A stretch of DNA of 56,802 bases, taken from assembly GCA_014378705.1 (NCBI GenBank), contig JACMND010000014.1, positions 1 to 56,802 of the forward strand, given 5' to 3'. A program made the translations under genes and the position numbers. A model generated the notes under the pieces. That model was given only the letters and a program-made list of their open reading frames with translations, was not told where the DNA came from and did no database searches. The DNA comes from Pedobacter sp. (GTDB lineage: Bacteria > Bacteroidota > Bacteroidia > Sphingobacteriales > Sphingobacteriaceae). Of this stretch, positions 1 through 56,802 are shown piece by piece (position 1 is the stretch's first letter; each line of letters starts with the position of its first letter).

Positions 1-777
1 GTTGACATGGTTGACGATCCCGAATTATTGGAACTCGTTGAGATGGAAATTCGCGAACTTTTATCGTTCTACGAATATCCGGGTGATGATATTCCCGTTA
101 TCCAGGGTTCGGCCCTTGGAGGATTAAATGGTGATCCGAATTGGGTAGGAAAAATAATGGAACTAATGGACGCTGTAGATTCATATATTCCAATTCCTCC
201 AAGATTAACAGAACTTCCTTTTCTAATGCCTGTTGAAGATGTGTTTTCAATTACTGGTCGTGGAACGGTTGCCACCGGACGTATTGAAAGAGGTATTATT
301 AATTCAGGTGAGCAGGTTGACATTTTAGGCATGGGAGCTGAAAACTTAAAATCTGTGGTTACAGGGGTTGAAATGTTTAGAAAAATTTTAGACAGAGGCG
401 AAGCTGGAGATAACGTTGGTTTACTATTGAGAGGTATTGAAAAGACAGATATTCGTAGAGGTATGGTTATCTGCAAGCCAGGTTCTGTAACTCCACACAC
501 TGACTTTAAAGCTGAGATCTACGTTTTATCAAAAGCTGAAGGTGGCCGTCACACTCCATTTTTTAACAAATATCGTCCGCAGTTTTATTTCAGAACTACA
601 GATGTTACAGGTGAAATTTCACTAGCCGAAGGCGTAGAAATGGTTATGCCAGGTGATAATGTTACCATTACAGTAAAATTAATTAATGCCATTGCAATGG
701 AAAAAGGTCTTCGTTTCGCTATCCGTGAAGGTGGCAGAACAGTTGGCGCCGGTCAAGTTACTGAAATTATAAAATAA
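1..777 (+). CDS. tuf: Elongation factor Tu, C-terminal two thirds (5' end outside window)
   Basis: EF-Tu carries aminoacyl-tRNA with GTP to the ribosomal A site in the cytoplasm. The frame is open from base 1, and the first visible residues, V-D, are the end of the NKxD guanine-binding motif, so roughly the first third is missing. The SAL motif (G5) follows in SALGGLNG, then the domain II strand [13 protein letters not shown], and domain III with [20 protein letters not shown]. The end [11 protein letters not shown] is typical of bacterial EF-Tu. A hairpin terminator follows, so the tRNA and secE downstream may have some independent expression. The identification is secure. Confidence 0.98.
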
Positions 778-806
778 TAAACTATCAATTAAGGTTAATC
801 AGGCAG

Positions 807-838
807 CATAAGTCCTCTTTCGAGTGGGCTTATGTTTT
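807..838 (+). terminator. Terminator-like hairpin after tuf
   Basis: CATAAGTCC (807-815) pairs with GGGCTTATG (826-834), allowing one G-T pair, and a short T-run follows. It lies 30 nt after the tuf stop. The T-run is only four bases, so read-through into tRNA-Trp and secE is plausible. Confidence 0.65.
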
Positions 839-891
839 CTTATAAACGGGCAGCTAGTTTTGTGATACTAAAGTTCGTTTGATTTATATAT

Positions 892-962
892 ACGGGCATA
901 GTTCAATGGTAGAATAGAGGTCTCCAAAACCTTTGATCAGGGTTCGAATCCTTGTGCCCGTG
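892..962 (+). tRNA. tRNA-Trp (anticodon CCA)
   Basis: The sequence folds as a full cloverleaf. The acceptor stem is 892-898 with 955-961, and the discriminator is G962. The D stem is 901-904 with 912-915. The anticodon stem is 917-921 with 929-933, around the loop CTCCAAA with CCA at 924-926. The T stem is 938-942 with 950-954, around TTCGAAT. CCA is not encoded at the 3' end. The gene sits between tuf and secE, a common Bacteroidota arrangement, and is probably cut out of the longer transcript. Confidence 0.96.
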
Positions 963-979
963 CTTACGCTAAATAATAT

Positions 980-1174
980 ATGGCTAACGTAGTAGAGTTT
1001 TTAAAAGAGTCATATGTAGAGATGACGCAAAAAGTTACCTGGCCAACATGGCTCGAGTTACAGAATTCGGCTGTATTAGTTTTGGTAGCATCTTTCATCA
1101 TCTCGTTGTTAATTTTAGCAATGGACGAAACCGCCGGCACTGCTCTAAAATATTTTTACAATTCTCTTGCCTAA
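980..1174 (+). CDS. secE: Preprotein translocase subunit SecE
   Basis: SecE clamps and stabilises the SecY channel in the inner membrane. The 64-residue protein is the short single-helix form: an amphipathic start (VVEFLKESYVEMTQKVTWPTW) with the conserved KVTWPT stretch, then one membrane helix at about residues 30-50. It lies 17 nt after the tRNA-Trp gene and 12 nt before nusG, the usual secE-nusG pair at the head of the ribosomal protein genes. The ATG is the first in frame. Confidence 0.96.
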   Translation: MANVVEFLKESYVEMTQKVTWPTWLELQNSAVLVLVASFIISLLILAMDETAGTALKYFYNSLA

Positions 1175-1186
1175 TAATAGCATATA

Positions 1187-1729
1187 ATGAGTGATCAATT
1201 GAAATGGTATGTAGTTAGGGCGGTAAGTGGTAAGGAAAGAAAAGTTAAACAATACTTAGAGGCAGAAATTAACCGCTTAGGTATTTCTGAGTCAATCCCG
1301 CAGGTATTAATTCCAATGGAAAAATACTATCAAATGCGTGATGGGAAAAAAATTGCTAAAGAACGAAACTTTTATCCTGGATATGTATTAATTGAAGCGG
1401 CCTTAGATGGTGAATTGGAACACGTTGTAAAAGGCATTAATAGCGTAATTGGTTTTCTGGGAGATAAAACCGGCAGTGCCGTACCAATGCGTCCGGCAGA
1501 AGTTAACCGTATTTTGGGTAAGGTTGATGAAATGAGTATTCAGGGTGAATCAATAAACGTCCCATATTACGTTGGCGAAAATGTAAAGGTTATGGACGGT
1601 CCTTTTAATGGATTCACCGGCGTTATTGAAGAAATCAATGAAGAAAAAAAGAAACTTAAGGTTATGGTAAAGATTTTCGGTAGAAGAACACCTCTTGAGT
1701 TAAATTATATGCAAGTAGAGAAAGAGTAA
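1187..1729 (+). CDS. nusG: Transcription termination/antitermination protein NusG
   Basis: NusG binds RNA polymerase, limits pausing and couples transcription to Rho or the ribosome. The 180-residue protein starts with the NGN fold (LKWYVVRAVSGKERKVKQYL, then NFYPGYVLIE at about residues 65-75) and ends with a KOW domain at about 128-160 (VGENVKVMDGPFNGFTGVIEEI). Length and domain order are those of the housekeeping NusG rather than a specialised paralogue such as UpxY or LoaP. It shares an operon with secE and rplK. Confidence 0.96.
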   Translation: MSDQLKWYVVRAVSGKERKVKQYLEAEINRLGISESIPQVLIPMEKYYQMRDGKKIAKERNFYPGYVLIEAALDGELEHVVKGINSVIGFLGDKTGSAVPMRPAEVNRILGKVDEMSIQGESINVPYYVGENVKVMDGPFNGFTGVIEEINEEKKKLKVMVKIFGRRTPLELNYMQVEKE

Positions 1730-1836
1730 TCAGTTAGAAATTTTTAGTCCGGTAGTTTCAACCACCAACCAACTATAAGATCTTAAATGTTACATGCTTC
1801 CACATTGAACATTGAGTAATAAATAAATTAAGTAAA

Positions 1837-2280
1837 ATGGCAAAAGAAGTCGGTGCGTTAGTAAAATTACAAATTAAAGGCGGCGCTGCTAATCCATCAC
1901 CTCCGGTAGGGCCTGCATTAGGTGCTAAAGGAGTTAATATTATGGAGTTTTGCAAGCAGTTTAATGCTCGTACACAGGATAAACCTGGTAAAGTATTGCC
2001 TGTTGTAATTACTGTTTATGTTGACAAGTCATTCGAATTTATCATCAAAACCCCTCCTGTAGCCATACAATTATTAGAGGCAACAGGTTTAAAGGGAGGT
2101 TCAGCAGAGCCTAACCGCAAAAAAGTGTCCAGTGTGAACTGGGAACAGGTTGAGTCTATTGCAAAGGATAAAATGGTCGATTTGAATGCATTTACTGTAG
2201 AGTCAGCTATGAAAATGGTTGCAGGTACAGCACGCAGTATGGGAATTACCGTTAGCGGTAATGCGCCCTGGAAAAATTAA
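1837..2280 (+). CDS. rplK: 50S ribosomal protein L11
   Basis: L11 binds the GTPase-associated region of 23S rRNA and supports factor binding and the stringent response. The 147-residue protein shows the L11 signature: [22 protein letters not shown] at about residues 21-42, and the C-terminal rRNA-binding end with GTARSMGI. It precedes rplA by 22 nt. The 107-nt gap to nusG is the place where an L1 autoregulatory site would be expected, but I could not recognise one by eye. Confidence 0.97.
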
Positions 2281-2302
2281 TTAACACAAATCAGTTTAAA
2301 AA

Positions 2303-2998
2303 GTGGCTAGATTAACAAAAAATCAAAAACAGGCACATTCCAAAATTGAGGAAGGGAAGGCATATACGTTAACTGCAGCTTCGGCCCTGGTTAAAGATAT
2401 TACCACAACCAAATTTGATGCTTCGGTTGATTTGGATGTACGTTTAGGCGTAGATCCACGCAAAGCGAATCAGATGGTACGAGGTATTGCAACCCTCCCT
2501 CATGGAACCGGTAAAACTGTCCGCGTTTTAGTTTTATGTACTCCTGATAAGGAGGAAGAAGCTAAGGCAGCCGGTGCAGATTTTGTAGGTCTGGATGAAT
2601 ATATTGCCAAAATTGAAGGTGGATGGACCGACGTTGATATTATTATTACCATGCCTAGTGTAATGGCAAAAGTAGGTAAGCTGGGTCGAATTTTAGGTCC
2701 GCGTAACTTAATGCCAAACCCTAAGTCAGGAACTGTAACTCCCGAAGTTGGGAAAGCGGTAACAGAAGTTAAGGGTGGTAAGATCGACTTTAAAGTTGAC
2801 AAAACAGGTATCATTCACGCTTCCATCGGAAAAATATCATTTGATGCTGATAAGATTCAGGAAAATGCGCAAGAATTAATTTCGGTGATTTCTAAATTGA
2901 AACCATCCGCTGCAAAAGGGACTTATTTCAAGAGCATTCACCTGTCTTCTACAATGAGTCCGGGAATAGAAATTGAAACTAAATCAGCGGGGGTTTAA
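2303..2998 (+). CDS. rplA: 50S ribosomal protein L1 (GTG start)
   Basis: L1 forms the mobile L1 stalk near the E site and in many bacteria represses its own operon. The 231-residue protein has the family signature [18 protein letters not shown] at about residues 130-147 and GTGK at about 70. It begins with GTG; the reading [10 protein letters not shown] matches the usual N-terminus of Bacteroidota L1, so the start is well supported. It is separated from rplJ by only 2 nt, which suggests translational coupling. Confidence 0.97.
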
Positions 2999-3000
2999 TT

Positions 3001-3519
3001 ATGAGAAAAGAAGAAAAACAAGAAGTTGTTTTGGCTTTAACTGAGCAAATTCGGGAGTATGGTAATTTTTATATTACAGATACAGCAAATCTGTCCGTTG
3101 CAAAAATAAATGCAATTCGCCGTAAATGTTATGATAGCGATATCAAAATGTTAGTGGCTAAGAACACCCTTATCCGAAAAGCTATGGAAGCTGCCGACGG
3201 GGATTTTAGCGAAATGTTTGATGTACTTAAGGGTTCTTCATCCATCATGTTTTCTAAATCAGCAAATGCTCCGGCAAAACTGATAAAGCAATTGCGAAAG
3301 CAAGGTGATAAGCCTGTATTGAAAGCAGCTTATATTGATTCGTCGGTATTTATTGGTGATAATCAATTAGATGCTTTAGTGAACCTTAAATCAAGGGAAG
3401 AATTAGTAGCAGATATAATAGCATTGCTACAATCACCAGCTAAAAACGTTATTTCAGGCTTACTGTCTGGTGGTAACAAGTTGGCAGGAATCGTTAAAAC
3501 ATTACAAGAAAGAGGTTAA
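3001..3519 (+). CDS. rplJ: 50S ribosomal protein L10
   Basis: L10 is the stalk base that anchors L7/L12 dimers to 23S rRNA. The 172-residue protein has the L10 N-terminal fold (YGNFYITDTANLSV, then MLVAKNTLIRKAM at about residues 55-67) and a C-terminal L12-binding helix. It follows rplA by 2 nt and precedes rplL by 59 nt. A small hairpin, CGGAC/GTCCG at 3520-3536, begins right after its stop codon and could influence the L10 to L12 ratio; that is inference. Confidence 0.96.
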   Translation: MRKEEKQEVVLALTEQIREYGNFYITDTANLSVAKINAIRRKCYDSDIKMLVAKNTLIRKAMEAADGDFSEMFDVLKGSSSIMFSKSANAPAKLIKQLRKQGDKPVLKAAYIDSSVFIGDNQLDALVNLKSREELVADIIALLQSPAKNVISGLLSGGNKLAGIVKTLQERG

Positions 3520-3578
3520 CGGACACCTGAAGTCCGGTTTGAATTATCACAAAGTATTGAATTTAAAAATTAAATAAA

Positions 3579-3956
3579 ATGGCAGATTTAAAATCGTTTG
3601 CTGAGCAATTAGTAAACTTAACAGTTAAAGAAGTTAACCAATTGGCTCAAATATTAAAAGATGAGTATGGTATTGAACCAGCTGCTGCGGCAGTAGCAGC
3701 AGCTCCTTCAAATGGTGGCGATGCACCTGCTGCACCTGCAGAGCAGACTGCATTTGATGTCATATTAAAAGAAGCTGGTGGTGCTAAATTAGCAGTTGTT
3801 AAATTGGTTAAAGACTTAACCGGATTGGGTTTAAAAGAAGCTAAAGATTTGGTAGACAGCGCACCTAAAGAAGTGAAAACTGGCGTTGATAAAGCTGAAG
3901 CTGAAAGCGTTAAAAAACAATTAGAAGAAGCAGGAGCCGTAGTTGAAATTAAGTAA
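3579..3956 (+). CDS. rplL: 50S ribosomal protein L7/L12
   Basis: L7/L12 is the multicopy stalk protein that recruits translational GTPases. The 125-residue protein has an N-terminal dimerisation domain (about 1-33), an Ala/Pro-rich hinge (about 34-57) and the C-terminal factor-binding domain, with [20 protein letters not shown] and [12 protein letters not shown]. It is followed by a strong hairpin before rpoB, the classical place where part of the transcripts stop so that L12 is made in excess over polymerase. Confidence 0.97.
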
Positions 3957-3983
3957 TCTTAACTATCAATATATTTTAGTTTT

Positions 3984-4010
3984 AGACCCCGGTTTGCACC
4001 GGGGTCTGTT
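3984..4010 (+). terminator. Hairpin between rplL and rpoB (attenuator-like)
   Basis: AGACCCCGGT (3984-3993) and ACCGGGGTCT (3998-4007) form a perfect 10-bp stem with a 4-nt loop. It is followed by GTTGCCGTTTG rather than a clean T-run, so termination is probably partial. Partial termination or RNA processing at this junction is well known in other bacteria. Confidence 0.75.
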
Positions 4011-4105
4011 GCCGTTTGTAACATTCCCATTTGTTTGACTTACAATTCCCGGGTAATCGGTAAGTACAAGTCGCAGTTTATTATTTAAACTAAATTCTCA
4101 TTCCC

Positions 4106-7100
4106 TTGGCAAACATAATTAAGCACAACGAAAGAGTAAATTTTGCTACCAGTAAGCATGTATTGGACTATCCTGATTTTCTGGATGTGCAGTTACAATC
4201 TTTCAAGGAATTTTTTCAATTGGAAACTACTTCAGATAACCGTCATCAGGAAGGTTTATTTAAAGTTTTTTCAGAAAATTTCCCAATTTCAGATTCTCGG
4301 AACATCTTCGTTTTAGAGTTTCTGGATTATTTTATTGATCCACCGCGTTACGATATACAGGAATGTATAGAACGGGGTTTAACACACAGCGTTCCGTTAA
4401 AAGCAAAGCTTCGTCTTTCATGTAATGATGAAGAGCATGAAGATTTTGAAACAATTGTTCAGGATGTTTATTTGGGAACAATTCCTTACATGACTCCCAA
4501 AGGTACTTTTGTAATAAATGGCGCAGAGCGGGTAATCGTATCACAACTTCACCGTTCACCGGGAGTATTTTTTGGTCAAAGCCGTCATACAAACGGTACC
4601 AAGTTATATTCAGCACGTGTTATCCCTTTTAAAGGGTCCTGGATTGAATTTGCAACGGACGTAAACAATGTAATGTATGCGTACATTGACCGTAAAAAGA
4701 AATTTCCTGTTACCACATTACTTCGGGCTATTGGCTACTCTGATGACAAGGATATTCTTGAACTTTTTGAGTTGGCTGATGAAGTGAAGGTAAGCAAATC
4801 AGGTTTAAAGAAATTCGTTGGACGCAAGCTTGCTGCCAGAGTTTTAAGAAAATGGGTTGAAGATTTTGTTGATGAGGACACTGGTGAAGTGGTTTCTATA
4901 GATCGTAATGAGATCATTATGGAACGTGAAACCGTACTTTTGGATGAGCATATTGATATGATCATTGAAGCTGGGGTAAAAACTGTCATTTTAACTAAAG
5001 ATGACGCCATTACCAGTGGTGATTATACAATTATCTATAATACGTTACAAAAAGATACTTCAAATTCTGAAAAAGAAGCAGTAGAGCATATTTACCGTCA
5101 GTTACGTAATGCTGAACCACCTGATGAAGAAACGGCCCGTGGAATTATTGACCGTTTATTCTTTTCTGATAAAAGATATGATTTAGGGGATGTAGGCCGT
5201 TACCGCATTAACCGTAAACTGAAATTAGATACCCCGGTTGCTACTAAAGTATTAACCAAGCAGGATATTATTGCCATTGTCAAGTATCTGATCAAACTAA
5301 TCAACTCCAAAGCTGAAGTTGATGATATTGATCACTTATCAAATCGCCGTGTACGTACGGTTGGCGAGCAGTTATATGCGCAGTTCGGTGTAGGTCTAGC
5401 CCGTATGGCCAGAACAATCCGTGAGCGTATGAACATCCGTGACAATGAAGTGTTTACACCAACTGATCTGATAAATGCCCGTACCCTTTCATCGGTAATC
5501 AATTCGTTTTTCGGAACAAACCAGTTATCACAGTTCATGGACCAAACCAATCCTTTGGCAGAGATTACGCATAAAAGGCGTCTTTCAGCTTTAGGTCCTG
5601 GTGGTTTGTCACGTGAAAGAGCAGGTTTTGAAGTGCGTGATGTACATTACACTCATTACGGCCGGTTATGTACTATTGAGACACCTGAAGGACCAAACAT
5701 TGGTCTAATCTCATCTCTTTGTGTCCACGCAAAAATTAATAATCTGGGTTTCATCGAAACACCTTATCGTAAAGTAAACGATGGTCGTGTGGTGGTAGAA
5801 GAACCGGTTATTTATTTATCTGCCGAAGACGAAGAAGGCAAAACCATTGGTCAGGCAAATGCGCAGTATGATGATAGTGGTGTTTTTGCCAATCCACACG
5901 TCAAGGCACGTTATGAAGGTGACTTTCCGGTAATTGAGCCTAAGAAGCTTGATTTAATGGATATTGCTCCGAACCAGATCACTTCAATCGCAGCTTCATT
6001 AATTCCATTTTTGGAACATGATGATGCAAACCGTGCATTGATGGGATCAAACATGCAGCGCCAGGCTGTGCCATTGTTACGCCCTGAAGCACCAATAGTT
6101 GGAACAGGATTAGAAGGACGTGTGGCACGCGACTCACGTACTTTAATAAATGCTGAAAAAGACGGTGTGGTTGAATATGTGGATGCCAATGAGATCAAGA
6201 TTCGTTATGAACGCAATGAAGATGACGTATTGGTTTCTTTTGAAGGTGAAGTTAAATCTTACCGATTAATTAAGTTTAAAAAAACGAACCAAAGTACTTG
6301 CATTAACTTGAAACCAATTGTTAAGAAAGGTCAAAAAGTAACAAAAGGACAAGTTCTATGCGAAGGATATGCCACACAGAACGGAGAATTAGCCTTAGGG
6401 CGTAATCTAAAAGTAGCATTTATGCCTTGGCAAGGTTTTAATTTTGAGGATGCCATCGTAATTTCTGAACGTGTAGTTTCTGAAGATATATTTACTTCGC
6501 TGCATATTGAAGAATTTGAACTTGAAGTGCGTGACACGAAAAGGGGTGAAGAAGAATTAACACCTGATATTCCAAATGTTTCTGAAGAGGCCACAAAAGA
6601 TCTTGATGAAAACGGAATAATCCGTGTAGGTGCGGAGGTTAAAGAAGGCGACATTTTAATTGGTAAAATCACCCCGAAAGGAGAGTCTGATCCATCGCCG
6701 GAAGAAAAATTGCTTCGTGCAATATTTGGCGATAAAGCAGGTGATGTTAAAGATGCCTCTTTAAAAACACCACCTTCAATTCATGGAGTTGTTATTGATA
6801 CGAAGTTATTTTCCAGGGCAAAAAAAACAACGAAGTTGGAAGAGAAAGCGTTGATCGAAAAACTCGATGCACGTCACAACAAAGCAACTAAAGAATTGAA
6901 AGATTCTTTAATTGATAAATTGTTCACCATCGTTAATGGCAAAACTTCACAAGGCGTTTTCAACGTTTACAAAGAACTTCTGGTAGCTAAGGGTGTTAAA
7001 TTCACTCAGAAAGTTTTGGTTGAGTTAGAGTATTCTAACATTAATCCAACCAAATGGACAACTGACGAAGATAAAAATGAGTTGATTAAGCAAACACTTC

Positions 7101-7915
7101 ACAACTACAATATCAGGTTGAATGAGGAATTGGGTGCTTATAAGCGGGATAAGTTTGCTATTTCTGTTGGAGATGAACTTCCTTCAGGAATTGTTCAAAT
7201 GGCCAAAGTATATATCGCTAAAAAGCGTAAGCTTAAAGTTGGCGATAAAATGGCTGGTCGTCACGGTAATAAAGGCATTGTTGCCCGGATTGTTCGTGAT
7301 GAAGATATGCCTTTCCTTGAAGATGGAACCCCGGTTGATATCGTACTAAACCCTCTGGGTGTACCCTCACGTATGAACCTTGGTCAGATTTATGAAACTG
7401 TTTTAGGTTGGGCTGGTAAAGAGCTTGGTATGAAGTTCGCTACACCAATTTTTGATGGGGCAAGTCATGATGAAGTAGAAGAATGGGTTGCAAAAGCAGG
7501 CGTTCCGGCTTCAGGTCGTACCTATTTGTATAACGGTTTAACCGGAGATCGGTTTGACCAACAAACAACAGTGGGTATAATTTACATGTTAAAACTTGGC
7601 CACATGGTTGATGATAAGATGCATGCCCGCTCAATCGGACCTTACTCCTTAATCACTCAGCAACCATTGGGTGGTAAAGCACAGTTTGGTGGTCAGCGTT
7701 TTGGTGAGATGGAAGTTTGGGCGTTAGAAGCATTCGGTGCTGCTAATATCCTTCAGGAAATCTTAACTGTAAAATCAGATGATGTTGTAGGGCGTGCTAA
7801 AACCTACGAAGCGATTGTTAAAGGTGAAAACCTGCCAACTCCTTCTGTTCCGGAATCATTCAATGTATTGGTTCATGAATTAAGAGGTTTAGGTTTGGAT
7901 ATTACATTAGACTAG
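4106..7915 (+). CDS. rpoB: DNA-directed RNA polymerase subunit beta (TTG start)
   Basis: The beta subunit forms one half of the RNA polymerase active-site cleft. The 1269-residue length is normal for Bacteroidota. The rifampicin region reads [20 protein letters not shown] with the wild-type residues D, H and S, and is followed by [15 protein letters not shown]. The C-terminal part has GRHGNKG and [15 protein letters not shown]. The start is TTG: an in-frame TAA lies at 4091-4093 and the next in-frame ATG is over 100 codons inside conserved sequence, so TTG at 4106 is the only reasonable choice. Confidence 0.98.
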
Positions 7916-7984
7916 TTATTGGTTGTTAGTTGTTAGTTGTCAGATTTGTCTGGAACTAGCAACTGGCAACTGGCAACTCACAAT
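7915..7984 (+). repeat. Heptad-period repeat with opposed arms between rpoB and rpoC
   Basis: From the last base of the rpoB stop the sequence reads in 7-nt units: GTTATTG, GTTGTTA, GTTGTTA, GTTGTCA (7915-7942), a 14-nt centre, then TAGCAAC, TGGCAAC, TGGCAAC (7957-7977). The second block is roughly the reverse complement of the first, so the tract can fold into an imperfect hairpin. It fills nearly the whole rpoB-rpoC gap. Two other tracts with the same period lie at 45921 and 54757. Confidence 0.8.
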
Positions 7985-7995
7985 TAAAAAAAGCT

Positions 7996-10900
7996 ATGTC
8001 TTACAAAAAGGATAATAAAATCAAAAGTAACTTCACTTCAATTACCATTAGTTTGGCTTCGCCTGAGTCTATATTAGAGCGGTCAAGTGGTGAGGTATTA
8101 AAACCGGAAACTATAAATTATCGGACGTACAAACCAGAGCGTGATGGGTTATTTTGCGAGCGTATTTTTGGCCCCGTAAAAGATTATGAGTGTCACTGCG
8201 GTAAATATAAGCGTATCCGCTATAAAGGAATTGTTTGCGATCGTTGTGGTGTAGAAGTTACTGAGAAAAAAGTACGTCGTGAACGCATGGGACACATCAA
8301 TCTGGTGGTACCTGTAGCGCACATCTGGTATTTCCGTTCTCTGCCAAACAAGATCGGTTATTTGTTAGGTCTTCCTACCAAAAAATTGGATCTGATTATT
8401 TACTATGAGCGTTATGTTGTAGTTCAGGCAGGAATTAAAGAAACAGATGGTATTTCAAGGCTGGATTTTCTTACTGAAGAAGAGTACCTGGACATTCTGG
8501 ATACTTTACCAAAGGAGAATCAGTATTTAGACGATAAAGATCCTCAGAAATTTATCGCTAAAATGGGTGCTGATGCTTTACAGGATCTGTTAAGCCGGCT
8601 AAACTTGGATCAGCAATCTTATGATCTTCGTCACCAGGCAGCTAATGAAACTTCTCAGCAACGTAAAAACGAAGCTTTGAAACGTCTCCAGGTTGTTGAA
8701 GCATTTCGCGGTGCGAATACCCGTATTAAAAATAATCCGGAATGGATGATTGTTAAGATCGTTCCGGTTATCCCTCCAGAATTGCGCCCCTTGGTACCGT
8801 TAGAGGGTGGCCGTTTTGCTACCTCTGATCTAAACGATTTATACCGTCGGGTAATTATCCGTAACAATCGTTTAAAGCGTTTAATTGAGATAAAAGCTCC
8901 GGAAGTTATCTTGCGGAACGAAAAAAGAATGTTGCAGGAAGCTGTAGATTCTTTATTTGATAACTCACGGAAAGTTAACGCAGTTAAAACAGAAGGTAAC
9001 CGTGCTTTAAAATCTTTATCAGATATTTTAAAAGGTAAACAAGGCCGCTTCCGTCAGAATTTACTGGGTAAACGTGTGGATTATTCAGCTCGTTCGGTAA
9101 TTGTTGTTGGACCAAACCTTAAATTACATGAGTGTGGCTTGCCTAAAGACATGGCTGCCGAGCTTTTTAAACCGTTCATTATTCGTAAGATGATTGAGCG
9201 TGGAGTTGTTAAAACGGTAAAATCGGCTAAAAAAATAGTTGATCGTAAAGATCCGATTGTTTGGGATATTTTAGAAAACGTTTTAAAAGGTCATCCGGTA
9301 TTGTTAAACCGTGCACCAACGCTACACCGTTTGGGTATCCAATCTTTCCAACCAAAATTGGTTGAAGGCAAAGCTATCCAATTGCATCCCTTGGTATGTA
9401 CCGCCTTTAATGCGGATTTTGACGGCGACCAGATGGCGGTTCACTTACCTTTGGGTAATGCTGCGATTTTGGAAGCACAAATGCTAATGCTTGCTTCGCA
9501 CAATATTTTAAATCCGGCTAACGGAACTCCAATAACGGTTCCTTCACAGGATATGGTTTTAGGTCTGTATTATATTACTAAAGGACGTAAAACAGATGAA
9601 ACCCGTGTAGTTAAAGGTCAGGATCAAGTTTTCTATTCTCCAGAAGAGGTAATTATTGGTTATAATGAACGTAAAATTGATCTTCATGCTTTTATTAAGG
9701 TTAAAACCCATGTAAAAGAAAAAGACGGGCTAATTGTAAATAAAATTATAGAAACTACAGTAGGTCGTGTTTTATTTAACCAACACGTTCCAGAAGAAGT
9801 TGGTTACATTAATGAACTTTTGACTAAAAAGTCACTTCGGGATATTATTGGTGAAGTAGTTAAAATGACCGGGATGGCCCGTGCAGCCCAGTTTTTGGAT
9901 GATATTAAGGAATTAGGTTTCTTGATGGCTTTCCAGGGTGGACTTTCCTTTAATCTTCAGGACCTTAATATTCCGGATGAAAAAGTAACGCTGATTGCGC
10001 AAGCTACGAAAGAAGTTCAGGAAGTTATGGGCAACTATAACATGGGCTTTATTACCAATAATGAGCGTTACAATCAGATTATTGATATCTGGACACGTAT
10101 CAACAACCGTTTAACTGCCAATGTGATGGATATCCTTTCACATGATAACCAAGGCTTTAACTCGGTATATATGATGCTTGATTCAGGGGCACGTGGTTCA
10201 AAGGAGCAAATTCGTCAGCTTTGCGGAATGCGTGGATTGATGGCCAAACCTCAAAAATCAGGTTCTGGGGGTGAAATTATTGAAAACCCGATCTTGTCTA
10301 ATTTTAAGGAAGGTTTATCGGTGTTAGAATACTTTATTTCAACTCACGGTGCTCGTAAAGGATTAGCAGATACAGCTTTGAAAACTGCTGATGCTGGTTA
10401 TTTAACCCGCCGTTTACATGACGTAGCGCAAGACATGATAGTTGGTGAGGTTGATTGCGGTACGCTGAGAGGAATTTATACCACCGCTTTAAAAGACAAT
10501 GAAGACATTATTGAACCATTATACGACCGGATTTTAGGTCGTACAACTTTACATGATGTTTATGATCCGTTAACGAATGAGTTGTTAGTTTTAGCTGGTA
10601 ACGATATTGAAGAACCAATTGCTTTAAAAATTGCAAATTCACCACTTGAAGGTATTGAAATTCGTTCGGTACTAACGTGTGAAAGTAAGCGAGGCGTTTG
10701 TGGCTTATGTTATGGACGTAACCTGGCAACAGGGAAACGTGTTCAAATGGGTGAAGCAGTAGGTGTAATCGCTGCGCAATCCATTGGTGAGCCTGGTACA
10801 CAATTAACTTTACGTACATTCCACGTAGGTGGAACTGCATCAAACATTGCAGCAGAATCGCAAATTCACGCCAAATTTGATGGAATAATTGAGTTTGAAA

Positions 10901-12282
10901 ATGTTCGTACTGTAAGTCACAAAACAGAAGATGGATCAGTTGAAGTAGTTTTAGGCCGTTCCGGTGAATTCCGTATTGTTGAGCCCGGATCTAATAAAAT
11001 GATCATGGCCAATAACATTCCTTACGGAGCCAATCTATATGTGAAAGACGGCGCAAGTATTGCCAAAGGTGATCGAATTTGTAGCTGGGATCCATATAAT
11101 GCAGTTATCATTTCTGAATTTGAAGGTAATGCAGAATTTGAAGCGATAATTGAAGGGATTACTTTCCGCGAAGAATCTGACGATCAAACAGGACACCGTG
11201 AAAAAGTAATTATTGATACCAGGGATAAAACTAAGAACCCGGTTATCCGTGTTTCTGATAAAGCTGGTAACGGTTTAAAAGGTTACAACATTCCGGTAGG
11301 TGCACATATTGCGGTTGATGAAGGTGAGAAAGTAAAAATGGGCCAAGTGATTGTAAAAATTCCTCGATCTACCGGAAAAACCCGGGATATTACAGGTGGT
11401 TTACCACGTGTAACGGAGTTGTTTGAAGCTCGTAACCCATCTAACCCAGCCGTTGTAACAGAAATTGATGGTGTGGTAACGCTAGCCGGTGTAAAACGTG
11501 GTAATCGTGAAATGTCTATTGAATCAAGAGACGGACAGATTAAGAAATACCTTGTACCACTTTCCAAGCACATTCTGGTTCAGGATAATGACTTTGTAAA
11601 AGCTGGAATGCCATTGTCTGACGGTTCCATCTCTCCTGCAGATATCTTAAATATTAAAGGCCCTGCCGCGGTTCAGGAATATCTTGTAAATGGTATTCAG
11701 GAAGTTTACCGTCTGCAAGGGGTGAAGATCAACGACAAGCACTTTGAAACCATCGTTCACCAAATGATGCAAAAAGTGATGATTGAAGATGCCGGAGATA
11801 CGCGTTTCCTTGAAAAGGAACTGATTGACCGTTGGGATTTTCAATTGGAGAATGACGACATCTATGATAAGAAAGTGGTTACAGAACCAGGAGACTCTAC
11901 TAATCTTAAAGCTGGTCAGATTATTTCAGTACGGAAGTTAAGGGATGAAAACTCACTTCTTCGACGTAATGATATGAAACTCGTAGAAACCCGTGACGCC
12001 ATCGCGGCTACTTCAAGCCAAATGCTCCAGGGAATAACCCGTGCTTCGTTGGGAACCAAATCATTTATTTCTGCAGCTTCCTTCCAGGAAACTACGAAGG
12101 TATTGAACGAGGCAGCTATCAGTGGAAAACGAGATAACCTGTTAGGTTTAAAAGAGAATGTAATTGTAGGTCATTTAATTCCTTCAGGAACAGGTTTACG
12201 TCACTACGAACGTATAATTGTTGGTTCACAAGAAGAATACGATAAGCTTTTAGCTTCCAAAAAGGAAGAAGTAGAGGCGTAA
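7996..12282 (+). CDS. rpoC: DNA-directed RNA polymerase subunit beta'
   Basis: The beta' subunit carries the catalytic magnesium site and the clamp. The 1428-residue protein has the N-terminal zinc finger ([13 protein letters not shown], then CDRCG), the catalytic NADFDGD at about residue 470, the second zinc site with [11 protein letters not shown] at about 895, and [16 protein letters not shown] in the trigger-loop region. Length is usual for the phylum. It is co-transcribed with rpoB across the heptad-repeat gap and ends at a strong terminator. Confidence 0.98.
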
Positions 12283-12305
12283 TCTTATTAGATGATCTTT
12301 GTAAC

Positions 12306-12336
12306 AAGTCTCCCCATTATTGGGGAGACTTTTTTA
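12306..12336 (+). terminator. Intrinsic terminator of the rpoBC operon
   Basis: AAGTCTCCCCA (12306-12316) and TGGGGAGACTT (12321-12331) form a perfect 11-bp stem with a 4-nt TTAT loop, followed by a T-run. It lies 23 nt after the rpoC stop. Confidence 0.93.
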
Positions 12337-12453
12337 TTATCTTTATTTTCAAGTAAAGGCGTTATTAGCGCTACAATTTACCTGCGCTTAAGCAATTACT
12401 AATATTTTCTTTAAGTTCTTCCTATTAGGTCAGGACTTTTTTATTTTTACTTT

Positions 12454-12768
12454 ATGGAAGAACAGAACAAAGAAGGCCAGATAAATATTGAACTGTCTGA
12501 AGAAATTGCCGAAGGAATTTATTCTAACCTGGCGATTATAACTCATTCAAATACTGAATTTGTAGTTGATTTTATCAGGGTCATGCCAGGTGTTCCCAAA
12601 GCCCGGGTCAAATCGCGTATCGTTCTTACTCCTGAACATGCAAAGCGTTTTATGAGGGCAATGGAAGAAAATATAGAGAAATTTGAAGTGATTAATGGCC
12701 GCATAAAAATTTCTGATGAAAATAGTGGTTTTCCAATGAATTTTGGTGGACCAACAGCACAAGCTTAA
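12454..12768 (+). CDS. DUF3467 family protein
   Basis: This 104-residue cytoplasmic protein of unknown function belongs to the DUF3467 family, recognised from the core SNLAIITHSNTEFVVDFIRVMPGVPKARVKSRI and the following HAKRFMRAMEENIEKFE. Members are small, common in Bacteroidota and other phyla, and often sit near RNA polymerase or ribosomal genes. The start is the ATG at 12454. Its TAA stop is followed directly, in the same frame, by the TTG proposed as the start of the downstream channel gene, so one stop codon alone separates the two. Confidence 0.85.
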   Translation: MEEQNKEGQINIELSEEIAEGIYSNLAIITHSNTEFVVDFIRVMPGVPKARVKSRIVLTPEHAKRFMRAMEENIEKFEVINGRIKISDENSGFPMNFGGPTAQA

Positions 12769-13458
12769 TTGAGAAAGCACCTCATTAAGTTGGTATATGG
12801 CAATCCGGTTCCAGATACTAAACCAAAAAAATCCCCTGTTCCTCACACAAAAAAAATACAAAATATTTGGAACAGCGGAACTTATTATGATTTTGGGATT
12901 GAAAGGATTTTCAGGCTTTTTTTAGTCATTTCTAAACTTTTTTTTCCCGGAATATACATTGAACATTTATTCAGGAATTACTCCTATCAGGCGCAAAAAG
13001 TTATAGGAGAAGTATTTGTTGTGTTTAAAACCGCCGTACCATTTTTTATGCTTTACTATCAATTATGGCATAACAGTTGGCTTTTTGCCATTAATATTTA
13101 CTTACTTATTGAAACCTACCTGTATATTTTTTATAAAATTTTTGTACCTGAACATAACAATCAGCGTAGCCATAAAAGATCATTACTTTTGCTGTTCTTA
13201 AACTTTTTTGAGGTTATCGGTTCTTTCGCGGTGATTTATGCAGCGGGTCATTTTTTAAATAAACCCGTTTCTAACTGGATAGATGCGCTATATTTTAGCT
13301 TTGTAACAGGTGCCACAGTTGGCTATGGTGATATTCATCCAATTAATCCCATTGGAAAACAACTGGTTATATTGCAAATCGTAAGCACGTTAGCTTTTTT
13401 GATATTGTTTTTTAATTTTTTTGCTCCAAGGGCTCAGGACTCAAAAGAAGATGATTGA
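12769..13458 (+). CDS. Potassium-channel-like membrane protein (TTG start)
   Basis: This is probably an inner-membrane potassium channel. The selectivity filter TVGYGD is at residues 183-188, preceded by a pore helix (ALYFSFVTGA) and followed by a last membrane helix (about 200-220). Upstream are about four hydrophobic segments (near 45-65, 80-95, 97-118, 138-160), more than a minimal two-helix pore. I see no cytoplasmic RCK/TrkA domain. No ATG occurs before about residue 84, so TTG at 12769, touching the DUF3467 stop, or TTG at 12790 must start it. Its 3' end overlaps convergent miaA by 47 bp. Ion selectivity is inferred from the filter. Confidence 0.8.
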   Translation: MRKHLIKLVYGNPVPDTKPKKSPVPHTKKIQNIWNSGTYYDFGIERIFRLFLVISKLFFPGIYIEHLFRNYSYQAQKVIGEVFVVFKTAVPFFMLYYQLWHNSWLFAINIYLLIETYLYIFYKIFVPEHNNQRSHKRSLLLLFLNFFEVIGSFAVIYAAGHFLNKPVSNWIDALYFSFVTGATVGYGDIHPINPIGKQLVILQIVSTLAFLILFFNFFAPRAQDSKEDD

Positions 13459-14350
13459 GATAGTTTAAAATCTCATTTGTTTGCCAAGGTTCAAACCACT
13501 TAATATCAGTATCTTTTCTAAACCAGGTTAATTGGCGTTTTGCAAACCTTCTGGTGTTTTGTTTAATCTTATCAATTGCTTCTTCCAATTTTGTTTGTCC
13601 TTCAAGAAACTCAAATAGTTCGGAATAACCAACAGTATTTAAAGAGTTTAAATGTTTGTAAGCAAGCAGGCTTTTAACTTCTTCTAAAAATTTGTTTTGC
13701 ATCATCAGATCAACGCGTTTATTAATTCGTTGATACAATTCGTTTCGAGTTACATTAAGTCCAATTTTAATTATATTAAATGGCCTTTTGTTTTGGGTTT
13801 GGGTACGATAAAATGAGAAAGGTTTTCCAGTGCTTTCCCAAACCTCTAAAGCTCTGATTATTCTTTGAGAATTATTGAGATCAACTTTAGAATAATAAAC
13901 TGGATCTTCTTTTTTTAGGATCTTCTGTAAATGTTCAATTCCCTTATCAGCAAATAAACGATTAAGTTTTTCCCTGATTCCTTCTTTTGCTTTCGGTATC
14001 ATATCAAATCCCTGGCAAATAGCCTGAACATACAACCCGGATCCACCGACTAGAACAACGATATTTTTGGATTTAAACAGATTATTTATTATTTCTAACG
14101 CTTGCATTTCATACTCACCCACACTGAAACTGTCCCATATATTGTGGGAGTTTATAAAATGGTGATGTGCTGCAAGTAACTGCTCATTAAAAGGTTTAGC
14201 TGTTCCAATATGCATCTCTTTGTAAAATTGCCTTGAATCTGCCGAAACAATATCTGTTTGATAATGCGTAGCTAGCTTTACGGCAAGATCTGTTTTACCG
14301 ATTGCCGTAGGTCCAACAATAACAATAAGTGTTTTAGTGGATTTTAGCAT
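13412..14350 (-). CDS. miaA: tRNA dimethylallyltransferase MiaA
   Basis: MiaA transfers dimethylallyl from DMAPP to A37 of tRNAs reading codons that start with U; tRNA-Trp, encoded at 892, is such a tRNA. The 312-residue protein has the P-loop GPTAIGKTDLA at about residues 13-23, the substrate motif SADSRQFYKEMHIGTAKP at about 37-54, VGGSGLYVQA near 101-110, and RRFAKRQLTWFRKD near the C-terminus. Length is normal. It is the last gene of the minus-strand series from dapD, and its final 47 bp overlap the oppositely oriented channel gene. Confidence 0.95.
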   Translation of the reverse strand: MLKSTKTLIVIVGPTAIGKTDLAVKLATHYQTDIVSADSRQFYKEMHIGTAKPFNEQLLAAHHHFINSHNIWDSFSVGEYEMQALEIINNLFKSKNIVVLVGGSGLYVQAICQGFDMIPKAKEGIREKLNRLFADKGIEHLQKILKKEDPVYYSKVDLNNSQRIIRALEVWESTGKPFSFYRTQTQNKRPFNIIKIGLNVTRNELYQRINKRVDLMMQNKFLEEVKSLLAYKHLNSLNTVGYSELFEFLEGQTKLEEAIDKIKQNTRRFAKRQLTWFRKDTDIKWFEPWQTNEILNYLNHLLLSPEPLEQKN

Positions 14351-14370
14351 TCGCTGGAAGTAACAAATAT

Positions 14371-14988
14371 TTAATAATCTTCCTTTTGCAGATCATCTTC
14401 ATCATAATTTTCACTAGAAATTTCATCCTCTTCATCCTCTCCTTCGCTATTTTCAGCGTCAGAAATCCCAAGATCGTTCATGGTTGATAATTCTTCCGGA
14501 TCATTAGACGCGTATTCCATCTCATTTAAAAAGTCAAATTCTTCAGACAATGGAGCAACGGGAAGAATGCCGAATCCGGCTAAGCGTGGCACTTCACCAG
14601 CGCTCCTGAAAACATAAGGATAGTTTTTATCCGGTTCATCATTTAAAAGAATTTTAATTAACTCTACATGAAAATCAAAAGGCCGCTCAAAATTATAGGT
14701 GTAGTAAAATTTTTGATGCGGGTCATCAATAAAAGAACTAAGTTTTGAATTGCTCATTAAGGCAACCCCATTTTCAATCTTTCTTTCGCTGGGCAAATAA
14801 CTGATTTCAGGTCCTTTTATCCAATAATCGTTGCTAACATAAAAAGAAGATGGAATTTCTGCATTATATTTTGTAGACTGATGTATAGCAAAGTGGAAAT
14901 CTTGAAATGTATGATTTGATTTTAGATCAATCTCGCGTACAACATCATCATAATCCTCAAAGGAAACTTTAAATCTGTAAATAGCCAT
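14371..14988 (-). CDS. Plasmid pRiA4b ORF-3-like (IS1096 TnpR-like) acidic protein
   Basis: The N-terminal half resembles the pRiA4b ORF-3 family, with IYRFKVSFEDYDDVVREI, HTFQDFHFAIHQS and FYVSNDYWIKG. The C-terminal quarter is very acidic and low in complexity (Glu, Asp, Ser; about residues 165-205) and is probably disordered. No catalytic motif is evident and the function is unknown. Despite the plasmid-derived family name, nothing around it suggests a mobile element: it lies between cca and miaA, 20 nt from miaA, in a housekeeping series on the same strand. Confidence 0.7.
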   Translation of the reverse strand: MAIYRFKVSFEDYDDVVREIDLKSNHTFQDFHFAIHQSTKYNAEIPSSFYVSNDYWIKGPEISYLPSERKIENGVALMSNSKLSSFIDDPHQKFYYTYNFERPFDFHVELIKILLNDEPDKNYPYVFRSAGEVPRLAGFGILPVAPLSEEFDFLNEMEYASNDPEELSTMNDLGISDAENSEGEDEEDEISSENYDEDDLQKEDY

Positions 14989-15075
14989 TTTATGTGTTTG
15001 TGTTATTGAAACAATCGAAATTAGTATTATGAAAAATCCAATAACGATTATTTTTTAATAAAGTTTTACTTGAAC

Positions 15076-16488
15076 CTATTTAAGGTTTACAACAGGCAAA
15101 AGCCCCATTTCTTTTCCTTTTCTAAGCATTAATTGAAGTGCCTCCATTCTGGAATTTTTTATTTCCCCTTCCATGATCGCTTCTTTGATCTGAACCTTTA
15201 TTTGCCCAACTTCCTTACCTTCTTTAATGCCAAATGTTTCCATAATATCGTTTCCACTCACCGGGGGCTGCCAGTTCCGTATTTGATCCTGTTCTTCAAC
15301 ATCTTTCAACTTTTGTTTAACGAGCTCAAAATTTTGCCGGTACTTTTTTATTTTATACTCATTTTTTGTAGTCACATCCGCATGGCACAGGAGCATTAAG
15401 CTATCTATATCATTTCCGGCTTCAAATAAAAGGCGCCTAACCGCAGAGTCAGTAACAATATCCTTGACCAGTACAATTGGCCGAAGGTGCAATTGTACCA
15501 TCTTCTGAACAAACTTCATTTTTTCGTTTAACGGTAATTTCAGTTCGGCGAATATTTTAGGCACCATTCTGGCGCCCTTATCATCATGACCATGAAATGT
15601 CCAGCCCTGACTTTTTTCAAAACGCTTAGTTGCTGGTTTGGCAATATCATGTAAAATAGCAGCCCAGCGCAACCAAAGATCATCACTGTGTTCACTAACA
15701 TTATCTAAAACCTGCAAAGTGTGATAAAAATTGTCTTTGTGACCATAACCGTTTATAACATCTACTCCGTAAAGTTCAGATAAGCGGGGAAATATCTGGT
15801 TTAAAATACCTGTATCAAATAAATAATTAAACCCAACGGAAGGTTTAGTTGATAAAATAATCTTATTTAACTCATCTGTAATCCGTTCGGCGGAAACAAT
15901 TTTGATTCTTTCCTGATTTTCACGGATGGCATTTATTGAAAGAGCATCAATGTTAAAATTAAGTTGAGCGGCAAAACGAACAGCACGAAGCATTCTCAAG
16001 GGATCATCAGAAAATGTTACCGAAGGATCAAGTGGTGTGCGGATAATTTTATCTGCAATATCATTGGTTCCGTTAAACGGGTCAATTAACTGTCCGAAAT
16101 TTTTAGGATTGAGATCAATTGCCATTGCGTTTATGGTAAAATCCCGCCTCAACTGATCATCCTCTAAAGTTCCGTTTTCTACAATTGGTTTCCGCGATTC
16201 AGAACGATAAGATTCTTTTCTTGCTCCAACAAATTCAATTTCAAGATCTTTGTAACGGAGCATGGCCGTACCGAAATTTTTAAAGACTGAAACCTTGGTT
16301 TTTAAATTTCTGCCAACTTCTTCTGCAAATTCAATTCCGTTGCCAATAACAAGTATGTCAATGTCTTTTGATGGCCTGTTTAAAAAAATATCCCTTACAA
16401 AACCACCAATCACAAAAATTTCTACTTGAGATTTTGCTGCCAAAGAAGATAGTTTATTAAAGAGCGGATGTTTTAAATATGATTTCAT
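15076..16488 (-). CDS. cca: CCA tRNA nucleotidyltransferase with HD domain
   Basis: This enzyme adds or repairs the 3' CCA of tRNA. The 470-residue protein starts with the class II nucleotidyltransferase head: GGFVRDIFLNRPSKDIDILV at about residues 27-46 (catalytic DxD), then RRDFTINAMA at about 113-122 and DPLRMLRAVRFAAQL at about 160-174. A C-terminal HD phosphohydrolase-like domain follows, with HDIAKPATKRF and HGHDDKGARM. A tailing role fits the CCA-less tRNA-Trp here. A poly(A) polymerase assignment is possible for this superfamily but less likely. Confidence 0.92.
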   Translation of the reverse strand: MKSYLKHPLFNKLSSLAAKSQVEIFVIGGFVRDIFLNRPSKDIDILVIGNGIEFAEEVGRNLKTKVSVFKNFGTAMLRYKDLEIEFVGARKESYRSESRKPIVENGTLEDDQLRRDFTINAMAIDLNPKNFGQLIDPFNGTNDIADKIIRTPLDPSVTFSDDPLRMLRAVRFAAQLNFNIDALSINAIRENQERIKIVSAERITDELNKIILSTKPSVGFNYLFDTGILNQIFPRLSELYGVDVINGYGHKDNFYHTLQVLDNVSEHSDDLWLRWAAILHDIAKPATKRFEKSQGWTFHGHDDKGARMVPKIFAELKLPLNEKMKFVQKMVQLHLRPIVLVKDIVTDSAVRRLLFEAGNDIDSLMLLCHADVTTKNEYKIKKYRQNFELVKQKLKDVEEQDQIRNWQPPVSGNDIMETFGIKEGKEVGQIKVQIKEAIMEGEIKNSRMEALQLMLRKGKEMGLLPVVNLK

Positions 16489-16584
16489 AAGGCATAAGCC
16501 AAACTTTTTATAAAGTTAAATGCTTCAAAGGACAGCATAATACAGTAAAATTTCAAATTGTTTTATAATTGGATGGCTAAAAAA

Positions 16585-17151
16585 TTATCTTCTTAAAAAT
16601 TCAAACCGCCCATCTGTTTCCAATTTCATTATGGCGGATGATTTATTTTTTGATAAATCATCTTGTTTCCAGTTCACAACCAGATCTACACCCTGAATAA
16701 TTTCTTTATTAATCTCATTAAAATTTGCAGGCGATGGTTGGTTGCTGATATTTGCCGAAGTTGAAACAAGCGGTTTTTTAAACCGCTGAATGAGCTGTTT
16801 TGAAAAGTCATCTTTGGTAATTCTGATCCCTATTGTACCATCTTTTGCAATTAGATTAGAAGCTAAATTTTTGGCTCCGGAGTAAATGATCGTCAGCGGA
16901 TTTTCGGCAAATTCAATCAGATCGTACGCAATGTCAGGAACATCACGGGCATACGAGGATAATTTATTTTCAGAATCAAGTAAAATAATCATGCTTTTAT
17001 TTTCATCCCTTCCTTTAAGCTTGTAAATTTTATCTACAGCTACCGGATCGCAGGCATCGCAACCAATTCCCCAGATTGTGTCTGTTGGGTATAAAATAAT
17101 TCCACCGTTTTGCAACACCACGATTGCTTTCTCAATCTCTTCTTTAAGCAT
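16585..17151 (-). CDS. tsaC: L-threonylcarbamoyladenylate synthase (Sua5/YciO/YrdC family)
   Basis: The enzyme makes threonylcarbamoyl-AMP from threonine, bicarbonate and ATP, the first step of t6A37 formation in ANN-decoding tRNAs. The 188-residue protein is a single YrdC domain: GGIILYPTDTIWGIGCDA at about residues 15-32, KLKGRDENKSMIIL at about 44-57, and the STSANIS motif near 131-137. The C-terminal Sua5 domain is absent, giving the short TsaC/YwlC form. Its start overlaps the end of the glycosyltransferase gene by 8 bp, so they are co-transcribed. Some YrdC homologues have other roles, hence the modest reserve. Confidence 0.87.
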   Translation of the reverse strand: MLKEEIEKAIVVLQNGGIILYPTDTIWGIGCDACDPVAVDKIYKLKGRDENKSMIILLDSENKLSSYARDVPDIAYDLIEFAENPLTIIYSGAKNLASNLIAKDGTIGIRITKDDFSKQLIQRFKKPLVSTSANISNQPSPANFNEINKEIIQGVDLVVNWKQDDLSKNKSSAIMKLETDGRFEFLRR

Positions 17152-18343
17152 CTTCTTTCTTCAAATTTTGATAAAGTTCTATTATTTGATCTGCGATCGC
17201 GTTATCAGAAAACCGCTTGATGAACTCCAAACCTTCAAGAATCATCTTTTCCCGGATAGCATGGTTAGTTAACAGCAATTTAATTGATTCAGTTAAAGCT
17301 AAATCATCGTCCGGATGTATGTAAATACTTCCCGGGCCACCGGCTTCTTCCAGGCAAGAACCACTTGCGGCAATAACAGGAACGCCCGATTGTAAAGCTT
17401 CCACAATAGGAATCCCAAAACCTTCATATCTGGAAGGAAAAATAAATATTTTTGCTTGTCTGTAAATTGCTGGAAGGTCATTTTGAGGAACATTTTTTAA
17501 GAAACGCACCCGATCTGCCAGATGATGATCAGCGATATACTTTTTTATCTTCAAGGAGTAACCGGTTTCTTTTCCGATTACAATCAGATGAATATCTGGG
17601 TCTAAGTTTTTAAGCGTTTTAATAATTAGAAGCAGGTTTTTGCGGGTTTCTATGGTTCCTACATTTAGTAAGTACTTTTCTGGTAGGTTGTATTTTCGCC
17701 AAATAGATTGAAGCTTTATTCCAGTCATTTCCTGCGAGAATACTGGGCTGCAATTTTGATTAATTACTTGTATGCGATTTTCAGGAATGTGGAAAAACTG
17801 CATTATATCCTTCTTGGTTCGCTCACTTACGGCAATAATTTTATCAGCATTTTTGCAGGCATATTTAAATTTGAATTTGTAAATTATCCTGTCTAAAACG
17901 GGGTAAAATTTGGGAAATTGCAGAAAAATAAGGTCGTGGATGGTTACCACCGTTAGTATTCCCTTTCTGCTCAGGTCGAATGGGATTTCATTACTTAATC
18001 CGTGAAAAATTTTCACCTGATCAGTTTGCAAGTCTTTCGCAATAGTGTAGCTTCTCCACAAACTTTTTAATTGGTTTATTTTGGGATACCTGATTAAAAC
18101 GGCAGGAAATTCTCTAATCTTTACTAAAATGTTTTTTTTAAAATGTTTAGGTGAATAGACTAAGTAATTATTATTTGGATAATAAGTTGCTAAAATTTCA
18201 AGTATATAACGGCTGTAATTACCAAGGCCTGTTAGATTTCCTGCTGCACGTTTACCATCAAAGCCGATTTTTAGTATAGAATCTGAAGAGGCAATCTTTA
18301 CGCTTTGTGGTGGTAAATTTTGACCGGTAACTTTAACATTCAT
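17144..18343 (-). CDS. Glycosyltransferase family 4 (GT-B fold)
   Basis: A retaining glycosyltransferase of the GT4 type, probably acting on surface polysaccharide or lipid-linked sugar. The acceptor-side domain has GFDGKRAAGNLTGLGNYSR at about residues 28-46. The donor-side domain has LNVGTIETRKN near 225, and FIFPSRYEGFGIPIVEALQSG near 303-322 with the conserved E-x7-E pattern. No membrane segment is seen. The first 25 or so residues precede the usual start of the fold and may be an extension. It lies 14 nt after dapD and overlaps the tsaC-like gene by 8 bp. Donor and acceptor sugars cannot be read from sequence. Confidence 0.85.
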   Translation of the reverse strand: MNVKVTGQNLPPQSVKIASSDSILKIGFDGKRAAGNLTGLGNYSRYILEILATYYPNNNYLVYSPKHFKKNILVKIREFPAVLIRYPKINQLKSLWRSYTIAKDLQTDQVKIFHGLSNEIPFDLSRKGILTVVTIHDLIFLQFPKFYPVLDRIIYKFKFKYACKNADKIIAVSERTKKDIMQFFHIPENRIQVINQNCSPVFSQEMTGIKLQSIWRKYNLPEKYLLNVGTIETRKNLLLIIKTLKNLDPDIHLIVIGKETGYSLKIKKYIADHHLADRVRFLKNVPQNDLPAIYRQAKIFIFPSRYEGFGIPIVEALQSGVPVIAASGSCLEEAGGPGSIYIHPDDDLALTESIKLLLTNHAIREKMILEGLEFIKRFSDNAIADQIIELYQNLKKEDA

Positions 18344-18357
18344 TGTAAAGCATTCAA

Positions 18358-19176
18358 CTACACAGCGACGTTATTTTCCCGAAGCGCTTCGTTAAGGGAA
18401 GTTTTTTTATCTGTAGATTCTTTTCGCTTGCCGATAATCAAAGCACATGGAACCTGAAAATCTCCGGCAGGAAATTTTTTGGTATAAGAGCCAGGAATTA
18501 CAACGGAGCGTGAGGGCACATAACCTTTGTATTCAACAGGTTCCAAACCAGAAACATCAATTATTTTTGTTGAAGCCGTCAACACCACGTTCGCACCTAA
18601 CACGGCTTCGTGTTCAACACGAACGCCTTCAACAACAATGGCTCTTGACCCAATAAAACAGTTATCTTCAATAATTACCGGCGAAGCCTGGATGGGTTCT
18701 AATACGCCGCCAATCCCAACTCCACCACTTAAATGAACATTTTTACCTATCTGTGCACATGAACCTACCGTAGCCCAGGTATCAACCATCGTTCCTTCGC
18801 CAACATAAGCACCGATATTTACATAAGAAGGCATTAATATTACTCCTGGAGCAAGAAAAGACCCGTAACGTGCCAAACCATGTGGTACAACCCTTACACC
18901 AGCCTGTTTAAAATTGGTCTTCAATTTCATTTTATCGTAAAAAACAAACGGACCGGCTTTGATTTCTTCCATTTCACGAATTAAGAAATAAAGTATTACT
19001 GCTTTTTTGATCCATTCGTTCACATGCCAGCGGGTGCCAATCGGTTCGGCAGCCCTTAAAGATCCGTTATCCAAATGATGAATTACCTGTTCAATGGCGT
19101 CACGGTACTCTTTAAACGTGACTACTGTACGGTCGTCCCAAGCTTCCTCAATAAGTTTTTTTAATTCATTAGTCAT
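18358..19176 (-). CDS. dapD: 2,3,4,5-tetrahydropyridine-2,6-dicarboxylate N-succinyltransferase
   Basis: DapD transfers succinyl from succinyl-CoA to tetrahydrodipicolinate in the lysine/diaminopimelate pathway that feeds peptidoglycan. The protein has a helical N-terminus (ELKKLIEEAWDDR) and then the left-handed parallel beta-helix made of hexapeptide repeats, from about GSFLAPGVILMPSYVNIGAY to EDNCFIGSRAIVVEGV. I chose the ATG at 19176 over an upstream in-frame TTG at 19197 because the family begins with MTNELK. A -7-like TTAATTTG (19202-19195, minus) lies 18 nt before this ATG, the spacing seen at several other genes here. Confidence 0.93.
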   Translation of the reverse strand: MTNELKKLIEEAWDDRTVVTFKEYRDAIEQVIHHLDNGSLRAAEPIGTRWHVNEWIKKAVILYFLIREMEEIKAGPFVFYDKMKLKTNFKQAGVRVVPHGLARYGSFLAPGVILMPSYVNIGAYVGEGTMVDTWATVGSCAQIGKNVHLSGGVGIGGVLEPIQASPVIIEDNCFIGSRAIVVEGVRVEHEAVLGANVVLTASTKIIDVSGLEPVEYKGYVPSRSVVIPGSYTKKFPAGDFQVPCALIIGKRKESTDKKTSLNEALRENNVAV

Positions 19177-19217
19177 TGCAAATATTTTTTGGGACAAATT
19201 AAACGATTTTCAATGAG

Positions 19218-19249
19218 TTTTGAAGCAGGTTATTTCTTGCTTAAATTTG
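19218..19249 (+). promoter_or_regulatory. Promoter of the S4-domain gene, predicted leaderless
   Basis: TTTTG (19218-19222), a 19-nt spacer and TAAATTTG (19242-19249) match the Bacteroidota sigma-A consensus. Only 6 nt separate the -7 box from the ATG at 19256, so the transcript should begin at or just before the start codon. Confidence 0.75.
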
Positions 19250-19255
19250 CAATTG

Positions 19256-19651
19256 ATGGCTGAAATAGAAAAGATAAGAATTGATAAATATTTATGGTCT
19301 GTAAGGGCTTTCAAAACGCGGAGCGTAGCTACAGATGCGTGTAAAGCTGGACGAGTAAAGTTAAACGGACAAAATTTAAAAGCATCACACATTGTAAAAA
19401 TAGGGGAGGTTTTTACGGTGCAAAAAGGTGCGGATCGAAAAGTAATTAAAGTTACAGGCCTTTTAGAAAGACGCGTTGCCGCTAAAACAGCGATTGAATT
19501 TTATGAGGATATTACGCCTGAAGAAGAAACACAGGCTTATAAATCAGCTTTTAATAACCCTAATTTATCTCGCGACAGGGGAACAGGCCGGCCAACTAAA
19601 AGAGACCGAAGGGAAATTGATGATCTTCAGGAAGGGTGGTTTGATGAGTAA
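19256..19651 (+). CDS. S4-domain RNA-binding protein (Hsp15-like)
   Basis: The S4 fold occupies about residues 6-70 (IRIDKYLWSVRAFKTRSVA, AGRVKLNGQNLKASHIVKIGEVF). Such small proteins bind structured RNA; Hsp15 recognises stalled free 50S subunits carrying peptidyl-tRNA. The C-terminal tail is basic and then acidic (GRPTKRDRREIDDLQEGWF). I start at ATG 19256, giving 131 residues, rather than the upstream TTG at 19220, because the promoter -7 box at 19242-19249 lies downstream of that TTG. It is divergent from dapD. Confidence 0.87.
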   Translation: MAEIEKIRIDKYLWSVRAFKTRSVATDACKAGRVKLNGQNLKASHIVKIGEVFTVQKGADRKVIKVTGLLERRVAAKTAIEFYEDITPEEETQAYKSAFNNPNLSRDRGTGRPTKRDRREIDDLQEGWFDE

Positions 19652-19851
19652 GGCTAGTTGTGTAGGAGCTTGTATTTAGTTTTGTTTGTATACCGTAGCT
19701 CTTAATATAGCAAATGGCACTGCAATACTTATCGGGGACTCAAATTTGTTACCAAAACAAATAATAAGGAGAGGGTTAATTTCATTTTGCGATTTACAAG
19801 TCAGATGTCATTCTCTGCTTGTTTGCATATGAGTTTTTAATTTTAATAAAA

Positions 19852-20682
19852 TCAAACTTTTCTTTTCAAATTAAAGATGGCAATCTCAGCCCTTGAACCA
19901 AACCTTATCGGGAATGCTGTTGTTCCAATCCCTTTTGAAACATATAAAGGCGGCTGCTGGTCGCGGTACCATCCTTTAACATATCTTCCACTACCTATGG
20001 GTGTGTAGGGAGCGTAACCAAAAATGGCTATCTGTCCGCCATGGGTATGGCCAGACAAAATAAAATCAATAGGTGTTTCCCCTTTTTGAGTCAAAATAAT
20101 ATCACGGTGGCCCGGGCAATGGGTTAAAACGATATGATGGTTTGCAGGAGTATATTTGGTTATCGCCAGGGGGAAATCAGCATTCCCACTATAATAATCG
20201 TCTATACCGGTGATGGAGATGGTCTCATCATTAAATTGAAAAAATTTAGAACTATTAATCAGAAGCTCTCCATTATGACGTGAATAAACTGCTTTTAGTT
20301 TTTCAATACTGATGTCCGGACTATATTCCCTGTTCCCAAGGATAGCTACCTTTTTTATCTGTTCATCAAAAAGGTTTAAGTAATTATCAAAAAGGTTCAT
20401 CTTACTTCCCCTATCAATAGAATCTCCGGTAAAAAGAATTAAATCGGGTTTTATTTTATTTATTTTTTTTGCGAGAAGCTTATGCTGCAGACCAATTTTT
20501 TTTAAGTGAAGGTCGGCTATCTGGATCACTTTTAAATTAGCTGTTTTTTTATTAGCTCCTCCAAGAAAGAATTCGTTTGTTTCTATAAAAAATTTCTCAA
20601 GCCAGAATGCATCCACTGCAAAAGCTACTGTAAGCAATGTAACTGCATCAATCACAAATTTTCGCCTTGATATTTTCTTCAT
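19852..20682 (-). CDS. Metallophosphoesterase with N-terminal twin-arginine-like signal
   Basis: This calcineurin-like phosphoesterase resembles the YaeI/YkuE type. Metal-ligand motifs are in order: IADLHL at about residue 51, TGDSIDRG at about 84, LGNREY (a variant of GNHE) at about 116, THCPGH, and SGHTHGGQ near 210-217. The N-terminus MKKISRRKFVIDAVTLL has twin arginines followed by a hydrophobic stretch, suggesting Tat export or a signal anchor. YkuE-type relatives are Tat substrates of the cell wall and some family members are lipid-A-related hydrolases, but the substrate here is unknown. It stands alone, flanked by gaps of about 140-200 bp. Confidence 0.85.
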   Translation of the reverse strand: MKKISRRKFVIDAVTLLTVAFAVDAFWLEKFFIETNEFFLGGANKKTANLKVIQIADLHLKKIGLQHKLLAKKINKIKPDLILFTGDSIDRGSKMNLFDNYLNLFDEQIKKVAILGNREYSPDISIEKLKAVYSRHNGELLINSSKFFQFNDETISITGIDDYYSGNADFPLAITKYTPANHHIVLTHCPGHRDIILTQKGETPIDFILSGHTHGGQIAIFGYAPYTPIGSGRYVKGWYRDQQPPLYVSKGIGTTAFPIRFGSRAEIAIFNLKRKV

Positions 20683-20770
20683 TCCTGTTGATGGGTGCTA
20701 GCGGAATTAATTACCATGTATTAACTTTTGAAAGGGTTATTAATTTAAGCACATAATGTTAAATAAATGG

Positions 20771-20798
20771 AACAAAAAACCCCGGCTTTGGCCAGGGT
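20771..20798 (-). terminator. Terminator of the lipoprotein OmpH gene
   Basis: Read on the minus strand, ACCCTGGC (20798-20791) pairs with GCCGGGGT (20786-20779) around a 4-nt loop, with one mismatch, followed by six T. It lies about 27 nt after the stop at 20825. Confidence 0.75.
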
Positions 20799-20824
20799 CG
20801 CTGTAAAGCAAATGTCTGTTAAAA

Positions 20825-21415
20825 CTATTTTTTCTCTTTTTTAAACTCATCATTTAGACCCGCAACTACTTCTTTTGTTACGTCCAGGCTTTCGTCCGCA
20901 AATAAAACAGTGGGGTTGGCTTTTGAATAAGTCAGCACCAATTTGTATCCTTTATTTTTCGCGTGTTTTTTTAGAAAATCAGAGACTTTATTGTATAGCT
21001 TTTCATTTTCAGCAGCTTCCTCGTTGGCTAAAGCATTTCCTGCGTTTTGATTAAAAGTTTGCAATTCCTGTTGTTTTCGGGCCAAACGTTCTTCGGTAGT
21101 TGCACGCTGCTCTGCACTTAAAGTAGCTGCACTTTGCTGATAAGCAGCCACTTCACGCTGAAAAGCTGTTCCCTTTGATGTAAGATCACTCTGTGCTTTT
21201 TTTGATTTTGTTTGAAATTTGTCTTTAATCGTTTTAAAATACTCGTAATTATTTAATAACGAATCTGAGTTTACATAAACGATCAGTTCGGATTTTATAT
21301 TCGTAGCGGTTTTATCTTCTGCTATTTTTGGTTGTTTTTGATTACAGGATATAAAAGCAACAGTAATCAGAAATGCGGTGGTTAAATTGGTTATGGATGC
21401 CAATACTTTTTTCAT
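20825..21415 (-). CDS. OmpH/Skp family protein with lipoprotein signal
   Basis: Skp-like proteins hold unfolded outer-membrane proteins in the periplasm. The signal runs MKKVLASITNLTTAFLIT to a lipobox ending in FISC, so the mature protein should start at a lipidated Cys, unlike the two soluble OmpH proteins at 41884 and 42458. The core has a small beta part (ELIVYVNSDSLLNNYEY), a long coiled-coil arm rich in Gln, Ala and Glu (about residues 60-140), and a closing part with KGYKLVLTYSKANPTVLFAD. ATG 21415 is preferred over TTG 21436 because a promoter -7 box lies between them. Confidence 0.85.
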   Translation of the reverse strand: MKKVLASITNLTTAFLITVAFISCNQKQPKIAEDKTATNIKSELIVYVNSDSLLNNYEYFKTIKDKFQTKSKKAQSDLTSKGTAFQREVAAYQQSAATLSAEQRATTEERLARKQQELQTFNQNAGNALANEEAAENEKLYNKVSDFLKKHAKNKGYKLVLTYSKANPTVLFADESLDVTKEVVAGLNDEFKKEKK

Positions 21416-21433
21416 ATTTTTTAAAAATTTAGG

Positions 21434-21464
21434 CAAATATAAACTTTCAGCCCAAGTATCCCAA
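21434..21464 (-). promoter_or_regulatory. Promoter of the lipoprotein OmpH gene
   Basis: On the minus strand TTG (21464-21462), a 20-nt spacer and a perfect TATATTTG (21441-21434). The -7 box ends 18 nt before the ATG at 21415, giving a short leader. Confidence 0.7.
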
Positions 21465-21572
21465 TCATTTAACTTTACTTAACAGAAGGAGCGGATTACC
21501 CTTCCTTATTTTGTCCACATTTGCCATAATACGGGTAAAAATCGTTAATTTTGATACTTTGGTTTAAAATAA

Positions 21573-23534
<1,962 letters not shown>

Positions 23535-23549
23535 TATCTAATACCAGAT

Positions 23550-23586
23550 ATAAGCCCTTTCAAGTTTTGGAAAGGGCTTATGTTTA
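23550..23586 (+). terminator. Terminator after gyrB
   Basis: ATAAGCCCTTTC (23550-23561) pairs with GAAAGGGCTTAT (23570-23581), a 12-bp stem with an 8-nt loop, followed by the short and imperfect T-run GTTTA. It lies 15 nt after the stop. Confidence 0.75.
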
Positions 23587-23672
23587 ATACGGTTCTTGTA
23601 ATCACGAGAGGACTTCCTTTATTTCAATTAACTATAATAATTTGACCGATTTAACGCGTTGTTAACGGATCG

Positions 23673-23742
23673 AAATATTTTCCACGTAGTGGCCAAACGT
23701 CTTTTTGAGATTGTGGATCAAATCCGCATGGAAAAAATATTT
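23673..23742. other. Imperfect inverted repeat downstream of the paralogue pair
   Basis: AAATATTTTCCA (23673-23684) is mirrored by TGGAAAAAATATTT (23729-23742), with two extra A in the second arm and about 44 nt between arms. It lies directly after the stop of the minus-strand gene ending at 23747 and might act as its transcript end. There is no GC-rich stem, so I am unsure. The 23535-23746 gap holds otherwise only the gyrB terminator. Confidence 0.35.
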
Positions 23743-23746
23743 TGGT

Positions 23747-24646
23747 TTAAGTATCGTCGGGTTTATAGCGTAGATATACAACTGCGCTGGTTTCTTTTGT
23801 GGAGCGGATAACAACCCGGTGCTTTCTGTCGCCATCAATGATTAACAGATCAGAGGTATTTGGTGGCACCTGCCCAAGATTTTCTGCAAATAGGATAATT
23901 TCATTTAATTCAGAATTGCGGATAAGCCTTACAGTTTGTTTGTAAGGTTTCCTGAAAATTCCTATTTTTTTTACAAGCAAGCGCCTGTTCAAATAGATGG
24001 AAACTGTATCAAAATCTTCTCTCAAATAATCTCTTATTTCCAGCCTTATAACGTTGTTTCGTACATTTATAACAACCGGTTTGGCAAGCTCCGTTTTCAA
24101 AAAATTCATTTTACTTGACTTGTCAAATGAAATGGCTTTTAGAATCTCATCTGGAATGCGTTCTATTCCCGCAGGATTTTTCGGATTATATCTTCTTAAG
24201 TACACTTTACCGGCCAGGCAGGGCGTATTGTCAATCAAAGAGCCGTCCCAATTGCCAGTCAAAAACTCAATGCTGTCCTTGTTACTATAATCCAGCCCCA
24301 TAAACTTAATACACAAACGGTGTGTAGGATCGTTCACTTTTTCCCTAATAATAACAAGTTCAGTTAGTTTGGCAAACTGATTTACAGTTCCTATAAAATC
24401 AAGAACGCCATCAAAAATAAACGGATCTTCGTTTCTGTAAATGTAAGCCGTGCCTGAAATGCGATCATAAGTTTGTTCTTCAACATGCAGCGTGTAACCA
24501 GAATTGTATGATCCCGGAGCGGTAATGTATCCCTGCCAAATACCCTTATAATTTGGTTGTGAGCTGCTTGTAAATATTGTAATTGGTATTAAAATATTTA
24601 AAATAACCAGAATTTTAAAAATTAAACTGTGATTTGCTTTAGGCAT
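23747..24646 (-). CDS. Conserved secreted protein of unknown function (paralogue A)
   Basis: The function is unknown. The 299-residue protein has an N-terminal hydrophobic signal (about residues 8-27) and then a beta-rich region that begins YKGIWQGYITAPGSYNSGY. The C-terminal third has the block RLEIRDYLREDFDTVSIYLNRRLLVKKI and ILFAENLGQVPPNTSDLLIIDG. The next gene upstream (24650-25546) shares both blocks and the overall plan, so the two are tandem duplicates. Only 3 nt separate them, so they form one transcript. The C-terminal region looks like a small beta-sandwich; this is inference. Confidence 0.75.
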   Translation of the reverse strand: MPKANHSLIFKILVILNILIPITIFTSSSQPNYKGIWQGYITAPGSYNSGYTLHVEEQTYDRISGTAYIYRNEDPFIFDGVLDFIGTVNQFAKLTELVIIREKVNDPTHRLCIKFMGLDYSNKDSIEFLTGNWDGSLIDNTPCLAGKVYLRRYNPKNPAGIERIPDEILKAISFDKSSKMNFLKTELAKPVVINVRNNVIRLEIRDYLREDFDTVSIYLNRRLLVKKIGIFRKPYKQTVRLIRNSELNEIILFAENLGQVPPNTSDLLIIDGDRKHRVVIRSTKETSAVVYLRYKPDDT

Positions 24647-24649
24647 GGA

Positions 24650-25546
24650 TTATTTATTACCCGATTTAAGCTTTAAGTATACAGCGGCAGTTTTTTGTTT
24701 ATCAGATACGATCATCACGCGGTGTGTAAATTTTCCGTCAACGATTAATAGCTCGGATGTATTTGGTGGGATCTGGCCAAGGTTCTCTGCGAAAAGCAAA
24801 ATCTCATGCCTTTGCAGAGTTGGATCCAAACTAAAATTGATGATCGTTGCACGCTTGGATACCCGGATGTCTTTTGCTAGCAGCTTTCTGTTCAGATAAA
24901 CCGAGACAGTGTCATTATCAACTCTTAAATAATCTGATAGCTGTAGTTTTAAATCCCTGCTAAACACTTCAATTTCGGTAACTTTTTTTGGTTCTGTTTC
25001 CATAAAAGTACTTTTAAAATCAGGCACTAATGTTTCGGTCGGAGTAACTACGGGAACCTCAACCATGATAACAGAATCACGGTATTGGAGTAAAAAATTA
25101 TTTAAACCAGCTATTGTTCTGGACAAAATGATCCTTCCGGGGATGCATTTTTCATAAGGGAGCTCTTTACTTACACCTGTCCATCGTCCTTCAAGGTATT
25201 CATTATTGTTTTCTTTACGATAAACAACATTGATATTTTTGATACATGCAATCCAGTTCCAGGGCACCTTGTCATATCGCACCCAATCGCGGCTTTCAGA
25301 AAGATGAATGGTATCTTTAGCAATATATCCTGATAAACCTATTTCTATTTCAACTGAATCACCCAGATGGGCATAAGAATTCCCCCAAATATTTTTCCTT
25401 TGGTTTAAGTCAAGCTCGAAATCATACAGCTGGCTATAACCTCCAGGCTGCTGGGTTATTTTGCCATACCATTTACCACTTATATTTTGCGAAAACGCGG
25501 CTGGCATAAAATAGGCAAACAAGAGATAACTAAGAAGCGTTTTCAT
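24650..25546 (-). CDS. Conserved secreted protein of unknown function (paralogue B)
   Basis: Related to the next gene downstream and of unknown function. A cleavable signal peptide (MKTLLSYLLFAYFMPAAFSQ) is followed by ISGKWYGKITQQPGGYSQLYDFELDL, which parallels the start of paralogue A, and by a second stretch, EGRWTG, with a nearby CIPGRI; paralogue A has a comparable Cys. The C-terminal part has LQLSDYLRVDNDTVSVYLNRKLLAKDI and LLFAENLGQIPPNTSELLIVDG. Probably periplasmic or surface-exposed. It follows the retropepsin-like gene by 51 nt on the same strand. Confidence 0.75.
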   Translation of the reverse strand: MKTLLSYLLFAYFMPAAFSQNISGKWYGKITQQPGGYSQLYDFELDLNQRKNIWGNSYAHLGDSVEIEIGLSGYIAKDTIHLSESRDWVRYDKVPWNWIACIKNINVVYRKENNNEYLEGRWTGVSKELPYEKCIPGRIILSRTIAGLNNFLLQYRDSVIMVEVPVVTPTETLVPDFKSTFMETEPKKVTEIEVFSRDLKLQLSDYLRVDNDTVSVYLNRKLLAKDIRVSKRATIINFSLDPTLQRHEILLFAENLGQIPPNTSELLIVDGKFTHRVMIVSDKQKTAAVYLKLKSGNK

Positions 25547-25597
25547 AACAGATATTTATAAAATCAAGTTACTGATTTATACCCGCTTTAAAAATTG

Positions 25598-26029
25598 TTA
25601 TGTGCAGGTGAGCTTAAGTTCTAATTTATTGTAATCAATAATTGCTTTATAGTTTTTTAGAATGTCGCCTCCAAGCACACCAACTACGGGAGGTAATTGA
25701 AGGCTTTCGTAAGCTTTGCTAATAATGGAAAGGTCAAGTACGGCTGCTTCGAAATTTTCTATTTTTAATTTACCGATAGTTACCAAAGGCAGTTTAAGAA
25801 GGAAACTTTCCATAGAATTGGTTCCAAGGCCGGTAGAAAGTTTATCAGAAATGAGCAGATCGTCTTGATGAATATGTTTTTCTATACTGGTTTTATCCAG
25901 AACAGTTTTTGAGGCTCCAGTATCTAAAACAACGTTATAGGAGTGACCAAAAACAACAACTTCCACCAAAAGGTGGAAGCCGTCATTTTCTAAGTTTATT
26001 AATTGCAACGGAACTTTAACCGTTTTCAT
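25598..26029 (-). CDS. Retropepsin-like aspartic protease family protein
   Basis: The 143-residue protein has the single-lobe aspartic protease motif VVLDTGASKTVLD at about residues 33-45, and the closing GVLGGDILKNYKAIIDY near 116-132. Enzymes of this type act as homodimers, each chain giving one catalytic Asp. There is no signal peptide, so it is predicted cytoplasmic. It begins 13 nt downstream of mdh and is probably co-transcribed with it. The substrate is unknown. Confidence 0.8.
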   Translation of the reverse strand: MKTVKVPLQLINLENDGFHLLVEVVVFGHSYNVVLDTGASKTVLDKTSIEKHIHQDDLLISDKLSTGLGTNSMESFLLKLPLVTIGKLKIENFEAAVLDLSIISKAYESLQLPPVVGVLGGDILKNYKAIIDYNKLELKLTCT

Positions 26030-26042
26030 AAAATTAACCGCA

Positions 26043-26981
26043 TTAAACTAAATTCATGTCATGCAAAACCTGGTTCATGGTACGAACTGAGTCGGCGCTT
26101 TTGTTAAACTCAGCTTGTTCCGCATCGGTTAGTTTAAAATCAATAATTTTTTCCCAGCCGTTTTTACCGAGAATAACCGGAACAACAAGCGAAACGTCTT
26201 TCTGACCGTATTCACCATCTAAAGCAACCCCGCAAGATATTAGTTTTTTCTGGTCACGAACGATGCTTTCTACCATAAAAGCAGTTCCAGCCCCAGGCGC
26301 ATACCAGGCAGAAGTACCAATCAGTTTGGTTAATGTAGCTCCGCCAACCATCGTTGCAGCCACAACTTTGTCCTGTTGTTCCGGGCTTAAAAGCTGTGTT
26401 ACAGGGATGCTGTTCCACGTAGCATGCTTTATTAGCGGAATCATAGTCGTATCGCCATGGCCACCAATCACTACAGCATTTAAATCAGCAGGCGAGCAGC
26501 CAAGTTCCTGGCTCAGGTAATATTTAAAACGGGCAGAATCCAAGGCGCCGCCCATACCAATAATCCTGTTTTTAGGTAATCCTGAAAGTTTCAATGTTAA
26601 ATAATTCATGGTATCCATTGGATTAGATACCACTATTATAATGGTGTTCGGCGAATATTTAAGAATATTTTCTGTAACACTTTTAACAATCCCGGCATTG
26701 GTGCCAATCAGTTCTTCACGTGTCATACCGGGTTTACGTGGAAGCCCGGAAGTAATTACGACTACTTCAGAATCCGCAGTAGCGGCATAATCATTTGTTA
26801 CGCCTTTAATGCGGGTATCAAACTCAAGCAAAGCGGCGGTTTGCATTAGATCAATTGCTTTACCTTCTGCAAATCCTTCTCTAATATCCAATATAATAAG
26901 CTCTTCAGCTAATTCTTTTCTGGCAATATTATCTGCACAGGTAGCACCTACAGCTCCGGCACCTACAACGGTTATTTTCAT
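26043..26981 (-). CDS. mdh: Malate dehydrogenase (LDH-like type)
   Basis: The enzyme oxidises malate to oxaloacetate with NAD in the citric acid cycle. The 312-residue protein has the Rossmann motif VVGAGAVGATCADNIA at about residues 4-19, Asp after strand 2 (ILDI) suggesting NAD preference, the mobile-loop SGLPRKPGMTREEL near 77-90 whose Arg residues favour malate over lactate, VVSNPMD near 115-121, and the catalytic GGHGDTTM near 172-179. This is the tetrameric LDH-like class usual in Bacteroidota. It heads a minus-strand group with the retropepsin-like gene and the two paralogous secreted proteins. Confidence 0.95.
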   Translation of the reverse strand: MKITVVGAGAVGATCADNIARKELAEELIILDIREGFAEGKAIDLMQTAALLEFDTRIKGVTNDYAATADSEVVVITSGLPRKPGMTREELIGTNAGIVKSVTENILKYSPNTIIIVVSNPMDTMNYLTLKLSGLPKNRIIGMGGALDSARFKYYLSQELGCSPADLNAVVIGGHGDTTMIPLIKHATWNSIPVTQLLSPEQQDKVVAATMVGGATLTKLIGTSAWYAPGAGTAFMVESIVRDQKKLISCGVALDGEYGQKDVSLVVPVILGKNGWEKIIDFKLTDAEQAEFNKSADSVRTMNQVLHDMNLV

Positions 26982-27146
26982 ATCAATAATTCTTAAAGAG
27001 TTTTACTGTTCGATAAATTAACAGACCCGAAGATAGAATTTCTGATGCATTAATAAAAAATCATTACGGGATGATCACATGTAAACTTATTGTAATCCAT
27101 ATTATAGAGTTCAATTTTTTTAACTTGCTCTCAGCAAATACTCCCG

Positions 27147-27176
27147 TTTGTGTTTTGTAATCCTTGCCTATATTTG
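27147..27176 (+). promoter_or_regulatory. Promoter of the PAP2 phosphatase gene
   Basis: TTTG (27147-27150), an 18-nt spacer and TATATTTG (27169-27176) match the Bacteroidota consensus perfectly. Transcription should begin near 27182, which leaves a leader of about 57 nt to ATG 27239. The rest of the 257-bp mdh-PAP2 gap shows nothing I can name. Confidence 0.72.
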
Positions 27177-27238
27177 CTCACGCTAACAATTAATTTTATA
27201 ATAAGCATAACCTATTTGTTTTATTGATCTGCATAACG

Positions 27239-27964
27239 ATGAATGACGTGCGCAGGATTATAAATTTCAAACAACGGGAACGTACTAAAGTCAAAATGTC
27301 AATAAGCTTTTTAAATCTGTTAAAACAACACCGCACATTTGTGATCAGCTATTTAATACTATTAAGTATTGGCCTTATTGTTCAGCTTAGTATTCCAAAA
27401 GATGAATTTTTTTTATTCACAAATCGATATCACCACCCCGGTTGGGATCATTTTTTTAAGACGATAACTTTTATAGGCGATAGTTTTACAATGTGCCTGA
27501 TAGGATTTGGAATGCTGTTGATAAAATTTCGTTATAGCGTTGTTACAGTTTTAGCGTACGCATATTCTGCAGTTATCGTACAAATTATTAAACGGATTTT
27601 TAATTCTCCGCGACCTTCTAAATTTTTTGAAGGAATAAATCCAATCAGGACATTAGAAGGTTACCCGCTTTACGAATGGAACAGTTTTCCTTCCGGTCAT
27701 AGTGCCTCTGCTTTTACTTTAGCAGTTGTTTTGACATATATTTTACCTTCCAAACACAAGCACTGGATCATATTACCCGTTGCATTGTTAACCGCAATTT
27801 CACGGGTTTATTTGTCGCAGCATTTTTTTCAGGACGTGGTTGCAGGCTCAATACTGGGTGTATTTTTAACTTTTCAGCTGATATGGTGGTTAGAAAATTC
27901 CAAATGGTTTCATTCTTCAAAACTTGACCGCCGTTTGTTTGGTAGTGCAAAATCAAAACAATAA
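27239..27964 (+). CDS. PAP2-family phosphatase (membrane)
   Basis: A type 2 phosphatidic acid phosphatase-like membrane enzyme, probably removing phosphate from lipid phosphates such as undecaprenyl or phosphatidylglycerol phosphate. The three-part active site is visible: KRIFNSPRPSKFF, PSGHSASAF and SRVYLSQHFFQDVVAG, the last with the conserved S-R-x5-H-x3-D. About five to six membrane helices surround it. Alternative starts are TTG 27224 and ATG 27296; the latter begins closer to the first helix and would also be consistent with the family. The promoter upstream allows any of them. Confidence 0.85.
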   Translation: MNDVRRIINFKQRERTKVKMSISFLNLLKQHRTFVISYLILLSIGLIVQLSIPKDEFFLFTNRYHHPGWDHFFKTITFIGDSFTMCLIGFGMLLIKFRYSVVTVLAYAYSAVIVQIIKRIFNSPRPSKFFEGINPIRTLEGYPLYEWNSFPSGHSASAFTLAVVLTYILPSKHKHWIILPVALLTAISRVYLSQHFFQDVVAGSILGVFLTFQLIWWLENSKWFHSSKLDRRLFGSAKSKQ

Positions 27965-27988
27965 GGTAATATTTGGAATAAAAAGCTT

Positions 27989-28642
27989 TTAGGAAGGTAA
28001 TTTGGGATTATTCTTTTTATAAAAGAAATAAATGATAAGCCCGATTAAAAGAATAATTCCTGCTACAATAAACCAAGTATAATTTGTTCCTGATTTTTTT
28101 TCATCGCTTGTATTAAATTGATCTGCACGGTCAATATTTTCTTTTACTTTAATTGAATTAAAAAACTGATTACTTTCCTGAGCGGAGTAATCTTTATGAA
28201 GCTCCTGAGATAGAAACTCAAAAGTATAAGTCGCGTTATTTGCGTGCAATATCCTAAATTTCCTTAATTGTAAACCACCCCCCGAATCAACTTCTAACGT
28301 AAAATCTTTAACTTTTAAATCACCTAAAAGAGTGTCTTTTTCCTGGGTAATTTTACCGTCGGCGGTAGAAGATCTAACACGGTTAACATAATGGTCATAG
28401 AACTTTTTAAGGTGCTTGTCTTTAGCAATGTCTGGAAAAACTACAGGATTATCAGTTTCTTTAAAAACCAGAATAGTCCCAAAAGATGTTCTGGCAACAA
28501 AATTATTTTCTGAATTGGTTTTTGTTCTCTCAAAACCTTTGGGAAGTTGAAAAGAAACTGCGCTATCAATTTTTACACTTTGCCATTGTGCAAAGGCTGG
28601 GATTGTTACGAGAAGTAAAATAAAAAAGAATAATTGTTTCAT
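27989..28642 (-). CDS. Hypothetical protein with signal peptide and C-terminal membrane anchor
   Basis: Function unknown. The 217-residue protein has a signal peptide (MKQLFFFILLLVTIPAFAQ), a beta-rich extracytoplasmic region of about 150 residues with SFQLPKGFERTKTNSENNFV and ILVFKETDNPVVF, and a C-terminal membrane helix (about 188-208) followed by a short basic tail. It should therefore be anchored with its main domain in the periplasm. The start codon lies inside a perfect 11-bp inverted repeat (28640-28673). It is convergent with the PAP2 gene, leaving only 24 bp between them. Confidence 0.7.
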   Translation of the reverse strand: MKQLFFFILLLVTIPAFAQWQSVKIDSAVSFQLPKGFERTKTNSENNFVARTSFGTILVFKETDNPVVFPDIAKDKHLKKFYDHYVNRVRSSTADGKITQEKDTLLGDLKVKDFTLEVDSGGGLQLRKFRILHANNATYTFEFLSQELHKDYSAQESNQFFNSIKVKENIDRADQFNTSDEKKSGTNYTWFIVAGIILLIGLIIYFFYKKNNPKLPS

Positions 28643-28673
28643 GTAATATTTTTAACCTAACCAATATTACATG
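28640..28673. promoter_or_regulatory. Perfect inverted repeat enclosing a start codon
   Basis: CATGTAATATT (28640-28650) and AATATTACATG (28663-28673) are perfect 11-bp arms with a 12-nt loop. On the minus strand the second arm contains the ATG of the gene ending at 27989. It could be an RNA hairpin hiding the start codon or a DNA operator. Confidence 0.55.
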
Positions 28674-28727
28674 ATAAAGTTTTTATTCTGGTAGAAAGCA
28701 CCTGCCTAAATGGTTATCAGCAAGTAA

Positions 28728-30431
28728 TCATTCAAGCATTTTCAATTCCGACTTTACAAACTCCGCCAGTTCTTTTACATAATGGGCACTAAAGTTAAAT
28801 TCAACACCTGCTGTTTCATAAATTTCTTTAATGGTTTTTGTATAACCCAATTTAAGGGCTTCAAGGTAATTTTTTAAGCCAATTTCCGGATTTTCTTTGT
28901 AGTTTTTCCAAATGGCTATCGCACCTAATTGCGCAATTCCATATTCAATATAATAAAAAGGAACCTCGAAAATGTGCAATTGCTTTTGCCAAAGATTGCC
29001 TAAGGTATCTTCGTTTTCTGTCCAATCAGCAAAATTATTTCCAAAAGGTTCGAATATTTTTTTCCAGGCCTCAGTTCTTTCTTCAGCGGTTTGATTTGGA
29101 TTGGTGTAGATCCAGTGCTGAAACTGATCTACTACCGCAACCCAGGGTAATGTTTTGAGCACATCTTTAAGCTGATCCTGTTTGGCACGTTTCAAATCTT
29201 CCGCATTGTTAAAAAATACATCCCAATTATCCATTGAAATTAATTCCATGCTCATTGAAGCCAATTCTGCTACTTCGGATGGGAAATGTTTGAAGTCATT
29301 TAGTTCCAGATCAGCGGAAATAAATGTGTGAACAGCATGTCCGCCTTCGTGTACCATGGTGGTAAGATCACGGAATGTATTGGCCGAATTCATAAATATA
29401 AACGGTGCACCGGTTTCTGCCAAAGGATAATTGTAACCTCCCGGAGCTTTCCCTTTACGGCTGTCCACATCAAAAAAATTATTGGCTTTCATAATAGAAA
29501 GCCTTTCCCCTATGTATGAATCTATTCTGCTGAAGCATGCGATGGATTTATCGATCAGCTCCTGGCCGTTTTTAAAGGGTTGAAGCGCTGGCTTACCGGA
29601 AACGTCCACTTCAAGATCCCAGGGTTTTAATTTCTCCAAACCCAAAGATTGTTTACGGTTTTCTGCTTCACTTCTTAAAATCGGTACAATTTCCAGTTTA
29701 ATAGCTTCATGAAATTTATAACAATCATGCGGATTGTAATCAAAACGACCTAAAGCCTGGAACATGTAGTCTCTAAAATTTTCAAATCCTGCATTAAGCG
29801 CAACCTGATGACGAAGTTTTAACAAAACCTGAAAAAGATCATCAAGAGTAGTTTTATCCTGCAAACGTCTTTGATTAATTTTTTCCCATGCTAATTTTCT
29901 AACCTCCTGGTCCTGATCTTTTAAAAACACGGATGCTTGTTCCAGCGTGTATTCCTGATCATTCATAGTAACTGACATGGAACCGGTTATTACCTGATAT
30001 TTTTGTTGTTCAACCTGGATTTGAGTAAATAGAGGAATATTTTCTTCTCTGAAAATTTCAAGGGCTTTTTTGACGCCTCGTATAAAAACAAAATATTTTT
30101 TTTGATCAAGCTGATCTAAATATGGGTTTTCAATAAATTTTTTATTCAATTCATTGTTTATAGGGGCAATTTTGGGCTCTATTTCAGTTGTGAAGTATTG
30201 AAAATCGTTTAACAATTTTTTATTTGTTGTATCGCAGGTCATGCGGATATATCGCCACGCAAAATCTTCTTCAAGGGCTGCTTCAAGTTCACTTCTATCT
30301 GACAGCCATTTCTCTAAATCTTGTACGCCATCTATTTGGCGATATTGCAGGTCTTTAAACAAGGGTTCAAGTGTTTCCCATGTTATTGCAAGGGTTGCCG
30401 GTATAAATTTTCTCTCTTTTTTAACGATCAT
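28728..30431 (-). CDS. pepF: M3 family oligoendopeptidase
   Basis: A zinc metallopeptidase of the M3 family that cleaves short peptides in the cytoplasm. The 567-residue protein carries the HExxH-type motif as TTMVHEGGHAVHTF at about residues 361-374, where H-E-G-G-H supplies two zinc ligands and the catalytic Glu. The third ligand Glu is expected about 25 residues on, within FPSEVAELASMSMELI. There is no signal peptide. It is shorter than Dcp/OpdA types and fits the PepF-like group. The gene stands alone between two minus-strand neighbours with gaps of about 85-110 bp. Confidence 0.9.
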   Translation of the reverse strand: MIVKKERKFIPATLAITWETLEPLFKDLQYRQIDGVQDLEKWLSDRSELEAALEEDFAWRYIRMTCDTTNKKLLNDFQYFTTEIEPKIAPINNELNKKFIENPYLDQLDQKKYFVFIRGVKKALEIFREENIPLFTQIQVEQQKYQVITGSMSVTMNDQEYTLEQASVFLKDQDQEVRKLAWEKINQRRLQDKTTLDDLFQVLLKLRHQVALNAGFENFRDYMFQALGRFDYNPHDCYKFHEAIKLEIVPILRSEAENRKQSLGLEKLKPWDLEVDVSGKPALQPFKNGQELIDKSIACFSRIDSYIGERLSIMKANNFFDVDSRKGKAPGGYNYPLAETGAPFIFMNSANTFRDLTTMVHEGGHAVHTFISADLELNDFKHFPSEVAELASMSMELISMDNWDVFFNNAEDLKRAKQDQLKDVLKTLPWVAVVDQFQHWIYTNPNQTAEERTEAWKKIFEPFGNNFADWTENEDTLGNLWQKQLHIFEVPFYYIEYGIAQLGAIAIWKNYKENPEIGLKNYLEALKLGYTKTIKEIYETAGVEFNFSAHYVKELAEFVKSELKMLE

Positions 30432-30541
30432 CTTCCTTAAATTAATCCGGGTGAAGTTAACCGAAATCTATCTGATGTTTTCATAGAATAGTAAATGGAA
30501 TCAATTTAAATCAAGGATGAGAAAGAAGATTGGGATGATAC

Positions 30542-31402
30542 TTAAATCCGATTCCTAAGATAAACATCCAACATAAAAAAACCAGCGAAAATAACGGAAG
30601 CAATTCCGTTGGTTGTAAAGAATGCCCTGTTTACTTTACTGAGATCATCCGGCTTAACTAATTGGTGCTGATAGATTAATAATCCAATAAAAAAAACAAT
30701 TCCTGCGATGTAAAACCAGCTTAATGAGGATAAGAATATTGGTAAAATAATAAAAACAACCGCCAACGTATGCAATATGGAAGAAACCTTCAAAGCACGT
30801 TTTTTGCCTAGCCAGGCAGGTATTGAATTCAGGTTATGCTGCCGGTCAAATTCCTCGTCCTGCAAAGCATAAATGATATCAAAACCACTTACCCATAATA
30901 AAACTGCAGCAGAGAATAGGACCGGAAGTATTGCAAATTCTCCGGCAACCACCAGGTAAGCACCAATTGGGGCAAGCGAAAGGCCAAAGCCTAAAATTAA
31001 GTGACAAAGCGGGGTAAACCGCTTGGCGTAACTGTACCCTAAAACAACAGCAAGCGCTACCGGCGAAAGTAACAGGCATAAGAGGTTGATAAAGTAAGTG
31101 GTGCTAATAAAAAGCAAAGAATTAAAAATGGTAAATAATAGTGCTTGCCGCGATGAAATCCTTCCGGCCGGAATATCCCTGCCCGCTGTACGTGGGTTTT
31201 GTGCGTCAATGTCACGGTCAAGGTATCGGTTAAATGCCATAGCCGCATTCCTGGCAAACAACATGCATAAAAGCATCAGCCCTAATTTGATCCAGTTAAA
31301 TTCATGATGTGTAGTGGTAACAGCCAAAAAAAAACCTATAAAGGCAAAAGGCAAAGCAAATACAGTATGGGCAAACAAAACAAGTGAAAAGTATTTTTTC
31401 AT
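30542..31402 (-). CDS. UbiA-family prenyltransferase (probable menaquinone pathway)
   Basis: An intramembrane aromatic prenyltransferase. The two Asp-rich motifs are present: NRYLDRDIDAQNPRTAGRDIP at about residues 58-78, and DIIYALQDEEFDRQ at about 174-187. About eight membrane helices surround them. The ubiE/menG methyltransferase lies close by at 32209, so the product is probably a quinone precursor. In menaquinone-only bacteria this UbiA-like type often serves the futalosine route (MqnP) rather than ubiquinone synthesis. That assignment is inference, so no symbol is given. Confidence 0.88.
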   Translation of the reverse strand: MKKYFSLVLFAHTVFALPFAFIGFFLAVTTTHHEFNWIKLGLMLLCMLFARNAAMAFNRYLDRDIDAQNPRTAGRDIPAGRISSRQALLFTIFNSLLFISTTYFINLLCLLLSPVALAVVLGYSYAKRFTPLCHLILGFGLSLAPIGAYLVVAGEFAILPVLFSAAVLLWVSGFDIIYALQDEEFDRQHNLNSIPAWLGKKRALKVSSILHTLAVVFIILPIFLSSLSWFYIAGIVFFIGLLIYQHQLVKPDDLSKVNRAFFTTNGIASVIFAGFFMLDVYLRNRI

Positions 31403-31469
31403 TTGATTAGTAGAATATTAAATAATGAATTTTGGGTTTATAGATAAGGAAATAAGTCGTTTTTTTTAT

Positions 31470-32087
31470 TTATTCAGTTACATCTAAAAGCCTAAATTTT
31501 TGGTTCAGGTCATTAATAAAGTTTAGGATTTCCTCACGCCCATCCTGAGTTTCAGCGGAGGAAAGGAATAGGGGAGGCACTTCTTCAAAAATATGAAGTA
31601 AATCTTTTTTAAACAAGGCGATATTCTGATCGGATTTAACCCTTGATTGTTTATCGGCTTTGGTAAAGACCAAAACGAAAGGGATTCCTTGTTCGCCAAG
31701 CCAACTACAAAACTCAATATCTAATTTTTGTGGCTTTACCCTGCTATCTATCAACGTAAAAACGCATTGCAAATTTTCGCGGTTGCGGAGATAGTATCGG
31801 ATAAATTTTTCCCAGTCTGCCCGATTACTTCGGGATGTTTTAGCATAGCCATAACCCGGTAAATCAACCAGTTGCCAATTCTCATTAATTAAAAAATGAT
31901 TAATTAACTGAGTTTTTCCCGGGGTTTGAGAAGTTTTTGCCAAACCCTTTTTTTGAACAAGCATGTTTATTAACGACGACTTACCGACGTTGGAGCGGCC
32001 GATGAACGCATATTCAGGCAACAATGGAGGAGGCAGTTTATCTGTTCGTGTGTTACTTACCTGAAATTCGGCGCTTTTAATAATCAT
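31470..32087 (-). CDS. engB: Ribosome biogenesis GTPase EngB (YihA/YsxC)
   Basis: EngB is a small GTPase needed for late 50S assembly. The motifs are GRSNVGKSS (P-loop), a Thr-containing switch (SQTPGKTQLINHF), DLPGYGYAKTSR (G3), FTKADKQ (G4) and SSAE (G5). The start is ATG 32087, about 206 residues, rather than the longer open frame to 32183, because MIIKSAEFQVSN is the family-type start. A -7 box TACCTTTG lies between those two positions, only 6 nt before this ATG, so a leaderless transcript is predicted. It is divergent from ubiE. Confidence 0.93.
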   Translation of the reverse strand: MIIKSAEFQVSNTRTDKLPPPLLPEYAFIGRSNVGKSSLINMLVQKKGLAKTSQTPGKTQLINHFLINENWQLVDLPGYGYAKTSRSNRADWEKFIRYYLRNRENLQCVFTLIDSRVKPQKLDIEFCSWLGEQGIPFVLVFTKADKQSRVKSDQNIALFKKDLLHIFEEVPPLFLSSAETQDGREEILNFINDLNQKFRLLDVTE

Positions 32088-32093
32088 CAAATA

Positions 32094-32101
32094 CAAAGGT
32101 A
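32094..32101 (-). promoter_or_regulatory. -7 promoter element of engB
   Basis: TACCTTTG on the minus strand is a perfect TAnnTTTG and ends 6 nt before the engB ATG. No clear TTG -33 element was found 17-20 nt upstream, so confidence is moderate. Confidence 0.5.
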
Positions 32102-32208
32102 GGAATTTGTTTAAACGTTTATTGGTTAATAGGTTTATAGATGATTTACTTATTCGCAATTTTGCGCTTCTAATCATCTGCACATTTACTTCTATATTTA
32201 CAGACTCT

Positions 32209-32940
32209 ATGTCAAAGCAAGTTACCCCCTATAAAAATTCTCAGGCTACCAAAAAAGAACAGGTTGCCGATATGTTCAACAATATTTCCGGTACTTATGA
32301 TTTTTTGAATCATTTTATGTCTTTAGGTATCGACATAATCTGGCGGAAAAAAGCAATTTTAGAGCTATTAATTAATAAACCCAAAGTTATACTTGATGTA
32401 GCTACAGGCACTGGTGATTTTGCTTTTGAAGCTTTAAAAATTTTGAAACCAGAAAAAATAATTGGTGTGGATATTTCTAAAGGAATGTTGGAAATCGCCA
32501 GTCTAAAAATTAATAAGCGCAACCTTAATGATGTTTTTGAAGTAAGGTTGGGAGATTCTGAAAAGCTTTTATTTGAGGATCAAACTTTTGATGCGGTAAC
32601 GGTTGCTTATGGAGTGCGAAATTTTGAGAATTTAGATGCCGGTTTAAAAGAGATGTACAGGGTGCTAAAACCAGGTGGTAAGGTGGTTATTCTTGAATTT
32701 TCAAAACCAAAAGTATTCCCTGTTAAGCAGGGATACAATTTCTACTTTAAGTACCTAACACCCACAATTGGCCGGATCTTTTCAAAAGATTCTACCGCTT
32801 ACAGTTATTTGCCTGAGTCTGTATCCGCTTTTCCGGATGGGACTGATTTTTTAAATAGAATGAATCTGGCTGGCTTTCAAGTCACCAAAGCAAAACCGTT
32901 GGCTTTTGGCATAAGCTCAATTTATACCGGGGTTAAATAA
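32209..32940 (+). CDS. ubiE: Demethylmenaquinone methyltransferase UbiE/MenG
   Basis: The enzyme methylates demethylmenaquinone with SAM, the last step of menaquinone synthesis. The 243-residue protein has FNNISGTYDFLNHFMSLGIDIIWR, the SAM-binding ILDVATGTGDFAFE and the family block DAVTVAYGVRNFENLDAGLKEMYRVLKPGGK. I start at ATG 32209; the longer frame from 32107 would add a hydrophobic stretch not typical of UbiE. The stop overlaps the porT start by one base (TAATG), so the two are translationally coupled. Confidence 0.94.
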   Translation: MSKQVTPYKNSQATKKEQVADMFNNISGTYDFLNHFMSLGIDIIWRKKAILELLINKPKVILDVATGTGDFAFEALKILKPEKIIGVDISKGMLEIASLKINKRNLNDVFEVRLGDSEKLLFEDQTFDAVTVAYGVRNFENLDAGLKEMYRVLKPGGKVVILEFSKPKVFPVKQGYNFYFKYLTPTIGRIFSKDSTAYSYLPESVSAFPDGTDFLNRMNLAGFQVTKAKPLAFGISSIYTGVK

Positions 32941-33674
32941 TGAAAAGAAGGTTAATATTGCTGAGTCTGGTATTTATTTTAGTAACCTTTAGAGTTAATG
33001 CACAGGAAAGTTGGGGAGGTGGTGTAGATAATGAACCTTTCCATTTTGGATTTACCTTTCAGTTTATTTCTGCCGAATATAAAATTTTAAAGCAAGCCAA
33101 TTGGCGGGAACCATATATTGACCCGGAAGACGGCTCAGTTTCTAAACCAACGCTATACAGCATCACTTCGCCTGTATCGCCGGGCTTTGGGCTGGGTTTT
33201 GTAAGTAATTATCGTCTTGGAAATAATGCTGATATCCGGTTTACCCCGGCCTTGAGCTTTTCGGACCGCTTAATTGATTATAATTATTTAATGACGGAAG
33301 AATTTAAACAGCAGAAAGTCCAATCAACACTTGTAGATTTTCCTTTTGGGATTAAGATTAAATCAGACCGTCGCAAGAACTTTAGAGCATACATGCTGTA
33401 CGGAGTAAAATACTCTGTTGACATCGTTTCTAAAAAGAAAACCAACGATATAGATAAAATTTTAAGTGAAAAATTAGTTAAAAATACCCGCAATACTTTG
33501 TGGTACGAGGCGGGAATAGGCTTTGATCTTTACTTCGAATTCTTTAAGTTATCACCCGAAATTAAGCTGGCCAATTCTTTTACAAGTGTTTTACTCGCTG
33601 AAGATCACCCGTACACAAAGCCTTTGGATAAACTTTATCTTCGTAATTTGCAATTCAGTTTATATTTTGAATAA
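32940..33674 (+). CDS. porT: PorT-like type IX secretion system protein
   Basis: PorT is an outer-membrane beta-barrel protein required for type IX secretion, the protein export and gliding machinery of Bacteroidota. The 244-residue protein has a signal peptide (ending about VNAQ), then beta-barrel-like strands with alternating hydrophobic residues (FHFGFTFQFISAEYKIL, SPGFGLGFVSNYRLG, FRAYMLYGVKYSVDI) and ends in an aromatic residue-rich strand (LQFSLYFE). The ubiE-porT order is common in this phylum and supports the call. The ATG overlaps the ubiE stop. Confidence 0.87.
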   Translation: MKRRLILLSLVFILVTFRVNAQESWGGGVDNEPFHFGFTFQFISAEYKILKQANWREPYIDPEDGSVSKPTLYSITSPVSPGFGLGFVSNYRLGNNADIRFTPALSFSDRLIDYNYLMTEEFKQQKVQSTLVDFPFGIKIKSDRRKNFRAYMLYGVKYSVDIVSKKKTNDIDKILSEKLVKNTRNTLWYEAGIGFDLYFEFFKLSPEIKLANSFTSVLLAEDHPYTKPLDKLYLRNLQFSLYFE

Positions 33675-33740
33675 TTTAATATTCTTTAGCTGGAGATTAT
33701 AATTCTGGTTTGCTTAAATTCGTTTTTTTAATTTTACCAC

Positions 33741-34499
33741 ATGCCAAAAACAGTTCTTATTACTGGTGCAACCGCCGGCATCGGCCTTGCATGTGCCCGT
33801 TTATTTGCAGGGCAAAAATATAACCTTATATTGATTGGAAGACGGATTGAAAGATTGCAAATTCTTGCAGATGAATTAATCAAAGAATTTGAAGTGGAAG
33901 TAATAATCAGGGTTATAGATGTAAGACAAAAAAATGAAGTTGCTCAACTAAATCATCTTCCTGATCATTGGAAGCAAATTGATGTACTGATCAATAATGC
34001 GGGGCTTAGCCAGGGTTTGGATCCGATACACGAAGGGAATACTGACGATTGGGATACAATGATTGATACCAATGTTAAAGGATTGCTGTATGTTACCCGA
34101 GTAGTTTCTCCCTGGATGGTAAAAAATAAGTCAGGCCATATCGTAAATATAGGCTCCATAGCCGGCAAAGAAACATATGCGAATGGAAACGTTTATTGTG
34201 CATCCAAACATGCAGTTGATTCTTTAAATAAAGCGATGCGGATAGACCTTTTACCTTTTGGGATTAAGGTTACCGCGATCCATCCGGGAGCGGTTAAAAC
34301 TGAATTTTCTGAGGTTAGGTTTAAAGGGGATAAAGAAAGGGCAGAAAAAGTGTATGAAGGTTTCGATCCGCTTAATGCCGGTGACATTGCCGATTCTGTA
34401 TGGTTTGCCGTAAACAGGCCCGTTCATGTAAATATTAACGAAATTATCATTATGCCCACGTCACAGGCCAACACCAATTATATGATTAAGAATCTTTAG
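33741..34499 (+). CDS. SDR family oxidoreductase (YdfG-like)
   Basis: A short-chain dehydrogenase of 252 residues. The NAD(P) motif is TGATAGIGLACA at about residues 7-18, followed by an Arg-rich IGRRIERL that suggests NADP. NNAG is near 88-91, the catalytic Ser lies in NIGSIAG, and the Tyr and Lys in YCASK, with HPGAVKTEF after it. The whole resembles YdfG-type 3-hydroxy acid dehydrogenases acting on serine or 3-hydroxypropionate, but substrate is not certain. It follows porT by 66 nt. Confidence 0.88.
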   Translation: MPKTVLITGATAGIGLACARLFAGQKYNLILIGRRIERLQILADELIKEFEVEVIIRVIDVRQKNEVAQLNHLPDHWKQIDVLINNAGLSQGLDPIHEGNTDDWDTMIDTNVKGLLYVTRVVSPWMVKNKSGHIVNIGSIAGKETYANGNVYCASKHAVDSLNKAMRIDLLPFGIKVTAIHPGAVKTEFSEVRFKGDKERAEKVYEGFDPLNAGDIADSVWFAVNRPVHVNINEIIIMPTSQANTNYMIKNL

Positions 34500-34587
34500 A
34501 AATTAAAAATGACGGATTATGGTTTCGATTTACATCAAAAACCATTTCTAACTAATCAATATAAAGCTAACAACTTAACCCATTATC

Positions 34588-35040
34588 ATGCTTCAGTTAA
34601 CTATAGATCAGGATATAAAATCGGCCATGCTTGCCAAAAATAGTGTACGCCTCCGCGGATTAAGAGCTATTAAAGCAGCCTTGTTACAAGCTAAAACAGA
34701 AAAAGGAGCCAGTGAAATTTTAAGTTCTGATACAGAAATTAAAGTTTTGCAAAAGCTTGTGAAACAAAGAAAAGAATCAGCGGATATATATTTATCTCAA
34801 AACAGGCCTGATCTTGAAAAGATTGAAAATGAAGAACTGGAAGTGATTGGGGCTTATCTTCCAAAACAAATGAATCGCGAAGAGATTTCAGTACACGTAA
34901 AAAATGTGATAGCAAATGCAGGTACTGTTCATGCTAAAGATATGGGGAAGATTATTGGTTTGGTTAATAAAGATCTGGCAGGTAAGGCTGATGGCAAAAT
35001 AATTTCTGAAGTAGTTAAAGAATTACTTGCGGCTCTTTAA
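34588..35040 (+). CDS. yqeY: GatB/YqeY domain-containing protein
   Basis: This 150-residue YqeY-family protein resembles the C-terminal tail domain of GatB, which contacts tRNA in the glutamyl-tRNA amidotransferase. Visible family features are LRGLRAIKAALLQAKTEKGA, KQRKESADIYL, and LEVIGAYLPKQMNREEI at about residues 88-104. YqeY stands free of GatB and its cellular role is not settled. It lies alone between the SDR gene (88 nt) and the hydrolase gene (105 nt). Confidence 0.88.
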   Translation: MLQLTIDQDIKSAMLAKNSVRLRGLRAIKAALLQAKTEKGASEILSSDTEIKVLQKLVKQRKESADIYLSQNRPDLEKIENEELEVIGAYLPKQMNREEISVHVKNVIANAGTVHAKDMGKIIGLVNKDLAGKADGKIISEVVKELLAAL

Positions 35041-35145
35041 ATTTAAGTTAAATCATATTATTCATGCATTTAATTAACATTTTATACTGATTTTACTTTC
35101 AGACTTATATCTTAGCACCAACACATTAATTGCATAAATTAGTCT

Positions 35146-35907
35146 ATGGGATTCTCAATTAAAGAAGAAAAAGGTTTTAAATATGTTGATGAAGGCCAGG
35201 GTGAAATATTGCTTTTACTTCATGGATTAATGGGTGCCCTCAGCAATTGGGAAGCTGTAGTTGATGAGTTTAAATCAGATTACCGGGTAATTATACCCAT
35301 GTTGCCTTTGTATGATCTTCCTTTATTAACTACCGGTGTAAAAGCGCTAGCAAAATTTGTTCATAAATTTGTTAAGTACAAAGAATTAAAGAACGTTGTT
35401 GTTTTAGGAAATTCGCTTGGTGGGCACGTTGGCTTGATCTATACATTAGCTCACCCTGAGGAAGTGAAAGCTCTGGTATTAACCGGAAGTTCCGGTTTAT
35501 ATGAAAATGCTTTTGGCGGATCTTTCCCCCGAAGAGAGAGCTATGATTTTATTAGAGAAAAGGTTGAATTTACTTTTTACGATCCGGCAACGGCAACTAA
35601 AGAACTGGTTGACGATGTTTTTGCCACCGTTAATGACAGGTATAAAGTTATCCGCATATTAGCGATGGCAAAATCTGCCATAAGGCATAACATGTCTAAA
35701 GATTTATACAAGATAACGATACCCGTTAGTTTAATTTGGGGTACGGATGATAAAGTTACACCACCTTCAGTAGCCAAAGAATTCAATGAAATATTAACTA
35801 ATTCTGAATTAAACTGGCTTGAAAAATGCGGTCACGCTCCAATGATGGAAAGGCCTGTGGAATTTAATGCAATTTTAAAAAAGTTTTTAGAACGCCTTAA
35901 AAACTAA
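35146..35907 (+). CDS. Alpha/beta-fold hydrolase
   Basis: The 253-residue protein has the oxyanion region LLLHGLMGALSNWEAV at about residues 24-39, the nucleophile elbow GNSLGGH at about 93-99, the acid WGTDDKVTPP near 205-214, and the His in KCGHAPMMERP near 231-241. The triad is therefore Ser, Asp and His. No signal peptide. It is separated by only 5 nt from the CBS-domain gene and is probably the first gene of the series running through nadK. The substrate is unknown; short esters are likely. Confidence 0.87.
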   Translation: MGFSIKEEKGFKYVDEGQGEILLLLHGLMGALSNWEAVVDEFKSDYRVIIPMLPLYDLPLLTTGVKALAKFVHKFVKYKELKNVVVLGNSLGGHVGLIYTLAHPEEVKALVLTGSSGLYENAFGGSFPRRESYDFIREKVEFTFYDPATATKELVDDVFATVNDRYKVIRILAMAKSAIRHNMSKDLYKITIPVSLIWGTDDKVTPPSVAKEFNEILTNSELNWLEKCGHAPMMERPVEFNAILKKFLERLKN

Positions 35908-35912
35908 CCATT

Positions 35913-36575
35913 ATGTTAGCACGCGACTTAATATCAGATGCCATACCACCCTTAAAAACTTCAGATTCAGTTCAAAAAGTTTTAGACCGTATGGCTGAAT
36001 TTCGTGTAAATCATCTTCCCATTGTTAATGACAGACAAATATTGGGTTTGATTTCTGATGAGGATTTTATAGAGGTTTTGGATTATACCTTACCGATTGG
36101 CAGTTTAAATTTAAGTCTGATTAACTATTGCATAAACGAAGATCAGCATGTTTACGATGTAATTCGTCAGTTTAACGAATTACGCCTGAGTGTGGTTCCA
36201 ATTGTAGATCTGCAGAAAAATTATTTAGGCTTAATAAGCTTAAAAACGATGGTTGAACATTTCGCTAATCTTACTTCAGTAAAAGATCCGGGAAGTATAC
36301 TCGTTCTGGAAATTAGTAACAGGGATAATTCACTGGCGCATGTTGCTCAAATTATTGAATCAGAAAATACGCAGATACTAAGTTCTTATATTAGATCATT
36401 TACAGATTCAACCAAGCTTGAACTAACGTTAAAACTCAACCGCACCGAGGTTTCAGCCATTGTGGCTTCATTAATACGGTATAATTACATTGTAAAAGCA
36501 ACATTTAATGATGTTAAATCGGATGACGGAACACTTGACCGTTATGATCAATTGATGAATTTTCTTGATTTTTAA
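35913..36575 (+). CDS. CBS domain-containing protein
   Basis: Two CBS motifs fill the first 120 residues (ISDAIPPLKTSDSVQKVLDRMAEFRVNHLPIV and DEDFIEVLD, then CINEDQHVYDVIRQFNELRLSVVPIV). Such pairs bind adenosine nucleotides. The remaining C-terminal part (about 130-220), with VLEISNRDNSLAHVAQIIE, resembles an ACT-like regulatory fold. It sits between the hydrolase and nadK with gaps of 5 and 9 nt, so it may sense adenylate or NAD state for this group; that is inference. Confidence 0.87.
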   Translation: MLARDLISDAIPPLKTSDSVQKVLDRMAEFRVNHLPIVNDRQILGLISDEDFIEVLDYTLPIGSLNLSLINYCINEDQHVYDVIRQFNELRLSVVPIVDLQKNYLGLISLKTMVEHFANLTSVKDPGSILVLEISNRDNSLAHVAQIIESENTQILSSYIRSFTDSTKLELTLKLNRTEVSAIVASLIRYNYIVKATFNDVKSDDGTLDRYDQLMNFLDF

Positions 36576-36584
36576 AGTTTTACA

Positions 36585-37469
36585 ATGAAAATCGCAATTT
36601 ATGGCCGGCAGTTCAATAATTCCGTCCTTCCTTACGTACAGCAGGTTTTTGATACTCTTGTAAAGTACAATATAGAACCTGTTATCTACCAAAAATACAG
36701 CGAATTTATTTCAGGTAAAATTTTCTTTCCTAAAAAGCCGCAAGTATTTATTGATTATAATGAACTGGTTTCATGTAAAGTTGATGTTGTAATTAGCCTG
36801 GGTGGCGATGGAACAATGCTGGATACAGTTTCACTAATCCGTGGTTCCTTTATCCCGATCATCGGTATCAATTTCGGCAGACTCGGTTTTTTGGCCAGCA
36901 TCAACAAAGACGACATACAACCTGCCATAGCTTCGCTTTTTAACAAAGATTATTCATTGGATTCCAGGGCGCTTTTAAGCGTTGAATCTGAATTAAATTT
37001 GTTTGGGGATGAAAATTTTGCGCTGAATGATGTCACTATACATAAACGGGATACCTCGGCCATGATGATTATTCATGCTTATTTAAATGATGAATTTTTA
37101 AATTCTTACTGGGCTGATGGTCTTATTTTGGCTACTCCAACCGGTTCTACGGCATATTCTTTAAGTTGCGGTGGCCCTATTATCTTTCCTCGTTCGGGTA
37201 ATATGGTAGTTACGCCAATATCCCCGCATAACTTAAATGTACGTCCAATCGTATTATCAGATTCCAACGTTTTGTCATTTGTAATAGAAGGAAGAAGTTC
37301 AAAGTATCTGCTTACCTGCGATTCCCGCACAGAAGTAATTGATACTACAGTAAGACTGACCGTAAAAAAAGCAAAATTTAACATAAATCTGATCAGGTTG
37401 AACAACGAAAACTATCTCACTACATTAAGAAACAAGTTATTATGGGGTATTGATACCCGTAATTACTAA
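36585..37469 (+). CDS. nadK: NAD kinase
   Basis: NAD kinase phosphorylates NAD to NADP with ATP. The 294-residue protein has the GGDGTML motif at about residues 74-80, INFGRLGFLA near 94-103, NDVTIHKRD near 148-156 and the GSTAYSLSCGGPI motif near 185-197. Start ATG 36585 is 9 nt after the CBS gene. Length is normal. It is part of a conserved Bacteroidota gene order leading into DUF6089, uppS and bamA. Confidence 0.95.
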   Translation: MKIAIYGRQFNNSVLPYVQQVFDTLVKYNIEPVIYQKYSEFISGKIFFPKKPQVFIDYNELVSCKVDVVISLGGDGTMLDTVSLIRGSFIPIIGINFGRLGFLASINKDDIQPAIASLFNKDYSLDSRALLSVESELNLFGDENFALNDVTIHKRDTSAMMIIHAYLNDEFLNSYWADGLILATPTGSTAYSLSCGGPIIFPRSGNMVVTPISPHNLNVRPIVLSDSNVLSFVIEGRSSKYLLTCDSRTEVIDTTVRLTVKKAKFNINLIRLNNENYLTTLRNKLLWGIDTRNY

Positions 37470-37505
37470 CAGACATTCGTGATTATAAATTTAAGAATGT
37501 TTTAA

Positions 37506-38303
37506 ATGCGTATTTCAATACTAGTTTGTTTAATTCTGTTAATATCAGCTTTTGCTTCAGCTCAAACCTGGGAAGTTGGTGGGTTTGCAGGGGGCTCAGG
37601 ATATATGGGTGATATAAATCCGCTTAAACCATATAAGGTTTCAGGTATGGCATATGGCGGACAAATTAAACGTAACCTGGACGGTTATTGGGCATTAAAA
37701 TTAAATATTGCTCATGGCAAGATACAAGCTGACGATGCTGCTTCAAAAAATGCACATCAGTCAGAGCGCAACATCAATTTTTTTTCAGCTATCACCGAGG
37801 TATCCCTTCAAACAGAATTTAATTTTTTTAACTATTTTCCGGGTAGCTTACCTGGAAACGGAACAAGAAGGGCAACGCCGTTTTTATTCGCCGGGATTGG
37901 AGGGGTACTTTTTAATCCCAAAACCAAATATGGTGGTGATGTATATATTTTGAGAAACTACGTAACTGAAGGTGCAGACCTTTCTGAGAGATATAAAAAA
38001 AATGCTTTAAGTATACCCTATGGGGCAGGATACAAATACAACCTTACCGGTAATTTAAATTTAATTGCTGAGGCTGGTTTCAGAACGGCATACACTGATT
38101 TTTTAGATGACGTAAGCGGAAATTATCCAAATTATCTGGTTCCGAATTTTAACACAATTGATGGCGTGTTATCAGATCCTTCCCGCAACCAGGTAGGAAG
38201 GGCAGGTGCACAGCGAGGAGATTTCAGAAAGCGTGACACTTATTTTTTCACAGGTTTAAGCCTTACCTATACTTTTGTTTCCATAAAATGCCCAATGTTT
38301 TAA
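37506..38303 (+). CDS. DUF6089 family outer-membrane beta-barrel protein
   Basis: A 265-residue predicted outer-membrane protein with a signal peptide ending at ASAQ and repeated amphipathic strands (WEVGGFAGGSGYMGDINP, GMAYGGQIKRNL, PFLFAGIGGVLFNPK, SIPYGAGYKYNLT, FTGLSLTYTFVS). The start TWEVGGFAGGSGYMGD is typical of DUF6089, a family found in Bacteroidota just upstream of uppS and bamA. Its role is not established, but the neighbourhood suggests envelope assembly. Confidence 0.87.
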   Translation: MRISILVCLILLISAFASAQTWEVGGFAGGSGYMGDINPLKPYKVSGMAYGGQIKRNLDGYWALKLNIAHGKIQADDAASKNAHQSERNINFFSAITEVSLQTEFNFFNYFPGSLPGNGTRRATPFLFAGIGGVLFNPKTKYGGDVYILRNYVTEGADLSERYKKNALSIPYGAGYKYNLTGNLNLIAEAGFRTAYTDFLDDVSGNYPNYLVPNFNTIDGVLSDPSRNQVGRAGAQRGDFRKRDTYFFTGLSLTYTFVSIKCPMF

Positions 38304-38348
38304 TTTCTATTGTAAACCTTATTTATTCGCTTACCTTAAATTGAGCCA

Positions 38349-38377
38349 TTTTATAACGCAATTAAATTTTACATTTG
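38349..38377 (+). promoter_or_regulatory. Candidate promoter upstream of uppS
   Basis: A perfect -7 box TACATTTG (38370-38377) has a weak TTTT at 38349-38352 as -33, 17 nt away. A second -7-like TATATTTA directly touches the uppS ATG and is probably not used. Confidence 0.45.
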
Positions 38378-38435
38378 CGAATTCACAAAGGATTTTCTGA
38401 GTAACAGGTCAGACAACATACTTAGGTTATATTTA

Positions 38436-39185
38436 ATGAGTTTACTCGAACAAATTGATGTCAGCAGATTACCCCGTCATGTTGCGATTATTATGGATGG
38501 GAATGGACGCTGGGCTAAAGAAAAGGGAAAACTGCGTGTTTTTGGCCATCAAAGTGGTGTTCTTTCTGTAAGAGATACTGTAGAAGGTGCTGTTAAATTA
38601 GGAATTCCGTTTTTAACCTTATATGCTTTTTCCGCCGAAAACTGGAATCGTCCAAAACTGGAAGTTTATGCGCTAATGGAGTTGCTTGTTTCTACTATCA
38701 GTAAAGAAACTAAAACACTTATGGAAAACGGGGTTAAGCTAAACGCCATCGGTAATTTAAAATCTTTGCCTCCAAGATGTATAAAACAACTAAATGAAAC
38801 AATTAAAAAAACATCTGTCAACAGCAATTGCACTTTAACACTTGCTTTAAGTTATAGTTCCCGCTGGGAAATTACCCAAGCTGCACGCTCTCTTGCATTA
38901 GATGTAAAAGAAGGGAAATTGGAGCCGGCAGATATTGATGAGGATGTGTTTGAAAGCCGGTTAAGTACCGCAGGAATACCAGATCCCGAATTAATGATTA
39001 GAACTAGTGGCGAATACCGAATCAGTAACTACTTATTATGGCAGTTGGCTTACTCCGAATTATATTTTACCCCAAAACTATGGCCGGATTTTAGGCGGGA
39101 AGACTTTTACGAAGCTATATTCGATTTTCAGAAACGAGAAAGGCGGTTCGGAAAAACAAGCGAGCAGCTTTACCCTAATTTTTAA
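38436..39185 (+). CDS. uppS: Isoprenyl transferase (undecaprenyl diphosphate synthase)
   Basis: This cis-prenyltransferase builds undecaprenyl diphosphate, the lipid carrier for cell-wall and surface sugars. The 249-residue protein has the family start IIMDGNGRWAKEKGK at about residues 17-31, FGHQSGVLSVRD, LTLYAFSAENWNRPKLEV near 65-82, and the C-terminal RTSGEYRISNYLLWQLAYSEL near 189-209. Product length is assumed from the family. It is followed by bamA, after a gap of 131 bp that holds two palindromes. Confidence 0.95.
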   Translation: MSLLEQIDVSRLPRHVAIIMDGNGRWAKEKGKLRVFGHQSGVLSVRDTVEGAVKLGIPFLTLYAFSAENWNRPKLEVYALMELLVSTISKETKTLMENGVKLNAIGNLKSLPPRCIKQLNETIKKTSVNSNCTLTLALSYSSRWEITQAARSLALDVKEGKLEPADIDEDVFESRLSTAGIPDPELMIRTSGEYRISNYLLWQLAYSELYFTPKLWPDFRREDFYEAIFDFQKRERRFGKTSEQLYPNF

Positions 39186-39216
39186 GTTTTGCTTCACATC
39201 AAACCACTACCAAAAA

Positions 39217-39237
39217 GGTTTAAACATGCTTTAAACC
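39217..39237. other. Perfect inverted repeat downstream of uppS
   Basis: GGTTTAAA (39217-39224) and TTTAAACC (39230-39237) with a CATGC loop. No T-run follows, so a protein-binding site is as likely as a terminator. Confidence 0.4.
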
Positions 39238-39278
39238 ATAAACTGAACAAGTATTTTTTATGTTTAACATTTTTTAAC

Positions 39279-39291
39279 AACTCATTGAGTT
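39279..39291. promoter_or_regulatory. Palindrome next to a -7-like box upstream of bamA
   Basis: AACTCATTGAGTT is a perfect palindrome around a central T. It touches a -7-like TAATTTAG (39291-39298, one mismatch) that lies 18 nt before the bamA ATG, the spacing seen at other promoters in this window. It could be an operator. Confidence 0.4.
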
Positions 39292-39316
39292 AATTTAGCA
39301 TCGTTAATAAAGCAAA

Positions 39317-41863
39317 ATGAATCGTATTGTAATTATCATATTTTTTCTTCTTTCAGGTTCGCAAGTTATGGCTCAATTCGGTCGTACTGCTTCACCAACA
39401 ACGTTAAAGGCGGCCACTAATGAAGAGGCAACTTATCAAAATCCAAAAGAATATGTTATTGGGAACACTGTCGTAAGCGGTGCTCAGTTTCTTGATAAGG
39501 ATGTGCTGATCACGATCTCAAAACTTTCCAAAGGCGAACGAATTACTGTACCAGGAGATGCGACATCCAATGCCATTAAAAACCTTTGGGCTCAGGGCTT
39601 ATTTGATGATGTACAATTAAATGTGGCTGAAATAAAGGGTGATTCCATATTTTTTGAAATTGTGGTTATCGAACGTCCCAGATTAACACGTATTGAGTTA
39701 AAAGGCTTACGTAAAACCGAGTCTGAAGACGTAATGAAAAAATTGGATGATAAAAAAGGTAAAGTAGTGAATGAAAACCTGTTAAAAACATCTACGGATA
39801 TTATTAAAAAGCATTTTAACGAAAAAGGTTATTTATTTACGGATGTTACAGTTTCGCAACGTAAAGATTCTACAGAAGCCAATAACCTGATTGTGGTTTT
39901 TAAAGTGGACAAGAAAGACAAGGTAAAAATAAATTCTATAGTGTTTACCGGCAACAAGGAGTTCAAAGATAAACAACTAAAAAAAACCTTAAAGAAAACA
40001 AAGGAAAGGGCATTTTACAAAATTTTTGGTGCGGGTAAATTTTTGCAGGAAAAATATGATGAAGATAAACTGACCATGATTTCTAAAATGCAGAACAAGG
40101 GTTACCGCGATGCTGAATTTCTAAATGACTCCATCTCCAGACATGATGAAAGTTCTATTGATATTAAGATTAATCTTCACGAAGGCCCTAAATATTATTT
40201 CGGTGACATTACATGGGCTGGGAATGCAAAATATTCAACCGATATTTTAAATCAGTTACTTGCCATTAAAAAAGGTGAGGTTTTTAGTGAGGAAAAGCTG
40301 AACAAGAAATTGAGCGGGCCGTCTGCTTCAGGCGAGGATATCAGTTCTTTATATCTAAACGACGGATATTTAACTTTTCAGGCAGACCCGGTACAAACTA
40401 AAATTTATGGTGATTCCATCAATCTGGAAATACGGATGTATGAAGGCCCACAGTATACCGTTAATAAAATTATTCTTAAAGGAAACGACGTAACTAACGA
40501 TAAGGTAGTTATGCGGGAAATTAGAACCAAGCCCGGCCAGAAATTTTCTAAAGAAGCCATTGTAAGAAGCACAAGAGAAATTGCCCAGCTTGGAAATTTT
40601 GATGATCAGAAAACAGAACCAAAACCGATCAATATCAATCCCAACTCCGGTACGGTAGATATAGAGTACAACGTAGTTGAAAAATCATCAAGTCAAATAG
40701 AACTTTCCGGGGGTTTTGGTGGGGGGCGTATTGTTGGAACGCTGGGACTAACCTTTAATAATTTTTCTGTTAAAAACTTTCTTAACCTTAAAGACTGGAA
40801 AGGAATACCAAGCGGCGACGGCCAGAAATTAAGTATCCGTGGCCAAACAAATGGTAAATTTTACCAGTCATACAGTTTTTCTTTTTCAGAACCGTGGTTG
40901 GGGGGTAAAAAACCTCTTTACTTTGGTATCAGTGCGTTTACTTCGTTGCAATCTAACGGTTTAACGCTGGCCAATCCCGATTTGCAAAAGATCCGCTTAA
41001 ACGGTGTTACCTTTTCCTTAGGACAGCGTTTAAAATGGCCTGATGATTATTTTAATACAAATACATCTTTAAATCTTCAGCAATACAAACTAAATAACTA
41101 TAACGGTTTTCTTTTTTCGAACGGAACAGCTTATAATTTTAATTTAACTCAGGAAATTAGTAGAAATTCATTAGGAGGCTCGCCAATTTATCCTACCTCA
41201 GGCTCAAACCTAAAGCTTACGCTTCAGGCTACACCGCCTTATTCTTTATTAAATAACACCAATTATCGCATAGCCACAGACCAGCAAAAATTTAAGTATA
41301 CAGAATACTTTAAATCAAAATTTGAAGCCCAGTGGTTTACCAGTATTTTTGGTAAGCTGGTTTTAAAGTCTCAGGCGCAATTTGGATTTCTCGGATCGTA
41401 CAATAAAGCGGTTGGCCAATCGGCCTTCGAGCGGTTTAAATTAGGTGGTGATGGGATGCAGGGATTTGACTTTTTGCAAGGATCTGAAATAATTGCGATG
41501 CGTGGTTACACCAATAACTCAGTAATTCCTTTAGGCTCCAATCCGGATATTGCCCAACGTTCCGGTAGCCCGATCTTTAATAAATATGTTCTGGAATTGA
41601 GACATCCGGTTACTTTAAATCAGTCGGCAACCGTATTTGTTCTGGCGTTTGCTGAAGGTGGAAATACATGGAATTCGTTCAGGGAATTCACACCATTTAA
41701 TATTCGTCGTTCAGTTGGAGTTGGTGCCAGAATTTTTCTTCCTATTTTCGGCCTGTTGGGCATAGATTATGGATATGGATTTGATAACATCCCGGGATCG
41801 CCTGATGCCAATAAAGGTCAGTTTCACTTTAGTATAGCGCAATCTTTAAGTGGAGGTTTTTAA
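39317..41863 (+). CDS. bamA: Outer membrane protein assembly factor BamA
   Basis: BamA folds and inserts beta-barrel proteins into the outer membrane. The 848-residue protein has a signal peptide (ending about VMAQ), then several POTRA repeats over about residues 45-440 (visible starts include YVIGNTVVSGAQF, LTRIELKGL, VKINSIVFTGNKEF, YFGDITWAGN and YTVNKIILKGN), and a C-terminal barrel. The lid-loop part of the barrel includes FKLGGDGMQGF, near MRGYTNN. The protein ends in an aromatic strand. It is followed by two skp-like genes. Confidence 0.95.
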   Translation: MNRIVIIIFFLLSGSQVMAQFGRTASPTTLKAATNEEATYQNPKEYVIGNTVVSGAQFLDKDVLITISKLSKGERITVPGDATSNAIKNLWAQGLFDDVQLNVAEIKGDSIFFEIVVIERPRLTRIELKGLRKTESEDVMKKLDDKKGKVVNENLLKTSTDIIKKHFNEKGYLFTDVTVSQRKDSTEANNLIVVFKVDKKDKVKINSIVFTGNKEFKDKQLKKTLKKTKERAFYKIFGAGKFLQEKYDEDKLTMISKMQNKGYRDAEFLNDSISRHDESSIDIKINLHEGPKYYFGDITWAGNAKYSTDILNQLLAIKKGEVFSEEKLNKKLSGPSASGEDISSLYLNDGYLTFQADPVQTKIYGDSINLEIRMYEGPQYTVNKIILKGNDVTNDKVVMREIRTKPGQKFSKEAIVRSTREIAQLGNFDDQKTEPKPININPNSGTVDIEYNVVEKSSSQIELSGGFGGGRIVGTLGLTFNNFSVKNFLNLKDWKGIPSGDGQKLSIRGQTNGKFYQSYSFSFSEPWLGGKKPLYFGISAFTSLQSNGLTLANPDLQKIRLNGVTFSLGQRLKWPDDYFNTNTSLNLQQYKLNNYNGFLFSNGTAYNFNLTQEISRNSLGGSPIYPTSGSNLKLTLQATPPYSLLNNTNYRIATDQQKFKYTEYFKSKFEAQWFTSIFGKLVLKSQAQFGFLGSYNKAVGQSAFERFKLGGDGMQGFDFLQGSEIIAMRGYTNNSVIPLGSNPDIAQRSGSPIFNKYVLELRHPVTLNQSATVFVLAFAEGGNTWNSFREFTPFNIRRSVGVGARIFLPIFGLLGIDYGYGFDNIPGSPDANKGQFHFSIAQSLSGGF

Positions 41864-41883
41864 ATAATTATTAAAATAATCAG

Positions 41884-42417
41884 ATGAAAAAAACTTTGAT
41901 AATCTTATTTTGTGTTTTTGCGTTTAGCTTCGCAGCTTCAGCACAACGTTTCGCTTATGTGGATAGTGATTATATTCTAAAACATATTCCAGAATATAAC
42001 GCTGCTCAAAAGCAATTGGATGCCTTGTCAGGCCAATGGCAAAAAGAAGTGGATACCAGGTTTGAAGCTATTGAGAAGCTTTACAAAACATATCAGGCAG
42101 ACCAGGTTTTGTTAACCGAGGACATGCGCAAGCGTCGCGAAAGTGAAATAATTGAAAAAGAAAAAGAAGCAAAAGAATTTCAGCGTGTAAAATTCGGCTT
42201 TGAGGGCGATCTTTTTCAGCAGAGAACAAGGTTGGTTAAACCAATTCAAGAGAAAGTGTCTAAGGCTGTACAAGCTGTTGCTGATGCCCAGCAAATAGAT
42301 ATGATCTTTGATAAAAACAGCGAAATTATGCTATTGTATGCCAGTCCGCGTTTAGATAAGAGTAATGATGTGATCACCCGGTTGGGATATAAACCAGGTG
42401 TATTCGTTAAACAATAA
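41884..42417 (+). CDS. OmpH/Skp family periplasmic chaperone (first copy)
   Basis: A Skp-like holdase for outer-membrane proteins in transit to BamA. The 177-residue protein has a signal peptide (MKKTLIILFCVFAFSFAASAQ), the Skp start RFAYVDSDYILKHIPEYNAAQK, a long charged coiled-coil region (about residues 45-125), and the return strand AQQIDMIFDKNSEIMLLYA. It lies 20 nt after bamA and 40 nt before a second copy, matching the bamA-skp arrangement found widely. Confidence 0.92.
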   Translation: MKKTLIILFCVFAFSFAASAQRFAYVDSDYILKHIPEYNAAQKQLDALSGQWQKEVDTRFEAIEKLYKTYQADQVLLTEDMRKRRESEIIEKEKEAKEFQRVKFGFEGDLFQQRTRLVKPIQEKVSKAVQAVADAQQIDMIFDKNSEIMLLYASPRLDKSNDVITRLGYKPGVFVKQ

Positions 42418-42457
42418 ATTTAAAATTGTAAATCCAAAAACAAACCAAACAATAAAA

Positions 42458-43015
42458 ATGAAAAGTATCATTAAAGTAGCCGTAGTTGCGGTAGGATTAT
42501 TATTTGCAGGAAATGCGGTTAATGCCCAGCAAAAGTTGGGACATATCAATTCAGCGGATCTTTTACAGGCTATGCCGGAGATGAAAACGGCCGACGCATC
42601 TTTTAAAACTTTTGCTACGGCAAAGCAATCTACATTAGAAAAAATGGATGCCGAGCGCCAGAAAAAAATTACGGTTTATCAGGAAAAAGCAAAAACAATA
42701 AGTGAAGCGAATAAGGATGGTGTTTCTAAAGAATTGCAAACATTAGCTACCGAAATCCAGGATCTGGAAAAACGCCTTGGCGTATCTCAGCAAAAATCTG
42801 AAGAGGAGTTGCAGGCAAAACGTACAGAGCTTTACCAGCCTGTTTTTAAAAAGGCGGAAGATGCGGTTAAAGTAGTGGCCAAAGAAAAGGGGTATGCCTA
42901 TGTGTTTGATATTTCTCAGCCGGGTGTGGTTTATTTTGATGGCGGCGATGATATGCTTGCGGCTGTTAAAGCAAAATTAGGTATTACAGCAGCAGTAGCT
43001 GTACCTAAAAAATAA
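42458..43015 (+). CDS. OmpH/Skp family periplasmic chaperone (second copy)
   Basis: A tandem relative of the previous gene. The 185-residue protein starts MKSIIKVAVVAVGLLFAGNAVNAQ (signal peptide), then QKLGHINSADLLQAMPEMKTA, a coiled-coil arm (about residues 50-135) and the end KEKGYAYVFDISQPGVVYFDGG. I use ATG 42458 rather than an upstream in-frame start at 42398, because the signal peptide begins there. It is closer in its C-terminal motif to common Bacteroidota Skp than the first copy is. A terminator follows. Confidence 0.92.
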   Translation: MKSIIKVAVVAVGLLFAGNAVNAQQKLGHINSADLLQAMPEMKTADASFKTFATAKQSTLEKMDAERQKKITVYQEKAKTISEANKDGVSKELQTLATEIQDLEKRLGVSQQKSEEELQAKRTELYQPVFKKAEDAVKVVAKEKGYAYVFDISQPGVVYFDGGDDMLAAVKAKLGITAAVAVPKK

Positions 43016-43036
43016 ATTTATAGAAAAATAAAATGG

Positions 43037-43066
43037 ATGCGGGGCAACAAGCTTCGCATTTTTTTT
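43037..43066 (+). terminator. Terminator after the bamA-ompH-ompH genes
   Basis: ATGCGGGGC (43037-43045) pairs with GCTTCGCAT (43051-43059), with two G-T pairs and a 5-nt loop, followed by a run of eight T. It ends the operon 22 nt after the second ompH stop. Confidence 0.85.
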
Positions 43067-43126
43067 GCGTTTAATGTTTGCTTATGGCTTAAAGCTGATT
43101 GTTCATAACTCTTAACCTTCAACCGC

Positions 43127-43927
43127 ATGAGTTCTTCCTTACCTATCGGCATATTTGATTCCGGAATTGGCGGTTTAACAGTTGCTGCGGCGATCAGTAA
43201 AATCCTTCCTAACGAACAACTGATTTACTTTGGCGATACCGCTCATTTGCCTTACGGTGATAAATCGCCGGAAGCAATAAAAGATTACAGTATCAAGATC
43301 GCCCGCTTTTTAATTAGCCAGGATTGTAAGATGATTGTAATCGCGTGCAACACCGCTTCATCCCATGCGTATTTTTTGCTTAAAGAGGAGATCGGAAATT
43401 TGCTCCCTGTTATCAATGTGATCGATCCGGTGGTTGCTTCATTAGTTTCCAAAAAAAAATACCGTAATGTGGGAGTTATCGGAACCCGGTCTACCATACA
43501 ATCAGATATTTATGCCAGTAAAATTGCTTTGTCGGATCCTTCAATAGAAGTTCGCTCTCTTGCAACGCCTTTGTTAGCGCCCATGATTGAAGAGGGCTTT
43601 ATAAACAGCAACATTAGCTTTACCATTATAAATTCTTATTTGTCATCTCCCAAACTCAAGAATATAGACAGCCTTGTTCTTGCCTGTACCCATTACCCGC
43701 TTATAAAAACTGAAATTGAGCAATATTATCAGGGTAATGTAGACATTATAAATACCGCGGAAATCGTTGCCGATCATGTTAACGACAAGTTAACCGCCTT
43801 GCACCTTTTAAATACAAGTAAAACCCGGCAACACCGGTTTTATGTATCAGATTACACCAAATCGTTTGAAGAAAGCACTCGATATTTTTTTGGGAAAGAG
43901 ATACATCTTAAACAACAAGACGTTTAG
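43127..43927 (+). CDS. murI: Glutamate racemase
   Basis: MurI makes D-glutamate for peptidoglycan. The 266-residue protein has the N-terminal IGIFDSGIGGLTVAAAI at about residues 6-22, ACNTASSHA near 73-81 with one catalytic Cys, and LACTHYPLI near 184-192 with the other. It lies after the terminator of the bamA group, so it probably has its own transcription. The nearby uppS and bamA genes make this an envelope-building neighbourhood. Confidence 0.95.
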   Translation: MSSSLPIGIFDSGIGGLTVAAAISKILPNEQLIYFGDTAHLPYGDKSPEAIKDYSIKIARFLISQDCKMIVIACNTASSHAYFLLKEEIGNLLPVINVIDPVVASLVSKKKYRNVGVIGTRSTIQSDIYASKIALSDPSIEVRSLATPLLAPMIEEGFINSNISFTIINSYLSSPKLKNIDSLVLACTHYPLIKTEIEQYYQGNVDIINTAEIVADHVNDKLTALHLLNTSKTRQHRFYVSDYTKSFEESTRYFFGKEIHLKQQDV

Positions 43928-43971
43928 ATTTAAGATTTTTTAACAAACATCCTACTTAATACGGGAAAAGG

Positions 43972-44002
43972 TTTAGCTACTTAGATAAAAATTGTAATTT
44001 TG
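43972..44002 (+). promoter_or_regulatory. Promoter of the purF-like gene
   Basis: TTTA (43972-43975, one mismatch to TTTG), a 19-nt spacer and a perfect TAATTTTG (43995-44002). The -7 box ends 17 nt before the ATG at 44020. Confidence 0.62.
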
Positions 44003-44019
44003 CGGCGTCATAACCCACT

Positions 44020-45921
44020 ATGAGCGATCAAATAAAACACGAATGCGGTGTTGTCCTTATCCGCCTTTTAAAACCTCTTACTTACTACCAGGAAAAATAC
44101 GGGACATCCCTTTACGGATTAAACAAACTGTATTTACTAATGGAAAAACAGCATAATCGCGGCCAGGATGGTGCCGGGATAGCAACCATTAAACTTGATG
44201 TAAAACCAGGGAACCGGTACATAAGCAGATACCGATCGACAGGTGCCAATGCGGTCGCAGAAATTTTTGAGTACGTTCAAAACAAATTTGCCGATGTTCA
44301 AAAAACAAATCCCGAATTATTAAAGGATGCGGTTTGGTTAAAGGAGCATATCAGTTTTACAGGCGAAGTTTTGATGGGCCATTTGCGTTACGGTACCCAT
44401 GGAAAAAACAGTATCGAAAGCTGTCACCCATTTCTTCGTCAAAACAATTGGATGACACGTAACCTGGTGATATCCGGTAATTTTAACATGACCAATGTAG
44501 ACGAACTGCTCGAGCAATTGTTTGAGTTGGGCCAGCATCCTAAAGAAAGAGCGGATACCGTTACTGTGCTTGAAAAAATAGGTCACTTTCTGGATACAGA
44601 AAACCAGGAGTTGTTTGATGAATTTAATAAAAAGGGATTTTCTAACGCACAAATAAGCCACGAAATAGCGGATAACCTCGACGTAACCAAAATCCTCCGC
44701 CGCTCTGCCAAAAGCTGGGACGGTGGGTATACAATCAGTGGGATTTTTGGGCATGGAGATGCTTTTGTTATGCGTGATCCCGCCGGAATCCGCCCGGCTT
44801 TTTATTACATAGATGATGAAATTGTGGTTGTTACCTCAGAGCGACCTGCTATTCAAACTGCTTTTAACGTTCCGTTGGAGAGTATAAAGGAAATTAAGCC
44901 CGGCCATGCCCTCATCATTAAAAAGAACGGTAAAATATCCGAAGAGCAGTTTCGTGAGCCGGATGTTCAAAAATCATGTTCATTTGAGCGGATATATTTC
45001 TCACGCGGAAGCGACGCATCTATTTATAGGGAACGAAAACAATTGGGACGATTACTTTGCAAACAACTTTTAAATTCTGTTGACAATGATTTAAAGAACA
45101 CTGTATTCTCCTACGTACCAAATACGGCTGAAGTAGCTTTCTATGGGATGGTTGAAGGGATTAACAAATATGTTAAGACGTTGCAGAAAGAAATTCTATT
45201 AAAACGCAAAGACAAGATATCTGACGAGGAGTTGGAAAGTGTTTTAAACATAGCACCAAGATTTGAAAAAATTGCCATAAAGGATGTAAAACTAAGAACC
45301 TTTATTACCCAGGATGCAGACAGGCAGGATATGGTTGCACATGTTTATGATACCACGTACGGGGTTGTAAAACGTGGTTCGGATACATTGATTGTTTTAG
45401 ATGACTCCATTGTACGCGGAACGACCCTCAAGCAAAGTATATTAAAAATTCTGGATCGTTTGGGGCCTAAACGGATCATCGTTGTTTCGTCTGCCCCACA
45501 AATTCGTTATCCGGATTGTTATGGAATTGATATGTCCAGACTGGGTGAGTTTGTAGCATTTGAAGCGGCAATTGCGTTACTTAAAGAAAACGGCATGGAC
45601 CAGGTAATTAAATCTACCTATCAGAAATGTGTGGCTACACAATATCTGGAAAAAGAGGAAACAGACAATTATATAAAGGCCATTTATGAGCCCTTTTCTG
45701 ATCAGCAGATTTCTGATAAAATTGCCTCTATCATCACACCAAAAGAAGTAGAAGCGAAAGTAGATGTTATCTACCAGACTCTTGATAACTTACACATAGC
45801 TTGTCCGCACCATTTAGGCGATTGGTATTTTTCTGGGAATTATCCAACCAAAGGCGGAAACAAAGTGGTGAACCGTGCTTTTATGAATTGGGTAGAAGGA
45901 AAAAATCAACGTGCTTATTAA
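44020..45921 (+). CDS. Amidophosphoribosyltransferase-like protein (long Bacteroidota form)
   Basis: PurF-type enzymes make phosphoribosylamine from PRPP and glutamine, the first step of purine synthesis. The 633-residue protein has the Ntn glutaminase start HECGVVLIRL, with Cys at residue 9, MEKQHNRGQDGAGIA near 42-56, MGHLRYGTHGK near 116-126, and a phosphoribosyltransferase PRPP loop VLDDSIVRGTTLKQ near 463-476. It is over 100 residues longer than ordinary PurF and the Cys is not at position 2, so a propeptide would have to be removed. A separate standard PurF may exist elsewhere in the genome, so I give no symbol. Confidence 0.8.
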   Translation: MSDQIKHECGVVLIRLLKPLTYYQEKYGTSLYGLNKLYLLMEKQHNRGQDGAGIATIKLDVKPGNRYISRYRSTGANAVAEIFEYVQNKFADVQKTNPELLKDAVWLKEHISFTGEVLMGHLRYGTHGKNSIESCHPFLRQNNWMTRNLVISGNFNMTNVDELLEQLFELGQHPKERADTVTVLEKIGHFLDTENQELFDEFNKKGFSNAQISHEIADNLDVTKILRRSAKSWDGGYTISGIFGHGDAFVMRDPAGIRPAFYYIDDEIVVVTSERPAIQTAFNVPLESIKEIKPGHALIIKKNGKISEEQFREPDVQKSCSFERIYFSRGSDASIYRERKQLGRLLCKQLLNSVDNDLKNTVFSYVPNTAEVAFYGMVEGINKYVKTLQKEILLKRKDKISDEELESVLNIAPRFEKIAIKDVKLRTFITQDADRQDMVAHVYDTTYGVVKRGSDTLIVLDDSIVRGTTLKQSILKILDRLGPKRIIVVSSAPQIRYPDCYGIDMSRLGEFVAFEAAIALLKENGMDQVIKSTYQKCVATQYLEKEETDNYIKAIYEPFSDQQISDKIASIITPKEVEAKVDVIYQTLDNLHIACPHHLGDWYFSGNYPTKGGNKVVNRAFMNWVEGKNQRAY

Positions 45922-45962
45922 GTTTGGAGTTGGCAGTTAAAAGCCTGGAGTTGACAGCTGGA
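45921..45962 (+). repeat. Heptad-period repeat after the purF-like gene
   Basis: Six 7-nt units in register from the last base of the stop codon: AGTTTGG, AGTTGGC, AGTTAAA, AGCCTGG, AGTTGAC, AGCTGGA. All start with AG and five carry T as the fourth base. The AGTT core is shared with the tract between rpoB and rpoC. Confidence 0.7.
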
Positions 45963-46035
45963 ATTAATTAAATTTTTACAAGTATTGAATATTGCTTCGT
46001 TCCATTTCTCAAAACTAATATTTTAAATCTCACAC

Positions 46036-46665
46036 TTACATCAGTGATTGCCCGGATGCCAGGTTATAAATTAGCCTTAGAGCAAAAGCGATGATCAATA
46101 ATCCGGCTACAAGGTTAAGGCGGGCTATTGATTTTTCTTTAATGCGGTACCTGAGCTTGTTGGCATAATAAGCCTTAACAACATCCACACTAAACTGAGT
46201 AATTAATATCGCACTATAAAACGGAAGAATGTTTTTAGCCTGGAATTCACCTGCCACCGAAATTATTCCGCTGGTTATGCTTACCCAGTACAACAAGATG
46301 GCCGGGTTTAAAATGCACATAAAAAATCCTTTAAAGAAGTAACCGGTATTGTGCCTTTTAGAGGTAGTTTTTTCGTAATTGATTTTTACTTTTTTAAATA
46401 AATAATAAAAGCCGATCACTAATAAAATAACACTTCCTGTAAGTCCGAGAGGAAGCCGGTATTTACTTTCAAGGATCAGGAAGGACGATCCGAATACGGT
46501 TATGGCAACATAAAATATATCACTGACAAGTACACCGCCAGCTAAAGAAACACCCGCATAAAATCCCTTTTCAATACTGGTTTTAATTAATGCGAAAAAT
46601 ACCGGCCCTGTTAAAAAAGAAAGTACAATCCCTAAGCCAATTCCTGATATTATCGATTCGAGCAT
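46036..46665 (-). CDS. LysE/RhtB family exporter
   Basis: An inner-membrane exporter of the LysE/RhtB family, which pumps out amino acids or related small molecules. The 209-residue protein begins ISGIGLGIVLSFLTGPVFFALIKTSIEKG, with the conserved GP after the first helix and GFYAGVSLAGG in the loop, and has about six membrane helices in all. The substrate cannot be told from sequence. It is convergent with the purF-like gene and divergent from the sugar transporter; the gap to that gene is 147 bp. Confidence 0.85.
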   Translation of the reverse strand: MLESIISGIGLGIVLSFLTGPVFFALIKTSIEKGFYAGVSLAGGVLVSDIFYVAITVFGSSFLILESKYRLPLGLTGSVILLVIGFYYLFKKVKINYEKTTSKRHNTGYFFKGFFMCILNPAILLYWVSITSGIISVAGEFQAKNILPFYSAILITQFSVDVVKAYYANKLRYRIKEKSIARLNLVAGLLIIAFALRLIYNLASGQSLM

Positions 46666-46812
46666 TCTGATTTAAAATCTCTATTGTTGCGAATATGCGA
46701 TTTATAGCTTAAACATTGTATTTAATATAATCCATGGTAGAGAAAATAATTAATTTTTGCATAGTTTCAAAATTTTCGTTTATGTTAGAGTTACATTAAG
46801 CAAACTTTTTAT

Positions 46813-48420
46813 ATGAATCCAAAAGATCACAAAAATTACGGCTCCGCACTCTACACACTAATAACAGTGTTTTTTTTCTGGGGTTTTGTTGCGGCAAGCA
46901 ATGGTATTTTTATACCTTTTTGTAAAACGCATTTTAGTTTAACTCAGTTTGAATCCCAATTAATTGATTTCACATTCTATGGTGGATATTTTATTGGGTC
47001 GTTAATCTTGTTCTATGCATCTAAACTGAGTAAAATTGATATTCTAAACAAACTTGGTTATAAAAATGGAATCGTACTTGGATTGCTCATTTCTGCAGCC
47101 GGAGCTTTGCTTATGGTTCCTGCGATTAACTCGGGGTCATTTTCATTTATCTTAACCTCCTTCTTTTTCGTGGCAATTGGTTTCTCACTTCAGCAAACCG
47201 CGGCCAATCCGTTTGCGGTGGCGCTCGGAACCCCACAAACCGGGGCAAACCGTTTAAATTTAGCAGGGGGTGTAAATAATTTTGGAACCCTGTTGGGGCC
47301 AATAGTAGTAAGTATAATTTTATTCGGAACCGCCAGTAGCGCAGTCGCTAAAGATGTTGAAATTTCTTCCATCAATACATTGTATTATATTTTGGCCGGC
47401 CTATTTGTTGCCGTTGGGATTTTCTTTTATGTTTCTGATCTTCCTAAAGTAACCAGCGATGAAAAGATTGAATCAAGCCCAAAAACAAATGTTCCGCTAT
47501 TAATTATTTTTGTTGCGTTTTTGTTAATTCTGGCTTCTGGTCCGTTAACAGACATGACGGGTCTAAGCAAAACCATCTTTGTTTATTCGTCTTTAGCTAT
47601 CATTGTATTAACACTGCTTTTATCATTAAATTCTGCCGCTAAAGATGGAAATGGCTGGGGCGCCATGCAATATCCTCAGCTGATCTTGGGTATGCTCGCC
47701 ATTTTTACTTATGTAGGTGTGGAGGTCGGTATTCAAAGTAACATGGGCGCATTGTTAAAACTGCCGGAGTTTGGAGGTTACAATGAATCTGTTATTGCGC
47801 CTTTTATTTCCTTATACTGGGGCAGTTCCATGATAGGCCGTTGGACAGGTGCCATCAGTGCATTTAACCTGCAAAAAAGCACCAAACGCGTACTTACTGT
47901 TATAGTTCCTTTTGTAGCCTTCGGAATAATTTTATTCTTTAATTATTTAAACGGAACCCAGATAGAGCAGTTCTTTTTATATGGGATTTGTGTAGCGATT
48001 TTAGTTGTAGGATTTTTCTTTAGCCAGGAGAAGCCGGCAAAAACTTTAGCTACTTTTGCTGTTTTGGGTGTTATAGCCATGATTATTGGTTTGGTTACCA
48101 CCGGCCAGATTGCAACCTTCGCTTTTATAAGTGGTGGTTTAGCTTGTTCTATCATGTGGCCCTGCATCTTTTCTTTATCTATTACGGGCTTAGGTAAATA
48201 CACCAGCCAGGGGTCATCATTTTTAATCATGATGATTTTAGGAGGCGCAATTATTCCGCCTGTGCAAGGTATTTTAGCGGATAACAGCGGTATCCACTTT
48301 TCTTATGTAGTTCCGGTAATCTGTTTTGCCTACCTGGCCTATTTTGCCTGGAAAGTAACCGGTGTGTTAAATAAACAAGGAATTGACGTCAGTAAAATTG
48401 AAACGGAAAGTGCGCATTAA
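46813..48420 (+). CDS. FucP-like sugar MFS transporter
   Basis: A major facilitator transporter related to FucP/GluP/NagP, which import sugars with protons. The family signature is [40 protein letters not shown], with the N-terminal helix pattern, and [14 protein letters not shown] with [20 protein letters not shown]. At 535 residues it is about 100 longer than E. coli FucP; hydrophobic stretches suggest 13-14 membrane helices, with two extra ones near 222-265. The stop overlaps the next start by one base (TAATG). The substrate is unknown. Confidence 0.87.
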
Positions 48421-48887
48421 TGGCTGTTAAATTAAGTTTCGATCAAATATTCATGAACTTAGCCGCCGACCTGGCACAACGCTCTCATTGCGTAAAAGCT
48501 CAGGTCGGCGCAGTTCTTACCAAAGACACCCGGATTATTTCAATCGGCTATAACGGGCCGCCTGCAGGTACGCATAATTGCGATGTAGAATGGCCGGAAA
48601 CCGGTTGCCCGCGGGATTCAAGAGGAAGTTGTTCTCTAGCGCTTCATGCAGAGGAAAATGCGATTTTATATGCAGTAAAAAACGGCGCCGGATTGCAGGG
48701 CTCTACATTATACATAACCCTTTCTCCTTGCTTGCCTTGTGCCCGGATCATCTATTCTTCAGGTGTCAAAAAAGTATTTTATCAAAACTCTTACGCCGGG
48801 TTTAAAGGATTGCAAAGTGATGAAGGCGTTGATTTTTTAAACAAATTTGGGATTGAAGCCTTAAAGTTTGAATCCGTATTGGTTTAA
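48420..48887 (+). CDS. dCMP deaminase family protein
   Basis: A zinc deaminase of the cytidine/deoxycytidylate class, 155 residues. The zinc site is LHAEENAILYA (H-A-E) near residues 77-87, and SPCLPCARII (P-C-x-x-C) near 102-111. The substrate-side segment GYNGPPAGTHNCD is typical of dCMP deaminase and of ComEB. It probably makes dUMP for thymidylate synthesis. The ATG overlaps the transporter stop (TAATG), so it is translationally coupled to that gene, although their functions are not obviously linked. Confidence 0.87.
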   Translation: MAVKLSFDQIFMNLAADLAQRSHCVKAQVGAVLTKDTRIISIGYNGPPAGTHNCDVEWPETGCPRDSRGSCSLALHAEENAILYAVKNGAGLQGSTLYITLSPCLPCARIIYSSGVKKVFYQNSYAGFKGLQSDEGVDFLNKFGIEALKFESVLV

Positions 48888-48928
48888 ATTAGGATAGAAT
48901 AATCCTATAATCCACTGACATAAGTCCC

Positions 48929-48959
48929 TTGTCAACTCTTGAATAAACAGTTAAGTTTG
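48929..48959 (+). promoter_or_regulatory. Promoter of trxB
   Basis: TTG (48929-48931), a 20-nt spacer and a perfect TAAGTTTG (48952-48959). The -7 box ends 18 nt before the trxB ATG. Confidence 0.68.
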
Positions 48960-48977
48960 TAATTCATATAAGAATAC

Positions 48978-49955
48978 ATGTCTTTAAAAACTGAAAACGT
49001 TCAATGCCTCATCATAGGTTCCGGCCCGGCTGGTTACACGGCTGCAATTTATGCCGCCCGTGCCGATTTAAAACCGGTTATGTACACGGGCATTGTGCCT
49101 GGGGGGCAACTAACGCAAACCACAGATGTAGATAACTTTCCGGGATATCCAAACGGTGTTATGGGTCCGGAAATGATGGAAGATCTGCGAAAACAAGCCG
49201 AACGCTTTGGAACGGATATCCGTTTTGGATATGTTACTTCAGTAGATTTTTTAGGAACTCCTCATAAAATTATAGTAGACGAGTCGCATACTATTTATGC
49301 AGATACAGTGATCATCGCAACCGGTGCCACCGCAAAATGGCTGGGTTTAGAAAGTGAACAAAAATACAATGGTTTTGGTGTTTCTGCCTGCGCAGTTTGC
49401 GACGGCTTCTTTTTTAAAGGCCAGGATGTAGCGATTGTTGGGGCTGGAGATACAGCCGCTGAAGAAGCCACTTACCTTGCTAAACTTTGTAAAACGGTGC
49501 ACATGCTTGTTCGCAGGGATGAGTTCAGAGCGTCTAAAGCGATGCAGCATCGTGTTTTAAACACACCTAACATTATCATTCATTACAATTCAGACACGAA
49601 AGAAATTCTTGGAAATGGGAAAAATGTGACAGCGGTAAAAATTCTTAACAATGTTACCGGAATTGAAACGGACATACCTATAGAAGGATTTTTTGTAGCC
49701 ATTGGTCATACACCCAATACCGAAATTTTTAAAGGCTGGTTGGACATGGACGAAACGAATTACCTTATCACACAGCCCAACAGTACAAAAACAAACGTTG
49801 AAGGTGTTTTCGCTTGCGGCGATGCACAGGATAAAATTTTTAGGCAAGCCATTACCGCAGCAGGTACCGGCTGTATGGCTGCGCTGGAAGCTGAACGTTT
49901 TCTAGCTTCCAGGGAATTACAGCCGGAAGTAATAAAAAATTCGGAAGAAGTATAA
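48978..49955 (+). CDS. trxB: Thioredoxin-disulfide reductase
   Basis: TrxB uses NADPH and FAD to reduce thioredoxin. The 325-residue protein has the FAD motif GSGPAGYTAAIYAARA near residues 13-28, the redox motif CAVCDG near 144-149, an NADPH motif GAGDTAAEEA near 162-171, and the second FAD motif GVFACGDAQDKIFRQAITAAG. It has its own promoter, 13 nt into the gap after the deaminase plus a short leader. The 43-residue THX gene follows 57 nt downstream. Confidence 0.95.
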   Translation: MSLKTENVQCLIIGSGPAGYTAAIYAARADLKPVMYTGIVPGGQLTQTTDVDNFPGYPNGVMGPEMMEDLRKQAERFGTDIRFGYVTSVDFLGTPHKIIVDESHTIYADTVIIATGATAKWLGLESEQKYNGFGVSACAVCDGFFFKGQDVAIVGAGDTAAEEATYLAKLCKTVHMLVRRDEFRASKAMQHRVLNTPNIIIHYNSDTKEILGNGKNVTAVKILNNVTGIETDIPIEGFFVAIGHTPNTEIFKGWLDMDETNYLITQPNSTKTNVEGVFACGDAQDKIFRQAITAAGTGCMAALEAERFLASRELQPEVIKNSEEV

Positions 49956-50012
49956 TTCATTCTTTAAAACTTTAAACACCATTTACTGTACTTAGTAAAA
50001 TCAATAATTATT

Positions 50013-50144
50013 ATGGGAAAAGGGGATATTAAAACCAAAAAGGGAAAGATTACTAATCATAGCTTCGGCAAACGCAGACTTCATGACGTAACTGTTAAGA
50101 AGAAAGATGTCCCGGAGGTAGCTGAACCTGTTAAAAAGAAATAG
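50013..50144 (+). CDS. 30S ribosomal protein THX
   Basis: A 43-residue, strongly basic protein beginning MGKGDIKTKKGKITNHSFGK, continuing RRLH and ending in lysines. It matches the THX (bTHX) family, a small protein that fills a cavity in the head of the 30S subunit and is common in Bacteroidota. It is followed by a strong terminator at 50149-50176. The frame is ATG to TAG with no internal stop. Confidence 0.85.
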   Translation: MGKGDIKTKKGKITNHSFGKRRLHDVTVKKKDVPEVAEPVKKK

Positions 50145-50148
50145 AAAT

Positions 50149-50176
50149 TGCCCCATAATTCTGGGGCATTTTTTTT
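50149..50176 (+). terminator. Terminator after THX
   Basis: TGCCCCA (50149-50155) pairs with TGGGGCA (50162-50168), a 7-bp stem with a 6-nt loop, followed by eight T. It starts 4 nt after the THX stop and ends 13 nt before the DUF4230 gene. Confidence 0.9.
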
Positions 50177-50189
50177 AAATTAACTTCCA

Positions 50190-50786
50190 ATGCGATTATT
50201 AAATTTCCGTACCCGTACTGCTTTATTATTAATCATTTCTGGCGCAACAATTCTGTTTTTAATATTTATGTTCTTTTACATCAGAAAGCAATTTTTTATT
50301 ACCAGAACAGAACTAAGCGATGATGTAATGATTGAAAAAATTACGGCAATGGGAAAACTTGAGTTGGTTAAGTACACGATGAAAGATGTACTGGAAAGAA
50401 AAGAGATCAGAACGTTTCTTCCCGATAAAAAAATCTTGTTTGTGGCGGCCGGCGAAGTGGCCGGATGTATTGATCTCACCAAAGTAAAAAGATCTGATAT
50501 TATTCCATATGGATCTGATTCACTTACCATCAGGTTGCCTGCCCCGGAGATCTGCTATTTTAAGCTGGACCACCAACGGTCAAAAGTGTATGATGTTTCT
50601 GGTGTGTTGTTCCCGGATGATTCCAAGGACATGGTTGAAGGAATTTATAAAATTGCCGAACAAAAGATCTTACAGAACGCCCGTGATCAGGATATTTTGG
50701 GAAAAACGAAAGAAAACGCTAACCTCATCTTTAAACCGATGCTGGAAAACATCTCCGGGAAAAAAGTTGGCGTCGTATTCAATTAA
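50190..50786 (+). CDS. DUF4230 domain-containing membrane protein
   Basis: Function unknown. The 198-residue protein has one N-terminal membrane helix (about residues 10-32) and an outside DUF4230 domain, recognised from ELVKYTMKDVLERKEI, KKILFVAAGEVAGCIDLTKVK and TIRLPAPEICYFKLDHQRSKVYDV. It starts only 13 nt after the THX terminator, so its promoter must lie within or before that hairpin region, or it depends on read-through. Confidence 0.83.
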   Translation: MRLLNFRTRTALLLIISGATILFLIFMFFYIRKQFFITRTELSDDVMIEKITAMGKLELVKYTMKDVLERKEIRTFLPDKKILFVAAGEVAGCIDLTKVKRSDIIPYGSDSLTIRLPAPEICYFKLDHQRSKVYDVSGVLFPDDSKDMVEGIYKIAEQKILQNARDQDILGKTKENANLIFKPMLENISGKKVGVVFN

Positions 50787-50869
50787 CAGATGTGACAACA
50801 AGGTTAATTCGTTGGCTATATTTATTTAGATTTAGATCCTGAACCATCAACTTCATTAAACAGGATAAA

Positions 50870-51508
50870 ATGAAATATTCAATTACTGTTATTTTCCTTC
50901 TGGCTTTATCCATTTTTTTAAATTCCTGCGGTTCCGGCGATAAGCCTGATAATCTCAAACAACAACCTCCTGCTAAAATTACTGTACAGCCACCCTTCCG
51001 GTTTCATAAGGCCATTGAAGTAAAGCCGGGCCTTACGCTTGATGTTGTAAGCTGGGGAAGAGGCTCGGAATCCGTTGGCGCTTATCTTATTTTAAGATCC
51101 GATTCGACGCATTTAAAATACCGTTCCTTATCCGGCGAACTGGACGGAAAGATTGTAGACGTTTGGAACATGGACATGGATTCTGACGGCAACCCGGAAT
51201 TATATATACAGGCGCAGGGAGAAGGAGAAGGATCGCACCTCAATATGTACGTTTATGAGTATTCGGAAAACGGATCATCAGAAAAAATCAATTTTCCAAA
51301 CTTAAGTAATTCAAGTAAAAAAGGTTACAAAGGGGGCGATTCTTTATACATTAAAGATGATAAGCTGATGCGTGAATTTCCTGTCGCAAATGCGGATGAA
51401 AATAATACGAAACCATCCCCGGAAGTTAAAAAAGTACTTCAATACGGATTGAGAAATAATAGTTTTACGGTGGATGAGGTTAAAGAGAAAGAGCAAACTA
51501 ATAATTAA
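50870..51508 (+). CDS. PliI-like lipoprotein (possible I-type lysozyme inhibitor)
   Basis: A predicted lipoprotein: a hydrophobic start ends in LNSC, so Cys20 should be lipidated. The domain resembles the PliI family, periplasmic inhibitors of invertebrate-type lysozyme: a loop with ESVGAYLILRSD, then MDMDSDGNPELYIQAQGEG, LNMYVYEYS, KGYKGGDSLYIKDDKLMREFPV. The last block, a GY-G-D motif followed by R-x-F-P, is the best match. I have not compared it by alignment, so the inhibitor role is a hypothesis. It stands alone, 46 bp from the convergent ECF partner gene. Confidence 0.55.
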   Translation: MKYSITVIFLLALSIFLNSCGSGDKPDNLKQQPPAKITVQPPFRFHKAIEVKPGLTLDVVSWGRGSESVGAYLILRSDSTHLKYRSLSGELDGKIVDVWNMDMDSDGNPELYIQAQGEGEGSHLNMYVYEYSENGSSEKINFPNLSNSSKKGYKGGDSLYIKDDKLMREFPVANADENNTKPSPEVKKVLQYGLRNNSFTVDEVKEKEQTNN

Positions 51509-51553
51509 TGCTTTTCATGTATGGCCTGACTCTGCAACTGTTCTTTAAAAAGG

Positions 51554-52156
51554 TTAATTAATCTCAGTTTTAAACTGCTTTTCCAATCGCTCCAGGTTTG
51601 CAATCATATCTTCCAACCGTGATTCTTCTTTACGGATATACCTTTTCATCAAAAAGAAAAAGCAAAATAAAATCCAGCTTAACGTAAAAATTAAGCCAAT
51701 TGCAGCAACCCAAACCGGCACCAAAAATGCGATTTCAACAAAATAGAGCAAAAACCCAAGGCTTAAAAACAAAGTATAGATATTGTATTTACGGGTGTTA
51801 AACTTGTACCGGTCGCTCTTGTACTTTTTTAAATAGTCAATATAATCTTTTGGTTTATTCAACAAAGTATCGTCTTTTATTCTAAAATAATCCTTTAACT
51901 GCACATATAAATAATAAAAACAACAACCGATTATAATAAGCATCGCCAGGTGTGTGGTCCACATTTTAAAAGGGCTACTAATCCATACATACATAAGCAC
52001 GGCGATGGCCAGAAATATCCCCATTAACTCCATCATTAATTTATTCGCAAAGCCATTCTTTGTTTTGCGCAGTTTGATCAATACGTCCTCCTCACTGACT
52101 TTCGGCAGTGTTATCTGATTATGCCAGATATCTTTCAGTGCTTCAAAATCTTTCAT
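51554..52156 (-). CDS. Membrane protein paired with ECF sigma factor (possible anti-sigma)
   Basis: Function unknown. The 200-residue protein starts with a short cytoplasmic part (MKDFEALKDIWHNQITLPKV, about residues 1-40), has four predicted membrane helices (about 41-62, 66-86, 127-147, 149-170), and ends in a charged coiled-coil tail (RKEESRLEDMIANLERLEKQ). The start overlaps the sigma factor gene by 14 bp. A membrane protein in this position often acts as the anti-sigma factor, and the N-terminal part could bind sigma. No zinc-binding anti-sigma motif (H-x3-C-x2-C) is present, so this is inference. Confidence 0.6.
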   Translation of the reverse strand: MKDFEALKDIWHNQITLPKVSEEDVLIKLRKTKNGFANKLMMELMGIFLAIAVLMYVWISSPFKMWTTHLAMLIIIGCCFYYLYVQLKDYFRIKDDTLLNKPKDYIDYLKKYKSDRYKFNTRKYNIYTLFLSLGFLLYFVEIAFLVPVWVAAIGLIFTLSWILFCFFFLMKRYIRKEESRLEDMIANLERLEKQFKTEIN

Positions 52157-52640
52157 ACTTATTATATAGTTCGGTCAGTTTTTGTTTTATGCGGTGGATT
52201 TTCACCCGCAAATTACCTTCAGTAATGCCAGAGATCTGTGCAATTTCAGCGTATGGCAATTCATCTAAAACCATAGTGATAATTATTCGCTCATTTTCCT
52301 CCAGATGCGAAATGCATTTGTAAAGTGTTTCAACCTGCTCTGGTTTTTCTGAAACTTCTTCACTCTTGTTATCCATTATCTGGTTTGTGAGTTCTTCTTT
52401 ACCCTGCCGCTTTTCAACGCGTAAATAAGAAAGGCAGGTGTTAACGGCAATCCGGTAGATCCAGGTGGAGATCATAGCCTGGTTCCGAAATTTTTCAAGG
52501 TTTTGCCAAACTTTCAGAAATGTTTCCTGCATCAGGTCATTGGCAGAATCATCACTGCCGGTGTAACCATAGCATAAATGATATATTTTTTTTGAGTTTG
52601 CCTGGAAAATTTCTTTAAAAAGTACTTCTTTGTTCAGCAT
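52143..52640 (-). CDS. ECF RNA polymerase sigma factor
   Basis: A 165-residue sigma-70 family factor without regions 1 and 3. Region 2 has DSANDLMQETFLKVWQNLEKF and STWIYRIAVNTCLSYLR; region 4 has LDELPYAEIAQISGITEGNLRVKIHRIKQKL. The cognate promoters and signal cannot be told from sequence. A perfect -7 box TATATTTG (52698-52691, minus) lies 50 nt before its ATG, just past the last codons of the upstream gene, but without a clear -33. The downstream membrane-protein gene overlaps it by 14 bp. Confidence 0.9.
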   Translation of the reverse strand: MLNKEVLFKEIFQANSKKIYHLCYGYTGSDDSANDLMQETFLKVWQNLEKFRNQAMISTWIYRIAVNTCLSYLRVEKRQGKEELTNQIMDNKSEEVSEKPEQVETLYKCISHLEENERIIITMVLDELPYAEIAQISGITEGNLRVKIHRIKQKLTELYNKYERF

Positions 52641-52689
52641 TTGATCTTCAATAATTAGATGTATCTGTACAGCTAATGTTACATTAATG

Positions 52690-53208
52690 TCAAATATAAC
52701 TGCTTGGGTTTATCCATTTGATTTTATCCGATGCTTGCAAGAGCAGGTTATCAAACTCTTTTTTGTAATCAAATTCAAGGTCTTCGTGTAATTTTTTAAG
52801 TATGCCTTGCATCTTATCAATTTGCCGCAAAAATAGGGCTTGAAGCGGTTTATGGCGTGTTTGGGTATCCGCGTATTGTACAAAACATCTGCAAAACCAA
52901 AGCAGAAGTTCCATTTCAACCTGTTTGGAGGAGGTAAACTTCGCATGCCGGTTTAAAATTCTTAATATTTTTCTTAAACTTTTACTGCTTTGATAATATG
53001 GCCGGGGCAAAACTTTAAAATCTTCTTCCAGGTAACTTTTAACCTTTTCCGCGTAAGCAAGCGGATCATCCGAATCAAACAACAGGTAGTTGAGCAGTTC
53101 CTTACTCTCTTTCTTATACTTGGCCAATCGTAAACACAGATCGGTTAACTGTTCTACCGAAAGCCCACTTAACTCCCTTTTAATTACTGTTAGTTTCTCA
53201 GGCTTCAT
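52690..53208 (-). CDS. Conserved hypothetical protein
   Basis: I do not recognise this family. The roughly 172-residue protein is cytoplasmic and mainly helical: it starts MKPEKLTVIKRELSGLSVEQLTD and has a Lys-rich middle with LRLAKYKKESKELLNYLLF and a long C-terminal helix FLRQIDKMQGILKKLHED. I use ATG 53208, 20 nt after a perfect -7 box TAGATTTG (53236-53229, minus), in line with other genes here; ATG 53220 and GTG 53226 are alternatives. It is divergent from the symporter gene. Confidence 0.6.
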   Translation of the reverse strand: MKPEKLTVIKRELSGLSVEQLTDLCLRLAKYKKESKELLNYLLFDSDDPLAYAEKVKSYLEEDFKVLPRPYYQSSKSLRKILRILNRHAKFTSSKQVEMELLLWFCRCFVQYADTQTRHKPLQALFLRQIDKMQGILKKLHEDLEFDYKKEFDNLLLQASDKIKWINPSSYI

Positions 53209-53219
53209 GTTTGATAGCA

Positions 53220-53250
53220 TTTGCACAGCAAATCTAATTAATTACTTTTG
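53220..53250 (+). promoter_or_regulatory. Promoter of the DAACS symporter, nested with a minus-strand promoter
   Basis: TTTG (53220-53223), a 19-nt spacer and TACTTTTG (53243-53250) match the consensus fully. The minus-strand -7 box TAGATTTG (53236-53229) of the divergent gene lies inside this spacer, so the two promoters overlap and RNA polymerase cannot use both at once. Confidence 0.72.
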
Positions 53251-53273
53251 TTGCTATACACCAGCCGGATTTC

Positions 53274-54689
53274 ATGAAGCTTAAAAACATTGGTTTAATT
53301 GTTCTCATCCCTATTTCTATTGCTGCAATCCTTGCTTTTCTTAATCACTATAACTTAGTATCAGTTCCTCAAACGGTTCTTTTTTTTTCCAGATGGCTGG
53401 CCATTGCCGCTTTGTTTTTATATGGGTTTCATAAAAAGACCTTAACAACCTGGATCCTGGTTTCGATGGTTGTCGGTGCGGAGATTGGTCATGATTTCCC
53501 GGAGATCGGCATGAAACTGCAGGTACTTAGCAAGGTGTTTTTGAAGATGATCAAGACGATTGTAGCTCCCTTGCTCTTCGCCACACTGGTTTATGGTATA
53601 GCCGGTCATTCAGATTTGAAACAGGTTGGCCGGATGGGATGGAAGTCGATACTGTATTTTGAAGTGGTCACTACAATCGCCCTTTTTATAGGTCTGGCAG
53701 CTATTAATATTTCTCAGGCGGGCGTAGGAATTAAACTTCCGCCAGGCTCCAAAGAAGAATTGCCAATCGTAGCACCTCAAACATTAAACGACATTATTCT
53801 GCACATTTTCCCGGAAAACGTTGCAAAATCCGTTGCTGAAGGGCAGGTCCTTCAAATTGTAGTTTTCAGTATCATTTTCGGAATAGCGCTGGCCATGGTT
53901 AGAGAAGATAAACGTCAGCCTGTTTTAAAATTTACCGAAAGTTTATCAGAGGTGATGTTTAAATTCACCAACATCGTCATGTATTTTGCCCCCATAGGCG
54001 TAGGAGCGGCTATCGCGTATACCGTTGGGCATATGGGTTTGGGCATTTTAGTTAATCTTTTCCAGTTACTTATAACCCTCTACGTAGCGCTTTTCGTATT
54101 CCTCCTTGGTGTTTTGTTACCAATCGCATTAATTGTTGGTGTGCCCATTAAAAACTTTTTAATGGCTATTGCCGAACCGGTATCTATCGCTTTTGCGACT
54201 ACCAGTTCAGAAGCGGCGTTGCCAAGGGCGATGGAAGCGATGGAAAGAATTGGTGTTCCACGAAAAATCGTCGCTTTTGTAATGCCCACCGGCTATAGCT
54301 TTAATCTTGATGGTACCACGCTTTATCTTTCGCTTGCCGCGATATTTGTAGCCCAGGCCGCCGGGATGCCGTTAACTTTTGGTCAGCAGATATTAATTGT
54401 ATTTACATTGATGCTTACCAGTAAAGGCGTTGCGGGTGTTCCAAGAGCTTCCCTCGTTATTTTACTGGGAACAGCAGCTTCATTTGGAATGCCTGTTTGG
54501 CCTATATTTATTATTCTGGGAATAGATGAGCTGATGGACATGGCCCGTACGTCGGTCAACGTAATCGGTAATTGCCTGGCAACGGTGGTAATCGCCAAGT
54601 GGGAAGGGGAGTTTAACCCTCCTTCAGAATTAGCTGCCGCCAATGAAGACCGGATCTACAGTATTAAAGAAGATGTGATTGAAAAATGA
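53274..54689 (+). CDS. Dicarboxylate/amino acid:cation symporter (DAACS family)
   Basis: An inner-membrane transporter of the glutamate/aspartate/dicarboxylate symporter family (GltP/DctA type). The 471-residue protein has about ten hydrophobic segments, the hairpin-loop Ser-rich motif IAFATTSSEAALPRAMEAMER near residues 302-322, MPTGYSFNLDGTTLYLSLAAIF (the NMDGT-like motif as NLDGT) near 338-359, and LTSKGVAGVPRASLVIL near 381-397. It is preceded by a nested divergent promoter and followed by a heptad-repeat tract. The exact substrate, such as glutamate or succinate, is not told by sequence. Confidence 0.9.
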   Translation: MKLKNIGLIVLIPISIAAILAFLNHYNLVSVPQTVLFFSRWLAIAALFLYGFHKKTLTTWILVSMVVGAEIGHDFPEIGMKLQVLSKVFLKMIKTIVAPLLFATLVYGIAGHSDLKQVGRMGWKSILYFEVVTTIALFIGLAAINISQAGVGIKLPPGSKEELPIVAPQTLNDIILHIFPENVAKSVAEGQVLQIVVFSIIFGIALAMVREDKRQPVLKFTESLSEVMFKFTNIVMYFAPIGVGAAIAYTVGHMGLGILVNLFQLLITLYVALFVFLLGVLLPIALIVGVPIKNFLMAIAEPVSIAFATTSSEAALPRAMEAMERIGVPRKIVAFVMPTGYSFNLDGTTLYLSLAAIFVAQAAGMPLTFGQQILIVFTLMLTSKGVAGVPRASLVILLGTAASFGMPVWPIFIILGIDELMDMARTSVNVIGNCLATVVIAKWEGEFNPPSELAAANEDRIYSIKEDVIEK

Positions 54690-54756
54690 GGAAGAAGACG
54701 TGCAAATGAGAAATGAATAAAGTTGTACTGAGAAAGATATATCGCTGATAACTGAA

Positions 54757-54833
54757 ACCTGAAACCTGATACCTCTTACCTGATACCTCTTACCTGAAAC
54801 CTGATACCTCTTACCTGATACCTCTTACCTAAT
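54757..54833 (+). repeat. Eleven perfect-period ACCTNNN heptads after the symporter
   Basis: The 77 bases 54757-54833 read as exactly eleven 7-nt units, each starting ACCT: with GAA, GAT, CTT, GAT, CTT, GAA, GAT, CTT, GAT, CTT and AAT in the last three positions. Thus positions 1-4 are fixed and 5-7 alternate mainly between GAT and CTT. The unit before (AACTGAA) is one base off. The tract ends 15 nt before the next start codon at 54849. Confidence 0.92.
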
Positions 54834-54848
54834 CCCTAAAAATTAAAA

Positions 54849-55349
54849 ATGAGCGACAGATCAAAAAAAATATTCCTGGCAATTTGCATCATCACGCCTT
54901 TGCTTTTATACTGTGTTTATTACTACAGTATCATGATAAAAAATGCGCCTTACCGCTTTTCTGACTTTGAATCTATTACGTATAAATATGGGTTAGGAGA
55001 TAGCCTGGTTAACCAGTACAATTCCAAGACCGGATCATATCAATATGTAAACAGTAATGATTCATTGGTAAAGACCAACGTTAAATTAAGAAAGGACGAC
55101 CTGCTTTACCTTCACAGAAAAGCCTCAGAAAACGGTTTCTGGAATTTTCCTGAAGTGCTTGAAAACAGTACCTCCACTAAGCAAAACGTCCGTTCTCCGC
55201 ATTATTACATTGAATTTAAATACAAAGATAAAACCAAGCATGTTTTGTACGATGCCGCATACAGCGATAATGTAAAATTGGGCGACGCCGCTAAACAACT
55301 TGCCAAAGAGATCAGCAGCATGATCAATGATGCGCAGGACAGGCAATAA
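54849..55349 (+). CDS. Hypothetical membrane-anchored protein
   Basis: Function unknown. The 166-residue protein has one N-terminal membrane helix (about residues 9-28) and an extracytoplasmic part with YRFSDFESITYKYGLGDSLV, LRKDDLLYLHRKASENGFWNFPE and HYYIEFKYKDKTKHVLYDAAY. The short, polar C-terminal region looks like a small folded domain. It lies directly after the heptad-repeat tract, on the same strand as the symporter. Confidence 0.65.
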   Translation: MSDRSKKIFLAICIITPLLLYCVYYYSIMIKNAPYRFSDFESITYKYGLGDSLVNQYNSKTGSYQYVNSNDSLVKTNVKLRKDDLLYLHRKASENGFWNFPEVLENSTSTKQNVRSPHYYIEFKYKDKTKHVLYDAAYSDNVKLGDAAKQLAKEISSMINDAQDRQ

Positions 55350-55489
55350 GAGATTAAGACAACAGTTATATTTAACATACCTATCGCTGATCTCAAAATT
55401 TTTCAATTGAAATTTTTGCTTAAAACCTCTTAATGTAGTGGGATCTTTAAAGGAATGTATAAATTTAAAAAGTTCTTTATCCGAATCTC

Positions 55490-56802
55490 ATGCGAATCAA
55501 AAGATCAACCATTTTAGTTTTTATTTTCTTAAGCTCTCTTCAGGCCTTTTCCCAAAATAAAGCTACTTCTAAATGGACCAACCTGTTTAATGGCAAAAAC
55601 CTGCAGGGCTGGAAACAATTGAATGGGAAAGCGAAGTATGAGGCAAAGAACGGAGAGATCATCGGTACTACCGTAAGCGATGAGCCAAATTCCTTTTTAA
55701 GTACCGAAAAAACATACGGAGATTTTATTCTTGAACTGGAGGTGTTGGTTGATACATCCATGAATTCGGGCATCCAGTTCAGGAGCCTAAGTCTACCGGA
55801 TTACCAGAACGGCCGTGTGCATGGCTACCAGATGGAAATAGATCCGGCAAAAAGGGCCTGGAGCGGCGGCATCTATGATGAAGCCCGTCGCGGCTGGCTT
55901 TACCCGCTGGAACTAAACCCGGAAGGGAAGAAAGCTTTTAAAAACAATACATGGAATAAATACCGTCTTGAAGCGATTGGCCATACCATTCGTACCTGGA
56001 TAAACGGGATTCCAACTGCTCACCTGATTGATGACCTGACCAAAGAAGGTTTCATTTCTCTCCAGGTGCATTCAATAGACAAAGATACACAGCCCGGCAA
56101 AACGGTTCGCTGGCGTAATGTGCGCATCCAGACTGGTAACCTGAAAGCAAGTCCGCCGGACGATATTTTTGTGGTTAACCTGGTACAGAATGATCTTTCG
56201 GTACAGGAAAAGAAGAATGGTTACTCTTTATTGTGGGATGGAAAAACAAGCAATGGCTGGCGTGGGGCCTACAAAACTTCTTTCCCTGAAAGTGGGTGGG
56301 AAATGAAGGATGGTGTTTTAAGTGTGGTAAAATCAGGCGGTGCCGAAAGTACCAATGGCGGTGATATTGTTACTGAAAAGGAATTTTCTGCTTTTGAGCT
56401 GAAGTTTGATTTCATGCTGACTGAAGGCGCCAACAGCGGCGTGAAATATTTTGTGACTGAAACTGAAGGAAACAAAGGTTCGGCGATTGGTTTGGAATAC
56501 CAGATTTTGGATGACGCCATACACCCGGACGCTAAACTGGGACGGGAAGGAAACCGGACACTGGCTTCGTTGTACGACCTGATCGCTTCTGAGAAAATCC
56601 CTGCCTCACTAAAAAAAATAGGCGAATGGAACCAGGGAGTTATCCGGGTTTTTCCGGACAACCGGGTAGAATACTGGCTGAACGGGTACAACGTTTTAAA
56701 ATACCAGCGGGGATCAAAAGAGTTTATGGATTTAGTAGCAATCAGTAAATATAAAGACTGGAAGAATTTTGGAATGGCTCCAAAAGGCCGGATCCTGTTA
56801 CA
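55490..56802 (+). CDS. Double DUF1080 protein (3-keto-disaccharide hydrolase fold), 3' end outside window
   Basis: The frame is open for 437 codons to the window edge. A signal peptide (ending AFSQ) is followed by a DUF1080 domain, about residues 27-220, with [15 protein letters not shown] and NSGIQFRS, and a second, from about 245, with [17 protein letters not shown] and NSGVKYF. DUF1080 proteins have a concanavalin-like beta-sandwich and include 3-keto-glycoside hydrolases, so a role in periplasmic sugar breakdown is plausible. The base composition appears richer in GC than the genes around it. The C-terminus is not visible. Confidence 0.85.

Follow-up and report, generated by a model that had tools for sequence, protein, structure and literature searches.

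Tandem heptanucleotide arrays between bacterial genes have a preferred direction: the AG- or G-rich strand usually leaves the nearest gene, at starts and stops alike and whatever the heptad word. The array at the center of the analysis is a run of ACCTNNN units in the window, a 56,802-nucleotide stretch of Pedobacter sp. DNA, and the polarity was measured in stretches of 35 genomes including its own (G000), a sample of about 2.5 Mb that was hand-picked and not random. The strand running outward from the nearest gene edge has more AG than CT in 99 of the 121 scorable intergenic period-7 tracts of this sample.

Abundance, polarity, and words of period-7 tracts

Genes were called by a simple longest-ORF rule, low-complexity and period 1–3 tracts were filtered out, and overlapping tracts of several periods were assigned to the smallest period. 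Period 7 accounts for 125 of the 184 intergenic tandem tracts of period 4–20 in the 35 genomes, and the next commonest periods are 8 (15 tracts) and 11 (13 tracts). Inside called ORFs it accounts for 23 of 104 tracts. An earlier note on this DNA had placed such tracts in gaps next to stops or before starts, and most are indeed intergenic and near stops and starts. Period-7 tracts are commoner than in shuffled intergenic sequence, with 8 versus 0.2 in the shuffles of G000 and 37 versus 0.0 in both G018 and G012; the outcome that the earlier note had named as refuting it, tracts no more frequent than in shuffles, is thus not what the scan gave. An intergenic period-7 tract was found in 12 of the 35 genomes, many of the others being sampled for 20–40 kb only, and 106 of the 125 tracts come from five genomes. 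The density is 14 per Mb in G000 (where three sampled contigs, L014, L022, and L026, read as N) and about 100 per Mb in G012; 40 kb of G003 contains 9 tracts, and the same length of G015 has none.

The polarity count placed 123 of the 125 intergenic tracts and dropped two ambiguous tracts and two without ORFs on both sides. AG outnumbers CT on the outward strand 54 to 10 at stops and 45 to 12 at starts. By genome the counts are 24 to 11 in G018, 31 to 6 in G012, 16 to 1 in G026, 8 to 1 in G003, 7 to 1 in G000, and 7 to 0 in G035, and single exceptions occur in G004 and G032. The bias is 37 to 2 for tracts that lie within 30 nt of one edge and have the other edge 60 nt or more away, and 24 to 10 for tracts more than 60 nt from both. 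Of the 70 tracts found up to 30 nt from an edge, 62 have more G than C on the outward strand (62 to 8). The p values assume independent tracts, and several tracts share one spacer (for example, L088 of G018). A strict count, which requires flanking ORFs of 150 aa or more and gives each spacer side one vote, is fairer because several tracts sit in one spacer, and it gives AG outward in 67 of 72 cases (67 to 5). Split by edge, this count is 21 to 2 at tandem stops, 24 to 2 at tandem starts, 15 to 1 at convergent stops, and 7 to 0 at divergent starts. The 85 tract-bearing spacers comprise 31 with both types, 28 with CT only, 22 with AG only, and 4 unscored, and the AG type comes first in 29 of the 31 two-type spacers. 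Three arrays lie at tRNA edges; two are AG-outward and one, slightly C-rich, has neither AG nor CT. Heptad arrays directly adjoin tRNA genes at L083 3531-3575 and L112 10139-10204.

AG versus CT is 64 to 8 for arrays, compared with 177 to 168 at 400 non-tract edges, where G versus C is 222 to 146. When the tracts were reversed in place in silico and the pipeline was rerun, the counts flipped to 76 CT versus 19 AG. Gene calling is therefore not the source of the bias, and a gene-calling artefact behind the polarity was rejected. The reversal also left 44 rather than 23 tracts inside ORFs, so the stop codons in the arrays do shape spacer borders.

A scan of genome contigs for eight successive ACCTNNN units returned at least 118 stretches (ACCT loci), and the 80 titles listed among them include Cyanobacteria, Bacteroidota, Gammaproteobacteria, and others. 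Two putative viral contigs (L300 and L301) each carry four perfect ACCTGAT units. In these loci AG is outward 43 to 18 overall, 26 to 3 next to an edge, and 2 to 5 beyond 60 nt, a count from which 36 tracts within ORFs were dropped, together with 23 flanked by an ORF on just one side and 1 flanked by none; divergent starts give 1 AG to 3 CT by the strict rule. A non-ascertained set was obtained by removing the recruiting tract with 150 nt on each side, and period 7 makes up 89 of its 125 intergenic tracts. Tracts of any word in this set are biased next to an edge (G versus C, 38 to 5; AG versus CT, 33 to 8) and less so over all positions (G versus C, 51 to 27, p = 0.009; AG versus CT, 45 to 28, p = 0.06), with 10 of the 89 left out for want of ORFs on both sides and 6 as ambiguous by AG/CT. 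The polarity is a rule of gene edges, because the bias is strong next to edges and weaker elsewhere in other genomes.

The heptad words are non-random. ANCT/AGNT is present in 52 of 87 genome-word pairs versus 24.7 (sd 3.7) expected from letter-shuffled heptads, a pattern that replaced the first idea of a CT anchor (41.6% of the 125 tracts versus 26.6% when phase-permuted). ATG (8 versus 23.6 expected) and CAC (2 versus 12.6 expected) are depleted. In 82 arrays with one consensus AGNT, the uniformity of the AGNT columns is 0.77–0.85 versus 0.70–0.71 for the other three. The AGNT anchor exceeds the rest of the heptad by 0.07, whereas the median difference over 32 other three-letter patterns is 0.003; AGNT is not unique in this respect, since two of these patterns have a larger contrast (0.076 and 0.142). 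Words agree within one mismatch in 16.0% of 1475 pairs from different spacers of the same genome and in 4.9% of 6190 pairs between genomes, versus 3.4% for permuted words.

The focal array and related spacers

The focal array is a tandem heptanucleotide repeat far beyond shuffled sequence (Table 1). It divides into exactly eleven in-register 7-nt units, as the earlier note had read it, with ACCT fixed in 11 of 11. The tails are, in order, GAA, GAT, CTT, GAT, CTT, GAA, GAT, CTT, GAT, CTT, and AAT. The same note had described them as mostly alternating GAT and CTT, and both tails are present, but the true order is an exact 35-bp block of five heptads that occurs twice and is followed by ACCT and the last tail. 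TRF reports 54757-54830 with a period of 35, 2.1 copies, 100% match, and a score of 148. The lag-7 score is 53 over 70 positions versus a maximum of 37 in 60 Markov-shuffled windows, and none of lags 5, 6, 8, 9, and 10 rises above its own shuffled maximum.

Table 1. Features of the window discussed in the text.
Feature	Position	Strand	Basis
Focal heptad array, eleven ACCTNNN units	54757..54833	+ (CT-type on +, AGGT on -)	TRF, unit reading, lag-7 score
Degenerate leading heptads, including AACTGAA (54750-54756) and a single TAACTGA (54749-54755)	54745..54756	+	sequence; TRF period 7 from 54745
Spacer with the focal array, 159 nt	54690..54848		aligned gene ends
Upstream gene, sodium:dicarboxylate symporter family (PF00375)	53274..54689	+	Pfam
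Downstream gene encoding 166 aa, without a Pfam match at E 1e-5	54849..55349	+	Pfam
AG-type heptad arm directly after the rpoB stop	7916..7943		tract scan, lag-7
CT-type heptad arm ahead of rpoC that pairs with the arm after rpoB	7953..7982		tract scan, folding, lag-7
Six degenerate AG-type heptads after the purF-like gene, weak	45922..45963		lag-7; below tract threshold

The ANCT strand of the array reads forward and ends 15 nt before the ATG at 54849, and by position the G-rich strand points away from the nearest gene. TAACTGA is not tandem at this locus; the unit is ACCTNNN, and one TAACTGA stands just before it. GGG is absent from the minus strand of the array, where the G-strand unit is AGGT plus three bases. 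An Rfam RNA or an intrinsic terminator at the array was rejected, since the sole Rfam match at gathering score in the whole window is a tRNA at 892-962 and there are 0 sites with a GC-rich stem and T-run in 54500-55000. The spacer folds no better than shuffles (z of -0.4 on the plus strand and -1.3 on the minus strand), and the plus strand of the array alone folds to 0.0 kcal/mol.

The gene for a 166-aa protein without a Pfam match is next after the symporter gene in all 15 same-genus genomes compared. The equivalent spacer in these genomes is 18–68 nt between aligned gene ends, and a period-7 tract is absent from this gene pair in 15 of 15; three further spacers (L050, L052, and L059) have no heptads by eye. 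The focal array is most simply a lineage-specific gain, because the relatives have no period-7 tract at the gene pair. G000 has a single locus with four successive ACCT units, and an ACCT family dispersed through this genome was rejected. The earlier note's period-7 family with varied cores thus holds as a recurrent kind of tract and not as a set of ACCT copies. Of 60 genomes, 7 have matches to a 25-mer of the array with up to two mismatches allowed, and all 7 belong to the same genus. The counts are 80 in G012 (the matches overlap, so these are not 80 loci), 10 in G003, 4 each in G000 and G014, and 1 each in G009, G018, and G019. The reversed 25-mer, as a control, gives 0 in these seven genomes and 1 each in G033 and G037. 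The ACCT word is therefore common elsewhere in the sister species G012, whose orthologous spacer has no tract.

Other comparable orthologous spacers also have an array in one species that is absent in the other; examples are three spacers between G003 and G009 and one between G012 and both G018 and G000. The spacer between genes for 180-aa and 147-aa proteins upstream of rpoB has AG-type and then CT-type heptads in G012 (L124 1880-2015) and no period-7 tract in G000 (window 1730-1836) or G018; its downstream part looks alike in G000 and G012. Taken alone, the focal array is ordinary, a young tandem array.

The earlier note had pointed to two more tracts in the window. The one after rpoB proves to be two inverted arms, which that note, silent also on the polarity, had not described, and the arms fold as a hairpin. 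The one after the purF-like gene does have a 7-nt period (17 of 35 lag-7 matches versus 5 to 9 at lags 5, 6, 8, and 9), but it is weak and under the tract threshold; the sole Pfam domain of that gene is a class II glutamine amidotransferase (PF13522). In the rpoB-rpoC spacers of G000, G018, and G012 (window 7916-7995, L083 12200-12292, and L124 8099-8179, respectively), heptads of the AG type precede those of the CT type, with hairpins of -31.5, -30.1, and -25.8 kcal/mol and z scores of -6.5, -5.7, and -4.8. The heptad words differ among the three species despite RpoB identities of 95.7–98.3%, and both arms have changed together. The three hairpins suggest that selection keeps some arrays.

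Possible origins of the arrays

Whatever causes the polarity needs to sense gene edges, not gene direction. The explanation we prefer, at about even confidence, is that the focal array has grown by local heptad duplication and that arrays of many words come under a strand-directional process or constraint with a 7-nt step. Local duplication is likely the growth step of the focal array, and the exact 35-bp block present twice shows such duplication in heptad steps. The proposal is further supported by the lack of a period-7 tract at the gene pair in all 15 relatives, the dominance of period 7 among intergenic tracts, the outward polarity and its flip on reversal, and the closer agreement of words within genomes than between them. 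Duplication of one or several heptads at a time would build an array, probably through replication slippage or unequal exchange, and the focal array is one of many word-diverse heptad arrays that lie mainly between genes. Their placement is not random, many of them beginning at a gene edge. The strand-directional process or constraint would act on the strand leaving the gene, and words may afterwards be copied, mutated, and lost quickly. No function need be assumed for the focal array. The AGNT word bias and the lower variation of the AGNT columns count against this proposal, not being explained by blind slippage, as do the weaker bias away from edges, the rpoB-rpoC hairpins, and the origin of 106 of the 125 tracts in five genomes. 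Unit identity has no gradient between gene-proximal and gene-distal halves, either in 64 edge-adjacent arrays (0.695 versus 0.707, p = 0.15) or over all 99 arrays (0.704 versus 0.697, p = 0.73), and a growth gradient, which a growing-end model might predict, was rejected. A broader version would make heptad arrays of whatever word, in different phyla, the footprints of one strand-directional, 7-nt-step process on DNA 3' ends leaving conserved gene blocks. The ends would be extended in a telomere-like way and joined head to head, no canonical reverse transcriptase would be needed, and GGGAATC, TAACTGA, ACCTNNN, and the other words would share one mechanism; we consider this improbable.

The arrays might instead be selected RNA elements, AG-type after stops and CT-type before starts, that form hairpins or unstructured leaders serving mRNA stability, coupling, or translation. 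The strong rpoB-rpoC hairpin of three species, kept despite different words in both arms, fits this account, as do the more uniform AGNT columns and the better pairing of arms with their own partners than with arms of other spacers (mean score 12.5 versus 10.5, p = 0.013). The pairing advantage is modest, however, and in only 15 of 71 spacers do the arms pair better than 95% of the arms from other spacers, so hairpin formation as a general explanation was rejected; pairing is not the general rule, and polarity is. The focal spacer folds no better than shuffles, two arrays directly adjoin tRNA genes, and the rule holds for starts as much as for stops and for convergent as much as for divergent spacers, which would require two or more separate RNA roles. 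We regard selected RNA elements as rather unlikely. Bidirectional transcription terminators or Rho-loading sites are a very unlikely reading. The CT-type strands contain C, are poor in G, and lie downstream for transcripts from either side, and the unfolded plus strand of the focal array (0.0 kcal/mol) also fits, but the focal tract has no terminator-like site and convergent spacers are barely enriched (tracts in 18 of 217, versus 49 of 839 for tandem and 12 of 233 for divergent spacers). Termination between rpoB and rpoC would, moreover, be harmful.

Plain replication slippage at neutral sites, with the polarity arising secondarily from base composition, stop codons, and gene calling, has a low probability in our estimate. 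In its favor, the long repeats of many genomes are most often heptads, and an explanation through polymerase contacts has been published (as cited in PMC4679880 and PMC4692102). The lean of non-tract edges toward G over C (222 to 146) and the rise of in-ORF tracts from 23 to 44 on reversal in the 35-genome set also agree with slippage. It does not account for the AG/CT balance of non-tract edges (177 to 168) against 64 to 8 for arrays, for the flip of the bias on in-place reversal, or for the bias at tandem starts (24 to 2, strict count), where outward stop codons cannot matter. It is quite improbable that heptads are added in a telomere-like manner to 3' DNA ends that leave a gene, and that these ends are then joined into head-to-head AG...CT arrays. 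The G-rich strand does run outward 5' to 3', the AG type is first in 29 of 31 two-type spacers, both rpoB-rpoC arms differ together between species, and a reverse transcriptase that makes tandem-repeat DNA, DRT10, has been reported (PMC12632851, in part). Against end extension, many spacers carry different words on their two arms, the arrays have no identity gradient, and the candidate enzymes are missing from some array-bearing genomes. PF00078 (RVT_1) has matches in 19 of 60 genomes, with one or more in the array-bearing G003, G018, G026, and G035, and no match in G000, G012, or G009; the arrays of G012 and G009 led us to reject a PF00078 reverse transcriptase as a requirement, and a strongly diverged reverse transcriptase in G000 could escape the profile. 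On contig C1 of G026, five RVT_1 matches share one E-value and one frame length and probably belong to a group II intron, or a similar element, in several copies. Ku is present in 22 of 60 genomes, including G000, G003, G012, G018, G026, and G035; it was rejected as a requirement, since G009 lacks it and G015, with no tract in 40 kb, has it.

Relation to published heptads

The focal array is a further case of a known class of heptads. The earlier note, aware of similar heptamers in cyanobacteria, could not say whether this Bacteroidota family was described, but heptads are already in print and are not special to Bacteroidota: excerpts of two papers describe intergenic heptads in Beggiatoaceae, cyanobacteria, five Bacteroidetes, Xanthomonas, and Nostoc (PMC4679880, PMC4692102). 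Mrazek 2007, as cited in PMC4679880, found heptanucleotides to be the commonest category of long repeats in most genomes studied. Those long simple sequence repeats and the arrays described here share 7-nt units, whereas the present arrays are often imperfect, with fixed and variable columns, and the passages citing Mrazek 2007 (PMC4679880, PMC4692102) do not mention a gene-edge polarity or a word grammar.

MacGregor 2015 (PMC4679880, in part) described TAACTGA direct repeats in marine Beggiatoaceae, cyanobacteria, and five Bacteroidetes, and TAACTGA has been counted in a Thiomargarita genome (PMC4853749, excerpt). Like the present arrays, these repeats are intergenic; the word contains AACT and fits ANCT, and the 147 of 170 sets that run toward a start codon (same excerpts of PMC4679880) imply the same outward polarity. 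TAACTGA is one fixed word, whereas here there are many words at both edges and the focal unit is ACCTNNN. The GGGNATC heptads of Xanthomonas and Nostoc (Rehm 2015, PMC4692102, in part) lie on the non-coding strand up to 50 bp upstream of ORFs and on the coding strand up to 50 bp after stops, whatever the ORF orientation. Their convergent inverted pairs number 70 in one Xanthomonas genome and 75 in another, and their length and sequence vary between these two genomes. Their polarity, published for GGGAATC, is that of the arrays here. They are explained in those excerpts through G-quadruplexes, and since AGGTNNN heptads have no G-runs of three, quadruplexes are probably not a general explanation. 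Heptad elements of Geobacter metallireducens resemble the present arrays in being tandem heptads at many loci and differ in being interpreted as regulatory; excerpts of PMC2700814 give five MTYCTGA units at 15 of 16 class 3 sites and 49 GGGACCG elements, some of them within genes and others intergenic.

REP/MITE-type dispersed hairpins are intergenic as well, with a fixed element sequence. Some spacers here likewise have inverted arms, but the arrays have no fixed element sequence and their words differ between loci. What seems new is the polarity stated as independent of the word and across phyla, single-word versions being already published for GGGAATC and implied for TAACTGA; no such general statement was found in the literature searched, in which subscription papers are thinly covered.

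A general direction rule hints at how heptads are made or kept. Published heptad work, as excerpted, has proceeded word by word, each word with its own role (a regulator site in translation, a G-quadruplex, or a regulatory element). A polarity common to unrelated words, to start and stop edges, and to more than one phylum argues for a shared origin or constraint, and the question "why seven?" becomes testable with existing genomes and a simple orientation reversal.
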